From assembly GCA_025055115.1 (NCBI GenBank), contig JANWYJ010000014.1, positions 1-52,824 of the forward strand: a DNA stretch of 52,824 nucleotides. The letters run 5' to 3'. The first letter of the stretch is position 1; each line of letters starts with the position of its first letter. The stretch comes from Gemmata sp. GTDB taxonomy: Bacteria; Planctomycetota; Planctomycetia; Gemmatales; Gemmataceae. Shown piece after piece: positions 1 through 52,824 of the stretch. The translations under genes were made by a program, and so were the position numbers. The notes beneath the pieces were generated by a model. It was not told where the DNA came from and ran no database searches. It worked only from the letters and a program-made list of their open reading frames with translations.

Positions 1-2
1 TC

Positions 3-66
3 GGATACGAGAAACCGGCCAGCTACCGCTTGTAGTCTGTCCATTGGATACGAGAAACCGGCCAGC
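3..66. repeat. Direct repeat pair at window start
   Basis: A 21-bp sequence beginning GGATACGAGAAACC occurs at 3-23 and again, identical, at 46-66, giving a 43-bp offset. It lies just upstream of the first gene. The window edge cuts off the left context, so more copies may exist to the left. Confidence 0.8.
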
Positions 67-168
67 AATGGCTTGCAGGCGGTGGCTGTGGCTCATAAAG
101 TCTGCGTTGAATCGTCGCGGTTGGCATGGGCCGACTGCCGCCATGTTCCCTCTTCCAAAGGATCACTC

Positions 169-1362
169 ATGGGCTTCGCACAAACTGTTGATGCACATGG
201 CCAACCCGTGCACCGCTCGGGGAAAGGCAGCCACCACCAGATCGGGCTGGTCCGTGGACAATTTGGCGGTGTTCCGTTCGAGCAGTGGGTGAAATTCATT
301 GCCGAAGCGGGTTTCGACGGCTGGGAAGAAGCGAGTTGGGAACTCGATTTGCGCCGCTGCGATACGGATGCGGGAGCCGCTGAATACGCTCAGGAACGCT
401 ACCAGATTGCCCAGCAATACGGCCTGGAAATCTTCACTGTGGCGGTTCACTTGCAAGGCCAGGTTCTTGGGGATGAACCCAGTGCCAAAACCCTCAACTT
501 TTGCAAATCGGGGGGTGAAGCCCGGGCGGCCTACAAAGCGTGGCGAGCAGCGGGCCACAACCCGCCGCGAACCAACCCCATGTATGTGCCCGAGGAAGTC
601 GGCCGGCTGATGCATCAGGAAGCCCAACGCGACCTGTTGGCCGCAGCCCGCTACGCGGGTCATCTCTCGAAGCTGCAAAAGCGGCGCGTCGCCCTGCCGG
701 GCTTTGTCGGCAGTCCTGCCCACTGCTGGAGCCACTGGTTCCTCTTTCCCTGGCTGCCTAGCGAAATCGATGGCTACCCGATTCCCGATGTCTATCAGGT
801 TTCCTTAGAACTGCTTGTCGAACGCTTCCGGCCTGTCTGGGAAGAATGCCGCAAATATGGCATCACCTATGATCTTGAGTGTCACCCCTCAGAACGGGCG
901 ATGGGTGATCTGGAAAGTGCGAGTGACTACATCAACTTCATGAACAAAGCGGGGTTCGAAGGCGTTGTCGGCTTCAATCTCGATGGCTCGCACATGGAAT
1001 GGCAAAACGTCAGTGTGATCCAGTTTATCCGCGAATTCAAAGATTACATTCACTGCGCGCATGTGAAAGGGGTGTGGGTGGCCCGGGAACATTGTCGCGG
1101 GGGGCGGCTGGGCGGGCACCGGCCGATGGGACATTGGACCAACGGTTGGAACTTCGTGACCGCCGGAACCCAACGCGACGCCAATTCCCTCGAAGAAATC
1201 TTCATTGAGCTGAACCGGGTCGGCTACGAGGGAGCTGTCAACATTGAGTGGGAAGATAACGACGTCGACCCCTTCGATGGAGCCCGCCTGGCTCTGGCCA
1301 ACTGCCGTAAGGCCGACCCGCGCCCCAGCCGCCTCAAACATGACGAAGCCCTGAAAGGATAA
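169..1362 (+). CDS. Sugar phosphate isomerase/epimerase-like TIM-barrel protein
   Basis: 397 residues. The C-terminal half looks like the xylose isomerase-like TIM barrel (AP endonuclease family 2 fold): acidic and histidine residues sit at strand ends in DLECHPS, FNLDGSHMEW, HCAHVKG and NIEWEDNDVDPFDG, where such enzymes bind a divalent metal. The ATG at 169 is chosen because AAAGGA (157-162) lies 6 nt upstream; the frame stays open to a TTG at 73 but that has no ribosome site. Substrate cannot be told from sequence. It appears to be a single-gene unit; the next gene on the strand is nuoN, 171 nt away. Confidence 0.8.
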   Translation: MGFAQTVDAHGQPVHRSGKGSHHQIGLVRGQFGGVPFEQWVKFIAEAGFDGWEEASWELDLRRCDTDAGAAEYAQERYQIAQQYGLEIFTVAVHLQGQVLGDEPSAKTLNFCKSGGEARAAYKAWRAAGHNPPRTNPMYVPEEVGRLMHQEAQRDLLAAARYAGHLSKLQKRRVALPGFVGSPAHCWSHWFLFPWLPSEIDGYPIPDVYQVSLELLVERFRPVWEECRKYGITYDLECHPSERAMGDLESASDYINFMNKAGFEGVVGFNLDGSHMEWQNVSVIQFIREFKDYIHCAHVKGVWVAREHCRGGRLGGHRPMGHWTNGWNFVTAGTQRDANSLEEIFIELNRVGYEGAVNIEWEDNDVDPFDGARLALANCRKADPRPSRLKHDEALKG

Positions 1363-1533
1363 CCCCGGGCGATCGGAGCACCGACCGATCGGTGGTCGGT
1401 CCGCCCAGCCCCACTGATTGGCCCCCTCCGCGCCCAGTCGCTCCACTACGCCCACAACCGGCCGTCCGGCTTTTCCCATGCACCCCCGACGCCAATCGGC
1501 GAGGGTTGCGCCTACTACCAGGACCCACGCGCT

Positions 1534-3075
1534 ATGTTCCCCACACTCACCAGCGTTCAAACTCTGCAGGCGAACATCACCAGCGATCTGTTGATGTTCC
1601 TCCCGGAACTGGCGGTGATCGGGGGCCTATTGACGTTGTTGCTGCTCCGGCTAATCCCGCGGTTCGATCGCGTGCATCTGGGCGGGGTCGCCGTGGTGGC
1701 ATTGACCGTGGCTATCTTCGCCATCGGCTATCAGATGCATGACGGCGAGTGGCCCGGCAGTTACTTCGGCGGCATGCTGACATCGGATGCCTGGGGCGGC
1801 TTGGTTCGCCTCATCGTATTGGCGGCAGCTCTGGTCACAGTCTGGCTGACACTGCAAACCGGTATCCCGGATCGTGACGATTCCGCCGACTTCTACACCT
1901 TGGTACTTGGCGCTACCCTCGGCATGATGCTGATGACAACCGCCAGCCATCTGATGATGGTGTTCATTGCTGTGGAGATGGCCAGTCTGCCCGGGTATGC
2001 TCTGGCCGGGTTCCGGAAAGGCCAACGGCAAGGCAGCGAAGCGGCCTTGAAGTATGTGGTCTACGGGGCTGCGGCCAGCGGAGTGATGCTCTATGGCATC
2101 ACGCTGTTGGCGGGAACCTTCGGCAGCGGCACGCTGCGCGAAGTGGCCTTGGGGATCGCGGCCCGCGGTTTCGACCTGCCCGTTCTGGCCGGGCTGGCTT
2201 TGACTTTTGTCGGGCTGGGGTTCAAACTGGCGACCGTTCCTTTCCAATTCTGGTGTCCTGACGTCTTTGAAGGTGCTGCGGCCGAAGTGGCGGGGTTCCT
2301 CTCGGTGGCGTCGAAAGCCGGAGCTATCGGCCTCAGCGGGCGCTTGGTGCTGTCGCTGCATACCGCGCAGGCGGACCGTTGGGCCGTACCGACCCAAATC
2401 GGCGTCGGCTTGGCCGTCATCGCCATGCTCACAGTCACGTTCGGGAATCTCGCCGCCTTTGGGCAGAATAACCTCAAGCGGCTCCTCGCCTACTCCACCA
2501 TTGCCCACGCCGGCTATCTGCTGATGGGTCTGGTGATCATGACGCCACTGGGAGCTGCCGCCGTGCTCTATTACCTGGCGGTGTATGCGGCAATGAATCT
2601 GGGGGCGTTTGGCGTGGTGGCGTGGGTCCGCAATGCCACCGGCTCCGAAGACCTGGCGGCCTTCCGCGGCTTGGTGCAACGCAACCCCCTGGTCGCGGTC
2701 AGTATGACGGTCTTCCTGGCGAGCCTGTTGGGTTTACCACCGCTGGCGGGTTTTGCCGGGAAGTTCCAAGTGTTGGCCGCGGTGTATGATGCTGCCAAAG
2801 AGGCCACCCTCACGGCTCCGCCTGGCGTCGGCACGGTTTTCTTTGTGTTGCTGGCCGTCGGCGCCATCAACACCGCCCTCAGCGCGTACTACTACCTCCG
2901 CGTGGCCCGGGCCATGCTGTTGGAAGAACCGACAAGTCCCGAATCGCTCCCGACCCACCCCGGAATAATCATTTTGTGCGGGGTGTTGGTGGTGGCTCTC
3001 ATCGCCGCCGGTGTTGTCTGGGAACCGCTGATCGGGGTCACCAACTCCGCGGCAGAACCTTTCCGCATAACGTAA
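1534..3075 (+). CDS. nuoN: NADH-quinone oxidoreductase subunit N
   Basis: 513 residues, hydrophobic throughout, with about 14 predicted membrane segments. This is an antiporter-like proton-pumping subunit of respiratory complex I in the membrane arm. Family stretches are seen: ALKYVVYGAAASGVMLYG, the KLATVPFQFWCPDVFEGA loop and the NNLKRLLAYSTIAHAGYLLMG segment with the key lysine. Length fits the family (about 480-510). ATG 1534 follows AGGA at 1520-1523. No other nuo gene adjoins it: a TIM-barrel gene lies upstream and a tatD gene downstream, so it is separated from the rest of complex I unless those genes lie outside the window. Confidence 0.93.
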   Translation: MFPTLTSVQTLQANITSDLLMFLPELAVIGGLLTLLLLRLIPRFDRVHLGGVAVVALTVAIFAIGYQMHDGEWPGSYFGGMLTSDAWGGLVRLIVLAAALVTVWLTLQTGIPDRDDSADFYTLVLGATLGMMLMTTASHLMMVFIAVEMASLPGYALAGFRKGQRQGSEAALKYVVYGAAASGVMLYGITLLAGTFGSGTLREVALGIAARGFDLPVLAGLALTFVGLGFKLATVPFQFWCPDVFEGAAAEVAGFLSVASKAGAIGLSGRLVLSLHTAQADRWAVPTQIGVGLAVIAMLTVTFGNLAAFGQNNLKRLLAYSTIAHAGYLLMGLVIMTPLGAAAVLYYLAVYAAMNLGAFGVVAWVRNATGSEDLAAFRGLVQRNPLVAVSMTVFLASLLGLPPLAGFAGKFQVLAAVYDAAKEATLTAPPGVGTVFFVLLAVGAINTALSAYYYLRVARAMLLEEPTSPESLPTHPGIIILCGVLVVALIAAGVVWEPLIGVTNSAAEPFRIT

Positions 3076-3121
3076 GATATTGCTACCAAGAAAGTTGCGG
3101 CAATCTATCACCGAAAAACGC

Positions 3122-3904
3122 ATGTTGATCGACACCCACACGCACCTGTTCGACGACCGCTTCCGCCACGATCTGCCCGCGGTTCTGGACCGCGCCGCCG
3201 CGGCCGGGGTCGAACGGGTGGTCTGCCTCGGCATCGACCTGGCCTCGTCGCAGCAATCCGTGGCAATCGCCAACCAGTACCCCCAGGTAGTGGCCGCGGT
3301 GGGCATTCAACCCAATCACGCCGCCGAGGCGACAGCCGACGATTGGGAAGCCATCGTGAGGCTTGCAGAACGTGAACCTCAGGTCGTGGCGATTGGCGAA
3401 ACCGGCCTGGATCGCTATTGGGACCGCACGCCCTTAGCGGTTCAGCAAGATTACTTCGCCCGGCATATCGAGTTGGCCCAAAGGCTCAACAAACCGTTCG
3501 TCATTCACTGCCGCGAAGCCGAAGCCGATGTATTGAACATGCTCCGGCCTTTCGCCGCGCAAGGCCCGCTGCGGGCCGTGATGCATTCGTTCAGCGGCGA
3601 TTGGGCCACGGCCAAAGTGTGCCTCGATTGGGGCCTTTACATCTCCTTTGCCGGCATGGTGACCTACCCGACGGCGCACAATCTCCGCGCCGTCGCCAAG
3701 GACGTACCCCTGGAACGGTTGTTGGTCGAAACGGATTGCCCTTATCTGGCCCCGCAGCCCGTCCGTGGGCAGCGCAACGAACCGGCCTATGTCGTTCACA
3801 CCGCGGCCTGCCTGGCGCAGGTCAAAAACGTCCCCCTTCCAGAATTGGCAGAGCAGACGACGCGCAATGCTCGGGAGCTGTTGGGGTTGGCCAATGAACG
3901 GTAA
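3122..3904 (+). CDS. tatD: TatD family metal-dependent DNase
   Basis: 260 residues. TatD enzymes are amidohydrolase-fold, metal-dependent 3'-5' exonucleases or deoxyribonucleases in the cytoplasm. Visible signatures are the N-terminal metal motif IDTHTHLF, the glutamate in IGETGLDRYW, HCREA, MHSFSG and the C-terminal VETDCPYLAPQP. Length matches the family. The ATG at 3122 starts exactly at the conserved MLIDTHTH, so the longer TTG start at 3080 is unlikely. It lies 46 nt after nuoN on the same strand and may share its transcript. Confidence 0.92.
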   Translation: MLIDTHTHLFDDRFRHDLPAVLDRAAAAGVERVVCLGIDLASSQQSVAIANQYPQVVAAVGIQPNHAAEATADDWEAIVRLAEREPQVVAIGETGLDRYWDRTPLAVQQDYFARHIELAQRLNKPFVIHCREAEADVLNMLRPFAAQGPLRAVMHSFSGDWATAKVCLDWGLYISFAGMVTYPTAHNLRAVAKDVPLERLLVETDCPYLAPQPVRGQRNEPAYVVHTAACLAQVKNVPLPELAEQTTRNARELLGLANER

Positions 3905-3911
3905 GTTGAAG

Positions 3912-4925
3912 CTAGGAATGAACTTGCGCTCCACCACCTGTGCGGACCAGCAATCGGGCGCAGCCCGCGGCCCCGATGAAGCCTGCGTCCGACCCGAGGC
4001 TGGCGAAGGCGATCTTCACATGCTGGGTGGGATAGGGTAAACCGAACCGGTGGACATTGTGCTCAATTTTGGCCCGGAACCACTCGCCGGCGGCCGTCAT
4101 TCCTCCCCCGAAAACGATCATCTCCGGGTCGACGGTCGCGATCACCGCACAGGCCCCCAGAGCTAAAAAGTACGCCGTATCGTCGACGATTTTCAGGGCC
4201 AGCTCATCGCCGTTGGCGGCATGGTGGAAGATGATTTTGGCGGTGAATTCGTCGTCGTTGGCGGTGTAGTAGGCCTGCAGTTGGCTAGCTGGTCCGCGCC
4301 AGGAGGCCATCTCTTCCCGGGCACGACGAACCACGTTGGTGGCACTGGCATACGCTTCCAGGCAGCCGCGTGCACCACAGCCACACAACCGCCCATGATC
4401 GGGCATGGCGATGCGCAAATGCCCCAATTCGCCCCCGTGGCTGTGTTCGCCTTCAATGATGGTGTCATCCAGAATGATTCCCCCGCCGACACCGGTGCCG
4501 AGGGTGAACAGAACCATGCTTTTTGCAGCACGCGCGGCCCCGACCCAAAATTCACCGTAGGCGGCCGCGTTGGCGTCGTTCTGGTAAGCGGTGGGTTTAC
4601 CAAAGACGCGGGCGATGTGATCGCGCACCGGCACGTTCTTCCACGGTTTGAGATTGGGGGGATCGAGAATCAGGCCTTTTTTGATGTCCATCAAGCCCGG
4701 TGTGGCCACGCCGATGGCCGTAATGTCGCTGAGGGTGAGTTGGGCCGCCGCCACCGCCCGGCGAATCGTTTCACACATTGTTTCTAGCCCCGCCTCCTGG
4801 CCCCGTTCGGGGTTGGTGTCCATGACCGCAGGGCGGGACAACGGCTGGCCGGCATCGTTGACCACAGCCGCTTTCATAGTGGTTCCGCCTACATCCAGCC
4901 CGACATAATACGCCTGATTCGGCAT
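3912..4925 (-). CDS. ROK family sugar kinase (glucokinase-like)
   Basis: 337 residues. ROK proteins phosphorylate glucose or related hexoses with ATP. The N-terminal ATP-binding motif VGLDVGGTTMKAAV, the LGTGVGGGIILD phosphate loop and the ROK zinc signature (GRLCGCGARGCLEAYAS) are all present. There is no N-terminal helix-turn-helix, so it is the enzyme type rather than the repressor type. ATG 4925 follows a GGGTGAAG ribosome site; an in-frame start 39 nt upstream lacks one. It is convergent with tatD and divergent from the HEAT gene. With glgC at 7.9-9.2 kb, a role in glucose/glycogen metabolism is plausible, but the substrate is inferred. Confidence 0.9.
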   Translation of the reverse strand: MPNQAYYVGLDVGGTTMKAAVVNDAGQPLSRPAVMDTNPERGQEAGLETMCETIRRAVAAAQLTLSDITAIGVATPGLMDIKKGLILDPPNLKPWKNVPVRDHIARVFGKPTAYQNDANAAAYGEFWVGAARAAKSMVLFTLGTGVGGGIILDDTIIEGEHSHGGELGHLRIAMPDHGRLCGCGARGCLEAYASATNVVRRAREEMASWRGPASQLQAYYTANDDEFTAKIIFHHAANGDELALKIVDDTAYFLALGACAVIATVDPEMIVFGGGMTAAGEWFRAKIEHNVHRFGLPYPTQHVKIAFASLGSDAGFIGAAGCARLLVRTGGGAQVHS

Positions 4926-5230
4926 CACTTCACCCAGAATGAAAAATTCACCAACGTCCTGCAATCGGTTCGTTCTTCACATCATCGTGACCGTCGCGAA
5001 CTGGCCACGGGGCTGCTGTCGTTGTACCGATCCGGCGGGGCGGATGGAAGACACGCTTCTGAGCGGCTGTTAACTGTCAGAAACGGTTGTAAAGCGCTCC
5101 CGACAGGGGGGAATTTTTGTCGGCTTCGGCCGCTGGTGACCCGACCGCTGTGAACTACAGTTAGACGAGTGAAATTCCCGCCACGGTCGCCCCTCCGGCC
5201 GTTGCTTCGCCTTTTCCACGGCTGGTAATT

Positions 5231-5908
5231 ATGGAACAGCTCACGCCCCAAGTGATGCACAAGCTGGTCTTCACCATATTGGTTCATGGTCTTCCCGATC
5301 CACAAACGCCAATTGCCTATGAAGTGTTGCTGGAAGCCTTGAACCATCCCAACCCGCAGGTGCGCGAACTGGCGGTGGTGGCCGTAGCGGAACTGGCCGT
5401 GCCGGCTCCGAAGCGTGTCGCGGCTCTGGCGCGCGCCTTACGGGACCCAGCGGCACGCGTGCGGCGGCGGGCAGCGCGAGCCTTGGGCGATTTCGGAACC
5501 CAAGCGGCGTCGGCCCTGCCCGAATTGATCGCCGGACTGAAAGACCCTGATCTGAGCGTGCGCCGGGATTGTGCCGGGGCGCTAGCCCGTTTTGGAACGG
5601 CGGCCAGCCCAGCGATTCCGGGTCTGGTCGCCTTACTCAGCGAGCCGGAAACCCGTTGCCGCGTCGTGGCCGCCACGGCTCTGAAGCGTATTGGCCCGGC
5701 GGCTGTACCGGCTTTGCTGGAAAAGTTACGCCAGAACAACCCCGTGGCACGCCCACGGTGTATCGCGGTGCTGTCGTATCTGGCCCCCGATGATCCCGAG
5801 GTGATCGAAGCGATTCGCGCAGCCGAAAACCACGAGGCGAACGACGAGTACGGCCAGTTACCAGCGACGGTCGTGTGCACCTCCTTGGCGGCGGTGGGAG
5901 CCTCATAA
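5231..5908 (+). CDS. HEAT-repeat protein
   Basis: 225 residues made almost entirely of short paired helices of HEAT type (PBS lyase HEAT-like), with repeated LxDPxxxVRRxAAxALG patterns around residues 65-175, for example LRDPAARVRRRAARALGDFG and LKDPDLSVRRDCAGALARFG. Such proteins are protein-protein scaffolds; no catalytic motif is seen. No signal peptide. Planctomycetes carry many paralogues, so a specific role cannot be given. The ATG at 5231 has only a weak GGT upstream. The 305-nt gap to the divergent ROK gene probably holds both promoters. Confidence 0.72.
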   Translation: MEQLTPQVMHKLVFTILVHGLPDPQTPIAYEVLLEALNHPNPQVRELAVVAVAELAVPAPKRVAALARALRDPAARVRRRAARALGDFGTQAASALPELIAGLKDPDLSVRRDCAGALARFGTAASPAIPGLVALLSEPETRCRVVAATALKRIGPAAVPALLEKLRQNNPVARPRCIAVLSYLAPDDPEVIEAIRAAENHEANDEYGQLPATVVCTSLAAVGAS

Positions 5909-6064
5909 CACCCAGTCTTCCCGGAGGATTGGCTGCAACTTGTGTCACCATGCCGACTCGGTCGTCGCACGAACCTCGTTGTCTTGGGTTGTTGGGGGGG
6001 GCAAACCACCTCTGCGGTGCCAGTGTTCCGAGTCGGGATGGTGAATGACCGGAACGGGGGATTG

Positions 6065-6871
6065 TCAGGTTTTGGCGGCTTGGGTCCGTTGCTGCATCAG
6101 TTGCTCGACCGCGCGAATGATCATCCCGCGCGGCGCGAAACGCTCCAGAAAAAGCAGCCAGCGGTTCCGCCAACCAGGTACGACCATCCGTCGCCCGGCC
6201 CGCATCGCCCGCAGCCCAGCTTCAGCGACCGTGCGGGCGTCCATCACTTGCCCCGCGGTAAAAACCTGCGTTGTTTGCATCCCGGCCACGTCGGCAAATT
6301 CCGTGGCGACCGGACCTGGGCACAGCACCGTTACGCTGACGCCGCTGCCGTGCAGTTCACGATGTAACGCCTCGGAGAACGAATTGACGAACGCTTTGGT
6401 AGCATAATACACGGCCATCAGTGGCCCCGGCTGGAAGCCGGCAATCGAACCGACATTGAGAATCTGGCCGCGACGGCGGGCCAGCATTGCCGGCAGAAAC
6501 AACCCGGTCAGTTCCGTTAACGCGGTGACGTTCAGTTGGATCATGCGCAGTGATTTCGCCAAATCCGCTGCGGCAAATGGTCCCAAATGACCAAATCCAG
6601 CGTTATTGACCAGCACATCAACCGTTACTCCGGCGTTTTGAACCTGCTCAAACAACGTGCGGGCTGCCCCCGGTTCGGCCAGATCACAGACGAAAACCCA
6701 GCATCGGGCACCCAGAGGCTTCACTTCCTCCGCCAACGCTTGCAAGGGGTCTGCGCGACGAGCGACCACGACCAGATCGTGATCGACGGCCAGCAAGCGA
6801 GCCAGTTCCCGACCAATTCCCGCACTGGCCCCGGTCACCAGGGCCGTAGGACGATGCGCCGCCACCGACAT
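6065..6871 (-). CDS. Short-chain dehydrogenase/reductase
   Basis: 268 residues with the classical SDR Rossmann fold: TGASAGIGREL nucleotide motif near the N-terminus, VNNAGFG, the serine in NVGSIAG and the catalytic YYATK (Y-x3-K). NAD(P)-dependent oxidoreductase; substrate unknown. The C-terminal part (VPGWRNRWLLFLERFAPRGMIIRAVEQLM) resembles the DltE/Sdh-like subgroup acting on lipid or short-chain substrates, which is a weak guess. It starts 9 nt after scpA ends, so the two are probably co-transcribed and may be translationally coupled. Confidence 0.88.
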   Translation of the reverse strand: MSVAAHRPTALVTGASAGIGRELARLLAVDHDLVVVARRADPLQALAEEVKPLGARCWVFVCDLAEPGAARTLFEQVQNAGVTVDVLVNNAGFGHLGPFAAADLAKSLRMIQLNVTALTELTGLFLPAMLARRRGQILNVGSIAGFQPGPLMAVYYATKAFVNSFSEALHRELHGSGVSVTVLCPGPVATEFADVAGMQTTQVFTAGQVMDARTVAEAGLRAMRAGRRMVVPGWRNRWLLFLERFAPRGMIIRAVEQLMQQRTQAAKT

Positions 6872-6880
6872 GGTTTATCC

Positions 6881-7717
6881 TCACAAGGGGTTTTCGGGGA
6901 TATTCGGAAGGCCAGGCGACTGCGTCGGCTCGGGCGCATCGGCCACCGCTGGCGTTTCGTTGGCGCCGATCTTTTTGTTGGCGCATGTCTCCGGGGGAGG
7001 TGGCGCGGGGGGAATGAGGATGAGATAAATTTCGCCATCAGCTTCGGGTTGTTCGAGTCCCAAGCCATGATGGCGGATCAATTCGAGGATGGCCAGAAAG
7101 ATGCCGATGAGCCGGGCTTTGAAGAAGGGGGGGGGGAAGGCGTCGCGGAAAGCCAGCCGACCTCCCGCGGCGGCCACTCGTTCCTGAAGTTGAGCTTCGT
7201 AAACGTGTTGCGGCGTATCGTCGACAGCGATGGTCGCGGTTTGAAGCGATTGCGTTTCCCGCATCAGCCGGGCAAACGCGCTGACCAAATCCCATAGTTC
7301 CACCGGGCGAACTTTGGGGCCTGTCGGTGCGATCGGCTCGGGCGGTTCTTGCCGGGCTAGGCGTGTTCCAGCTTGTTCTGCTCGCGTTTCCAGGGCCAAG
7401 GCGGCGTCTTTGAACTTGCGATACTCCAACAACTGCCGCACCAGTTCGCGTCGTGGATCGGGCCTTTCGTCGGACGATGATATTTCGTCGCTGGGCAGAA
7501 GCGCCCGCGACTTAATCTCCATCAGCGTGGCGGTCATCACCAAAAACTCGCCGGCGAATTCGATATCCAGTTCCCGAAGTGTTTGCAGATAGGCCAGGAA
7601 CTGATCGGCGAGCTGAGCAATGGAGATGTCGTGAATGTCGACTTCGTTCCGCTTGACCAGATACAACAACAAGTCGAGCGGCCCGTGGAAAGTATCGAGT
7701 TCAACCGTGTAGGGCAT
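6881..7717 (-). CDS. scpA: Segregation and condensation protein A (kleisin)
   Basis: 278 residues. ScpA is the kleisin that joins SMC and ScpB into the bacterial condensin. The hallmark N-terminus YTVELDTFHGPLDLLLYLVKRNEVDIHDI is clear, followed by FLVMTATLMEIKSRALLP and a C-terminal winged-helix region (FKARLIGIFLAILELIRHHGL). The start at 7717 (MPYTVEL) matches the family N-terminus; a longer frame to 7786 would add an unrelated 23 residues. The last 40 residues form a Pro/Ala-rich tail. No scpB is adjacent; an SDR gene follows instead. Confidence 0.92.
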   Translation of the reverse strand: MPYTVELDTFHGPLDLLLYLVKRNEVDIHDISIAQLADQFLAYLQTLRELDIEFAGEFLVMTATLMEIKSRALLPSDEISSSDERPDPRRELVRQLLEYRKFKDAALALETRAEQAGTRLARQEPPEPIAPTGPKVRPVELWDLVSAFARLMRETQSLQTATIAVDDTPQHVYEAQLQERVAAAGGRLAFRDAFPPPFFKARLIGIFLAILELIRHHGLGLEQPEADGEIYLILIPPAPPPPETCANKKIGANETPAVADAPEPTQSPGLPNIPENPL

Positions 7718-7820
7718 AGGAATCTGCCATCCGTGGCGGGGTGAAGGGGGCCGGCTAAGGCTTACCCCACCAAGGGATGTTTCCAAGCGTTTTACCGCGA
7801 CCAGGGAAGCAGCCGAGGAA

Positions 7821-7880
7821 ATTTCTGCCGAAACCTCAAAATTTCTGCCGAAACCTCAAAATTTCTGCGGTTGTCTCAAA
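7821..7880. repeat. 20-bp tandem repeat across the glgC stop codon
   Basis: Three consecutive 20-bp units: 7821-7840 and 7841-7860 are identical, and 7861-7880 matches at 15 of 20 positions. The third unit contains the stop codon of the minus-strand glgC gene (7876-7878). The extra copies lie downstream of glgC, so the gene end itself appears to have been duplicated outward. Confidence 0.85.
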
Positions 7881-9171
7881 TCACTGTCCCATCGGGAATG
7901 ATTCCCCCCCGCGGAATACAGATGATCCCGTCACGGATGTAGTAGGAACCGTTTGGCCCATCGGCTTCATGGCGGCCGTCGCGGTTAATCAATTTTACGC
8001 CATGACCGATCCGGCTGTCTTTATCCAGAATGGCGCGTTCAATGACGACATCATCGCCAATATTCAGATCGGGGCGATTCTTGCGGCGATTTTCGGCCCG
8101 TTGGGCATCGGTTTCAAAATCGTCGGAGCCAATCAGGACCGTGTCGCGCAGCACACAATTGCGGCCAATACGGCTTCGGACGCCGACCAGACTGCGTTCC
8201 AGACGTGTTCCAGAACCGATCACGCAGCCGTCGGCAACTAAGCTTTGTTCGAGGATCGCTCCGTTGAAGCGGCTGGCTGGCAAGTTCCGCATGCGCGTGT
8301 AGATCACTCCTTCGGGGGAAAAGAAATCAAACGGCGGATTGGGGCTGGCCAAAGCCAGGCTGGCTTCATGATAGCTGCGGATCGTGCCCAAATCTTCCCA
8401 GTAGCCGTCGAAGAGATGGGCGCAGATGTGTTTGGTCTTGTAATTGCGGGGGAAAACTTCCTTGCCAAAATCGGTGGCTAGGGGCTTGGCCGTCAGCACT
8501 TCGTAGAGCACTTCGGTTTTGAACAGATAGGTGCCCATATTGGCCAGATAGTGTCGGCCGTTGCAAGGAATGCCGCGGCGCTCGATCCATTCCGCCGAGG
8601 TGTAGTAGGGTGCCCGTTCTTCGGGGGTTTTGGGCTTCTCCACAAACCCGGTGATGCGGCGCTGCCCATCCATGCTGACTAACCCGAAGCCAGGCGTGTC
8701 CTTTTCATGGACGGGAATGACGGCAATGGTGATGTCGGCCTGCAGGCCACGATGGGTTTCTACCAGATGGCGAAAGTCCATGCGGTAAAGTTGATCGCCC
8801 GACAGAATCAGCACATCGTCGGGGTTTTCCCGTTGAATGTACGACAGATTCTGGCGCACCGCGTCGGCGGTGCCTTGATACCAATCGGCACTTTCATTAG
8901 TCTGTTGCGCCGCGAGAACTTCCACAAAACCCTTACTAAACATATCAAATTTGTAAGTATTCGCGATATGCCGGTGCAAACTGACACTGAGAAACTGCGT
9001 CAGAACGTAGATTTTGTGCAGATCGCTGTTGATGCAATTGGAAATGGGAATGTCGATGAGGCGGTATTTGCCGGCCACAGGAACCGCCGGTTTCGACCGT
9101 GATTTCGTCAGCGGGAACAAGCGTGTTCCGCGACCGCCTCCCAAAATCAGTGCCAAAACGGAACGCATCAT
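7876..9171 (-). CDS. glgC: Glucose-1-phosphate adenylyltransferase
   Basis: 431 residues. Makes ADP-glucose from glucose-1-phosphate and ATP, the committed step of glycogen synthesis. The nucleotidyltransferase domain shows GGGRGTRLFPLT, KPAVPVAGKYRLIDIPISNC, WYQGTADAVRQN, LSGDQLYRMD and the WEDLGTI region; the C-terminus is a left-handed beta-helix (repeated hexapeptides from about residue 300). The ATG at 9171 (MMRSVLAL) is preferred because GAGG lies 7 nt upstream; a start at 9192 has no ribosome site. No other glg gene is adjacent. Confidence 0.94.
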   Translation of the reverse strand: MMRSVLALILGGGRGTRLFPLTKSRSKPAVPVAGKYRLIDIPISNCINSDLHKIYVLTQFLSVSLHRHIANTYKFDMFSKGFVEVLAAQQTNESADWYQGTADAVRQNLSYIQRENPDDVLILSGDQLYRMDFRHLVETHRGLQADITIAVIPVHEKDTPGFGLVSMDGQRRITGFVEKPKTPEERAPYYTSAEWIERRGIPCNGRHYLANMGTYLFKTEVLYEVLTAKPLATDFGKEVFPRNYKTKHICAHLFDGYWEDLGTIRSYHEASLALASPNPPFDFFSPEGVIYTRMRNLPASRFNGAILEQSLVADGCVIGSGTRLERSLVGVRSRIGRNCVLRDTVLIGSDDFETDAQRAENRRKNRPDLNIGDDVVIERAILDKDSRIGHGVKLINRDGRHEADGPNGSYYIRDGIICIPRGGIIPDGTVI

Positions 9172-9422
9172 GCCGGAGCCTCGAAACGTCATTAGAATCT
9201 GTGCAACAGGGGCGAACTAGTAAAACGAGCAAGTACCTGGATGCTATCAACGCGCCTTTGGTAACGGAAGCCGTTGGCATCCAGAATCCACCAATCGTCC
9301 TGGCACTCATCCCCAATTCTGTGGCTTGAACCATCGGTACTGAAAGGCTGGGGGTCGGTATTGATTTTGTGGTGTCGGGCCGTTATGCCAGCGTCACTTC
9401 CCACCATAGGAATAGCGCAACG

Positions 9423-10274
9423 ATGCAGCGAGTGTGGCTGATGATGCTCTGCGCCGCGGCCTTGGGGTGCCTTCATCGCCCGGAGCGGCCTGCGGTCGGC
9501 TCCGTGGTTCGTTCGCTAGCACCGGCCGCGGTGGTGGAGGGGCTTTATCTGGAATCGCTTCTGCTCGAACGGCCCTGGGGCGATTCGTTCCTCAACGACG
9601 AGTTATGGAAATTCACCCTGCCGGTCGGTTCGCAGGAAACCCGTGTGCTGTTGGCGGAGAATGGCTTGCGTGCCGGCATATTGACCGGTCATTTACCGCC
9701 CCGCTTTCAAAAACTGTTGGAAGACGACGCCGCTGTCGTCAACCCCCGCGGGCTGACCTTCGCCCTCCGTCGTGACGAAGTGATTCCCACCGCCGGTCCG
9801 CACGACAAATGCCACTTCCAGTTCTTATCCGACCTTGCCCGTCCGCGCGTGCCTGTGCGCTTTTCTAACGCTCGTGCGGGCATTCTCGTCCGTCCGGAAG
9901 CGACTGCCGACAACCGGGTTCAGCTCCTCTGTGAACCACGGATTCAATACGGCGAAAAACGCGAATGGTTTCGCCCATCCACCGATAACACGGAGTTTGT
10001 GAAACATCAAGAAGTCCCACAGGCCCGGTATCCGGAGTGTGCCTTTGAGACCGTGTTGAGTCGCGACGATTATTTGCTGATCGGTTGTTCTGAAGAACAC
10101 CACGATACGTTGGGCGAAGCTCTCTTCCGCGTGGAGGCACATCAGGTGCCGTATCAGCGGGTTTTGGTGCTGCGCAGCTGGGTGGTCAATGCGAAGGCGT
10201 CGTCTGATCTGCCCGCGCTGGGGTCGCCCCGGCGGCCGTCGATCGCCGCCCAAGCCGCAGCCAGCTGCCGCTGA
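9423..10274 (+). CDS. Putative lipoprotein of unknown function
   Basis: 283 residues. The N-terminus is a lipoprotein signal: a basic start, hydrophobic core LMMLCAAALG and a lipobox cysteine, so export and lipid anchoring are expected. The mature part has no family I recognise; features include LERPWGDSFLNDELWKF, a NPRGLTFALRR segment and a long strand-rich C-terminal half. The start ATG 9423 follows AGGAA (9408-9412); the frame extends 54 nt further upstream, but that would bury the signal peptide. It is convergent with the minus-strand zinc-ribbon gene. Call as planctomycete-type hypothetical lipoprotein. Confidence 0.72.
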   Translation: MQRVWLMMLCAAALGCLHRPERPAVGSVVRSLAPAAVVEGLYLESLLLERPWGDSFLNDELWKFTLPVGSQETRVLLAENGLRAGILTGHLPPRFQKLLEDDAAVVNPRGLTFALRRDEVIPTAGPHDKCHFQFLSDLARPRVPVRFSNARAGILVRPEATADNRVQLLCEPRIQYGEKREWFRPSTDNTEFVKHQEVPQARYPECAFETVLSRDDYLLIGCSEEHHDTLGEALFRVEAHQVPYQRVLVLRSWVVNAKASSDLPALGSPRRPSIAAQAAASCR

Positions 10275-10315
10275 CTGTAAGTCATCCCGCAAATAGAAGT
10301 TACGACAACAAACAC

Positions 10316-11083
10316 TCAGCTACCCCGGCGACGCCACAACCACGCCCCCACCGTCGCCTGCCGCTTGTGACAAAGCCGATAACCCAGGCTCAGGGCCACC
10401 GGCGCCGCCGCCCACAACAACAAATCCCTGAGGGGAAACTGCAACGCCCAAGCGGCTTCAGCGAGCACGTCCTGCGTCGATTTCCCCACCAGCCATTCCC
10501 CGAGCATCATTCCAGTAGCGATTAAGAGGACCAAGACGATCCGATCGACCACCCCCGGCCATAACACCGAGTCCGGTTTCTCCACGTTCCGACGCGGTGC
10601 GGAAGGCTCAAGCAACGGTCGTGATGGTGGCCGGAGGATTGGCGGGGCCAGGAAGTCGACTTTGATCTCGCCCAGGGTATCTGCGGGTAGCCCCGTCGAT
10701 TGCTGTTGGCCGAACCGCTGGCGCTGAATGTCGCTGCGGCTGACCAGCGTGGGGCCAGCGACGTTGAAATCGATGTCTGGCGACGAATCAGGCTTCGTGA
10801 CCAGGATATCGTCGTCGTCGAGTTGGTCTTCGGGCCAGACCGGTTGCCCTGGCGCCGGTTGCCCCGGCGCCGGTAGGGGAACCAGTGGGGGCGGAACCAC
10901 TGGAGTCCCTCGGGATGGCGGCGGCGGTGGGGACCACGACTCACACGAAGTCACCGGCGGCGGCGACGATCCGCGTGGTGCGCTGATCCGCTGCCCACAG
11001 TGTTTGCAAACCAACGGCAAACCCGCCAACGCGGGCAATAGTTCATACGGCCGCTGGCATTGCGGACAATCGAAACGGACCAC
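10316..11083 (-). CDS. Zinc-ribbon protein with C-terminal membrane helices
   Basis: 255 residues, GTG start. The N-terminus has a two-CxxC zinc ribbon (FDCPQCQRPYELL ... LVCKHCGQRI), followed by a long Pro-rich low-complexity linker and two hydrophobic segments in the last 75 residues (IVLVLLIATGMMLGEWLVG and LRDLLLWAAAPVALSLGY). This layout, ribbon inside and one or two helices, is common in planctomycete hypothetical proteins. Function unknown. Upstream the frame closes at a TGA within 12 nt, so the start cannot lie far from 11083. A related layout occurs at 39303-39950. Confidence 0.68.
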   Translation of the reverse strand: MVRFDCPQCQRPYELLPALAGLPLVCKHCGQRISAPRGSSPPPVTSCESWSPPPPPSRGTPVVPPPLVPLPAPGQPAPGQPVWPEDQLDDDDILVTKPDSSPDIDFNVAGPTLVSRSDIQRQRFGQQQSTGLPADTLGEIKVDFLAPPILRPPSRPLLEPSAPRRNVEKPDSVLWPGVVDRIVLVLLIATGMMLGEWLVGKSTQDVLAEAAWALQFPLRDLLLWAAAPVALSLGYRLCHKRQATVGAWLWRRRGS

Positions 11084-11162
11084 ACCCAGAACTCACCGAG
11101 TGAAAAAAACCACTGTTATTCGCAATGTAGTACATTCCGCGACGATTCTGAAAATTCCTGAT

Positions 11163-11191
11163 TTGACAAACGCCGGGGCATCGCGCACAAT
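11163..11191 (+). promoter_or_regulatory. Candidate sigma-70-like promoter of the ParB-like gene
   Basis: A perfect -35 hexamer TTGACA (11163-11168) is followed, after 17 bp, by CACAAT (11186-11191, 4 of 6 matches to TATAAT). The region is AT-rich compared with its surroundings and the ATG lies about 44 nt further downstream. Housekeeping promoters of planctomycetes are poorly defined, so this is a consensus match only. Confidence 0.45.
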
Positions 11192-11234
11192 ACTATTCAG
11201 ATGTTCAGAAATGATTCTGCGGAGGGCCGGAAGT

Positions 11235-11744
11235 ATGGTTTGTGGGGAGTTTCGTGAATTGCCACTGGGGCAGTTGAAGCCGGCACCGTACCATCCGCGG
11301 CGGGTGTTAGCGGCGTCGTCGGCGGCGTATCGGAAGTTGAAGGCGAGCGTGGCCCACTTTGGGCTGGTGGAGCCGTTGGTGTGGAATGAGCGAACCGGCC
11401 ATGTGGTCGGTGGTCATCTGCGTCTGCGCATTGTGCGGGAATTGGGCTTTCAGGAGGTGCCTGTGGCTGTGGTTCGGCTCGATGAAGTGAGTGAGAAAGC
11501 GTTGAATATCGTGTTGAACAATCCGGAAGCCCAGGGTCGCTATCATGCGGCTCAACTGGCGAATCTGGTCGTCGAGCTGGATGCCTGCGGGCAACTGCCT
11601 CCGACGGGGTTAGCACGCACGGTCTTGTCGGTGCTGCGCTTGCGACCGGCTTCTTCGGCGCCACGACCGATGGTTGCGACCGATCGTGTGGAAATGACGG
11701 CCCTAACCGATCGGGCCACCGACTCCCGGCTGACGGACCAATAG
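11235..11744 (+). CDS. ParB/Srx-like N-terminal domain protein
   Basis: 169 residues. The first 90 residues resemble the ParB N-terminal (ParB/sulfiredoxin) domain: LPLGQLKPAPYHPRRV, a helix and then FGLVEPLVWNERTGHVVGGHLRLRIVRELG, the typical QPLVVNxxTGxLVxGHxRLxAxxxLG pattern. A KorB-like DNA-binding helix-turn-helix and dimer domain are not evident, so it is not a full chromosomal ParB. Such short proteins are often found beside phage or methyltransferase genes, but none is here. ATG 11235 is backed by GGAGG at 11221-11225. Confidence 0.72.
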   Translation: MVCGEFRELPLGQLKPAPYHPRRVLAASSAAYRKLKASVAHFGLVEPLVWNERTGHVVGGHLRLRIVRELGFQEVPVAVVRLDEVSEKALNIVLNNPEAQGRYHAAQLANLVVELDACGQLPPTGLARTVLSVLRLRPASSAPRPMVATDRVEMTALTDRATDSRLTDQ

Positions 11745-11999
11745 GATCAACGGATGCGCCATCATGATGTCCTTGTTCACGTTCGCCCGCCCAGTTGATC
11801 TGTGTCAGTGGGCTGGGGGCCGTTTTGCATGGTCTGTAGCGACCTTGCTTGTTTGCTCGACGAGACCACCGAGGCAAACTACGGGCTTCCAGAAGTTTTC
11901 CCGGCGTCCCGATGTTGCTGCCCTTACTTCGCCGAAGCTAACTGTGTCGTTTCACCAACTCCGTTGGGTTGACGCTCTCGCCAATCAGGAGCCGCCTCG

Positions 12000-13346
12000 A
12001 TGCTCGACATCGTGTTATATCGTCATGGGCTAGTCTCTTGTCTGGGTTGTGGGAATCTGTCGCGGCGCGATCTTCTTCGCGGCGGCGTGTTGGCGGGGTT
12101 GACACTCCCAGGGGGGCTTGCGGGGAAGTCTTCAGCAGCCATCGCGACTGAGTCGCGCCGCCGACGGGCGACGGCCGATGCGGCGATTGTTGTTTTCCTG
12201 GGTGGCGGTTTCTCGCATCTTGATACGTTCGACCCAAAACCCGAGGCACCCGCGGAAATTCGCGGTCCCTATCGCCCCATCGACACCGCCATCCCCGGTT
12301 TGCATCTGAGCGAGCACCTTCCGTTACTGGCCCAAGTGATGGACAAAGTCGCTGTGGTTCGTTCGCTGTCGCATGATAGTGAACATCATGAAACCGCAAC
12401 CAATGCGGTCCTCTCGGGTCGTTTTGGCAGCCCGTTTGGGGATTATCCAGCCCTCGGCGCGGTAGTGGCGCACGAAACCGAGGGTACTGGTTCGCTGCCT
12501 TCTTATGTGGCGATTCCGCGGAATCCGTCGTTCACCTGGGAGTTGGGGAAAAGTGCCTTTCTGGGGCGCCGTTACGAGGCCTTCCCGGCTGGCGATCCGT
12601 GTCGACCGTATTCGGTGGTCGATGGGGCTGGGTTGTCGGTCCGGTCGCGACCATGGCCGTTTCCGTGTATTGACAAATCGTTGTCCCTGGTGGAACACGC
12701 GGACCGTATGGAACACGCGGACCGTAAGCCCAGCATGCGGCCCGAGAAATCGGGGGCGATGTCGCAGCCACCTTTCTTTTCGCAGGAATTTCGCCGTGCG
12801 TTGGCTCTCAATCGCGAATCGGAGAAACTCCGCGAGCGCTACGGCTACACGACCGCAGGGCAATCGATGCTACTTGCCCGGCGGTTGGTGGAACACGGTG
12901 TCCGCTTCGTGACGGTGAACTACCCAGGCTGGGATCACCATCGCGCTATCTTCGAACAGTTGAATCACAAACTACCCGAATTGGATCGGGCCTTATCCGC
13001 ACTCATCGACGACCTGAATACGCGCGGCTTGCTTGCACGCACACTGTTGGTTGTGATGGGAGAATTTGGGCGGGCACCCAAGATCAACACGTTCGCGGGG
13101 CGCGATCACTGGAGTCCGGCGGCGTCGCTGCTGTTGGCTGGGGCCGGCGTTCGCGCAGGAGCAGTTCTGGGCCAAACCGACCGACACGGGGCCTTTGTGA
13201 CGCACCGGCCAGTTTCGCCGGCCGATGTTGCATACACCATTCTCGCTTCCTTCGGCATCGATCCGCGGCAACCGCTCACCACACCCGATGGCCGATCCAT
13301 CGCCATCCTCGATCGTGGTCAGTTGATCAACGAGCTTATCGAGTAG
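12000..13346 (+). CDS. DUF1501 family exported protein
   Basis: 448 residues. The N-terminus carries a twin-arginine-type motif (SRRDLLRGG) and a hydrophobic segment, fitting TAT export. The body is the sulfatase/alkaline phosphatase-like DUF1501 fold: FLGGGFSHLDTFDPKPEAP, IRGPYRPIDTAIPGLHLSE, GEFGRAPKIN and GRDHWSPAAS. Function of the family is unknown; in planctomycetes it is usually paired with a cytochrome-c-like DUF1553 gene, which is absent here. AGGAG at 11987-11991 supports the start. An exact 18-bp tandem duplication inserts the repeat EHADRM/EHADRK near residue 235. A paralogue lies at 23504. Confidence 0.88.
   Translation: MLDIVLYRHGLVSCLGCGNLSRRDLLRGGVLAGLTLPGGLAGKSSAAIATESRRRRATADAAIVVFLGGGFSHLDTFDPKPEAPAEIRGPYRPIDTAIPGLHLSEHLPLLAQVMDKVAVVRSLSHDSEHHETATNAVLSGRFGSPFGDYPALGAVVAHETEGTGSLPSYVAIPRNPSFTWELGKSAFLGRRYEAFPAGDPCRPYSVVDGAGLSVRSRPWPFPCIDKSLSLVEHADRMEHADRKPSMRPEKSGAMSQPPFFSQEFRRALALNRESEKLRERYGYTTAGQSMLLARRLVEHGVRFVTVNYPGWDHHRAIFEQLNHKLPELDRALSALIDDLNTRGLLARTLLVVMGEFGRAPKINTFAGRDHWSPAASLLLAGAGVRAGAVLGQTDRHGAFVTHRPVSPADVAYTILASFGIDPRQPLTTPDGRSIAILDRGQLINELIE
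12691..12726. repeat. In-frame 18-bp tandem duplication
   Basis: Positions 12691-12708 and 12709-12726 are identical. The duplication lies inside the DUF1501 gene and repeats six codons (core EHADR) without breaking the frame. The exact identity suggests a recent event. Confidence 0.95.
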
Positions 13347-13507
13347 TTTCCCATGCCGATATCCCGCGGCGGCCAAAGACCTCGATCAGGATCGCCCATC
13401 GGGTATCCGCGCTAGCCGGAGTTCGCTGTTTGGGAGTTGGCTGTTTTCAGTCACGCGACGGGAAACGGATGCGTGGCCGTGCCCCCCTCCGGAGGCACTG
13501 CGGCGTC

Positions 13508-13561
13508 AACGATGGTTGCGAGAAAGTGAAAACGATGGTTGCGAGAAAGTGAAAACGATGG
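13508..13561. repeat. 23-bp tandem repeat upstream of TPR gene
   Basis: Two identical 23-bp units (13508-13530 and 13531-13553) beginning AACGATGGTTGCGAG, plus an 8-bp third start (13554-13561). It sits in the 373-nt gap between the DUF1501 gene and the TPR gene, a stretch that otherwise holds only the candidate promoter at 13637-13665. Confidence 0.9.
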
Positions 13562-13636
13562 CGAAAGAAAAATGAAGACGCCAAGTGCAAACGTTATAAC
13601 CGGACGTTGTGGGCGGAAAAGCTGGGCTGAGCGGCG

Positions 13637-13665
13637 TTTGCATCATTTTGACCGCGATGTATAAT
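13637..13665 (+). promoter_or_regulatory. Candidate promoter of the TPR gene
   Basis: TTTGCA (13637-13642, 4 of 6 to the -35 consensus), a 17-bp spacer and a perfect TATAAT (13660-13665). The expected transcript start would leave a leader of about 45-50 nt before the ATG at 13720. Consensus match only. Confidence 0.5.
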
Positions 13666-13719
13666 TGCGCAAAACAGGTGGCGTTTTCCGCAACCTGTGT
13701 CTGTCGCAGGGGGACGATT

Positions 13720-14160
13720 ATGCCGCACCCCAAGCGTTCCAGCTCCACAACCGGTCACTATCCGCCCGGTTCCATTATCGCCGTTCTGGCGGAGCGCTCG
13801 CAACTCGACTTCGAGCTGGACTTTTATTCGCGAATACTCGCGGCTGTGCCCGATTTTGCTGAAGTTCTGCGGGTGCAAGCTTGCAACTACACTCTCAAAG
13901 GTCGCTTGCACGAAGGATTGGCCATCGACGAAAAGCTCGTTGCGGTTCGCCCGACCGATGCTACCGCCCACTATAACTTGGCGTGCCGCTACGCTCTGCT
14001 GAAGCAGCCGGATAAAGCGATCAGCACGCTGCGCAAAGCGGTGGAGTTGGGTTATCGCGACTTCGCCTATATGCGAGAAGACCACGACCTCGATTCGATT
14101 CGCAAAGACCCCCGCTTCCGCAAGTTGATGAAAGAATTTGCTCCACAATCCGAGTGGTAA
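13720..14160 (+). CDS. TPR-repeat protein
   Basis: 146 residues with two to three tetratricopeptide-like helix pairs: residues about 50-80 (FAEVLRVQACNYTLKGRLHEGLAID) and 85-120 (DATAHYNLACRYALLKQPDKAISTLRKAVELGY). The ending DFAYMREDHDLDSIRKDPRFRKLMKEF is the usual 'last TPR then D-x-D-P-RF' tail of bacterial TPR scaffolds. No signal peptide. The ATG at 13720 has an AGGGGG ribosome site; the frame runs further upstream but across the candidate promoter. Binding partner unknown. Confidence 0.8.
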   Translation: MPHPKRSSSTTGHYPPGSIIAVLAERSQLDFELDFYSRILAAVPDFAEVLRVQACNYTLKGRLHEGLAIDEKLVAVRPTDATAHYNLACRYALLKQPDKAISTLRKAVELGYRDFAYMREDHDLDSIRKDPRFRKLMKEFAPQSEW

Positions 14161-14246
14161 CGCCTAATGCAAGCGTGAGAAATGGTGAGAAAGCGGCTAT
14201 AACAGCCGGTATCTCCCGTTTCTTTCGCCCTTGGGCGTGACTGACT

Positions 14247-15239
14247 ATGACCGCTCCTGCGCTTTTCACCTCGCCAGCGTCTGATGCGGCCCGGGCCGCG
14301 TTTGCAACCAAACCCCGCGGATTGGTCGATAAAGTGATGACGGTCGCCGAAGCGGTAGGCCGGTTCGTTCACGATGGCGACTACTTAGCGATTGGCGGCT
14401 TTGGCACCAATCGCATCCCGACCGCCGTCTGTCATGAGATTCTGCGGCAGAACAAGCAGAAACTGGCTTTGTCGGGGCATACGGCCACACACGATTTCCA
14501 AATTTTGGCCGCTGGCAACCTCACCGGGCGTGGGCAGTTGCTCGCCAAGGTCGATGTGGCCTATGTTGTTGGTTTGGAAGCGCGGGGGCTTTCGCCTCAC
14601 AGCCGCCGGGTTCTCGAATCGGGGACCGTCGAAGTGGTGGAATGGAGCAATTACACCCTGGCGCTGCGCTATACAGCCGCCGCGATGGGGGTACCGTTTG
14701 TTCCGGTGCGGTCGTTGCTGGGGACTGATACGCTCCGCCACAGCCCGGCGAAGGAAATCACTTGCCCGTTTACGGGGGAAAAACTGGTGGCGATTCCCGC
14801 CCTGTACCCGGATGTCGCCGCGATTCATGTTCACGAAGCCGACCGGTATGGCAATTGCCGCTTCAGCGGCACTTCTGTGGCGGATATCGACTTGGCTCGC
14901 GCCGCCAAACGGGTCATCATCACCTGCGAGCGCCTCGTACCCCATGAGGAAATGCGGCGTGAACCGCACCGCACACAGATTCCGTTTTTGTGCGTCGATG
15001 CGGTGTGCGAAGTGCCGTTTGGCAGCTATCCGGGCAATATGCCCGGTGAGTATTTCTCGGATGAAGACCATTTGAAAGCCTGGATGGAAGCGGAGAAAGA
15101 CCCCGCGGCCTTCGCGCAATTTCTCGACGATCACATCTTCGGCGTGAAAGACTTCGCCGAGTACATCGACCAATGCGGCGGGTTGAAACGGATGCAAGCA
15201 CTCCGTCAGCGCGAATTGCTCTTGCATCTGGGGCGTTGA
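14247..15239 (+). CDS. CoA-transferase family I, subunit A-like
   Basis: 330 residues, similar in length and pattern to the alpha subunit of glutaconate-type CoA-transferases: VADVIxDGDxLAIGGFGxNRIP near residue 45, GLEARGLSPHSRR, HVHEADRYGNCRFSGTS and PFGSYPGNMPGEYFSDEDHLKAW. The alpha subunit binds CoA acceptor; the catalytic glutamate is normally in the beta subunit. No beta subunit gene is next to it, so it is either paired with a distant gene or acts differently. The ribosome site before ATG 14247 is weak. Confidence 0.85.
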   Translation: MTAPALFTSPASDAARAAFATKPRGLVDKVMTVAEAVGRFVHDGDYLAIGGFGTNRIPTAVCHEILRQNKQKLALSGHTATHDFQILAAGNLTGRGQLLAKVDVAYVVGLEARGLSPHSRRVLESGTVEVVEWSNYTLALRYTAAAMGVPFVPVRSLLGTDTLRHSPAKEITCPFTGEKLVAIPALYPDVAAIHVHEADRYGNCRFSGTSVADIDLARAAKRVIITCERLVPHEEMRREPHRTQIPFLCVDAVCEVPFGSYPGNMPGEYFSDEDHLKAWMEAEKDPAAFAQFLDDHIFGVKDFAEYIDQCGGLKRMQALRQRELLLHLGR

Positions 15240-15313
15240 GGCTCACTCACGTCGGACGGTTGCGGCGGCTGGTTGTGATTGGCTGATCTTTCACTCTCTA
15301 AGAGGAGGCGATC

Positions 15314-15799
15314 ATGAGTCGGACGGTGTTGGTGGCTGGTATCGGGTGGTGTCTGGCAACTGTTGCGGCCGTGGCCGACGAGGCCAAGGGGGAGAAAGTC
15401 TCAGCGGTTGTCAGTACCGATTACTTCGAGAAGAATAACTCCGGACTGAAAGGTGATGTCTCGTATCTGGTTTTCACGCAGGCCGAGGCCTTCGACAAAA
15501 TCTTCCAAGCCCGGCCTCCGTTGATGGGTGGCAACAAACCAGTGCTGCTGCCCGCCGATGTTTTCGACAAACACGTGGTGGCGACGGTCATCACCCGGGG
15601 AAACGCTCTCACGACTTATCAGCTGTCGAAAGTGACTCGCGATGGCGAGACACTCTACGTCGAGTATCAGACGCAAACGGGACCACCCAGTACCGCGATG
15701 TTTGCCAGCCCGCTGATCGTCGCGGCACCGAAGGACCAGGTGAAGAAAGTCGTTTTCATCGCCAACGGCAAAACGGCCCAAACAGTGGCCGTGAAGTAG
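15314..15799 (+). CDS. Small secreted protein of unknown function
   Basis: 161 residues. The N-terminus (basic MSRTVLV, hydrophobic core, cleavage near VAAVADEA) is a Sec signal peptide, so the protein is exported to the periplasm or beyond. The mature part is strand-rich with no cysteine and no motif I recognise. A strong AGAGGAGG sits 5 nt before the ATG at 15314. It follows the CoA-transferase gene by 74 nt on the same strand. A short GC-rich inverted repeat (15800-15813) directly after the stop may end transcription but has no T-run. Confidence 0.75.
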   Translation: MSRTVLVAGIGWCLATVAAVADEAKGEKVSAVVSTDYFEKNNSGLKGDVSYLVFTQAEAFDKIFQARPPLMGGNKPVLLPADVFDKHVVATVITRGNALTTYQLSKVTRDGETLYVEYQTQTGPPSTAMFASPLIVAAPKDQVKKVVFIANGKTAQTVAVK

Positions 15800-15834
15800 A
15801 CCGCCAGGGCGGTGATGAGTGCCTAGCAAGGAAG

Positions 15835-15961
15835 TCGGCCGGGTAGAAACGCCTGGCCGCTTCGACTAAGTCTGGCCGCGTCGACTAAGTATCGACGTTG
15901 AATGGAATCCGTGTGATCGGCGGAGGAAATCGGCCGGGTAGAAACGCCTGGCCGCTTCGAC
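15835..15961. repeat. 32-bp direct repeat pair with nested 19-bp tandem repeat
   Basis: A 32-bp sequence starting TCGGCCGGGTAGAAACGCC is identical at 15835-15866 and 15930-15961 (95-bp offset). A 19-bp unit overlapping the first copy is tandemly repeated at 15853-15871 and 15872-15890 with one mismatch. The block fills the gap between two convergent genes. Confidence 0.9.
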
Positions 15962-15980
15962 GGATCATGCCCGCGCCACC

Positions 15981-16514
15981 CTACGCCTTAGTGGCGCCGT
16001 CGTTCCTCTGCATGCGTTCCCATAACAGCAGGGAGGTAACGGTTTTGGCGTCGCGGATGGTGCCATCGAGGCACATCCGAATCGCTTCGGTCAGACGGAC
16101 AACGATGGGTTCGAGTTTCTCGTCAGGCTCGGGCCGAGCCGTGCCGGGGGTGAGTTCTTCGGCGATGAAGAGGTGCAATTTCTCATCGAGTAAGCCCGGG
16201 GAAGCATAGATGTAGCCGAGGCTGCGCCAGCGGGCGGCGTGGTAGCCGGTTTCTTCTCGGAGTTCGCGTTCGGCACATTGTTGCAACGTTTCCGTGGGTT
16301 CCACGGTGCCTGCGGGGACTTCCCACAGTGTTTCGCCGACGACGAAGCGATAGTTCCGCAGCAGCACGACATGGTCGGCATCGACCACTGGTAGAATCAC
16401 GACCGCACCGGGATGGCGAATGGCGTCGCGGTGAATGACGCGGCCCTCGGCAGTTTGCAGTGTGTCCACCTCCACGCGAATCCGTCGGCCGACATATACG
16501 GTTTCTACAGCCAT
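15981..16514 (-). CDS. NUDIX hydrolase, ADP-ribose pyrophosphatase-like
   Basis: 177 residues. The complete Nudix box G-x5-E-x7-REUxEExGU is present (GTVEPTE ... RELREETGY), preceded by ETLWEVPAG, the arrangement of ADP-ribose/ADP-sugar pyrophosphatases (NudF/YffH type). Hydrolyses a nucleoside diphosphate linked to another moiety, with Mg2+. Exact substrate is inferred. Stands alone between two convergently or divergently placed genes; it is divergent from the site-2 protease gene with a 122-nt gap. Confidence 0.9.
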   Translation of the reverse strand: MAVETVYVGRRIRVEVDTLQTAEGRVIHRDAIRHPGAVVILPVVDADHVVLLRNYRFVVGETLWEVPAGTVEPTETLQQCAERELREETGYHAARWRSLGYIYASPGLLDEKLHLFIAEELTPGTARPEPDEKLEPIVVRLTEAIRMCLDGTIRDAKTVTSLLLWERMQRNDGATKA

Positions 16515-16636
16515 GAAGTCCTCGCGGCGATGCAGTCGTCTTCGGCGGGTGAACTCTGGAAGCCACCGCCCCCCCGATGGTAGATTATTCTTAGACCACC
16601 GGCAACCCGTTCGCGACGCGAGAGTGAGTCCGTCCG

Positions 16637-17836
16637 ATGCGTGATCCGATGAGTTGGGCCGTACCCCTGTTCCGGGTGTTCGGTATCCACATCAAAATCC
16701 ACATTTTCTTTTTCATTATCGTTCTGGGCTTGTTCCTGCGACAGATGACACTGTTGCAGTACGACAACGTCTGGTGGGTGGATATTTTTTTGCTCACCGT
16801 GGTGGTATTGTTCGGCAGCGTGTTATTGCACGAGTTTGGCCACTGTTTTGGTGCGCGGCATGTTGGCGGTGATGCGAGTGAGATTCTCATCTGGCCCTTG
16901 GGCGGGCTGGCGTACACCGACATTCCCCATCGGTGGAAGGCGTTGTTTTTCACCGTGGCCGCTGGGCCGGCTGTGAACGTCCTCATCGGGGTCGTGTGCA
17001 TCTTGGTGATTGTCGCCAGTGGTTTTTTGCCCAACCTCAACCCGCTGAGCGATCCGTATTTCACCAAAATGACCAACTACCGCGATGGCCGCGTGTATAC
17101 CAGCCGTTATTCTACGCAGGTGTACAAAGCCGGGACGGCTGAGAAACCAACGGCCGAAGAAGTCAGTGCGCGTTGGCGTGACTACGAGCAGAAATACGGA
17201 GCGGTTCCGAAATACACCGATACCGCGGCCTATGCCGATGCCATGAAGCGGATGAACCTGGAACGCACCCTGGCACCGACAGCGGTGGTGTGGGCGCAGC
17301 GCATTTTGTGGCTCAACTGGCTGCTGTTTCTGTTCAACATGATTCCGGCGTATCCGCTCGATGGCGGGCAGCTGCTGCAGGCGCTGGTGTGGGCACGGAC
17401 GGACCACCGGCGGGGTATTGTCGTGGCCGCGTACACGGGGTTTGCCTTCGCCATTGTGTTTCTGATTATCTCGATTGCGGCCAACGAGGCGCTGTTCCTC
17501 GGTTTGGCCTTATTCATGCTATACTCGTGCTCGATGCGGCTTACACAATTGGAAACGGACGAAGGACCGTTCGGCTATGATTTTTCGGCGGGCTACACCA
17601 GCTTGGAGAAGGATGATGAGGAAACCCGGCCGGTGAAGCGCCCGGGCTTGCTCAAGCGGTGGTGGGAAGCCCGCAAAGCCCGACGGATTGCGCGCGAAAT
17701 CGAACAACGTCAGCAGGAAGAAGCTCGTGTCGATCAACTGCTCGATAAGATTGCTCGTTTGGGCAAGGCGTCGCTAACCGACGAAGAACGCCGATTCCTG
17801 GAACGTGTCAGCGCCCGCAAACGCAACACATCGTAA
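16637..17836 (+). CDS. Site-2 protease family membrane metalloprotease (M50)
   Basis: 399 residues. Intramembrane zinc metalloprotease: HEFGH (HExxH) in the second helix region near residue 72 and the third ligand motif NMIPAYPLDGGQLL near residue 235. About six membrane segments, then a charged cytoplasmic C-terminal tail of about 85 residues rich in Arg/Glu, likely coiled-coil. No PDZ or CBS domain is seen, so it is the short M50B type. A stretch of about 70 residues between helices (residues 145-215) is soluble. Substrate unknown. Confidence 0.9.
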   Translation: MRDPMSWAVPLFRVFGIHIKIHIFFFIIVLGLFLRQMTLLQYDNVWWVDIFLLTVVVLFGSVLLHEFGHCFGARHVGGDASEILIWPLGGLAYTDIPHRWKALFFTVAAGPAVNVLIGVVCILVIVASGFLPNLNPLSDPYFTKMTNYRDGRVYTSRYSTQVYKAGTAEKPTAEEVSARWRDYEQKYGAVPKYTDTAAYADAMKRMNLERTLAPTAVVWAQRILWLNWLLFLFNMIPAYPLDGGQLLQALVWARTDHRRGIVVAAYTGFAFAIVFLIISIAANEALFLGLALFMLYSCSMRLTQLETDEGPFGYDFSAGYTSLEKDDEETRPVKRPGLLKRWWEARKARRIAREIEQRQQEEARVDQLLDKIARLGKASLTDEERRFLERVSARKRNTS

Positions 17837-17899
17837 AACAGCAAGCAGCTAGCGCTCTGCGTAACCCCACAGGCGAGCCTGCGCTACCAGGAGGCTATC

Positions 17900-19273
17900 G
17901 TGTCGCATCGGATCACTCCGCGGACGCTCTCGGGCTTCCGCGATTATCTGCCGCCGCTGATGCTAGCGCGCGAAGAGATACTGCGCCGTGCCCGTGAAGT
18001 GTATCGTTCCTATGGCTTCACACCGATTGACACCCCCGCCTGCGAAGCCTTGGATGTGCTGTTGGGCAAAGGCGGCGAGGAATCCGATAAGCTCGTCTAC
18101 CGCGTCAAAAGTGCGCGCGGCGAGGGTGAGGCCGAGATGGGCTTGCGCTTCGACCTGACCGTACCCTTGGCCCGCTTCAGTGCGCAGTACATCCCCGAGT
18201 TGGGCACCCCTTTCAAACGCTACGCCATGGGGCCGGTCTGGCGTGGGGAACGCCCGGGCAAAGGTCGCTACCGCGAATTCTGGCAGTGCGACTTCGACAC
18301 CATCGGTACCACGTCCAACGCGGCCGACATCGAAATCGCTCTGGTTATCAATGACCTTTTCGAGAAAATCGGCTTCGACCGCTTTGAAGTCCGCATCAAC
18401 AACCGCATGGTCCTCAACGGCCTGCTCGAACTCCACGGCCTGGCCGACAAAGCCGTACCGCTGCTGCGGGCGCTGGACAAATTGCCGAAAATCGGTCGCG
18501 ACAAAGTCGCCGACGAAATGATGCGAGAAGCCGCGGTGACCGCCCCACAGGCCGACGCCGTGTTGCAATTGGCCCAAACCTCCGGCAGCAACGCGGAAAT
18601 CCTCGAACAACTCGAAACGTTTTTTGCCACCTCCCCCAACGACCGGGCCGCGACGGGCCTCCGCTGCCTGCGCGAACTGCTTGCGGTGGCACAAACGGCA
18701 GGCATTCCCGATGGTCGCTTCCGCATCGACCTGAGCATCTGCCGCGGACTCGACTACTACACGGGAACCGTTTACGAAACCTTCCTCACCGACTTACCAG
18801 GTATCGGCAGTGTCTGCAGCGGCGGCCGCTACGATAACCTCGCCAGCAAGTACACCAAACTGGTGCTGCCGGGGGTGGGAGCTTCGTTAGGATTGGACCG
18901 CTTGATCGCGGCGATGGAGGAACTGCAACATCCGCTCATCACGATGTCCACGACCCCGGCCCAGGTGTTGGTCGTGAACTTCGACGCGGCCCGCCTGGGG
19001 GATTATCAGCGGATCGCGCGGCGATTGCGAGCCGGCGGTGTGAATGTGGAAGTGTATCCCGAGGCCAAAAAAGTGGGGGTGCAACTGGCGTTCGCGGAGA
19101 AACGCGGCTTCCCCTTCGCCCTCATTGCCGGCCCGGCCGAGTTCGAGCAGGGGGTCTGGAAGCTCAAAGATATGGCCCAACGTGAAGAAACCACACTGAG
19201 CGAAACCGAACTACTGCAGCGGATACCGTTGTTACGCGCAGCCCAATTACGCGCCGCCGGGAACAAGCAATGA
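17900..19273 (+). CDS. hisS: Histidyl-tRNA synthetase
   Basis: 457 residues. Class II aminoacyl-tRNA synthetase charging tRNA-His. Seen: TLSGFRDYLPP at the N-terminus, motif 2 around YAMGPVWRGERPGKGRYREFWQCDFD, histidine motif LSICRGLDYYTGTVYE and motif 3 GASLGLDRLI, then an anticodon-binding domain (QVLVVNFD onward). GTG start at 17900 with AGGAGG at 17889-17894. The last four bases overlap the start of the downstream nuclease-like gene (ATGA), so the two are coupled. Confidence 0.95.
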   Translation: MSHRITPRTLSGFRDYLPPLMLAREEILRRAREVYRSYGFTPIDTPACEALDVLLGKGGEESDKLVYRVKSARGEGEAEMGLRFDLTVPLARFSAQYIPELGTPFKRYAMGPVWRGERPGKGRYREFWQCDFDTIGTTSNAADIEIALVINDLFEKIGFDRFEVRINNRMVLNGLLELHGLADKAVPLLRALDKLPKIGRDKVADEMMREAAVTAPQADAVLQLAQTSGSNAEILEQLETFFATSPNDRAATGLRCLRELLAVAQTAGIPDGRFRIDLSICRGLDYYTGTVYETFLTDLPGIGSVCSGGRYDNLASKYTKLVLPGVGASLGLDRLIAAMEELQHPLITMSTTPAQVLVVNFDAARLGDYQRIARRLRAGGVNVEVYPEAKKVGVQLAFAEKRGFPFALIAGPAEFEQGVWKLKDMAQREETTLSETELLQRIPLLRAAQLRAAGNKQ

Positions 19274-19839
19274 AAGCGGACAACCACTACGAAGCTGCGT
19301 TCGATGCGTTTGCCCGCCGCTGTGGGGCCGCGGTGGTACCGGTTGTGGAAACACGGCGCAATTACCTCCATTCGGCCACGGTCAAGTCCCCGGATTTTCT
19401 CGTCGTTGCACCAGGAGGGGCGAAACTGGTGGTGGATGTCAAAGGCCGGAAGTTTCCGGGAACTGGCAAAAACGGCCAATCGCGGTTCGTGTGGCACAAC
19501 TGGTGCGAACGCGAAAGTGTCGTGAGCTTGATCGCGTGGGCTTGCCAACTCGGCGCGGGTTTCCGCGGTGTGCTGGCGTTCGTCTACGACTTGCCGCTTT
19601 GGGCGGAATTGCCGTCAGGCACCCCCGACCTGTTCGCCTTTCGCGGCCGGTTGTATCTGCTCCGCGGTGTGGCGGTCCACGATTATCGTGCTCACATGCG
19701 GACACGCAGCCCGCGCTGGGGCACCGTGCATCTGCGGACCGAGGATTTCCGGGAACTCGTTCGCCCCATCTCCCATTTTCTGGCTAGCCAACCGGTCCCT
19801 ATTGCGTCGTCACCGGCGACCGATGGAACCGTGGGTTGA
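19270..19839 (+). CDS. PD-(D/E)XK nuclease-like protein
   Basis: 189 residues. The spacing of residues fits the PD-(D/E)XK nuclease core: HYEAAFDAF near the N-terminus (E8), SPD at 40-42 and VDVKGRK with D56-x-K58, i.e. PD-x13-DxK. The family is unnamed to me, though proteins with HYExAF and PDF...DVKG motifs occur in planctomycetes. Overlap with hisS by four bases (ATGA) implies coupled translation. Whether it cuts DNA or RNA is not known. The C-terminal third has no catalytic residue that I can see. Confidence 0.7.
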   Translation: MKADNHYEAAFDAFARRCGAAVVPVVETRRNYLHSATVKSPDFLVVAPGGAKLVVDVKGRKFPGTGKNGQSRFVWHNWCERESVVSLIAWACQLGAGFRGVLAFVYDLPLWAELPSGTPDLFAFRGRLYLLRGVAVHDYRAHMRTRSPRWGTVHLRTEDFRELVRPISHFLASQPVPIASSPATDGTVG

Positions 19840-19940
19840 ACCGCAACGGCGACACGGTGCGGCTCCATGTCGTTCTGTCGCGGCGAATGGCGCATAATAC
19901 CGATGGCAGAGAATGTGTTCGCTTTTTCGCGGTGAAGCTG

Positions 19941-20738
19941 ATGAGAGCGTTGAAAATCGGCATCGTGCTGGAATCGACCGGTTTACCCCTGCGGCAAGCG
20001 TTGATAGCGGCCGCTGACGCTGGGGCGCAGGGGGTGGAATTCGATGCGGTGGGTGATGTGTCGCCGGATGCTTTGAGTGCAACCGGCCGCCGGGAACTGC
20101 GAACCCGGCTGCGTTCGCTGGAGCTGGACGTAGCGGCATTGAACGTTCCGGTGCGACGGGGGTTGGATGTTGCCGCTGACCTACAACCGCGGATCGAACG
20201 AATCCGCAAAGCCATGCAGTTGGCGTATGACCTCGGCGCCCGCCAGGTTGTGGTCCCATGCCCGAAGATTCCCGACGATGAATCCCAGCCGCGGGCGCTA
20301 TTGATGCGGGAAGCCCTCGAAGACCTAGGCCGTTATGGCGACCGCATCGGTTGCGTCGTCGCACTGGAAATCGGTTACGATCCCGCCACGCGGGTGAAGG
20401 CCTATCTGGAACGGTTCGACACCGGCAGTTTGAAAACGACCTTCGACCCAGCCAACTTCCTGCTCCACGGCCACGATCCGCTAGCCCATCTTGCGCCGCT
20501 GGCTGGGTGGATCGCTCATGTGCACGCGCGCGACGCTCGCGCCGCTGGTGTCAGTCGTGGGGTGCAGGAAGTGGCGCTGGGGGCCGGCGATGTCGATTGG
20601 ATGGCCTTCACCGCGACACTGCAAGTCATCACCTTCGACGGCTTTCTGACGGTCAAACGCGAACAAGGCGACAACAAACTGGCGGATGTGACCAACGGTG
20701 TGGCCTTCCTGCGGCGTTTCGCCGCACCGGTGATGTAG
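19941..20738 (+). CDS. Sugar phosphate isomerase/epimerase-like TIM-barrel protein
   Basis: 265 residues, TIM-barrel of the xylose isomerase-like family. Markers are IGIVLESTGLPLRQALIAAADAGAQGVEFDAVGD, the strand-end residues in VALEIGYDPA, TTFDPANFLLHGHDP, IAHVHARDA and the C-terminal GAGDVDW with a metal-site-like glutamate nearby. Function as isomerase or epimerase is inferred from the fold. The ATG at 19941 has GGTGAAG 6 nt upstream. Stands just after the nuclease-like gene (101 nt) and converges with the OxyR-like gene. Confidence 0.8.
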   Translation: MRALKIGIVLESTGLPLRQALIAAADAGAQGVEFDAVGDVSPDALSATGRRELRTRLRSLELDVAALNVPVRRGLDVAADLQPRIERIRKAMQLAYDLGARQVVVPCPKIPDDESQPRALLMREALEDLGRYGDRIGCVVALEIGYDPATRVKAYLERFDTGSLKTTFDPANFLLHGHDPLAHLAPLAGWIAHVHARDARAAGVSRGVQEVALGAGDVDWMAFTATLQVITFDGFLTVKREQGDNKLADVTNGVAFLRRFAAPVM

Positions 20739-20753
20739 CCGGCTGGCCCGGCG

Positions 20754-21629
20754 CTACCGTTTGGCCAGTTCCACCAACGCACGCAACGACGGTGGCCGAT
20801 AACGCTGCTTGTGCCACACGGCACACAGTGTCCGCGTCGGTACTGGGCGGCCCAGCGGACGATAGACGCACTGCTTGGCCGTATCCGCCAAAGCGGCCAT
20901 TTCCGGCACCACCGAAACACCTTGCCCCGCCGCGACCATCGCCAAAAGGGTGACGATTTGCTCACCGCGACAGACCACGCGCGGTTCCAACCCACTCCGG
21001 TGACAGAAACTGAGCACCTGGTCACCAAAGCAATGTATGTCGTCAAGCAAGATGAATGGTTCATCCACGACATCGGCCAACTTCACCTCACTTTTAGCGA
21101 CCAAACGATGCCTGGCCGGCAAGGCCATCACCAGCGGCTCGGTGAAGAGCTTCTCGACATGCAAGCGGTCGTCGCGAATCGGCATCGCCATCATGGCCAC
21201 ATCCAATTCGCCGGCCAATACATTGGCTAACAACCGCTCTGTCAGGTCTTCTTGGAGTTGCAGTTGGACCGTGGGGTGATCTTTGCGGAAACGGGTCACC
21301 AGCTCCGGCAAGAGGAACGGAGCGACCGTGGGAATCGCCCCGACACGCAAACTGCCGCCTTCGGCCGCATCGCGCACGGCTCGTTCCGCTTCCTTGACTG
21401 CGGCGAGAATCGCCTGCGCATGACCGAGTAGCACTTGCCCGGCTTCGGTGAGAACGACTTTGCGACCCAAACGGTCGAACAGGCGCCGATTGAGGCCATG
21501 TTTGCGGCTCTCCAAACGAAGAATTTGCTCACTGAGAGTCGGTTGGGTAACACCGACCCGCTCGGCGGCCCGGGTGAAGCTCCCCGTTTCGGCCACCGCC
21601 ACAAAGTACTTCAGCTGATGCAATTCCAT
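20754..21629 (-). CDS. oxyR: LysR family regulator, OxyR-like
   Basis: 291 residues. The N-terminal winged helix reads MELHQLKYFVAVAETGSFTRAAERVGVTQPTLS. In the effector domain the segment HCFGDQVLSFC has two cysteines nine residues apart (C-x8-C), matching the redox cysteines C199 and C208 of E. coli OxyR, and it lies in the same context (LLDDIHC ... VAAGQGVSVVPEMAAL). So a peroxide-sensing role is likely. A three-residue insertion appears in the helix after LRLES. The ATG at 21629 (GGAAC upstream) is preferred over TTG at 21641. Its target gene is not obvious nearby. Confidence 0.82.
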   Translation of the reverse strand: MELHQLKYFVAVAETGSFTRAAERVGVTQPTLSEQILRLESRKHGLNRRLFDRLGRKVVLTEAGQVLLGHAQAILAAVKEAERAVRDAAEGGSLRVGAIPTVAPFLLPELVTRFRKDHPTVQLQLQEDLTERLLANVLAGELDVAMMAMPIRDDRLHVEKLFTEPLVMALPARHRLVAKSEVKLADVVDEPFILLDDIHCFGDQVLSFCHRSGLEPRVVCRGEQIVTLLAMVAAGQGVSVVPEMAALADTAKQCVYRPLGRPVPTRTLCAVWHKQRYRPPSLRALVELAKR

Positions 21630-21806
21630 AGTTTGTTCCAATAGAAAATCGATTTGATATGGCTTGTGCCAATTCTATACCATTCATCGTCGATGAGTAT
21701 CAAGAAATTCATCCCGGCGATTGTGGCTGCGTTCAGAGCGCATAAAATGAGAAATGGCGGTAAGCGAATAACTGCGTGGGCAGGTTCTCGACCGGTGGGG
21801 TGGCCC

Positions 21807-22031
21807 ATGTCGATTGAAGAAGCCATCGCCAAGGACCTTGTGGCGATTTTGTTCGTCACGTTTCTCTTCGGTGGGGGAGCCTTGTGGTTGATTGTTGCGA
21901 CCGTGGCGGAGCAATGGCGGAAGTTGCGTATCGCGGAGCGGAATTCGCAACTCAAGCAGTCGATGGTGGCAGCCGGCTACCGGGCCGATGAGATCGTGCG
22001 GGTCCTCAACGCTGGTAAAGACGACAGCTGA
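21807..22031 (+). CDS. Small single-pass membrane protein
   Basis: 74 residues with one strong membrane helix (residues about 9-30, LVAILFVTFLFGGGALWLIVATV), followed by a charged, probably coiled-coil cytoplasmic tail (AEQWRKLRIAERNSQLKQSMVAAGYRADEIVRVLNAG). I do not recognise a family; the helix-plus-tail layout is like small PspB-type envelope proteins, but no sequence match is claimed. ATG 21807 has GGTGGGG upstream; the open frame continues to 21654 but without a ribosome site. It ends 9 nt before selA. Confidence 0.6.
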   Translation: MSIEEAIAKDLVAILFVTFLFGGGALWLIVATVAEQWRKLRIAERNSQLKQSMVAAGYRADEIVRVLNAGKDDS

Positions 22032-22040
22032 ACGGCTCGC

Positions 22041-23453
22041 ATGAACAATCCTTTCCGCCATTTGCCGTCGATGACGAAGCTGCTGGAAGCGCCGGGCTTG
22101 GTTGCGGCGCGGCAGCGGTACTCACAATCCCTGATCACCGCGACAGCCCGGGCCGTTCTAGCGGCTCGTCGCGCTCAACTGGCAGCCGGCGCTTCGGGTC
22201 GGCTGGATGTCGATTCCCTGGTGGCGGACATTGTGGCCTGCTTAGACGCGCAGAGCCAACCGGCGCTTCGTCCGGTTATCAATGCCACGGGTATTGTTCT
22301 CCACACCAATCTGGGGCGTTCACCTCTTCCGGAAGAAGCGGCCCGGGCGGCCTATGAAGCAGCTCGTGGTTATCTCAATCTGGAATTGGACCTAGCCAGC
22401 GGGCAGCGATCGAACCGGCAAGACCCGATCCGGACCGAATTGCGGCGGCTGACCGGAGCCGAATCGGCCACTGCGGTCAACAATTGTGCCGCGGCGACCG
22501 TGATGGCGCTGCGGGCCGTGGCGGCGGGGCGGGAAGTGATTGTGTCGCGGGGGCAGTTGGTCGAGATTGGCGGCAGTTTCCGCATCCCCGAAGTGATGGC
22601 CACCAGTGGGGCGATTCTGCGTGAAGTGGGCACCACCAATATCACCCGGCTCAGTGACTACGAACGGGCGATCACGCCCCACACCGCGGCCCTGATGCGA
22701 GTTCACGCCAGTAACTACCGCATTCGCGGCTACACCCGGGCCGTGGCGCTCGAACAACTCGTGGAACTGGGGCATCGGCACAACCTGGTCGTTATCGACG
22801 ATGCCGGCAGTGGGCAGATGATCGATCTGGCTCCCTTCGGCTTCCCAGATGAGCCGCTCATCCCGGCCAGTGTCGCCGCGGGGGCGGACCTGGTACTTTT
22901 CAGTGGGGATAAGCTTTTGGGGGGGCCCCAGTGCGGCCTGATTGTTGGAAAGGCGGAACTGATTGAGAAGATCGAAAAAGACCCCCTCATGCGGGCTTTT
23001 CGACTCGACAAAATGACACTGGCGGCTCTCGAAGCCACGTTGCGGCTGTATCGTGATCCGGCATCCGCCCTGGCGGCCATCCCGACATTGCGGATGCTCA
23101 CCACCCCCGTTGTACAACTCCAAGCGCGCAGCGAAGCGCTGGCCGAGCGGCTCCGTGCCATTCCCGGCTTGACGGTGGACGTGCGCGACGCGGTGGCTTA
23201 CGTTGGTGGTGGTTCGCTTCCCGATCAGGCTATTGCAACGATTGTGCTGGCGATTGGCGCGTCACGGTGGAGTGAAAGCACACTGGCGACACGCCTGCGC
23301 ACCGGGAACCCCGCGGTCATGGCCCGCATCCAGGAGGGCCAGGTCTGGCTCGATCTCCGCTGTGTGCGGGAGGAGCAAGAGGAAGAACTGCTCGCAGCGG
23401 TTCGACAAGCGGTTCAAGAAGAGTTGCATCCGGCGAACAGTCCGGTACGATGA
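22041..23453 (+). CDS. selA: L-seryl-tRNA(Sec) selenium transferase
   Basis: 470 residues, PLP-dependent. SelA converts Ser-tRNA(Sec) to Sec-tRNA(Sec) using selenophosphate, so the organism is expected to make selenocysteine. Motifs: INATGIVLHTNLGRSPLPEEA, TAVNNCAAATVMAL, GQLVEIGGSFRIPEVM and the PLP lysine in LFSGDKLLGGPQCG; VIDDAGSG precedes it. Length fits the family (about 460). No selB, selD or tRNA-Sec gene is visible in this window. The start ATG 22041 follows the small membrane gene closely and may be co-transcribed. Its presence supports the selenoprotein at 46545. Confidence 0.94.
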   Translation: MNNPFRHLPSMTKLLEAPGLVAARQRYSQSLITATARAVLAARRAQLAAGASGRLDVDSLVADIVACLDAQSQPALRPVINATGIVLHTNLGRSPLPEEAARAAYEAARGYLNLELDLASGQRSNRQDPIRTELRRLTGAESATAVNNCAAATVMALRAVAAGREVIVSRGQLVEIGGSFRIPEVMATSGAILREVGTTNITRLSDYERAITPHTAALMRVHASNYRIRGYTRAVALEQLVELGHRHNLVVIDDAGSGQMIDLAPFGFPDEPLIPASVAAGADLVLFSGDKLLGGPQCGLIVGKAELIEKIEKDPLMRAFRLDKMTLAALEATLRLYRDPASALAAIPTLRMLTTPVVQLQARSEALAERLRAIPGLTVDVRDAVAYVGGGSLPDQAIATIVLAIGASRWSESTLATRLRTGNPAVMARIQEGQVWLDLRCVREEQEEELLAAVRQAVQEELHPANSPVR

Positions 23454-23503
23454 GGCTTCACAGGGTGTTGCGATCATGCTGAAAACTGGAAGCGGGCAAA
23501 CCT

Positions 23504-24610
23504 ATGTTGCAGACATCGTGGACGACTTCCTCGACGCGGCGGGATTTCCTGCGTGGTGTGGCCGCGGGTGCCGTCGGGTGGCCGTGGGCGGCAGCCGTGC
23601 GGGGGGGGAGCGCTACGCCGCCGCGACGACGCGCGCAGTCGTGTATTGTGATCAACATGGTCGGTGGCCCCGCGCAGCTCGACACCTTCGACCCAAAACC
23701 GGCGGCTCCCAGTGAAGTCCGGGGGCCATTCCGTCCCATTGCCACCACAATACCCGGTTTGCACCTGAGTGAACTGTTCCCCCGGCTGGCGCAGTGCGCG
23801 GATCGCTTCAGCCTGATTCGTTCGCTGTACATGGACGCTGCCCCGGTCCACGAATGTGGATTCCAACTCCTCAACACCGGGCGGTTGTTCCGGGATGGCC
23901 CCGATTGGCCCAGCGTCGGCAGTGTGTTCGATTATCTGGGGGCATCCGCGGGCGCAGGAAGTGAACCGCGTGCCATCATTACTCCATATCCTCAGGTGGA
24001 AACCGGCATCCCCACCAGCCGTGGCGAGGGCAGTGGCTGGCTCCAGCGCGAACCAATGTATTGGTCGCCACAACTCTCTTCACCGCACGACTTTCTGGCT
24101 GGGGTGGTTGAGCGCGTCGAACGCGGGCCGTGTTTCATCCGTGTCAATCAGTTTCCCACAGTGTTTGATGCCCCTTCTTGGGATTGCCACGCCGTGGGCG
24201 GTTCGCTGCGAACCAACCTGGCCGACATCCGCGACATCGTCGCCCCAAGCTTCGACCGCGCAGTGTCTCAACTGCTGATGGATTTGGACGACCGGGGTTT
24301 GCTCGACACAACACTTGTTGTCGCGACCGGGGAGTTCGGGCGCACGCCGCGGATCAACCCCCACGGTGGGCGGGACCACTGGGCCGAATGTTGGACGGCA
24401 CTGGTGGCCGGCGGTGGCGTTCAGGGCGGCCGCATCATCGGGGCCTCGGATGCCACAGGTAGCGAACCCCGCGAACGCCCGGTATCGCTGCCCGAACTCG
24501 TCGCCACCATTTTCTACGCCGGGGGCATCCCTCCCGAGGCGACTCTGCCTGGCGTGTGCGGCGAACCGGTGGCGGTTTATCCCGCGGCCCCCGTCATGGA
24601 ACTCTTCTGA
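23504..24610 (+). CDS. DUF1501 family exported protein
   Basis: 368 residues, shorter than its paralogue at 12000. N-terminus has STRRDFLRGVAAGAVGWPWAAA, a twin-arginine-like signal. Family motifs: INMVGGPAQLDTFDPKPAAP, VRGPFRPIATTIPGLHLSE, ATGEFGRTPRINPHGGRDHW and the closing AVYPAAPVMELF. The active residues of sulfatases are not all conserved in this family; function unknown. It begins 50 nt after selA. Its last three codons and stop fall inside a direct repeat pair (24594-24626 and 24668-24700). Confidence 0.87.
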   Translation: MLQTSWTTSSTRRDFLRGVAAGAVGWPWAAAVRGGSATPPRRRAQSCIVINMVGGPAQLDTFDPKPAAPSEVRGPFRPIATTIPGLHLSELFPRLAQCADRFSLIRSLYMDAAPVHECGFQLLNTGRLFRDGPDWPSVGSVFDYLGASAGAGSEPRAIITPYPQVETGIPTSRGEGSGWLQREPMYWSPQLSSPHDFLAGVVERVERGPCFIRVNQFPTVFDAPSWDCHAVGGSLRTNLADIRDIVAPSFDRAVSQLLMDLDDRGLLDTTLVVATGEFGRTPRINPHGGRDHWAECWTALVAGGGVQGGRIIGASDATGSEPRERPVSLPELVATIFYAGGIPPEATLPGVCGEPVAVYPAAPVMELF

Positions 24611-24700
24611 TCATCGCGCCGTCGATATGACGAATCGTGTTGCCCCGGCTTCGGATGACACCGCCCGTCACGGAACTTTTCTGATCATCGCGCCGTCGAT
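24594..24700. repeat. Direct repeat pair across a stop codon, 74-bp offset
   Basis: 24594-24626 and 24668-24700 match at 31 of 33 positions; the offset is exactly 74 bp. The first copy carries the final codons and TGA (24608-24610) of the DUF1501 gene. The 41 bp between copies show no repeat to each other. The second copy ends 22 bp before the recA-upstream inverted repeat at 24723-24746. Confidence 0.95.
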
Positions 24701-24722
24701 GGAATCCGGCTTTGAGGAAAAA

Positions 24723-24746
24723 AGCAAGAAATGGCGGTTTCTTGCT
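24723..24746. promoter_or_regulatory. 24-bp inverted repeat upstream of recA
   Basis: AGCAAGAAA (24723-24731), a 6-bp spacer and its perfect complement TTTCTTGCT (24738-24746) form a 9-bp inverted repeat 71 bp before the recA start. A symmetric site here could be an operator, for instance for SOS control. It does not match the E. coli or Bacillus LexA boxes. It could also be a transcription terminator acting toward lower coordinates, since the minus strand has T-runs after the stem. Confidence 0.5.
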
Positions 24747-24817
24747 ACTGACCTTCTTTCCACCGCAGCGGTGGGTTAAACTCCATCACAGAACCTCAAA
24801 TTGGGGAGGAGAAAACC

Positions 24818-25975
24818 GTGGTGGACAAATCGAACAAACTGGACAAGACGAAAACCGATATTCTGCGTGACAACAAGGACTTGAAACACGCCCTGGCCGA
24901 AATCGAGAAAACCTTCGGCAAAGGCTCGATCATGTCGCTGGGTGACATGGGGGCGATGGATGTGGAGTGCATCTCGACCGGTTCGTTGGGTTTGGATATT
25001 GCTCTGGGTGGCAAAGGCTTGCCGCGGGGCCGGATTATCGAAGCCTTCGGCGCTGAATCGAGTGGCAAAACCACATTGGCCTTACACACCGTGGCCCAGG
25101 CCCAGAAAGCCGGCGGCGTGGCCGCGTACATCGATGCGGAACATGCCCTCGATCCCTCATGGGCTAAAAAACTCGGTGTCGATCTCGACAATCTGCTGGT
25201 GTCACAACCCACCTACGGAGAAGAAGCGCTCCGGATTGCCGAAATGCTCATCAAATCGAACGCCGTCGATATCATCGTCGTCGATTCGGTAGCAGCGTTA
25301 GTGCCCAAAAATGAAATGGAAGACAGCGAAATTGGCGATACGAAAGTCGGCCTGCAAGCCCGGCTGATGAGTCAAGCGTTACGGATTCTCAACCCGCAGG
25401 TGAACAAGAGCAAAACCTGTTTGCTGTTCATCAATCAGATTCGCCAGAAAATCGGCGTTATGTATGGCGATCCGAACACAACGACCGGCGGTTTGGCGTT
25501 GAAGTTCTATGCCAGTGTGCGCATGGAAGTGAAGCGAGTGACGCATGTCAAAGATGGGGAGGAGATCATTGGTTCGGAAACACGCGTCCGTGTGGTCAAA
25601 AACAAGATCGCCCCGCCGTTCCGCAATGCCGAATTCAACATCCTCAACGACCGTGGCATCGACTTTGAGGGCGAAGTTCTGGCTATGGGTGTAGAGGATG
25701 AACTGATCGAAAAAAGCGGTGCGTTCTACTCGTACAAAGGGGAACGCTTTGCCCAAGGCGAAAAGAAGGCGATTGAGTATCTCCGCGAAAACCCGGCGAT
25801 TCGTGACGAAATCGCTGAAGCCATTCGCGCCAAGCGGACGCCGAAACTGGTCGATCCGGCGTCGCTGGAAGCCGTGGCCGCCCGCGACGAGGAGGAGGCG
25901 GCTGCGGAATTGGCCGCTTTGGGTGAAGAGGTCGAATTGCCCAAGAAGAAACGGAGCAAAGCCGCCGCCGAGTAA
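24818..25975 (+). CDS. recA: RecA recombinase
   Basis: 385 residues. ATP-dependent DNA strand-exchange protein and SOS co-protease. Walker A (GAESSGKTT), the MAW/E region with [13 protein letters not shown], Walker B ([12 protein letters not shown]), the L1/L2 segments ([28 protein letters not shown]) and the C-terminal domain are clear. Start is GTG 24818 with GGGGAGGA at 24803-24810; the N-terminal extension of about 25 residues is lysine and aspartate rich. The tail is acidic then ends in [10 protein letters not shown]. Long intergenic repeats follow. Confidence 0.97.
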
Positions 25976-26029
25976 CCGCAGCGCCGTCGCTTCAGCGTAC
26001 CGCCGGGGGAGGTCGATGACTGACTGCCC

Positions 26030-26430
26030 CCGGATGGCTCGATCAGCCCACCATCCGGATGGCTCGCCCACCATCCGGATGGCTCGATCAGCCCACCATA
26101 AAGCCCCTCAGGGCTTCCCCGACAAGCCCGCAGGGGCCATTTCCTCCGCAGACGGCTACTTGCGCCATCACCACCAGCGCATGCGGTTCGCATGGTCCAG
26201 GTCTGGCCCGTGGGAAGACTCTTGCCAACTACCTAGTACGCCATCACCACGCTGGACCGCGGGAAGACTGCCATCACCAGTCTGGCCCGCGGGAAGGCTC
26301 TTGCGAACCACTTAGCGCCCCATCACCACGGGCGAATGTGGTTCGCATGAACCAGGCGATTCGGTGGGTTGCATGCAATTCAGGTTATTCGGTGGGTTAC
26401 ATGCAATTCAGGTTATTCGGTGGGTTGCAT
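26030..26430. repeat. Tandem repeat tract in 675-nt gap after recA
   Basis: The gap from 25976 to 26650 holds no gene. A 25/20/25-bp array (26030-26054, 26055-26074, 26075-26099) begins CCGGATGGCTCG. Diverged copies built around GTCTGGCCC and CCATCACCAC fill 26163-26359. A 28-bp unit (26359-26386 and 26387-26414, one mismatch) starting ATTCGGTGGGTT has a partial third copy to about 26430. Nothing else is recognisable here. Confidence 0.9.
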
Positions 26431-26566
26431 GTAATGCTGGAGACGGCAACCAGCGCTGGGACCGTCACATGCGGGGCTTTCCGGACAGGTCCAGGCCAGT
26501 CATTCCCTTGGCTTGCTGGCTTCATGTTGCGCTCGTTAGCGTCATGTACTGCCCATCGCATGGTTG

Positions 26567-26663
26567 GGGACACCATTCACGGTAACTGCCAGTCCATACG
26601 ATACCGACGGTGTATCTCGTGGGCCGTCATCACATAGTTTGGGACACCATTCATGGTAACTGC
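26567..26663. repeat. Direct repeat pair across the mtdB stop codon, 74-bp offset
   Basis: 26567-26589 and 26641-26663 agree at 22 of 23 bases (core GGGACACCATTCA); the offset is exactly 74 bp. The right copy contains the minus-strand mtdB stop (26651-26653) and its last codons; the left copy lies downstream of the gene and keeps the same stop triplet. Confidence 0.95.
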
Positions 26664-27526
26664 AAGGCGAGGTTGTACACTTCTTCGATGTCCAGAACCG
26701 CGTTGTTGCTTTCAAAGAGCTTGGCAATGGCGGACTTGTGGATTTTCATCTTCGTTCCGCCAACGCCCAAAGCCCCGTAGCGGATGATGCCATTGCGTTC
26801 GACGCCCTTATCGTTCAGCTCCACACCTTCGATCCCCGGGGGTGGAACGCCGTTGAGGTCGATCATCACACGAATCGATTTCACTCCATTGCGGAGTTTT
26901 CGGGGCAACATCACCACGCCCGCGGCACCTGCGGCTACAATCAGATTGCGGCCCTCCAGTGCCTCGGGGGCTGCCGCACTCGAGGAAACGCTGATCGCTT
27001 CGATTTGGGCATAAGGAATATGGGCGCGCACCGCGGCACACACCGCTTCCGCCCGCTCTTTTTGCCGTGAACCGACGCGGACATGCCCCCCCGCTTTGGC
27101 CAACAAGCGAGCGACCCGTTGCCCGACCGGTCCGGTTCCGCCCAGGATCAACGATTGCGCGGTGCTGAGGTCGAGGTGCCGCCCGGCCGCTCGGACGGCC
27201 GCTGCAGCCGTGGTATTGGCACCGTTGGGATCGAGCATCAAGGAAACACTCAATCCATACTGCGGAATGAGATGTTTTTTCACTTCCGCCAACACCGCCT
27301 CCCCCGCGGCAACGTCTGAACCGCCGATAAAGATGGCTGTCCGAGCCAGATCACTGCCCCCGCGGGTAAAAATGCAGCCGTGAACCAGAGGCATTACATT
27401 CTGAGGGGTAATGCCCCCGTAGCTAAAAACGTGCTGCACTCCGGCATCCACCGCCACCACACGATCGAACACGCTTGGGAGGGGGTCGGTATCGAGTTGC
27501 ACCAAAATCGTTGGTTTGTCAGACAT
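26651..27526 (-). CDS. mtdB: Methylene-tetrahydromethanopterin dehydrogenase
   Basis: 291 residues. MtdB oxidises methylene-H4MPT with NAD(P)+ in formaldehyde oxidation by the tetrahydromethanopterin-linked C1 pathway. Motifs include ILVQLDTDPLPSVFDRVVAVDAG, YGGITPQNVMPLVHGCIFTRG, ILGGTGPVGQRVARLLAKAGG (nucleotide-binding) and the C-terminal IIRYGALGVGGTKMKIHK. The fae gene lies upstream on the same strand with a 114-nt gap, which supports the assignment. GTGAGG just before the ATG at 27526 serves as ribosome site. Its 3' end lies in a duplicated repeat. Confidence 0.92.
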   Translation of the reverse strand: MSDKPTILVQLDTDPLPSVFDRVVAVDAGVQHVFSYGGITPQNVMPLVHGCIFTRGGSDLARTAIFIGGSDVAAGEAVLAEVKKHLIPQYGLSVSLMLDPNGANTTAAAAVRAAGRHLDLSTAQSLILGGTGPVGQRVARLLAKAGGHVRVGSRQKERAEAVCAAVRAHIPYAQIEAISVSSSAAAPEALEGRNLIVAAGAAGVVMLPRKLRNGVKSIRVMIDLNGVPPPGIEGVELNDKGVERNGIIRYGALGVGGTKMKIHKSAIAKLFESNNAVLDIEEVYNLALQLP

Positions 27527-27640
27527 ACGGCCTCACGCCCCAGAACAACGCTCAGCGGCTCACGGTGGACGAAAACCCAATGGCGTTCCGCGGGCGCAAT
27601 CGCGGCTGTGCCGGCCGCGCCTGGCCCACGGAACAAGCGA

Positions 27641-28141
27641 TTACTCGAAGGGATGCTTGGTGTCTTTCTTGGCGATGATTTCGTCGATGGTGGGTGTTTT
27701 GTGGATGGCGTTTTTGATAGCCAATTTGGTGGCTTCGTAGTTGTTTTTGTAAATCTTCTTATTGTCGTTGGCGGTGGGGGCGATGAACACGCCGCAGACA
27801 ATCACCCAATCTTCCGCTTTCTCTTTGGGAATGACGCCGTCGACCACACTATCGACCACCGCCCGCGCCACCGCGGCTTGGGCCGGCCCGAACATTTGCA
27901 TCACTTGCTTGCTGCCTTTCATCGTCACTTTGGTAATCATGACCGTGGACGGTTTGCAGACCAAGTTGGGCGAAACCACGGCCAGCAAGTTGGTGTGACC
28001 TGCCGATTGATTGGCCAAGGCGTTGGCAAACGCTATACCAGCTGGTCCATCCTTCGGCCCGATAATCAAGTCGATGTGGGCGACGTTGTCGAGGTCGTTG
28101 CCTTCGATCACCAGACCTTCGCCAACATAAAACGCGGACAT
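27641..28141 (-). CDS. fae: Formaldehyde-activating enzyme
   Basis: 166 residues. Fae condenses formaldehyde with tetrahydromethanopterin to methylene-H4MPT, the entry step of this C1 route. The sequence is typical: VGEGLVIEGNDLDNVAHIDLIIGPKDGPAGIAFANALANQSAGHTNLLAV, then TVMITKVTMKG and a C-terminal IFAPTANDNKKIYKNNYEAT region. Length fits (about 165-170). A strong GAGGAGGA ribosome site precedes the ATG at 28141. Followed by mtdB on the same strand, consistent with joint expression. Confidence 0.96.
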   Translation of the reverse strand: MSAFYVGEGLVIEGNDLDNVAHIDLIIGPKDGPAGIAFANALANQSAGHTNLLAVVSPNLVCKPSTVMITKVTMKGSKQVMQMFGPAQAAVARAVVDSVVDGVIPKEKAEDWVIVCGVFIAPTANDNKKIYKNNYEATKLAIKNAIHKTPTIDEIIAKKDTKHPFE

Positions 28142-28349
28142 GAGGTCCTCCTCAGCACAGGGACGGAAAATGCGACAACCGACGGCGTAGATGGTAGCGG
28201 GACAACGAACGAAGGCAACCAGAATTCGTCGGGAGTTTTCGCGATCATTGCGAAATCCGTGCTCCGGCGCTTCCCCGCGACTCGGGATGCGGTGCGGCTC
28301 ATATGCTCGTTTTCACCCTCCTTGGGCCACAGCTGCCGTCGCGCGCGGC

Positions 28350-28769
28350 TCACCACCCCAGCCATGCCCGCCACCGCGGCGATGTCAGCGTGATACGCCC
28401 GTAGGAAAAATCGCGAGTCAAAGTCCGTTCGCGGAAGAAATCCAGCCCCAACAGGCCATCAGCGACCACTCCCAAGGGCAGATCATGGGCCGCAACAACA
28501 AAATTTGAGCGGACCTGTTCTAGGGCCACAAGCGTTTGGACTTCGATCATCGGTACCGGCGCCCCACCGGTGGCTGTTCGCAACCGCGTGCGATGGACAG
28601 GCCGCCCCCCATCGTAGCCTAATCGCCGCAACATTGGGGCTGGCAGAACGGTGAACGTCGAAGCCGTGTCGAGGGCACATTGGGAAGATATTCGAGCCAC
28701 ACGGACCGAATACCTCCACCGGAACGTAACGTAGATAATTCTCGCGGGGGGAGAAAACGGTACACTCAT
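28350..28769 (-). CDS. Clan AA (retropepsin-like) aspartic protease
   Basis: 139 residues. A single-domain aspartic protease that would act as a dimer. The catalytic segment CALDTASTFTVLP (DTA instead of the common DTG), and the second hydrophobic motif VADGLLGLDFF, match retropepsin-like enzymes. No signal peptide or membrane helix is clear. The start ATG (28769-28767) overlaps by one base the TAA stop of the upstream gene (TAATG), which implies translational coupling. The partner gene is frameshifted here, see 28769-29040. Confidence 0.8.
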   Translation of the reverse strand: MSVPFSPPARIIYVTFRWRYSVRVARISSQCALDTASTFTVLPAPMLRRLGYDGGRPVHRTRLRTATGGAPVPMIEVQTLVALEQVRSNFVVAAHDLPLGVVADGLLGLDFFRERTLTRDFSYGRITLTSPRWRAWLGW

Positions 28770-29040
28770 TATCGAGCAACTCCCGGCTCGGCATCGACCG
28801 GTTCTACCGTTTCAGCTTCGTTGTCCCCACAACCGAAATACCAGGTTGCCGTTCGTGTCACGTTGGGATCGTTCCCCTCACTGATGCGACGCAAAAACTC
28901 GCTGCGATCCGCACAGTGAATCACCACATGCTCCCCGTGATGATCCGAGAGCGTCCGCGAGTGGTGGGATTCGCCACCAGGACCCATTGATGGGGGTATC
29001 GGGCGGCGATTTCCGCCATCGTTAAATAGGGTTCAGTCAT
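28769..29040 (-). pseudogene. Frameshifted small gene paired with aspartic protease
   Basis: Reading from the ATG at 29040 (GGGGG ribosome site 6 nt upstream) gives MTEPYLTMAEIAARYPHQWVLVANPTTRGRSRIITG, then a stop at a TGA after SMW. Shifting the frame by one base at the run of four G (minus strand, about 28943-28946) continues as EHVVIHCADRSEFLRRISEGND ... VEPVDAEPGVAR to a TAA that overlaps the protease ATG. The joined product would be about 90 residues and fits a small planctomycete protein usually encoded before such proteases. One G is missing, by mutation, sequencing error or frameshifting. Confidence 0.65.
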
Positions 29041-29092
29041 CAGGCACCCCCATATGGGTACTAAGACGGCCAACACGGCTCGCTGCGCGCCA

Positions 29093-29692
29093 TCAGGGGA
29101 TGAAGACTTCCGCCGGTTGGAGAACGAACTCATCAACCCCTTCCGCGGGTGGGGTCAATTTGATCTCTTTCACACGCCAACCGGGGTGCTGGATGGTTCC
29201 GGTGAACGGCGGATGGCCGGTGACGTTGCCAACGACACGAATGGCCGACGGATCAAAGCCGGGGGGAATCGTGACGGTTTCATCTTCTTGGCCCGGCAAG
29301 ACTTGTTCCAACACCAGATGTTGTTTCAGCGCGGCCTGGGCCTTTTTGTGAACTTCCCGAACCGCTTGGCCGATTTGCTCATCGCTGGCCCCGTGGATGT
29401 CTTCTAAGAGGAAGTCCACCAACCGGGCCTCGGCTTGCAACAGGGCCAACAACCGCAGTGGGGCGCCACTGGGTCGGGGAGGTTGGGGAGGTTCGGGCTG
29501 TTTCACCTCCGCGCCGGCGAGAATCGCCTGCAACTTAGCCGCGAAGGCGGCATCGCGGCTCGCCCGGCGCGCAACAGTCAGCCCCTGGATCGCCCGCCCC
29601 AGGCTCCCCGCCTGGGCAATGGCCCATCCCACCATGGCCAGTATTCCAACCATCACACCGAGGGCCAATCCCACCGCCAGTTCCAGTTGCAT
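29093..29692 (-). CDS. DUF2760 domain protein
   Basis: 199 residues. An N-terminal membrane helix (LAVGLALGVMVGILAMVGWAIA), a Pro-rich linker near residue 75, then the DUF2760 domain: LLALLQAEARLVDFLLEDIHGASDEQIGQAVREVHKKAQAAL and VGNVTGHPPFTGTIQHPGWRV followed by LQPAEVFIP. In other bacteria it neighbours Hsp70-like genes; none is here. Function unknown. The ATG at 29692 follows GGAGGAG 8 nt upstream; a start 18 nt earlier has no such site. Confidence 0.82.
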   Translation of the reverse strand: MQLELAVGLALGVMVGILAMVGWAIAQAGSLGRAIQGLTVARRASRDAAFAAKLQAILAGAEVKQPEPPQPPRPSGAPLRLLALLQAEARLVDFLLEDIHGASDEQIGQAVREVHKKAQAALKQHLVLEQVLPGQEDETVTIPPGFDPSAIRVVGNVTGHPPFTGTIQHPGWRVKEIKLTPPAEGVDEFVLQPAEVFIP

Positions 29693-29889
29693 GGTCCCAA
29701 CTCCTCCCATGAAGGCCGGTTTTCATGAATTGGGGCTGTTATAGGGATGGGACCACAGCGCCAAGGGCGCAACTGCGGGTGGATGGGGCCGGAAGGCTGG
29801 CGGAGCGACCCTGGCGAACCGGCAGCGACGGCATAAAATGTCCGGATGCAGTGGTTTTGTCAGGCCTTTTGTGACGATGAAAGGACTAT

Positions 29890-30729
29890 ATGCGCCGCGA
29901 CGTACGCGGGCGGGTGATTCTGATTACTGGGGCTTCGCGGGGAATTGGCCGGCGGGTGGCCGTGCGGCTTGCCCAACAGGGCGCAATTCTGGCTGTCACT
30001 GCGCGTTCCGAAACGGACCTGGCCACTCTCACGCGGGACCTGCGCGACATCGGCACAGAAGCTGAAGCCTTCCCCGGTGATCTCACCCACGCGGACGATC
30101 GGCAACGGATTGTGGCTGGCACACTGGCCCGTTTCGGACGCCTCGATGGGTTGATTAACTGTGCCGGCGTGTGCAGTTTTGGCGAGTTCAGTACCTCGCG
30201 CGAAGAGATTGTGCGGAAAGTGCTGGAAGTGAACTTTTTCGCCGCCGCAGACATGATCCGCCTGGCCACCCCCCACCTGACGCGCAGCTACGAAACGGCC
30301 ACCGATGGATGGAAACCGGCGATCGTCAATGTCGCCAGCATCTGCGGGCGGTGGGGCATTCCATCCTTGTCCGAACATTGTGCCAGCAAACATGCCTTGG
30401 TGGGGCTGACCGAAGCCCTGCGGGGCGAGTTTGAACGCTTTGGTATCGACGTTCTGTTGGTGTTGCCGGGGTTGGTTCGCAGCGACGACCTGCAAAAACA
30501 CCTGCTCCGCAACGAAGGGAAGATTTACCTGAATTTTGCCGGGGCACAGCCGCCTGATGAAGTTGCGGCTGCCGTGGTCCGCAGCCTGGTAAAAAACCGC
30601 GTGGAACAGGCAGTCGGTTTCGTATCGTGGTGGGTGTGGTTCGGCAAACGGATGTTTCCCCGGGTGGTGCGGTTCTTCATGCAGCGCAAAGTGTGGAAAT
30701 TTGCGCGACGCGAGAGGGCGCAACCGTGA
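29890..30729 (+). CDS. Short-chain dehydrogenase with histidine at the catalytic tyrosine
   Basis: 279 residues. The Rossmann motif TGASRGIGRRV, NCAGVCSFGEF and catalytic serine (NVASICGR) are intact. The expected YxxxK appears as HCASK (codon CAT at the tyrosine position), so the general-base Tyr is replaced by His one base away from Tyr. A long C-terminal tail (GFVSWWVWFGKRMFPRVVRFFMQRKVW) could be membrane-associating. AAAGGA is 6 nt before the ATG. Its stop overlaps the GTG start of the next gene by four bases (GTGA). Confidence 0.85.
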   Translation: MRRDVRGRVILITGASRGIGRRVAVRLAQQGAILAVTARSETDLATLTRDLRDIGTEAEAFPGDLTHADDRQRIVAGTLARFGRLDGLINCAGVCSFGEFSTSREEIVRKVLEVNFFAAADMIRLATPHLTRSYETATDGWKPAIVNVASICGRWGIPSLSEHCASKHALVGLTEALRGEFERFGIDVLLVLPGLVRSDDLQKHLLRNEGKIYLNFAGAQPPDEVAAAVVRSLVKNRVEQAVGFVSWWVWFGKRMFPRVVRFFMQRKVWKFARRERAQP

Positions 30730-31223
30730 CAGCCACAACGTCCCCCTGCACGGATTCACCAACTGTGACCCTGCGTCAGATCGAAGGCTACCCGTTGTGG
30801 GTCGGCACTGCACGCGATGCCCGCGATCTGACGACGGTCCTGGCGGCGGGTATTGAAGCCGTGGTCGATCTGGCCACCCTGAGTGAGCCGGTCGTACCAC
30901 CGCGTGAATTGGTGTACCTGCGCTTTCCGTTGGTCGATGGTGGCGACAATCCGCCCTGGGAATTGTGTGCCGCCATTCAGGCCGTGGCTGGCCTGGTGCG
31001 GCTAGGCGTTCCGACCCTGGTGGTCTGCGACGGCGGCATGAGCCGGGCGGTGGTGATCGCGTCGGCCGCCACATGGTTTCAAACGCCTCTCAAAACTTCG
31101 TTGGATGAAGTTTTGGAAAAATGCGCCGCCGCTGGGCCCTGCGATGTCCAACCCCGATTGTGGATGGATGTCAAACGCTATGTCTTCAGTTGTGCCGAAG
31201 CCCACTACTGTAAGCGGACCTAA
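30726..31223 (+). CDS. Dual-specificity phosphatase-like protein
   Basis: 165 residues starting at GTG 30726, which overlaps the SDR stop (GTGA). The segment VVCDGGMSRAVV contains C-x5-R, the phosphatase loop of the tyrosine/dual-specificity phosphatase family, in the usual place after a strand and before a helix. The residue before the cysteine is Val, not the common His, and the upstream acid (aspartate) is uncertain (LVDGGDNPP). So activity on protein phosphates or other phosphoesters is likely but unproven. The operon with the SDR is its only context. Confidence 0.75.
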   Translation: MTATTSPCTDSPTVTLRQIEGYPLWVGTARDARDLTTVLAAGIEAVVDLATLSEPVVPPRELVYLRFPLVDGGDNPPWELCAAIQAVAGLVRLGVPTLVVCDGGMSRAVVIASAATWFQTPLKTSLDEVLEKCAAAGPCDVQPRLWMDVKRYVFSCAEAHYCKRT

Positions 31224-31259
31224 GCCGACTTGCCAACCCGAGCGAGCGAGGATGAGTGG

Positions 31260-33278
31260 ATGTGTGGTATTGCGGGGATGATCGACTTCCACGGACAACG
31301 CCCAGCACCAGCGGGTGTTGTGCAGGCCATGGCCGAGGCGATCGTCCACCGCGGTCCGGACGAAGACGGCTACCTCGAACGCCCCGGGCTGCATCTGGCT
31401 AACCGCCGCCTGTCCATTGTTGGCCTGGCCGACGGCCGCCAACCCCTCGGCAACGAAGATCACACCGTCTGGACGGTCTTCAACGGTGAGTTCTTCGACT
31501 ACAAAGCCCAACGCGCCACCCTGGAAGCCCGCGGTCACACCTTTCGCACCCACACCGATACGGAACTGCTCCCTCACTTGTGGGAAGACCACGGCCCGCA
31601 AATGCTCCAGCATCTCAAGGGCCAATTTGCCTTCTGCTTGTGGGATAGCCGCACTCACGACATCCTTCTGGCCCGCGATCGCGCGGGCATTTGCCCGCTC
31701 TTCTACACCATCGTTCGCTACGACGATACCGCGTGGCTGCTGTTCGCTTCGGAGATGAAGGCTCTGTTCGCCTCCGGGCTGGTCGAACGCCAGGTCGATT
31801 TCCAAGGCCTCAACCACATCTTCACCTTCATGGCCATGCCCGGCCCGACCACGGTGTTCCGGAACATCCGCTGCCTCATTCCCGGCCGCTATTTGCACTT
31901 CCGGTTGGGGCAGACAACACCGGAACAGGCCACTACGCAAAAAATCTACTGGCAGATCCACTACCCCGACGCGGGACACGAAGAGTACGGTGCGGACGAA
32001 GCAAAAACAATCGATGGCTTCGAACGTGTCCTCTTTCAGGCCGTGCAGCGCCGGGTCTGGGCCGATGTCCCCGTGGTGTCGTATCTGTCGGGAGGCGTCG
32101 ACTCGAGTCTGGTCGTGGCCATGGCCAATAAGGTAATGGGCCGACCCCTCCCGACCTTCACGATCTCCATCACGGACCAGCAGCTCAACGAGAAATCCGA
32201 GGCTTTGTTCGTCGCCCAACACCTCGGTTGCGATCCGGTTGTGGTTGAGTGCGGGCACGAAGAACTGCGCCGCCGCTACCCGGAACTGATCGCCGCTGCT
32301 GAATTCCCCGTCATTGATACATCGTGTTTGGGTTTACTCGATCTGGCCCGGGCCGTTCACGACCACAACTACAAAGTCGCCCTCACTGGCGAAGGCGCGG
32401 ATGAATGGCTCGCCGGTTATTCGTGGTTCAAGATTCGCAAACTTATCGGTTGGATGGACAAAATCCCCGGCCTTCCGCTGGGGTACGCCCTGCGGGCGCT
32501 GGTGTTGCGGCTCAACGGCACGCCGCGCTTTTCCCTCGATGCCTACCGGCACACGCTCCAAGTGATGGGTGGCGCGGGCAATGGCTGGTTCGATATGTAC
32601 GGGCTGATCAGTATCAATAAACTGCGCTTTTTCACCGGGGCGGCCCGGGAACAGATTCTCGCCCGCTCGGCTTTCGACGATCTGGAAATTCACCCCGATC
32701 TGTACCGCTGGCATCCCTTCCACCGCGCCTTGTATTTTGGCGCCCGCATCATGCTTCCCGGACATTTGCTGGCTTCCAAAGGCGACCGCGTCGCCATGCA
32801 TTCCTCCGTCGAAACCCGCTACGCCTTCCTCGATGAAGACGTGATCGCCTATATGGCCCCGCTGCATCCACGCTGGAAACTGCGCGGCTTGACCAACGAC
32901 AAATTCATCGAACGCCAAGTCGCGCAGCGCTGGCTGCCCCGCGAAGTGGCCTGGCGGCGCAAGATGATGTTCCGCGCACCGATGGATACGTGGGCCAGAA
33001 TCAGCCCCAGCGTGAATCCGCGCGGCGATTGGGTCGATCAAATTCTCTCCGAGGAGTCGATCCGCCAAGCGGGCTACTTTGATCCGCTGGCGGTGCAACA
33101 GGCGCGGCAGAGGTTGGCCCAACCTGGCCGTGGCTATGCCCGGCTGAGCCTCGAAATGGGACTGACCGGGGTTTTGGCCACGCAACTGTGGCACCATCTG
33201 TATCTGGATGGTTCGTTGTGCGATCTTCCCCCGGCCCCCTGCGTCGCTCCTCGGCCCCGGGCTGGGCCGCTGGCTTGA
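31260..33278 (+). CDS. asnB: Asparagine synthase (glutamine-hydrolysing)
   Basis: 672 residues. Starts with the processed nucleophile MCGIAGM (Cys2), a class II glutaminase domain (NRRLSIVGLADGRQPLGNE, FNGEFFDY), then the ATP pyrophosphatase domain with YLSGGVDSSLVVA and TGEGADEWLAGYSWF. It amidates aspartate or, in many such paralogues, another carboxylate of a polymer or secondary metabolite. It starts one gene block on the same strand: ABC permease, ATPase, HlyD-like, hpnD, hpnE. The 3' end lies in a duplicated 39-bp unit. Confidence 0.9.
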   Translation: MCGIAGMIDFHGQRPAPAGVVQAMAEAIVHRGPDEDGYLERPGLHLANRRLSIVGLADGRQPLGNEDHTVWTVFNGEFFDYKAQRATLEARGHTFRTHTDTELLPHLWEDHGPQMLQHLKGQFAFCLWDSRTHDILLARDRAGICPLFYTIVRYDDTAWLLFASEMKALFASGLVERQVDFQGLNHIFTFMAMPGPTTVFRNIRCLIPGRYLHFRLGQTTPEQATTQKIYWQIHYPDAGHEEYGADEAKTIDGFERVLFQAVQRRVWADVPVVSYLSGGVDSSLVVAMANKVMGRPLPTFTISITDQQLNEKSEALFVAQHLGCDPVVVECGHEELRRRYPELIAAAEFPVIDTSCLGLLDLARAVHDHNYKVALTGEGADEWLAGYSWFKIRKLIGWMDKIPGLPLGYALRALVLRLNGTPRFSLDAYRHTLQVMGGAGNGWFDMYGLISINKLRFFTGAAREQILARSAFDDLEIHPDLYRWHPFHRALYFGARIMLPGHLLASKGDRVAMHSSVETRYAFLDEDVIAYMAPLHPRWKLRGLTNDKFIERQVAQRWLPREVAWRRKMMFRAPMDTWARISPSVNPRGDWVDQILSEESIRQAGYFDPLAVQQARQRLAQPGRGYARLSLEMGLTGVLATQLWHHLYLDGSLCDLPPAPCVAPRPRAGPLA

Positions 33279-33383
33279 CAGCAAAAGACCAGCCCGCCGC
33301 GGCTCGGGGGGGGATGATGACAGAATCGTTGATATGGCTCGTACGGCTTGACAGGAAAAGACCAGCCCACCGCGGCTCGGGGG
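33272..33383. repeat. Direct repeat pair across the asnB stop codon, 73-bp offset
   Basis: 33272-33310 and 33345-33383 match at 37 of 39 bases; the offset is 73 bp. The left copy begins GGCTTGACAG and contains the asnB stop (33276-33278). The right copy ends 34 nt before the ABC permease start. The 34 bp between the copies show no match. Confidence 0.95.
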
Positions 33384-33416
33384 CCGGTTGGGCGGAATGG
33401 ATAGATTTGTGAGTCG

Positions 33417-34553
33417 ATGGGCATGAGTATTGCTCTGCAAACGCTCTGGCACGAACGATCGCGCTACGCGGCGGGGGTACTGGCCGTGGCCTTTTCGGCC
33501 GTCCTGATCGCCTTGCAGTGCGGCTTGCTGCTGGGGCTTTTCAAAATCACATCCATTCCGATCGATCACACCACCGCGGACTTGTGGATCGGTTCCACAA
33601 AAGTTCAGAGCGTCGATTTGGGCAAACCGATCCCAATTTCGTATCTGAGCCGCATCAGCGGTATCGAAGGTGTGACCAGTGTGGAACTGTACATCGCCAA
33701 CTTTGCGAACTTCGCCAAGCCATCGGGGGGAACGGAACTGTGCTTTATCCTGGGCAGCAACACCGATCGCGGTGCGGCCGGAGCGGCCACCGTGCTTTCC
33801 CCCGAACAACTCGACGCTCTGACCATGCCCAACAGCATTATCGTCGACGAGTCCGACTTAAAACGTCTGGGCTTCCTCGATAATCCGACCGGCAAGGTGA
33901 AAATCAACGGCAAAGAAGTGAAACTCGTCGGTACGGTCAAAGGGTTGAAAAGCCTCGCCGCCCCGTGGGTGTTCTGCTCGCTGCATACGGCCCGGCAGTT
34001 GCTCAACCTCATTGTGCCTGCTGATCATGTGACCTACCTGTTGGCCCGTTGTGATTCCCCCGCCCGGGCCAAAGCCATCGCCGCAGAACTCCGCGCTAAA
34101 TACGGTGCCGATATGGGCACCTACACCGCCGCGGAATTCTCCTACAACAGCCGCGAATACTGGTTACTGCGCACGAAAGCCGGTATTGCCATCGGTTATG
34201 CCGCACTCCTGGGGCTTTTGGTCGGTGCCGTCATCACCGCGCAGACACTTTACTCGGCGACGATTGCCAACGCCAAGGAGTTTGCCATCTTGCTGGCCCT
34301 CGGTATTCCCCGCTGGCGCATCTCGTCGATGGTGATGATGCAATCCTTCTGGGTGGGCGTTATTGGTGTGGTGCTGGCGTATCCAACGTGCCTGGCCTTA
34401 CGTTCGGGAGCAGCCCAAGTCGGTGCTGATGTCGATTTGCGTTGGGAAGTGCTGGTGGGAACCGCGGCGGTCACCATCAGCATGGCCTTGATTTCCGGCT
34501 TGTTCGCTCTCCGCAGCGTGCGGACCATCGAACCGATGACACTGTTGCGGTAA
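33417..34553 (+). CDS. ABC exporter permease, DevC/MacB-like (FtsX family)
   Basis: 378 residues. One N-terminal helix (AVLIALQCGLLLGLF), a large periplasmic domain of about 220 residues, then three C-terminal helices (GYAALLGLLVGAVITAQTLYSATI, SFWVGVIGVVLAYPTCLAL, LVGTAAVTISMALISGLFAL), the FtsX-like topology of MacB/DevC transporters. With the ATPase at 34677 and membrane-fusion protein at 35501 it forms a DevBCA-type tripartite exporter. In cyanobacteria DevBCA exports heterocyst glycolipids; the cargo here is not known. Start ATG 33417 has GTGAG upstream; 33423 is a close alternative. Confidence 0.87.
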   Translation: MGMSIALQTLWHERSRYAAGVLAVAFSAVLIALQCGLLLGLFKITSIPIDHTTADLWIGSTKVQSVDLGKPIPISYLSRISGIEGVTSVELYIANFANFAKPSGGTELCFILGSNTDRGAAGAATVLSPEQLDALTMPNSIIVDESDLKRLGFLDNPTGKVKINGKEVKLVGTVKGLKSLAAPWVFCSLHTARQLLNLIVPADHVTYLLARCDSPARAKAIAAELRAKYGADMGTYTAAEFSYNSREYWLLRTKAGIAIGYAALLGLLVGAVITAQTLYSATIANAKEFAILLALGIPRWRISSMVMMQSFWVGVIGVVLAYPTCLALRSGAAQVGADVDLRWEVLVGTAAVTISMALISGLFALRSVRTIEPMTLLR

Positions 34554-34575
34554 AGCGATGTGCGGTAAAGCGATG
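34546..34575. repeat. 15-bp tandem duplication across a stop codon
   Basis: TGCGGTAAAGCGATG is exactly repeated at 34546-34560 and 34561-34575. The first copy includes the TAA stop (34551-34553) of the ABC permease, so the gene end is copied right after itself. Confidence 0.95.
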
Positions 34576-34676
34576 GGGGCGAGGCATCACAAACGGCTTC
34601 AGAACGCCTCCGCTGTGATCGAGAGAAGAGTGAGGACCAGAAAGTACCGGGTGGTCGTTGGGATGGGGCTGGTAAC

Positions 34677-35414
34677 ATGATGCTGTGGGCAGGAAGTTCA
34701 TCGTCACCGAGTTTGCGGGGTGTGAACCTGGTTCGCACCTACGGCGACGGTACGGCCCGCCGCGCCGCCTTGCAACACGTGACGATCAACCTCTATCCAG
34801 GTCAGCTGGTGTTGCTGATGGGGCCATCGGGCAGCGGCAAATCGACCCTGTTGGCAATCCTCTCCGGATTGCTGGAACCGGACAGCGGCCAGGTTCTGGC
34901 CGATGACGACGGCCAACTCCGCGATCTCTGGCAAATGAATCCCCAACAACGCGAGCACTTCCGCCGCAAACACACCGGCTTCATCTTTCAAGGTTACAAT
35001 CTGTTCCCGGCCCTCACTGCCCGACAGCAGTTGGAATTGGTGCTGTTGTGGGGTGAAAACGTCAGCCGCCGCGAAGCCCAGCGACGGGCCGACGCCATGC
35101 TCGACCGGCTCGGATTGCTGCCCAACCGGCATAAGAAACCTGCGCAACTGTCCGGCGGCGAGAAGCAACGGGTCGCCATCGGCCGCGCCCTTGTGAAAAA
35201 TCCGACTTTCATGTTCGCCGATGAACCCACCAGCGCCCTAGATTGGGAAAATGGCCAAAAAGTGATCGAACTTCTCCGCGACGCCGCCCACCAACGCGGT
35301 GCCGCGGTACTGTGTGTCTCCCACGACCATCGCTTGCTGCCGTTTGTCGATGTGTATTACCACCTCGACGACGGCCGACTCGAACAACGACCGCTGCCTG
35401 TTGCGCATTCGTGA
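34677..35414 (+). CDS. ABC exporter ATP-binding protein, DevA/MacB-like
   Basis: 245 residues. Walker A GPSGSGKST, Q-loop IFQGYNLFPALT, signature LSGGEKQRVAIGRAL and Walker B FMFADEPTSALDWENG are all present. It powers the exporter formed with the permease just upstream and the HlyD-like protein downstream. Long N-terminal segment (MMLWAGSSSSPSLRGVNLVRTYG) before the usual start suggests the exact start may be internal. A 123-nt gap follows the permease. Confidence 0.9.
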   Translation: MMLWAGSSSSPSLRGVNLVRTYGDGTARRAALQHVTINLYPGQLVLLMGPSGSGKSTLLAILSGLLEPDSGQVLADDDGQLRDLWQMNPQQREHFRRKHTGFIFQGYNLFPALTARQQLELVLLWGENVSRREAQRRADAMLDRLGLLPNRHKKPAQLSGGEKQRVAIGRALVKNPTFMFADEPTSALDWENGQKVIELLRDAAHQRGAAVLCVSHDHRLLPFVDVYYHLDDGRLEQRPLPVAHS

Positions 35415-35500
35415 ACCCCCGGTTGGCGCGGGGTGATCTGCCCGAAGGAGCTACGCTGGCGGAAAACCTTGCGTCATCCCCCTCCCGAGGAGGACTTCAC

Positions 35501-36613
35501 ATGTTTCGCACGATGCGACCGCTGCTCATCGTGTCTGCGTTCGCACTGATGATTGGCAGCATCCTCGGTGCCCGCGCGCTGACCTCCGACGGGGAGAGTA
35601 CAAAATCGGTGCTGGATATTCCGCCCACCAAAGCGGGTCTGCATGTTCTCGGTACCGTCGATACCGATCCACCACCGGTTTCGGTTGGCTTGCCCCCGGT
35701 TCTGCAATCAGGCACCATCGCTGCCGTTCATGTCAAAGACGGTGACCTGGTTGCCGTCGATCAGGCCCTCTACGAATTCGACGCCACCATTCAGAAACGC
35801 GATGTCGAACGGGCCGAATACGCCGTAGCCTATGCCAAAACCAAGGTCGAGGAGGCCAAGGAACTCGAAAAACAACACCAACTGAGCATCGAACATGCCC
35901 AACAAGCTTTGAAGGCTGCGCAAGGCAAACTGGAGCTGGCTACCGCCTACTACAACTTCGTCGATAAGAAACTCGAAGAAAGTTACAAAGCCGATCGCCA
36001 TCCTCCGGACACCTGGCCAGAACGCAAGAAAAGTAGCCTCGAGTTGTATAAAGCCAACGTCGATTATGTGATTGCCAAAAATGAGTGTGAACTCGCGGAG
36101 CTGAAACTCAAACAACTCCAGTCAATGAACCCGCGCGTCAAGGTCGACGAGGCCCAAGCCGCGGTCAAACAAGCCGAAGCCGAATTGCAAAAAGCCAAAT
36201 CGGCGATGGAACTGTGCGTGGTCCGCGCAAAATACGCCGGGACTGTGGAACGGGTCACCATTCGTCCTGGAGCTACGCTTGGCATCAGCACCCGCGACCC
36301 GGCCATGTGGATTATCCCCGCCGGTTCCCGAGTGGTTCGGGCTGAAGTGGAGGCCGAATTTGCCCACCGTGTCAGCGAGCAGCTCAAAGGAAAACCCGTC
36401 GAAATCTACGATCATACCAACCCGGCGCTCACCTATCAAGGCACGGTGCGCCGCATCAGCGATAGTTTCCTGCTGAAACGCGGTAGCGCCGAAAACTTTT
36501 TGGGCGGCGACACCCGGGTGATCGAAGTGGTGATCGAAGTCAATGATCCAGCACCCAAAGATCGCCCGCCCCTGCGGGTCGGCCAGCGGGTGCGCGTCAA
36601 TTTGGGGACCTGA
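35501..36613 (+). CDS. HlyD/DevB-type membrane-fusion protein
   Basis: 370 residues. N-terminal helix or signal (MRPLLIVSAFALMIGSILGA), lipoyl-like strands (VGLPPVLQSGTIAAVHVKDGDLVAVDQALYEFD), then a long Ala/Lys/Glu coiled-coil hairpin from about residue 105 to 235, and beta-barrel part (GTVERVTIRPGATLG ... VEIYDHTNP). This bridges the inner-membrane ABC pump to an outer-membrane exit duct. GAGGAGG sits 7 nt before the ATG 35501. The open frame upstream overlaps the ATPase and is not real. Confidence 0.87.
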   Translation: MFRTMRPLLIVSAFALMIGSILGARALTSDGESTKSVLDIPPTKAGLHVLGTVDTDPPPVSVGLPPVLQSGTIAAVHVKDGDLVAVDQALYEFDATIQKRDVERAEYAVAYAKTKVEEAKELEKQHQLSIEHAQQALKAAQGKLELATAYYNFVDKKLEESYKADRHPPDTWPERKKSSLELYKANVDYVIAKNECELAELKLKQLQSMNPRVKVDEAQAAVKQAEAELQKAKSAMELCVVRAKYAGTVERVTIRPGATLGISTRDPAMWIIPAGSRVVRAEVEAEFAHRVSEQLKGKPVEIYDHTNPALTYQGTVRRISDSFLLKRGSAENFLGGDTRVIEVVIEVNDPAPKDRPPLRVGQRVRVNLGT

Positions 36614-36638
36614 TTCCCACGACCTTGAAGGTTGCCGG

Positions 36639-37574
36639 ATGACGGAATCTTGCGCTGCGCCCGTGTGGTTTTCGGACTTCTCTGGCGCCTCGGCCGCGCA
36701 AGCCTCTTTCCAAGTCCGCCAATCCTTCCGGTATTGTCGCGCTGTCACCGCGGCGGCGGGCAGTTCCTTCCCGCTGGCATTCCGCCTGCTCCCGGCGGCG
36801 AAACGGTCCGCGATGGAGGCGCTTTATGCCTACATGCGGATCAGCGATGATCTGGCCGACCAACCGGGAGAACTCGAACAACGGCGGCAGAAACTGGCGG
36901 CGTGGCGGGCCAGCCTGACGGCGGCCATCGCCGGCCACTTCACCCATCCTATCCATGCGGCCCTGATCGACACCGTTCACCGTTTTACCATTCCTCCGCA
37001 ATATCTCTACGACACCCTCGACGGCATGGAAACCGATCTGGGCCCGGTGCGGATGGCCAACTTCCCCGAACTCTACCGCTATTGCTACCGCGTGGCTTCC
37101 GCCGTGGGTTTAGCGTGCGTACGCATCTGGGGCACGCGGCGGGGAGTGACCGCCGCCGATGTCGAGCCACCGGCCGAGGCAGCCGGTATCGCCTTTCAAC
37201 TGACCAACATCCTCCGCGATTTGGGGGACGACCTCAGCCGCGACCGGGTTTATCTGCCCGCCGATGAACTGGACCACTTCGCCTGCGGTCCCGAACGATG
37301 GCGCGACCCCAGCTGTGCCAACCGCTTCAGAGCCTTGATGCAATTTCAAGTGGCCCGCGCTCGTGCCTACTACCGCCGCAGCCAGGCCTTGCTTCCGCTT
37401 CTCACCACCGATGGCCGAGCTATCTTTCATGTGATGGCCGGCGCCTACCGCCGCCTGCTGGATGAGATCGAACGCCGCCACTACGACGTCTTCACGCACC
37501 GGGTGCGACTGCCGGCGTGGCGGAAAGCCGCCGTCTATCTAGCCGGCTGCTGCATCAAGTCCGGCTTGTGGTGA
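36639..37574 (+). CDS. hpnD: Squalene/phytoene synthase family (presqualene diphosphate synthase-like)
   Basis: 311 residues. Trans-prenyltransferase joining two farnesyl diphosphates. AGSSFPLAFRLLPAAKRSAMEALYAYMR, the first Asp-rich motif DDLAD and second DLGDDLSRDRVYLP are intact. HpnE follows 52 nt downstream, so the HpnD role in the HpnCDE route to squalene fits best; HpnC versus HpnD cannot be separated by eye. No second synthase gene (hpnC) is in the window. The ATG at 36639 is backed by AAGG; the longer frame overlaps the HlyD gene. Confidence 0.83.
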   Translation: MTESCAAPVWFSDFSGASAAQASFQVRQSFRYCRAVTAAAGSSFPLAFRLLPAAKRSAMEALYAYMRISDDLADQPGELEQRRQKLAAWRASLTAAIAGHFTHPIHAALIDTVHRFTIPPQYLYDTLDGMETDLGPVRMANFPELYRYCYRVASAVGLACVRIWGTRRGVTAADVEPPAEAAGIAFQLTNILRDLGDDLSRDRVYLPADELDHFACGPERWRDPSCANRFRALMQFQVARARAYYRRSQALLPLLTTDGRAIFHVMAGAYRRLLDEIERRHYDVFTHRVRLPAWRKAAVYLAGCCIKSGLW

Positions 37575-37626
37575 CGCATAACCCCCATCGGGTAAGGGTC
37601 TGGCCGGGCCACAATCCACATCGCTG

Positions 37627-39093
37627 ATGGCCATTGCCGAAACCGAACAACTTCCCCACATCAACTCTATGCATTCATCGGGATTAGCCACGCCGACTTC
37701 GGCGGTGGTGATCGGGGGTGGGCTGGCGGGTATCGCGGCGGCTGTGGGGCTGGCACAGCACGGTGTTCGTGTCACCCTCGTGGAAGCGCGGAATCGCTTG
37801 GGAGGCCGTGCGGGGTCGTTTACCGATCCCGCTTCAGGGCAATGGGTCGATGCGTGTCAGCATGTCAGCATGGGGTGTTGCACCAATTTTTCGCACCTGC
37901 TGCGCACCATCGGTCTTGAACACTTCTTGAGTCCGCAAACGAAGTTGTACTTCATCACTCCGGATCGGCGGAGGAGTGTCTTCAAAGCCGATCCGTGGCC
38001 GGCCCCACTGCATCTGGGCCGCGCCCTGTGGGGTGCTCATTACCTCACCGAAACCGACAAACTCCGCATTGCGTGGGGGCTATTCGCCCTGCTGCGAGCC
38101 AAGCCCCAGGCCGATCCGCCCCTGTTGCCTTGGCTCGAAGCCCATTGGCAAAACCGCCGGACCATCGACCGCTTCTGGGCGGTTGTGCTCACCAGTGCCT
38201 TGAACGAAACGATTGATCGCATCGGTCTGAAGTATGCCCGGAAAGTGTTCCGTGATGGCTTCTTGCGTCATCGCGACGGGTTCGTGGTGCATATTCCCAC
38301 AGTACCGCTGGGGCGGCTCTATGGAGATGAACTCCGTACCTGGCTGGCCGCGCATCAGGTGCACGTTCGCGAAGGCATCGCGGTGAAACGGTTGCACATC
38401 CTGGCGCGTGAAACCTCGACGGCCGGAATGACCAGCCTCCCCCCCGACAAGAGTTGGACCGTGCAACGTGTAGAATTGCGGGATGGTTCCACACTTTCTG
38501 CGGATTGGTACGTTCTTGCGGTGCCCTTTGATCGCGTCGGCGATGTGATACCGGCGGAAGTGATGGAACAGGAAACGTACTTCGCCAATATCCGGCACCT
38601 GTCGCCGTCGCCGATCACGAGTGTTCATTTGTGGTTCGACCAGCCTGTGCTGACGTTGCCACACGCCGTGTTGATTGATAGCTGCGGGCAGTGGGTGTTC
38701 AACCGTGGTGAGGTCGCGCCGGGGGAATTTTACGTGCAGGTGGTGGTCAGTGCCGCGCGTGAACTGCGCGGGGCAGGCCGTGCGGAAATTCAACGGCGCA
38801 TTGTGGACGAATTGCAGCGGTTGTTTCCTCCGGTGGCGCGGGCGCGGTTGTTGCGGGCCAAAGTCGTGACTGAACACACGGCCACATTCAGCGCGGTACC
38901 GGGAGTCGATCGGTGGCGGCCAGCGCAGGCCTCGCCGATCGCCAATCTTGCGGTCGCCGGCGATTGGACCAACACCGGTTGGCCGGCAACGATGGAGGGA
39001 GCCGTCCGAAGCGGTTACCTGGCCGCGGAGGTGATTCTGGCGCGCCGCGGCCAACCCGTGAAGCTGCTCCAGCCCGAGCTGGGTGAACTCTGA
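37627..39093 (+). CDS. hpnE: Hydroxysqualene dehydroxylase
   Basis: 488 residues. FAD-dependent amine oxidase-like enzyme reducing hydroxysqualene to squalene. N-terminal VVIGGGLAGIAAAVGLAQHGVRVTLVEARNRLGGRAGSF, WVDACQHVSMGCC, the mid-region RFWAVVLTSALNETIDR and C-terminal AGDWTNTGWPATMEGAVRSGYLAAE are the HpnE signature set. Together with hpnD it indicates squalene synthesis for sterols or hopanoids. The start may be 37627 or the internal ATG 37669, since neither has a strong ribosome site. Confidence 0.88.
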   Translation: MAIAETEQLPHINSMHSSGLATPTSAVVIGGGLAGIAAAVGLAQHGVRVTLVEARNRLGGRAGSFTDPASGQWVDACQHVSMGCCTNFSHLLRTIGLEHFLSPQTKLYFITPDRRRSVFKADPWPAPLHLGRALWGAHYLTETDKLRIAWGLFALLRAKPQADPPLLPWLEAHWQNRRTIDRFWAVVLTSALNETIDRIGLKYARKVFRDGFLRHRDGFVVHIPTVPLGRLYGDELRTWLAAHQVHVREGIAVKRLHILARETSTAGMTSLPPDKSWTVQRVELRDGSTLSADWYVLAVPFDRVGDVIPAEVMEQETYFANIRHLSPSPITSVHLWFDQPVLTLPHAVLIDSCGQWVFNRGEVAPGEFYVQVVVSAARELRGAGRAEIQRRIVDELQRLFPPVARARLLRAKVVTEHTATFSAVPGVDRWRPAQASPIANLAVAGDWTNTGWPATMEGAVRSGYLAAEVILARRGQPVKLLQPELGEL

Positions 39094-39216
39094 ACGCACT
39101 GCCACTCCCTGATCCTTGTTCCGGGGTTTTCGGTTGGATAGCTCGCGTTACGGTCTGTCACCGGCGAGCCAGCGCCATTTCTCCCCAGCGCCCGGGTTGT
39201 CCGCCCTGCCGCAACA

Positions 39217-39325
39217 CAACACAGGGTTTCAGATTCCAAAATGCTCGCGACTGGCGTCACTAAGGCTTTGTCACCGACGACTCAGATCGGCAACACAGGG
39301 TTTCAGATTCCAAAATGCTCGCGAC
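39217..39325. repeat. Direct repeat pair across a stop codon, 74-bp offset
   Basis: 39217-39251 and 39291-39325 are identical over 35 bp (starting CAACACAGGGTTTCAGATTC); offset 74 bp. The right copy contains the stop (39303-39305) and last codons of the minus-strand zinc-ribbon gene, which read REHFGI then TGA. The left copy is downstream of that gene in the 209-nt gap to hpnE. Confidence 0.95.
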
Positions 39326-39950
39326 CCTCCTCCGAATTCAGCATCAACAACCCCCACAATCCCGCCAACGCCCCTGGGAGGCAACAGCCATGCGCCAGAT
39401 TCAGCGCCGCCACCACGCACGCGATCCGAGCCAGCGTGTAATAACGGCGCAACGCGATTGCCAGGCCGCCCAACAGCGTCACAACGCTGGCCAGCAACGA
39501 TGCCGGAATCAGCCAGCGGTGCAGGCGGGCAATCTGGTCGGCGTCCTGCTCGTCTTGAGCCGCTTGCTGTTCCGGCGGTGTCGGTTCACCCAGGCCAATT
39601 TTCCGCAAATACGGCAGTTGATCCTTGGCCCAGCCGTGCGCTCCGCCTGGATGGGTGGACATTGCATAAAGTGTCCACACGTTCACTATTGTACCCGCGA
39701 CACCACATAAAAGCAAGCCGAAAGTGGGTAATAACAGCATCACGTCGGGTCGGTGGGGGTGCGAAAGCCGGGTCGACGATGCGGACCGAGCGATCAATTC
39801 GGCCGACGTCAGTTGCCCATCGACGCGAACCGGAGCTCGAAACAACGCCTGACATTCTGGGCATTGAACTTGCTGACCAAGCCAATCGAGAGGGACACGA
39901 ACCAGGTGTTTACACGCGGGACAAGCGATGACTTCGGTTGGAGGGTTCAT
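39303..39950 (-). CDS. Zinc-ribbon membrane protein
   Basis: 215 residues. An N-terminal ribbon (CPACKHLVRV ... VQCPECQALF, two CxxC) precedes a soluble stretch and three hydrophobic segments (MLLLPTFGLLLCGVAGTIVNVWTLYAM, WLIPASLLASVVTLLGGLAIAL, CVVAALNLAHGCCLPGALAGLWGLLML). Same plan as the protein at 10316. Function unknown. ATG 39950 is chosen as it starts at MNPPTEVIACPAC, but no clear ribosome site is seen. Divergent from the membrane protein at 39998. Confidence 0.72.
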   Translation of the reverse strand: MNPPTEVIACPACKHLVRVPLDWLGQQVQCPECQALFRAPVRVDGQLTSAELIARSASSTRLSHPHRPDVMLLLPTFGLLLCGVAGTIVNVWTLYAMSTHPGGAHGWAKDQLPYLRKIGLGEPTPPEQQAAQDEQDADQIARLHRWLIPASLLASVVTLLGGLAIALRRYYTLARIACVVAALNLAHGCCLPGALAGLWGLLMLNSEEGREHFGI

Positions 39951-39997
39951 AGGAATAAGGGTCCTGCGGTGGAAGCGAACCGAACGGAGGTCCGGAG

Positions 39998-40516
39998 ATG
40001 CCCGAGTGGTTAGCAAGCCGATTACCGGAATGGGTCACCGCGTGGCATCTGATCGTCTTCAGTATTGTGTTAGCGGTGAGTATGGCCGCAGTCAGCGCGG
40101 CGATAGTAGGTGTGGTACTGGCACGCCTACCAGCGGATTTCTTTGTCAATCCTCATGCCCAACGTCCCATCGATCGCCACCCGGTCCTCAAAGTGTTCCT
40201 GGTGGGTTTGCGGAATCTGTGTGGTTATGTCCTGATTCTTCTGGGCATTGTGCTATCGCTGCCTGGTGTGCCGGGGCAAGGGTTGCTGACGGTTCTGATG
40301 GGTGTGATGCTGATCGATTTCCCGGGCAAACGGCGTTTCCTGCATTGGTTGGTGTCGCGAGAGGCCATTCTCCGGAACGTGAACCGGCTGCGTGCGAAAG
40401 CCGGACAACCCCCGCTGATTGTGCAGTGGCCCGAACCTTCCCCCCCATCCCCTCGTCACCCACCCAGCCCAGAAAAATCCCGTCACCATGATGGTCCGGA
40501 TGATGGCGACAGATAA
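39998..40516 (+). CDS. Membrane protein with PGPGW-like region
   Basis: 172 residues with an N-terminal helix (WHLIVFSIVLAVSMAAVSAAIVGVVLA) and two close helices (LCGYVLILLGIVLSLPGVPGQGLLTVLMGVMLIDFPGKRR). The pair with a short PGxG turn and FPGKRR end is like the PGPGW transmembrane family. The tail is rich in Pro, Ser and His. Function unknown. Ribosome site GGAGG lies in front of ATG 39998. Confidence 0.7.
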   Translation: MPEWLASRLPEWVTAWHLIVFSIVLAVSMAAVSAAIVGVVLARLPADFFVNPHAQRPIDRHPVLKVFLVGLRNLCGYVLILLGIVLSLPGVPGQGLLTVLMGVMLIDFPGKRRFLHWLVSREAILRNVNRLRAKAGQPPLIVQWPEPSPPSPRHPPSPEKSRHHDGPDDGDR

Positions 40517-40603
40517 TCCGCTGTGAGGGCGCTGCCGATCAGCCCGTGGATGACATTCCACCGCCGGTTGCTCCTGGCCCGCAACGATGGTTCCACAAAC
40601 TGA

Positions 40604-40840
40604 TTGACCGGTGGCAGCCTACGGGAGAACCGCGGCACAGGACAATGGCCGCACAAACCGGTCGACTGGCGGCAACCCTCCCGAGAACCGCAGAGCCGGA
40701 CGGAGGACCCCAACGAGTGGGCCAGCCCCTCTCAAAGCCTATTCCGCCGCGGTGGCTCCGCCGTGGACACAATCGGAGAAGAGGTCGAGGCCATTCTGGA
40801 CACTCTCAAGGCCTATTCCGCCGCGATGGCTCCGCCGTGG
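40604..40840. repeat. Repeat block in 429-nt gap before rsmH, 74-bp offset pair
   Basis: The gap 40517-40945 holds no gene I can support. A 36-bp sequence is present at 40731-40766 and 40805-40840 with 2 mismatches (core CCTATTCCGCCGC); offset 74 bp. Two more diverged copies of about 30 bp begin near 40604 and 40662 (core GAGAACCGC). Confidence 0.88.
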
Positions 40841-40945
40841 CCATCTCCGTGGCGATGACCGGCAGATTCTCCAGGGTGTGCCATTGTGTTTCAGGCGGTG
40901 CCCTGCGGCAGTCGTGAAGCTCGGTAAGCCGCCAAGCTCCATAGG

Positions 40946-41956
40946 TCACATTGTTCCGCTTGTCTCCTCCAAAGCCCGGCAGGCCCAGCGGAGCTTGGCA
41001 GAGCGCGCGCGGGGGTTGGCCGTTCGTTCTGCAAACGTCGGACGAATCGGCGTGTCGCTGATCGTTGCGTACACGCCGGAGCGAAGTCCGGCGCGGAAGG
41101 CTGCTTTCACCAGGCGGTCTTCTCCGCTGTGGAAGCTGATGATCGCGGCGACCCCACCGGGTTTGAGGATGGTGGGAAGTAAGCGGAGCAGATGTTGCAA
41201 GTTCGCCAGCTCGCGGTTGGTGAGAATTCGCAAGGCCTGGAAAACACGGGCGACCGGGGCGAGCCGCTGCTTGCGTTCCGGAGGTGCGCCGGGTGTGCGG
41301 TCGATGCGTACGGGGGCTGCGCTTTCGATCAACGCGCGCAGTTGCTGGGTGCGCTCGATCGGCTGAACGGCGCGCTGACGCACAATTGCGGCGGCGATGG
41401 CTTCCGCGTGTGGTTCATCGCCCCAGTCGCGAAAACATGTCGTCAATTCCTCGTGCGTGAGCACCTGCAGCCATTCGGCAGCGGTACGTCCGCGGCTGCG
41501 ATCCATGCGCATATCGAGCGGACCATCGCGCATGAAGGAGAAACCGCGGTGCTGGTCATCCACCTGCATACTCGACATGCCCAAATCTGCCAGGACCCCA
41601 TCGACCTGCTGAACCCCCTCGCTGGCCAAAAGCGCTGGCAAACCGGCGAAGTTCGCATGATGCAGGGTGAACAATCCGCCGATGGCATCGAGTTTTTCCC
41701 GTGCGGGTTCGAGGTTGGCCGCATCGAGATCGGTGGCGATCAACAGCCCATCGGGAGCGATCCGCCGCAACAACTCCGTGGCATGACCCGCGAAACCCAG
41801 CGTACAATCAGCGATCACATGTCCAGGTTGCGGGTTGAGAGCCGCCAGCACTTCGGCCAGCAATACCGGCGTATGGGAGCCGGGCGCGGTACTACGACGA
41901 ACGCGCTTGCGCCAAAAGGGCCGGCGTTTCTTGGGGGAGGGAAGTTCGTCGCTCAT
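40946..41956 (-). CDS. rsmH: 16S rRNA (cytosine1402-N4)-methyltransferase
   Basis: 336 residues. RsmH (MraW) methylates N4 of C1402 in 16S rRNA. Motifs: SHTPVLLAEVLAALNPQPGHVIADCTLGFAGH, DGVLADLGMSSMQVDD, the RGFSFMRDGPLDMRMD block, ISFHSGEDRLVK (usual SFHSLEDR has Leu in place of Gly) and NPRARSAKLR at the C-terminus. A basic N-terminal extension of 26 residues precedes the family start. In most bacteria it heads the dcw cluster; here it follows a sigma-like gene with 7 nt between them. Confidence 0.95.
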   Translation of the reverse strand: MSDELPSPKKRRPFWRKRVRRSTAPGSHTPVLLAEVLAALNPQPGHVIADCTLGFAGHATELLRRIAPDGLLIATDLDAANLEPAREKLDAIGGLFTLHHANFAGLPALLASEGVQQVDGVLADLGMSSMQVDDQHRGFSFMRDGPLDMRMDRSRGRTAAEWLQVLTHEELTTCFRDWGDEPHAEAIAAAIVRQRAVQPIERTQQLRALIESAAPVRIDRTPGAPPERKQRLAPVARVFQALRILTNRELANLQHLLRLLPTILKPGGVAAIISFHSGEDRLVKAAFRAGLRSGVYATISDTPIRPTFAERTANPRARSAKLRWACRALEETSGTM

Positions 41957-41963
41957 GATCGCT

Positions 41964-42896
41964 TCATTCGGCCGGTGGGGTTTTCCCCCGCATGGCCAAT
42001 AGGCGGCTCAGTTGATCGGCACTCAGTCGCGGATCATCGGTCAGCAGTGAACCGAGTTCGGTGAGGATGAAGCCTTCGAGATCGTCGCCGGTCCAACCTT
42101 CGGCCACGAGTCGGCTGGCCAGGAAGCTGATGGCGCGGTCGCGGAGCTTATCGGTCCGGCGGGTGAGAGTCCCTTCGTTGAGGTTGAAGAATTTGGCGGC
42201 TTCTCGTTGGCTGAGCCGGTAGCGCCAGCGCAAGCCCAGAAGGAGACGTTCGTCGTCGTCAAGAGAACCGAGCCATTCGCGGGCGGCCATGACAAAGACA
42301 TCGTGCCAACGGTCGCTGCCATCGGGCTTGGGGGCATCGAGCGGCATGGCGATTTCATCGTCGGGTAGCGTGGTGATGCCGCTGGATTGCCGGAGTTTCG
42401 ACAAATGCCAGTTTTGGAAGACGCGGATCAGCCAGGGGGCCAAGGGCCGTTGGCCATCGTAGCGTGCAAGCACGGGTAAAGCCCCGTCGCTATCGGGGGC
42501 AATGAGGCTACTCCAGAATTCCGTAACGGCCGTGTCCTGTTTTTCTTCGTCGCGTGGGTAGAGTCGCACGGCCCGTGCCCGCAAGGCATCGACCAGTAAG
42601 CAGTCGCTACGCCCCGTGCGGGCATTGAATAATTCATCCCACGCGGCGTTCTGCCCTTCCAAACAGCCTACACACACCCACCAATCAATCGCATACAGAC
42701 CTTCGAGGTAGCTGGCCCAACACACACTGCCAGGGGTTTTGGGTAAAAACAGGCGGAAGGTGCGTTCCAGATGAGCCATAAAATCGGCTTCGCTCAGTTG
42801 CACGGCCGGCATTTGCAACCGACCGAAGTGGTACAGCAGCTTCACTCGCCCGCGGTCAGCCGCAGTCAGAGCGGGAATGGTAACGGCTTGGCTCAC
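41964..42896 (-). CDS. Sigma-70-like RNA polymerase factor (ECF-type)
   Basis: About 310 residues from GTG 42896 (AGGA upstream). The central region (YDGQRPLAPWLIRVFQNWHLSKLRQ) resembles sigma region 2, and LDDDERLLLGLRWRYRLSQREAAKFFNLNEGTLTRRTDKLRDRAISFL is a region 4 helix-turn-helix. A C-terminal extension and an N-terminal 130-residue part do not look like standard ECF factors. Regulon unknown. Stop and rsmH start lie 7 nt apart, so they share a transcript. Start position is uncertain; ATG 42812 is an alternative. Confidence 0.72.
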   Translation of the reverse strand: MSQAVTIPALTAADRGRVKLLYHFGRLQMPAVQLSEADFMAHLERTFRLFLPKTPGSVCWASYLEGLYAIDWWVCVGCLEGQNAAWDELFNARTGRSDCLLVDALRARAVRLYPRDEEKQDTAVTEFWSSLIAPDSDGALPVLARYDGQRPLAPWLIRVFQNWHLSKLRQSSGITTLPDDEIAMPLDAPKPDGSDRWHDVFVMAAREWLGSLDDDERLLLGLRWRYRLSQREAAKFFNLNEGTLTRRTDKLRDRAISFLASRLVAEGWTGDDLEGFILTELGSLLTDDPRLSADQLSRLLAMRGKTPPAE

Positions 42897-43027
42897 GAAA
42901 ACTATCCTACGTCGCCAGTACGCAATCGGTGATCGACCCTTAACAATCATCGTACACGACATGAGCACAGCCCGGCTATCCGAGCTTTTCGCTGGCCGCC
43001 GGCGCGGGGATTGATGACCGAGGGCTT

Positions 43028-44233
43028 CTACCGGGGCGTGAAGAGATGAATTTCGATGTGCGACGGGGGCAGTTTCTCGGTATCTACCACCGGTGAGCGA
43101 CCGGTGCCCATCCCGAGAGGGATAATTTTGCGGCGGGCGATAACACCGAGTTTGTGGACGTTATGTTGTTTGAAGTGATGGGCGACGGCTTCGGCTTGTT
43201 TGCGGGTCAGTTCGAGAGCGGCGGCGGCCGTCTGGCTCTGATCGTGGGGGTCGAAGAACGCGGCCACCACGATTTCACTGCCGGGTACTTTCCGGGCATT
43301 GAGGTGGTTGACCAAATTCGCCATGTGGGCCAACCCCTCGGGAGTGAAGATCGCACTGCCCGGTTCAAACAGATGCCCGGAGTAGAAGGAAAACTTTTCG
43401 CGGCTCATGGTTGGCCGCACTAACAGCGCCGCAGAATCTTCGACGTAGTTGCGGATGATCGGCATTTTGCCGATCGCATCGGTACCTTGTTTGACGGAGC
43501 GCAGCGTATCGCGGCCATCGGAAACGAACAGGTGCAGTTCGTCGGCTTCGGCTTCGAGTTTGCCGATGGCTCGGTCGGCACGGGTGATGAGGGAACGCAG
43601 GTCGGCGAGGGTTCCGCGGGCGTCCGTGTACAGATCGTCGTCGCGGATCAGTTTGGCGAGTGTTCCATCGCTGGTTTGGATGTCGTGGAAGAGGCTATTG
43701 GCACGGGACACGGTCGCGCGCGTATCGGCGGCCAGCGCTTTGACTTCGCGCGTGGTATTCTTGGCTTGTTGGGCCAGCTCACGGACCTCGGCGGCCAGAG
43801 CGTTCAGATCGGTGGGATTGATCCCGCGTAGGCGATGGCCGGCGAGCGCTCCGCTGTTGGGATGGCCGGGCTGAATGCTGATGACCTTCGACCCTAACAA
43901 GCCGCTGGTGTGAATCTGGGCCGACGCATCGGCGTAGATACGGTGGGCGTATGCAGTTGGAACGCGCATGCGCACGATCACTTCAGCGCCAGCTCCATCG
44001 TGGTCCGGGTAATCCACCCCGATCACCTGCCCCACATCAATACCGCGAATGCGCACAGGTGTGCCCGGGGTGATGTCGTGGGCCTCGGTGAAGCCCGCCG
44101 TCAGTTCGATGGTGTCGGTCCACAGTCCTTGTTTGTCGGCAATGCGGGCAATACCGTAGCCGCCCAGTGCCAACGCCAGCATAACAACCAGTCCCAGCAT
44201 CACCGCCTGGCTACGCGACAACGACTGCGACAC
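43028..44233 (-). CDS. MCE-domain protein with OmpA-like C-terminal domain
   Basis: 401 residues, GTG start with GAGGAGAG upstream. N-terminal helix (VMLGLVVMLALALGGYGI) then an MCE/MlaD domain (FTEAHDITPGTPVRIRGIDVGQVIGV ... DASAQIHTSGLLGSKVISI), a helical region to about residue 255, and a C-terminal OmpA-like peptidoglycan-binding-type domain (FSFYSGHLFEPGSAIFTPEG, EIVVAAFFDPHDQSQTAAAALELTRKQAEAVAHHFKQ). MCE proteins form lipid tunnels of phospholipid transport. The ATPase and permease partners are not adjacent. The OmpA fusion could tie the lipid path to the envelope; binding to peptidoglycan is inferred only. Confidence 0.82.
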   Translation of the reverse strand: MSQSLSRSQAVMLGLVVMLALALGGYGIARIADKQGLWTDTIELTAGFTEAHDITPGTPVRIRGIDVGQVIGVDYPDHDGAGAEVIVRMRVPTAYAHRIYADASAQIHTSGLLGSKVISIQPGHPNSGALAGHRLRGINPTDLNALAAEVRELAQQAKNTTREVKALAADTRATVSRANSLFHDIQTSDGTLAKLIRDDDLYTDARGTLADLRSLITRADRAIGKLEAEADELHLFVSDGRDTLRSVKQGTDAIGKMPIIRNYVEDSAALLVRPTMSREKFSFYSGHLFEPGSAIFTPEGLAHMANLVNHLNARKVPGSEIVVAAFFDPHDQSQTAAAALELTRKQAEAVAHHFKQHNVHKLGVIARRKIIPLGMGTGRSPVVDTEKLPPSHIEIHLFTPR

Positions 44234-44353
44234 GGCACACTCTCCTCGGTCAGGGAGACGGTATGGCCCACTTGTTAGGGAAACGGTGGGTCCACTTCCC
44301 GCTCCGCTATTGGCGTATTCGCTGCTGGGTTGGCGTTCTTGGCGAAAATTTTG

Positions 44354-46423
44354 TCATTTTTTCTTCGGGGCCGCTTTCACCTCAACAGTTATCGGTGCTG
44401 CGGCGAAGGTGGGGATGGCACGGAGGGGAGCATTGTTGCCGCCTTTGGGGGGTGGGGCGGCGCTTTGCCCCCGCAGTATCAACGTGTACGGCCCCGGTGG
44501 TAGATTCGCCGGAATGTCGAGGTTCAGCTTGACCTCCTGGGTTTCGGGGGCCGCGGTGGCGATGGGGGGAAACGGGGCGTTCCCCTTCGGCGGCGGACCA
44601 AAACCCGGTGTCGCCGCAATCACTGCGATCGGGTCTTTGAATTTCTCGTCGCGGATGACTTGCAGCGTTACTTCAAGCTTGCCGCCAGCCGGGGCGGTCA
44701 GTTGCGTTGCCTTGGGGATCAACCGGTACGGGGCTTGACCGCGGACAGCCACGGCTAGCCCTTCACCGCGGTCTTGCCGCGTCAGCATCGGCACGTTCGG
44801 TACTTGCCCGGGCTGCACGCCGATGGCGGGCCATATCACGCTGAAGGCCTTGGCGGTGTGTTGGCGTTCCCCGGAGCGCGCGTGCACCGTGATGAAGCCG
44901 TCCCAATCGGCGGCATCGGGATCGGCCAGCAACACCAGGCAACCGCGTGTCTGCCCGGGGCCGATCACTTGGGGGGGGCAGGTGACACCCTGGGGCAAAC
45001 CGGTGGCCGTCAGTTCGATCGGTTCGTTGAAGCCATCGAAGCGGAAGGCATAGACCGCCAAGACCACGGCTCCACCTTTGGGCACCGTGCCGCCTTCGGG
45101 GATGTGTGGCGACAATGGCATGATGGCGACGCGGAAATCGGGCTGTTCCTTGGCCAGGCGCAAGACGTATTGATCGCGCACACCGAATTGTGTTCCTGCG
45201 GCACGGGTAGAAACCATCACTTTGTAGAGGCCATCCGCGGGTACGGCGAAGCGGTAGCGGCCAGGATCGTCGCTTTTGGTGTAGAATTGGTGGGGGCTGA
45301 GGGTTTCGGGGCCGTCGTCTTGCTCCGTGATGACCTTCCCCTTCTCATCTGTCAGCCAGAAGTAGGCATCGACCGGCGAACCGATGCGCTCCGCGAACAC
45401 TTCGATGGTCCATACCTCGCCTTTGTGGGCGCGGAATTGGTACCAATCGCGTTCATTCTTGGTGAGGATGCGGCCGGCGATGTCGCAGGGAGGGGTGACA
45501 TCTTGGGCGGAGTTGGCGGAATGGTTCTGGTCGTTGTCAACAACGAGTGGTTGACGTGTGGCCAGAAGGGGATGCGGCACGAACTCGGCGGCTTCGCGTA
45601 AATCGAGTGGCGCAGCCGAAGGGGTGATCGGCCAACGCCTCGCCGACGGCCGTTCGTTGGTCGCCACCGGTGGAAAGATAGCGTCGCGCCATTTCTGCGT
45701 GGTGACCGTCAGCCGATAGAAGTGATCGTAGCCACCACTGGTGTAGGCGAACTGCGCCACGCGCACGCGGTACTCGCCATCGGTTGGCGCGATGAAGGAA
45801 ACGACCGCATCTCCCTCGCGGTAACCGCGATTGGCCACCAGCGGTTTCCCATCCGGACCGCTGACCATCACATCGGCATACAGTTTGCTATCAATGCTGG
45901 AACACAGACACAAGATCGCCAGGGCTTGTCCCTTTTTGGCCGTGAAGGCGATGTAGTCGACATCTGTGGGCGCACTGATCACCCCGCTGACCGTGGTTTC
46001 CACGTCGATCTTCTGGGCTTGATCGACATCGTTATTCGGCTCGCGTTCGACAACTTCTGTCTGATTGGTGACGACAAACGCCCGCGGGTTCGACAATCCC
46101 GCTTGGGTCAGAACGCGTAGGTCATACGTACCACTCGCCTCGGGGGGCACCGTGAGCCGAAATTTCATCGTTGCGGTGGGTTGACCTGGTTGCGCTTTGG
46201 GGTTGTTGACGGTTCCCACAGGGTCGGCGGTGAAGCCCGGGCCGCTGATGAGAAGCTTTTCGCTGCCCTCCAGGAAGTGCCCGGACAGTGTGATCTCCAC
46301 CGTTGCGCCGGCTTTCGCCCCCGGCGGAAACACACTGAGCAACTGCGGCGCGGCCGGTTGGGCCGACGCAACCGTTACCAGCGCAAGAACAACCCCTAGC
46401 GCTACGACGTGACGGCAATTCAT
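44354..46423 (-). CDS. Secreted pre-peptidase C-terminal domain protein
   Basis: 689 residues. Signal peptide (MNCRHVVALGVVLALVTVASAQ), an Ig/IPT-like domain (LLSVFPPGAKAGATVEITLSG), then pre-peptidase-type beta domains with EREPNNDVDQAQKIDVETTVSGVISAPTDVDYIAFTAKKGQALAI, a hallmark of exported planctomycete proteins. A second PPC-like domain follows around residue 320 and a Pro/Ala-rich C-terminus. No catalytic domain, so a cell-surface or binding role is likely. ATG 46423 is supported by GAGG 9 nt upstream. Divergent from the selenoprotein at 46545. Confidence 0.83.
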   Translation of the reverse strand: MNCRHVVALGVVLALVTVASAQPAAPQLLSVFPPGAKAGATVEITLSGHFLEGSEKLLISGPGFTADPVGTVNNPKAQPGQPTATMKFRLTVPPEASGTYDLRVLTQAGLSNPRAFVVTNQTEVVEREPNNDVDQAQKIDVETTVSGVISAPTDVDYIAFTAKKGQALAILCLCSSIDSKLYADVMVSGPDGKPLVANRGYREGDAVVSFIAPTDGEYRVRVAQFAYTSGGYDHFYRLTVTTQKWRDAIFPPVATNERPSARRWPITPSAAPLDLREAAEFVPHPLLATRQPLVVDNDQNHSANSAQDVTPPCDIAGRILTKNERDWYQFRAHKGEVWTIEVFAERIGSPVDAYFWLTDEKGKVITEQDDGPETLSPHQFYTKSDDPGRYRFAVPADGLYKVMVSTRAAGTQFGVRDQYVLRLAKEQPDFRVAIMPLSPHIPEGGTVPKGGAVVLAVYAFRFDGFNEPIELTATGLPQGVTCPPQVIGPGQTRGCLVLLADPDAADWDGFITVHARSGERQHTAKAFSVIWPAIGVQPGQVPNVPMLTRQDRGEGLAVAVRGQAPYRLIPKATQLTAPAGGKLEVTLQVIRDEKFKDPIAVIAATPGFGPPPKGNAPFPPIATAAPETQEVKLNLDIPANLPPGPYTLILRGQSAAPPPKGGNNAPLRAIPTFAAAPITVEVKAAPKKK

Positions 46424-46500
46424 GGCAGGCATCCTCAGAAACGGGCAAAAAGGCGGGGAGTTTCCGGAAACCATCGGGCGGCGTGTGCCGATTACTGTAC

Positions 46501-46514
46501 CATGATGTATCATG
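46501..46514. promoter_or_regulatory. Short palindrome in divergent promoter region
   Basis: CATGAT-GT-ATCATG is a perfect 6-bp inverted repeat (46501-46506, 46509-46514), 31 bp before the ATG of the selenoprotein and 78 bp before that of the divergent secreted-protein gene. A symmetric site in such a short gap could be an operator; which regulator would bind is not known. Confidence 0.3.
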
Positions 46515-46544
46515 TCCGTGTCAGTTCTTTTTGAGGAATGACTT

Positions 46545-46886
46545 ATGCAAACGTGGCGTTTACCGGCCTTCGTTGTGGCGATCGGGTTCGCTATTTCCGG
46601 TTGTGGACCGATCGGCAGTCGCGAACCGTTGACCACCGATGGCCCCAATCAGGTCATCCTCCTGGTCCCGGGTATGACCTGAGCCACTTGACCGGCCACC
46701 GTGAGCAGTTCGCTCGCGACTCTACCGTGGGTAGAGAAGGGTTCAATCAAGACCGATGCCCAACGACGGCATGTGAAGTTCACCGTGACGGACCGAAGCC
46801 AATTCAACATGGACGAACTTCGGCAGAAACTCGGTTCCCGCTACAGTAGCGGCGTCCAACTGATTGCTGGGCCGACCGAGCCTTAG
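46545..46886 (+). CDS. Selenolipoprotein with HMA domain, UxxU metal motif (two in-frame TGA)
   Basis: 113 residues when both TGA codons are read through. MQTWRLPAFVVAIGFAISGC ends in a lipobox cysteine (C20), so it is an exported lipoprotein. Residues 37-105 follow the heavy-metal-associated fold: QVILLVPGMT, then U46-A-T-U49, PATVSSSLATLPWVEKGSIKTD, HVKFTV and a helix MDELRQKLG. In HMA proteins GMTCxxC holds both metal ligands, and TGA (46680-46682, 46689-46691) falls exactly on both. The frame ends at TAG 46884-46886. GAGGA (46533-46537) serves the ATG 46545. Conventional callers would see a 45-residue fragment. Likely a selenolate metal-binding lipoprotein; the metal and partner are unknown. 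Confidence 0.82.
46700..46718 (+). promoter_or_regulatory. Candidate bacterial SECIS hairpin 1
   Basis: CGTGAGC (46700-46706) pairs with GCTCGCG (46712-46718): seven base pairs including one U-G wobble, closed by a 5-nt loop AGTTC with G at loop position 2. The loop begins 24 nt after the first TGA and 15 nt after the second. Bacterial SECIS elements are small hairpins just 3' of UGA with a conserved G early in the apical loop, which this fits. It lies inside the coding sequence. Confidence 0.6.
46720..46736 (+). promoter_or_regulatory. Candidate bacterial SECIS hairpin 2
   Basis: CTCTACC (46720-46726) and GGTAGAG (46730-46736) form a perfect 7-bp stem with a 3-nt loop GTG, G at loop position 1. 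The loop begins 35 nt after the second TGA and 44 nt after the first. It follows hairpin 1 with one base between. The pairing could give each TGA its own element, hairpin 1 for U46 and hairpin 2 for U49; this division is inferred. Confidence 0.55.
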
Positions 46887-46954
46887 GTGCAGCGGGGTTT
46901 GCCGCACCCGTTGCTGTCCCGCTACTCGAGCGTGTCACGTCGGAGGAATCAGCG

Positions 46955-47626
46955 ATGCTGCCGAGTTTCGTGCGCCCCACCCCCCTGACGGATGCGCTGT
47001 ACGATTACGTTCTGCGCGTGGGGGTGCGCGAACCGGCGGCATTCCAGGCTCTTCGGGCCGAAACCGCGCAACTGCCCGATGCTGAATGGCAAATCGCTCC
47101 CGAACAGGGGCCGTTTCTGGCGTTGCTAGTTCAACTGATGGGGGCGAAAAAATGCCTCGAAATCGGCACCTTCACCGGCTATTCCGCAGCGTGGGTGGCC
47201 AGTGCGTTACCCCCGGATGGCCGGCTGATCGGCTGCGAACTGAACGAACAGTTTGCCACCATCGCACGCCGGCATCTGGCTGCGATGGGGCTTGGAGAAA
47301 AGGTCGAACTCCGCATCGCTCCGGCGGCCGATTCGCTCGCCGCACTTCTGGCTGCCGGTGAAGCGGGCACCTTCGACTATGCCTTCATCGACGCCGATAA
47401 GAAACAGTACGACCTGTACTACGAACGCTGTCTGGAACTGGTCCGCTCCGGTGGTCTGATCGTTATTGATAATACCTTGTGGGATGGCAAACCCGCCGAT
47501 CTGGCCGTCAACGATCCGGATACCTGCGCCATTCGTGCTCTCAATGCCAAACTCCATGCCGACTCCCGGATTATGCTCAGCTTGTTGCCGTTCGCCGATG
47601 GCCTGACTCTCGCTCTCAAGCGCTAG
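46955..47626 (+). CDS. Class I SAM-dependent O-methyltransferase
   Basis: 223 residues of the caffeoyl-CoA O-methyltransferase-like family. LEIGTFTGYSAAWVASALPPDGRLIGCELN (SAM site), the metal-site acid segment YAFIDADKKQYDLYYE and GGLIVIDNTLWDGKPAD match this family. Divalent-metal dependent methyl transfer to a catechol-type hydroxyl is expected; the substrate is unknown. GGAGGAA precedes ATG 46955. Its last 11 bases overlap the 3' end of ribD on the other strand. It follows the selenoprotein by 68 nt on the same strand. Confidence 0.92.
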   Translation: MLPSFVRPTPLTDALYDYVLRVGVREPAAFQALRAETAQLPDAEWQIAPEQGPFLALLVQLMGAKKCLEIGTFTGYSAAWVASALPPDGRLIGCELNEQFATIARRHLAAMGLGEKVELRIAPAADSLAALLAAGEAGTFDYAFIDADKKQYDLYYERCLELVRSGGLIVIDNTLWDGKPADLAVNDPDTCAIRALNAKLHADSRIMLSLLPFADGLTLALKR

Positions 47627-48710
47627 CAGCACATCGCGGCGTGAAGCCGTGGAGGTATAGATCCGGCCCCACAGGCTGCACATGCCAGCGTTCGAGGGCC
47701 AGGGCGTCCGCAACGGTCGCACAGCCGGTTCCTGCCACCGGGGAGAGTGCCGCTTGGCCGCCGATCACTTTCGGAGCGATGAAGACGTGGAATTCGTCGG
47801 CCGCCGCGGCATCGCAAACCGCACCGAGCAACCCGGCTCCGCCTTCGACCAGCACGTTGGTGAACCGTCGTTGCCCAAGATCGGCCAAAATGGCATCGAC
47901 AAACCCATCGGGTTGCTGGATCGCAACGATTTCGGCCCCATCGGCGGCCCAGCCAGCCAGCCGGTGGGGCTGGGCGGTGTAGATAATCACCGGGGCTTCG
48001 CGGACTGTTTGGCGTAAGCGGCACTGGTCGGGAAGTTGGCCGGAAGCACTGACCACCACGCGGGCAGCTACCCGTGGCCCTGGCGGGCGTGCCGTTAGCA
48101 GAGGATCATCGGCCACGACGGTACCCCGACCAACGAGAATCGCATCCATCCGCCCCCGCAGTTCGTGCACGATCTGCCGCGCCGCCGGCCCACTGATCCA
48201 CTGCGAATGGCCGGTCCGCGTCGCTATTTTGCCATCCAGCGACATCGCCCATTTCGCATGAACCCACGGTCGGCCGGTGTGGAGCAGCTTCAGATAGGGG
48301 GCGTTCAACTGCCGCGCTTCGGCTTCGCAGACGCCAACGTCAACGGCGATCCCCGCCGCGCGGAGCTGGGCCAGACCCCCGCCAGCGACCTTCGGGAACG
48401 GATCGCTCATCGCCGCGACGACCCGGCTGATACCGGCATTGCGAATCGCGGTCGTACACGGTGGGGTTTTGCCGTGGTGGCAGCACGGCTCCAGCGTGAC
48501 GATGAGCGTTCCGCCCCGGGCGCGTTCGCCAGCCGCCGCCAACGCGAATACTTCCGCATGGGGGCCGCCAAAACGCTGATGCCACCCTTCGCCGGCGAAC
48601 TGTCCGGCCGCATCGAGAACCACAGCCCCCACCAGCGGATTCGGTTCGACGGACCCCCGCCCCCGTTCGGCCAGGGCCAGGGCCTGCCGCATCCAGCCTT
48701 CCCATTCCAT
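47616..48710 (-). CDS. ribD: Bifunctional riboflavin deaminase-reductase
   Basis: 364 residues. RibD has an N-terminal zinc deaminase (PHAEVFAL and PCCHHGKTPPC hold the zinc ligands and catalytic glutamate) and a C-terminal reductase (WVHAKWAMSLDGKIATRTGHSQWISG, DAILVGRGTVVADDPLLTAR, VLVEGGAGLLGA). It makes the early pyrimidine intermediate of riboflavin. Start at ATG 48710 is preferred over the GTG at 48722 because an AAGGG site would be too close to the latter. No other rib gene is nearby; no FMN riboswitch was recognised upstream. Confidence 0.94.
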   Translation of the reverse strand: MEWEGWMRQALALAERGRGSVEPNPLVGAVVLDAAGQFAGEGWHQRFGGPHAEVFALAAAGERARGGTLIVTLEPCCHHGKTPPCTTAIRNAGISRVVAAMSDPFPKVAGGGLAQLRAAGIAVDVGVCEAEARQLNAPYLKLLHTGRPWVHAKWAMSLDGKIATRTGHSQWISGPAARQIVHELRGRMDAILVGRGTVVADDPLLTARPPGPRVAARVVVSASGQLPDQCRLRQTVREAPVIIYTAQPHRLAGWAADGAEIVAIQQPDGFVDAILADLGQRRFTNVLVEGGAGLLGAVCDAAAADEFHVFIAPKVIGGQAALSPVAGTGCATVADALALERWHVQPVGPDLYLHGFTPRCAASA

Positions 48711-49104
48711 CCGCTTGTTCACCCTTCGATTGTCGGAAAAAAAACTACGATTTTGCGATTTTTGTTGCGAACCAGTGGCGTCCGCCTGCGTCTATATAGC
48801 GTAGCAACTCTGCTAACAGAGTGAAAAAACAACACCCGCGGTGGAATGCGGACGTTGTTGGACCCCACGAATCACCATGATCTGCCTGTTCGCGAGTTCT
48901 GAACGACCCCGGGCGGCCCATCGTACCGCCGCGGAGAGGCTCCATCGTGCCCTCCAAGGGGTGCCGGCCAGTGATTGTGGTTGCGGGACGGAATTACGAG
49001 ATACAAGCGGATAGCCCCCGATGCCCGCGAGGGTATCACCGCGCCGGCTGGGGGCAGAAGCGACCCCCAGCCGGTTCGCTTTAGGGGGAAATGTGGTGTT
49101 CGTT
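48711..49104. other. Gene-free region before the tRNA array
   Basis: This stretch upstream of ribD contains no supportable gene. It holds A/T-rich patches at 48740-48840 that may include the ribD promoter, and the strong hairpin at 49044-49074. Beyond that I see nothing. Confidence 0.5.
49044..49074. repeat. Perfect 11-bp GC-rich hairpin
   Basis: CCGGCTGGGGG (49044-49054) and its exact complement CCCCCAGCCGG (49064-49074) flank a 9-nt loop. No T-run follows it, so a rho-independent terminator is doubtful. It sits at the left edge of the tRNA array and could be a remnant of an RNA gene or a processing signal. Confidence 0.7.
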
Positions 49105-49184
49105 GCTGCGGACCTCGTTCGACGTCCGGTGAGGTCGGTGGTCTTTCCAGCCGCCGAGGTTGGGTTCCACTCCCCCCCGCGGCA
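49105..49184 (+). tRNA. tRNA-Glu-like (anticodon TTC), degenerate
   Basis: Acceptor GCTGCGG (49105-49111) pairs with CCGCGGC (49177-49183) with one wobble; the T-loop is TTCCACT and the 12 nt from T-loop to the 3' end are in register. A five-pair stem around CTTTCCA gives the anticodon TTC (49145-49147). The T-stem keeps only three of five pairs and the D-arm is stretched. It may be a decayed tRNA-Glu rather than a working one. Confidence 0.4.
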
Positions 49185-49195
49185 CGGGTGATACA

Positions 49196-49241
49196 ACCGC
49201 GGCCCACCAGAACTCCTGGGCGGGAGGTTAGGGGCCGCGGT
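49196..49241. repeat. 10-bp inverted repeat with inner stem
   Basis: ACCGCGGCCC (49196-49205) pairs perfectly with 49232-49241; inside it CTCC and GGAG form a second stem. It lies between the Glu-like and Asp tRNAs, with the size of a small RNA or tRNA remnant (46 nt). No function can be assigned. Confidence 0.6.
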
Positions 49242-49335
49242 CCGAAGGTGGCGTGAGCGTTGGGGAACGCATTCGGCCTCCCCAACCGACGCTTGGTCTG
49301 GGGGGGGCGATTCCTCCGCCAGCTGCTGTTGGGAG

Positions 49336-49409
49336 GGTCCCGTGGGCCAGTTGGAGTGGCCGCCTCCCTGTCACGGAGGAGATCGGGGGTTCAAGTCCCC
49401 TCGGGACCG
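49336..49409 (+). tRNA. tRNA-Asp (GTC)
   Basis: All four arms fold: acceptor GGTCCCG/CGGGACC, D-stem GGCC/GGCC, anticodon stem CCTCC/GGAGG with loop CTGTCAC giving GTC (49370-49372), and T-arm with TTCAAGT. The discriminator base is G, as expected for Asp. CCA is not encoded. This is the most normal tRNA of the array. Confidence 0.92.
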
Positions 49410-49507
49410 CTGTCGTGGTGCGGCACTGAAACGACCTTGGAAAGGTAATGCCGATGCTCGCGAGCATGACCTCGGGACCCCCGCCATTGTGTTGCAGGGA
49501 CACGACC

Positions 49508-49578
49508 GCGCCCATGATGTAACGGTAGCGTATCGCCGGGCCAAGGCGGATGTGTGGGTTCAATTCCCACTGGGCGCT
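49508..49578 (+). tRNA. tRNA-Gly (GCC) with G at position 33
   Basis: Acceptor GCGCCCA/TGGGCGC and T-arm GTGGG-TTCAATT-CCCAC are perfect, and U is the discriminator, as in bacterial tRNA-Gly. The anticodon stem TCGCC/GGCGG encloses the loop GGGCCAA, so the anticodon is GCC (49540-49542) but the universally conserved U33 is G. The D-stem relies on wobble pairs. Either a variant or a failing tRNA. No CCA is encoded. Confidence 0.68.
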
Positions 49579-49609
49579 AGTTCACTAAAAGGCCACACCA
49601 TGGTTCACC

Positions 49610-49684
49610 AGCACGGTACGCCAATTGGGTAGAGCGGCCAAGCTCAAACCTTGGAGGATGTGGGTTCGACTCCCACCCGTGCTA
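49610..49684 (+). tRNA. Class I tRNA with Leu anticodon (CAA)
   Basis: Acceptor AGCACGG/CCGTGCT, anticodon stem CCAAG/CTTGG with loop CTCAAAC giving CAA (49645-49647), T-arm GTGGG-TTCGACT-CCCAC and discriminator A. The variable loop is only 5 nt (AGGAT), while bacterial tRNA-Leu normally has a long variable arm. So the anticodon says Leu but the body is class I. The D-stem is short (3 bp). Amino-acid identity is open. Confidence 0.72.
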
Positions 49685-49708
49685 TGGCCTGGCCAGCCCG
49701 GGCGACAC

Positions 49709-49784
49709 GGTGATGTAGACCAACGGGGCAGGAGTCGCCACGCTCAGACCGTGGATAGTGTGGGTTCGAATCCCACCATCACCA
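49709..49784 (+). tRNA. Class I tRNA with Leu anticodon (CAG)
   Basis: Acceptor GGTGATG/CATCACC, anticodon stem CCACG/CGTGG with loop CTCAGAC giving CAG (49745-49747), 5-nt variable loop ATAGT, T-arm GTGGG-TTCGAAT-CCCAC, discriminator A. The D-stem is GAC/GTC. Same odd combination as the CAA tRNA at 49610 and the GAG tRNA at 49872, which suggests they are related copies. No CCA encoded. Confidence 0.72.
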
Positions 49785-49797
49785 CTGGAAAGAGAAT

Positions 49798-49865
49798 TGC
49801 GGATGGGCCGGCGCTCAACCGGGCCTCATAAGCCCTGTGGCGGGGTTCAACTCCCCGATCCGCAA
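49798..49865 (+). tRNA. Met-like tRNA (CAT) with collapsed D-arm
   Basis: Acceptor TGCGGAT/ATCCGCA, T-arm CGGGG-TTCAACT-CCCCG and anticodon loop CTCATAA (CAT at 49827-49829) are good. Only 20 nt separate acceptor and anticodon loop instead of about 24, so no proper D-stem forms, and the first anticodon-stem pair is C-U. Total length is 68 nt. It lacks the three G-C pairs of initiator tRNA. It may be a reduced or decayed elongator-type tRNA. Confidence 0.55.
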
Positions 49866-49871
49866 CTGTTC

Positions 49872-49945
49872 GACCGGGTAGGCCAACGGGCAGAGCCGGC
49901 AGGTTGAGAGCCTGTGGGGTGTGGGTTCGACTCCCACCTCGGTCA
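49872..49945 (+). tRNA. Class I tRNA with Leu anticodon (GAG)
   Basis: Acceptor GACCGGG/CTCGGTC (one wobble), D-stem GGC/GCC, anticodon stem GCAGG/CCTGT with loop TTGAGAG giving GAG (49906-49908), variable loop of 5 nt, T-arm GTGGG-TTCGACT-CCCAC, discriminator A. Third member of the class I Leu-anticodon group; shares the D-loop CCAACGGGCAG type with the CAG gene. Confidence 0.72.
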
Positions 49946-50045
49946 CAGGTTGATTGCCAGTCGCGGGTGGACGACAACAGCGCCTCGCCCGCATGGCCAC
50001 GGAGTTCGACTTCCCGCGACGCCACAACCACACTTTCCACAACTC

Positions 50046-50075
50046 GGATTGGATGATCTGGTGGATTGGATGATC
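50046..50075. repeat. 13-bp direct repeat in tRNA array
   Basis: GGATTGGATGATC occurs at 50046-50058 and 50063-50075 (17-bp offset) between the class I tRNAs and tRNA-Ser. Confidence 0.85.
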
Positions 50076-50094
50076 CTGATGCCACTGCGAGCAT

Positions 50095-50184
50095 GGAACG
50101 GGAGCCGGATACGGTTGGCCGGGCTGCGTTGCTAGCGCAGAAGCCCCTCGAGGGGGTGTGAGGGTTCGAATCCCTCCCCTTCCG
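50095..50184 (+). tRNA. tRNA-Ser (GCT)
   Basis: A 90-nt class II tRNA with long variable arm (GCCCCTCGAGGGGG-type stem), anticodon stem CTGCG/CGCAG with loop TTGCTAG giving GCT (50131-50133), T-arm GAGGG-TTCGAAT-CCCTC and discriminator G as usual for Ser. The acceptor GGAACGG/CCCTTCC has one C-C mismatch at pair 5. CCA is not encoded. Confidence 0.85.
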
Positions 50185-50261
50185 CTCAACAACAATCATC
50201 CTCGCCCATCCTCGCCGGGGGGAGGAACACGCAGCCGATTCCCAGATGGACACAACAACCA

Positions 50262-50334
50262 GCCTCGGTGGTGAAATGGATAATCATCTCACGCTTCGAA
50301 CGTGAGGTTCTAGGTTCAAGTCCTAGCCGAGGTA
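50262..50334 (+). tRNA. tRNA-Arg (TCG)
   Basis: Acceptor GCCTCGG/CCGAGGT (G-U at the end), D-stem GTGA/TCAT, anticodon stem TCACG/CGTGA with loop CTTCGAA giving TCG (50296-50298), T-arm CTAGG-TTCAAGT-CCTAG, discriminator A. Ends the array, 145 nt before the cytochrome/WD40 gene. No encoded CCA. Confidence 0.87.
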
Positions 50335-50479
50335 CCTCGCGCCATCACCCGACTGACTCGGCGGCGGTCACTTCATTGGGCCGCGTGAGCGTTCGTCGGA
50401 GATTCTGTCGTTGCTTATCGTGGCCGGTTCGGCTACACTGTTTGTGTCCCGCCTGCTCTCACTTTCCCGAGAAACTCCC

Positions 50480-51991
50480 ATGCGCATGTGTATGCTTGGT
50501 GGCAATGGGTTCATGTGTATGCTTGGTGGTCATGGGTTGCGGTTGGTTCTGGCCGTGGGTACGGTCCTGTTCGCTGCTTCTTCGGTGGCGGTGGCTCAAT
50601 CGGCTAAGCCGGTCAGCTTCATTCACGATGTGGCTCCGATTCTCAAGGAGAATTGCCTGGCCTGTCATGATGCCAAGAAAAAATCGGGCAAATACGACAT
50701 GACGACCTACGAAAAGATTCTCGCCGGCGGTTCGGGGGGGGAACCGATTGTGCCGGGCAATCCGGAGGCCAGTGAATTCTACGAGCTGATCGTGACGAGC
50801 GAACAACGTCGCATGCCTCCGCGCGACAAAGGCGAAGCCGTGCCCAAGGAGAAGGCGGCCATCATCGCCCAATGGATCAAGGAAGGGGCCAAACTCGATG
50901 CCGGCATCGACCCGAAAGCCGATTTGGTGAAGGAACTGCGCATCCGCTGGAAACCGCCGGTGCCGCCCAAGGTGTATCCTTTCCCGGCGATTGTCAACGC
51001 CTTGACTTTCACCCCCGACAACCAACACCTGGTGGTGGGCGGCCATCACGAACTGACAGTATGGGAAGTGGCCACCGGAAAGTTGGTCAAGCGCATCTAC
51101 ACACGGGCGGAACGGGCCTACGGGTTGGCTTTTCTCCCCGATGGTAAGCTCGCGGTCGCCGGTGGCCGGCCGGGTCAAGAGGGGGACGTTCGCATCTACA
51201 ATATTCAAGCCCAAGGCCACAAAGACGGCGACGTGGAAATTCTCGATGGCGTCAACGATCAGGCTGTTCTCGTCAAGCACCTGTTCGATGTGGATGATTC
51301 GGTCTTATGTCTGGCGGTCACGCCCGATGGGAAAACGCTGGCTGCCGGCGGCTGCGACCGCGCAGTGCGCGTGTTCGACCTCTCCGCCGGCTGGGAGAAA
51401 GCGAAACTGACACAAACGGTCGAAAACCACGCCGATTGGGTTCTGGGTTGCACGCTCACGCCCGATGGCAAGTACCTGATCACCGCCGGACGCGATAAAA
51501 CCGCCAAGGTGTGGGATTTGCAGGCGAAAGAATCGGTGGTGACGTTCCCCGAACATAAGGAAACGGTCTATGCGGTCGCGGTCAAACCCGACGGTAGCAC
51601 TGGCTTCTCGGTTGGGGCCGACCGGCAGATTCGCACCTGGAAACCGAACGGCGAAGGCAAGCAAGTCAAAAGCGCCGGCGGCCACAGCGACGAGGTGTTC
51701 AAAGTGGTCGCCCATCCGAAGCAACCCCTGTTGGCCACTTCGAGTGCCGATAAAACCGTGCGCCTCTGGAACGCGGATAACCTCACCGCCACCAAACAAC
51801 TGACCGGCCTGGGCGATTATGTATACGCTGTAGCGTTCAGTAGCGACGGCGAACTGGTGGCTGGGGGCAGCTACGATGGTACCGTGGCGGTGTGGAAAGT
51901 CAGCGATGGCAGCACCGTGAAGGTCTTCAATGCCAGCCCCGGCCTGACCAGCGCCGCAGCATCGCCCCAACCGGGCCCATCGAAAAAGTAA
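50480..51991 (+). CDS. Cytochrome-c and WD40-repeat exported protein
   Basis: 503 residues. After a signal segment (LRLVLAVGTVLFAASSVAVAQ) comes a planctomycete cytochrome-c-like domain with heme motif CLACH (in ILKENCLACHDAKKKSGKYDMTTYEKILAGG), followed by about seven WD40 repeats from residue 165 (LTVWEVATGKLV, VRVFDL, AKVWDL, IRTWKP, VRLWNA, VAVWKV). Such proteins are common in planctomycetes and are thought to bind polymers or partners outside the cell. The N-terminus before the signal is lengthened by a 27-bp tandem duplication; the true start may be the second copy (ATG 50513 or 50519). Ribosome site is weak. Confidence 0.88.
   Translation: MRMCMLGGNGFMCMLGGHGLRLVLAVGTVLFAASSVAVAQSAKPVSFIHDVAPILKENCLACHDAKKKSGKYDMTTYEKILAGGSGGEPIVPGNPEASEFYELIVTSEQRRMPPRDKGEAVPKEKAAIIAQWIKEGAKLDAGIDPKADLVKELRIRWKPPVPPKVYPFPAIVNALTFTPDNQHLVVGGHHELTVWEVATGKLVKRIYTRAERAYGLAFLPDGKLAVAGGRPGQEGDVRIYNIQAQGHKDGDVEILDGVNDQAVLVKHLFDVDDSVLCLAVTPDGKTLAAGGCDRAVRVFDLSAGWEKAKLTQTVENHADWVLGCTLTPDGKYLITAGRDKTAKVWDLQAKESVVTFPEHKETVYAVAVKPDGSTGFSVGADRQIRTWKPNGEGKQVKSAGGHSDEVFKVVAHPKQPLLATSSADKTVRLWNADNLTATKQLTGLGDYVYAVAFSSDGELVAGGSYDGTVAVWKVSDGSTVKVFNASPGLTSAAASPQPGPSKK
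50486..50539. repeat. 27-bp tandem duplication at gene start
   Basis: 50486-50512 and 50513-50539 match at 24 of 27 bases. Each copy begins ATGTGTATGCTTGG and encodes MCMLGGxGx, so the gene has extra in-frame ATG codons before the signal peptide. Confidence 0.9.
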
Positions 51992-52824
51992 CGTAGCCCA
52001 GCACGTCAGAACACACGTTCACACATGCGCTGCGGGATGGTGGGCAACCCCACCCCGACCAGAAGCCACTAGCTGCTCTCAACCGTGGGGATGTCGAATT
52101 TTGGCGAAATGTTCCCCGTGAAACGTCGGCGAATGTTAGAATGTCGTGCCGAAGTACCTGCCCAATATGAACATGTGAATATTCATTGTGTTTTCACCAT
52201 TTTCCCTCAGAATTGGCACGCCATCGTAACGCGACAAAAATAGACATCCGACGCCACCGCACCGTGACACTCATAGGACTGTCCGCGGTTCCGGCTGCAT
52301 GCTAGCTAAACGCTCTGGGCTTTCCGCGATATTGGACTGACGATTTGCGGTTGGCCTGAGGATCAATTCGTATCCCTGTCGTATCCCTGGTCGAACCATC
52401 GACACGCGGATCGTCAGGAGCATTTTCCGAAACCTGATGGCGTTATCACGAGCCGCCAAGGCCACCGATAGCGCTCTCCACTCCCATCGACACGCGACAC
52501 ATTCTCGGCCAACGCTACGGAACCAGCCTCTGTCTCCCATGCCTAGTAGCACTCTGTATCGCCAGGCGAATCACTCGCGTGAGGGGGATAGTCGATATCC
52601 GCGGGTGTGTGTCGATGAAGCCGTCACAAGCTGGTATGTTGACCGGGGCGATGCCGGCAGGCCAGACGCGGCCGATTCTCCACAACCCAGACTGTCTTGA
52701 CGAACACCTGGATAGGACCGACCGCGTGATGTGTTTGAGGCGTGAAGTCGGTTGGATGTGCATGCGTCAAGCCAGTTGGACGTTCGGATGTTCGTCGGCT
52801 GGGGGAACCGACTACCAGGGGCTG
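51992..52824. other. 833-nt tail with no recognisable gene
   Basis: Open frames here have no family features, biased composition or a good ribosome site. Small repeats occur: CGTATCCCTG at 52369 and 52380, and CATCGACACGCG at about 52397 and 52486. It may hold regulatory sequence for a gene beyond the window. Confidence 0.4.

Follow-up and report, generated by a model that had tools for sequence, protein, structure and literature searches.

Two in-frame TGA codons at the metal ligands of a Gemmata HMA-domain lipoprotein: a probable double selenocysteine site followed by two hairpins

Background

What is made from a gene whose frame for a metal-binding domain carries TGA at exactly the two codons expected to specify the metal ligands? 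The question is raised by a locus of Gemmata sp. in a stretch of 52,824 nucleotides that was analysed whole and is called the window below; it is one contig of a host genome of 4.9 Mb that is 98% complete. A first-pass annotation, made from the DNA letters and their open reading frames, had proposed that both TGAs encode selenocysteine (Sec) in a lipoprotein with a heavy-metal-associated (HMA) domain. Judged from sequence, our overall explanation is that the gene very probably encodes a lipid-anchored, periplasm-facing HMA metal-binding protein of MerP/CopZ-like type, in which both ligands would be selenocysteine.

Results

The gene and its signals were read directly and placed against homologues.

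46545..46886, + strand: HMA-domain lipoprotein gene with two in-frame TGA codons, 113 residues (direct reading and homologues)
46533..46537, + strand: Shine-Dalgarno-like GAGGA, 7 nt 5' of the ATG (direct reading)
46680..46682, + strand: first TGA, putative Sec 46, HMA ligand position 1 (direct reading, relatives)
46689..46691, + strand: second TGA, putative Sec 49, HMA ligand position 2 (direct reading, relatives)

The lipoprotein frame starts with the ATG at 46545 and stops at the TAG at 46884-46886. When TGA is read as a residue, the translation is MQTWRLPAFVVAIGFAISGCG...QVILLVPGMT-U-AT-U-PATVSSSLATLPWVE..., with zero further stops in frame, and the ligand cysteines of the HMA motif GMTCxxC fall on exactly the two TGA codons (46 and 49). 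Re-reading of the GAGGA, the lipobox ISGC and the coordinates agreed with the earlier description of a frame that is opened by a good ribosome site and a lipobox and runs through the TGAs to the TAG. The lipobox closes the N-terminal signal, FAISGC being residues 15-20 as judged by eye, and is supported by an alignment of 41 relatives in which G19 is nearly invariant and GC stands in the consensus. With Cys in place of U, residues 39-83 matched the Pfam HMA model PF00403 at 30.5 bits (E 4.8e-7), above its cut-off of 24.8, which upheld the claim of an HMA pattern with TGA on just the ligand codons. All 41 aligned relatives had Cys or TGA in both ligand columns. A consensus scan showed no site resembling a promoter or a terminator.

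The core of the AlphaFold model, a weak one (mean pLDDT 61, built on a 9-sequence alignment), shows the HMA order of strands and helices. With this weak model as query, the leading Foldseek hits were HMA domains of ATP7B, MerP and yeast Ccc2 (best E 5.3e-4), and a sequence search of solved structures returned copper-ATPase HMA domains and MerP.

A search at family level, with E<=0.01, gave 64 matches in 49 of 95 genomes; 50 Gemmataceae loci were read and 14 matches were left out. The codons at the ligand pair were TGA-TGA in 18 loci, TGA-Cys in 25 and Cys-Cys in 7 (n=50). TGA stood at one or both ligand codons in 43 of the 50 and at the second position only in none, and the spacing of the ligands was UxxU or UxxxU. 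The nearest relative, in a genome grouped in the same genus (G023), has both TGAs at identical codons and about 80% protein identity. No in-frame stop other than TGA occurred in the 50 matches read; among the 14 unread, one weak match holds TGA and TAG. In-frame TGA with Cys in homologues at the same codon, a hallmark of bacterial selenoprotein genes, is thus present here. The first-pass annotation had called for a search for homologues with Cys or TGA at the two positions, and the 43 TGA-bearing and 7 Cys-Cys loci are what it yielded. Stops scattered through homologues, which it had named as grounds for abandoning its reading, did not appear: TGA or Cys alternate just at the ligand codons in the 50 loci. 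Its argument that a pair of TGAs here is hard to explain by random decay also held, with both codons being TGA in G023 and one or both in 43 of 50 loci. Two further explanations were discarded: sequencing error or decay, in view of TGA at these codons in 40 genomes, and genome-wide reassignment of TGA, because TGA also terminates homologues.

In a tree of 48 of the 50 loci, 10 changes are needed between the class with TGA at both ligands (UU) and the rest, at least five of them forced by well-supported branches, and the second ligand has therefore switched between TGA and Cys repeatedly.

The search was also extended to the phylum, where 188 of 392 genomes matched, and 29 loci (of 30 given, the other being the window's own) and 20 stretches were read. 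These stretches held 28 distinct further TGA-bearing HMA domains, six with two TGAs, counted with a motif that has U or C at both ligands as a built-in requirement; duplicates and three chance frames were removed, and four matches that held TGA but did not fit the pattern (L074, L123, L126 and L141) went uncounted. Two loci (L077 and L094) carry two successive HMA domains in a single frame, each with its own TGA ligand, and at L140 (G481 C1) and L127 (G290 C29) HMA selenoprotein genes lie side by side. A contig search with the single window protein turned up one close relative and, at greater distance, 25 loci; going by a reading of the seven that were aligned, these are mostly MerP-like. On plasmids, tblastn at E<=1e-5 found no relative.

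In comparison with the nearest relative, dN/dS was 0.22 before the TGAs and 0.11 after them. Over nine pairs the downstream value ranged from 0.04 to 0.46; it exceeded the upstream value in three of the nine, yet was well below 1. By these ratios, the frame past both TGAs is under purifying selection. They bear on the possibility that the TGAs are true stops and that the locus is a decaying pseudogene or encodes a 45-residue lipopeptide. TGA does terminate other genes in these genomes, several homologues included, so there is no genome-wide reassignment to call upon; here, however, the TGAs are confined to the ligand codons of a frame free of TAA and TAG (50 matches read), selection continues downstream of them, and the hairpins described below are maintained despite synonymous drift. 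We regard termination as highly improbable.

Near-cognate tRNAs can read through UGA, and such suppression, inserting Trp or Cys at TGA, was weighed as a second alternative to Sec. The interchange of Sec and Cys at both positions argues against it, as do SECIS-like hairpins at SECIS spacing and the complete Sec machinery of the genome, and we find this form of read-through scarcely plausible. The machinery includes one gene in the window itself.

22041..23453, + strand: selA, selenocysteine synthase (open reading frame; match 22053-23405, 563.9 bits)

The best piece of selB in the host genome scored 352 bits, or 401.7 with the neighbouring piece in frame, over the cut-off; selD scored 390 bits; and tRNA-Sec (selC), with anticodon tca, scored 72.9 bits against a gathering score of 47. 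The genome thus holds selA, selB, selC and selD together, as expected of a bacterium that makes selenoproteins, and the absence of selB, selC or selD, which would have counted against the first-pass reading, was tested and did not apply. selB was matched at E<=1e-60 in 37 of the 40 genomes with a TGA-bearing gene; the three without such a match (G050, G077 and G082) are 84, 59 and 88% complete. selA and the selenoprotein gene lie about 23 kb apart on one contig, and six tRNA genes are clustered at 49336-50334 on the + strand. Sec insertion genes have been reported in G. obscuriglobus and I. pallida, in the available text of PMC4807772.

No ordinary HMA domain was found in the host genome by the Pfam model at E<=0.001, a model that responds in 13 of 14 control genomes; the same search also missed the window gene, so TGA-bearing HMA genes can escape it. 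With family profile A1, this genome showed no second copy: apart from the window gene, the sole match had E 1.3. P1B ATPases above their cut-off number four. Inspection of two of the four N-termini (L154 and L155; L157 and L158 were left out) showed, by eye, YHS-like or CPxCG-like segments at the start of these heavy-metal ATPases, and not HMA. Because these two begin with other segments, the selenoprotein may be the only HMA protein of its genome.

The gene neighbourhood was compared with those of 49 further loci of the family, searched over flanks that did not exceed about 1.5 kb.

46955..47626, + strand: O-methyltransferase gene (PF01596), neighbour; also adjoins the family gene in five relatives

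An O-methyltransferase lies near the family gene in five other genomes (L010/L096, L011, L013, L019 and L021), as does a divergent PPC-domain gene in five (L011, L012, L013, L019 and L022). A link between Sec use and the O-methyltransferase was considered and dropped, since this neighbour also adjoins a Cys form (L019). None of the six neighbouring genes scanned was metal-related or a mer gene.

Two hairpins follow the TGAs.

46700..46718, + strand: hairpin 1, stem CGUGAGC/GCUCGCG, loop AGUUC; 24 nt from the first UGA, 15 nt from the second
46720..46736, + strand: hairpin 2, CUCUACC-GUG-GGUAGAG, encoding part of TLPWVE with rare codons; 35 nt from the second UGA, 44 from the first

The published bacterial SECIS model, as given in the available text of PMC13188914, sets the loop at 3-9, the stem at 4-16 and the distance from UGA to loop at 16-37 nt, and places a G among the first two bases of the loop. 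At MFE <= -7.5, hairpin 1 conforms to it for UGA 1 (24 nt, -10.0 kcal/mol) and hairpin 2 for UGA 2 (35 nt, -8.0 kcal/mol); by the 16-37 nt range, hairpin 1 suits only UGA 1 and hairpin 2 only UGA 2. The hairpin 2 codons CTA and GTA are rare in the long frames of the window, at 3.2% of Leu codons and 7.1% of Val codons. Its exact 17-mer occurs 17 times in 95 genomes, all 17 within family genes, and the reversed control does not occur.

Compensatory pairs were seen in hairpin 2, for example GTCTGCC..GGTAGAC and CTTTGCC..GGCAAAG. Across 29 genes, chosen after the sequences had been inspected and all having 6 or 7 of 7 pairs and p<=0.05 in the codon randomisation given below, 97.0% of cells were paired, and seven cells showed double changes, where shuffles gave 1.1 and none of 500 came as high. 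When the partner strand was slid along, 33-55% were paired. Further pair types numbered 5, with 4.0 in shuffles (114 of 500 as high), and added no support. Three genes with 6 of 7 pairs and p above 0.05 (L037, L053 and L054) were uncounted, so a contrast in p between picked and unpicked single-UGA genes is circular.

Synonymous-codon randomisation gave p<=0.05 for the hairpin 2 window in 18 of 18 UU genes and for the hairpin 1 window in 14 of 18. Among Cys-Cys genes the same level was reached in 1 of 7 for hairpin 2 and 0 of 7 for hairpin 1, and the hairpin 1 window reached it in 5 of 14 single-UGA genes without hairpin 2. In genus g37, three genes (L019, L020 and L023) are Cys-Cys and neither hairpin beats synonymous randomisation in them; in L024, another member of this genus, TGA and hairpin 2 persist. 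The register of hairpin 1 shifts from gene to gene. In a covariation test of the canonical hairpin of 11 single-UGA genes, which hardly varies, 44 to 470 of 500 shuffles scored as high, so that shuffles were not clearly exceeded.

Discussion

The Sec genes, the TGA/Cys homologues, the SECIS-spaced hairpins and the selection downstream together support the first-pass reading of both TGAs, and we are highly confident that both would be decoded as selenocysteine.

How two such codons would be served is a finer question. For this gene, a separate SECIS for each UGA is conceivable, with a chance that we place somewhat below even. More tentatively still, closely spaced bacterial Sec codons in general may be read with a pair of staggered SECIS elements, the first UGA relying on hairpin 1 and the second on hairpin 2. 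SelB with Sec-tRNA would decode UGA 1 with hairpin 1 acting as SECIS; once the ribosome had moved 9 nt further, hairpin 1 would be just too near (15 nt), and hairpin 2, then 35 nt off, would serve UGA 2. Where hairpin 2 is carried, it sits 34-35 nt from the second UGA position at both UxxU and UxxxU spacing. It is present in all 18 UU family genes as compared with 11 of 25 single-UGA genes (Fisher p 6e-5, ignoring relatedness). A hairpin in range of UGA 2 only, at -6 kcal/mol or better, was found in 15 of 18 family UU genes and in five of six distant UU genes, where its sequence is changed in L093 and unrelated in L136. At that threshold of -6 kcal/mol, hairpins of both kinds, one in range of UGA 1 only and one in range of UGA 2 only, occur together in 12 of the 18 family UU genes, and synonymous recoding matched both in 0 of 200 trials for 11 of these 12 and in 1 of 200 for the other. 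Gene by gene, equally good UGA-2 hairpins arise in 0 to 73 of 200 recodings under this loose scan.

The other possibility, which we likewise place somewhat below an even chance, is that one SECIS (hairpin 1, or hairpin 2 in some genes) serves both UGAs, the remaining hairpin being accessory, for example a pause or spacer that raises efficiency. The distance from UGA 2 to hairpin 1 is 15 nt, a single base below the 16-37 nt range, and in L010 it is 16 nt. Of 25 single-UGA genes, 11 still have hairpin 2, four of them with compensatory changes (L011, L047, L057 and L058), and this weakens a strict model of one hairpin per UGA because a UGA-2 SECIS would be idle there. Hairpin 2 may be a relic of recent loss of UGA 2 in these genes, a reading that fits the scattered tree positions of several. 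The strict model is also weakened by UU genes without a clear hairpin 1: no G-loop UGA-1-only hairpin at -6 kcal/mol or better was found in three of 18 family UU genes (L016, L017 and L033), and the scan found no UGA-1 hairpin at that level in five of six distant ones (L130, L132, L133, L134 and L136). Hairpin 2 is weakened in three of 18 family UU genes (L038, L045 and L049), and the scan found neither hairpin in L134. A clade of 12 single-UGA genes (L028-L030, L035, L036, L040, L042, L044, L046 and L050-L052) does without hairpin 2, which likewise favours a single SECIS; in eight of the 12 a single canonical hairpin reaches -6 or better, its loop, of GUC or GGUC type, lying 22-23 nt from the UGA, and the remaining four have weaker hairpins only. 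Against a single SECIS stand the 18 of 18 and the distant UGA-2-only hairpins given above. In the open-access literature, covered mostly at title and abstract level, we found no description of a tandem or double SECIS in bacteria or of an HMA selenoprotein in planctomycetes. The reading with one hairpin per UGA, if true, would explain how a bacterial ribosome decodes two UGAs merely 9-12 nt apart, and would aid gene finders in spotting double-Sec genes.

The CxxC of MerP and Atx1-type domains binds soft metals, and selenolates bind such metals more tightly and in an acid-tolerant way. The UxxU pair would, by analogy, bind a soft metal, for example Cu(I), Hg(II) or Ag(I), and its selenolates would give tighter, acid-tolerant binding at an extracytoplasmic site. 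We judge soft-metal binding moderately likely to be the main role, and picture the protein as a scavenger or chaperone of soft metals that would act outside the cytoplasm through a selenolate pair. Outside the cytoplasm, where this protein is predicted to reside, thiols of metal sites tend toward oxidation, so a redox (diselenide) centre instead of a metal site was also considered. A redox function is attributed to most selenoproteins in the available text of PMC9312934 and PMC1088965. The fold and the place of the motif are nevertheless those of HMA metal sites, and the closest named families bind metal; a redox centre is, in our view, unlikely. In this family Sec appears to be a metal ligand and not a redox catalyst, and since the second ligand has changed repeatedly from one codon type to the other, TGA or Cys, there are natural pairs in which the contribution of Sec to an HMA site could be examined.

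Comparison with known proteins

CopZ/Atx1 chaperones and the HMA domains of copper ATPases have the fold and motif position of the window protein. They are Cys proteins on the cytoplasmic side; the window protein, in contrast, is a predicted secreted Sec lipoprotein.

MerP (TIGR02052) is likewise a single extracytoplasmic HMA domain, and MerP structures (1afi, 1osd) were among the top solved-structure matches of the window protein. The score of 35.3 bits did not reach the cut-off of 92.55, and membership was rejected; the window protein also differs in being lipid-anchored, with no mer gene among the six neighbours scanned. A Sec-containing MerP appears in the selenoprotein table of PMC2398784.

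The MerT/CopZ fusion-like heavy metal transport selenoprotein family NF045683 shares an HMA-type domain in a selenoprotein, but the window protein scored 14.2 bits against a cut-off of 375, and the match covers only 163-209 of 235 positions.

On sequence grounds, the nearest named family is NCBIfam NF041115 (UxxU_metal_bind), small HMA-like proteins with Sec at both ligands, which the window protein matched at 35.0 bits (E 1.1e-8). The curated cut-off is 95 bits, and membership was rejected; the match is partial (profile 4-55 of 74), and the window protein differs as a lipoprotein with a C-terminal part of its own. Among 41 relatives, 36 matched this model at E<=1e-3 (best E 2.7e-10), with a top score of 37.9 bits among seven scanned. 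A Sec-rich family of HMA lipoproteins that occurs in several planctomycete families is thereby added, one that scores under the cut-off of its closest NCBIfam model. In its available text, the 2026 review PMC13188914 catalogues UxxU proteins with two Sec together with UxxC P-type ATPase and MerT selenoproteins, and PMC9312934 holds an earlier list of the same sort; with double-Sec metal-binding proteins already catalogued (NF041115; PMC13188914), the rarity that the first-pass annotation had implied was overstated. The UxxU metal-binding selenoprotein is thus already known through NF041115, and what is new at this locus is the two consecutive hairpins after the TGAs.
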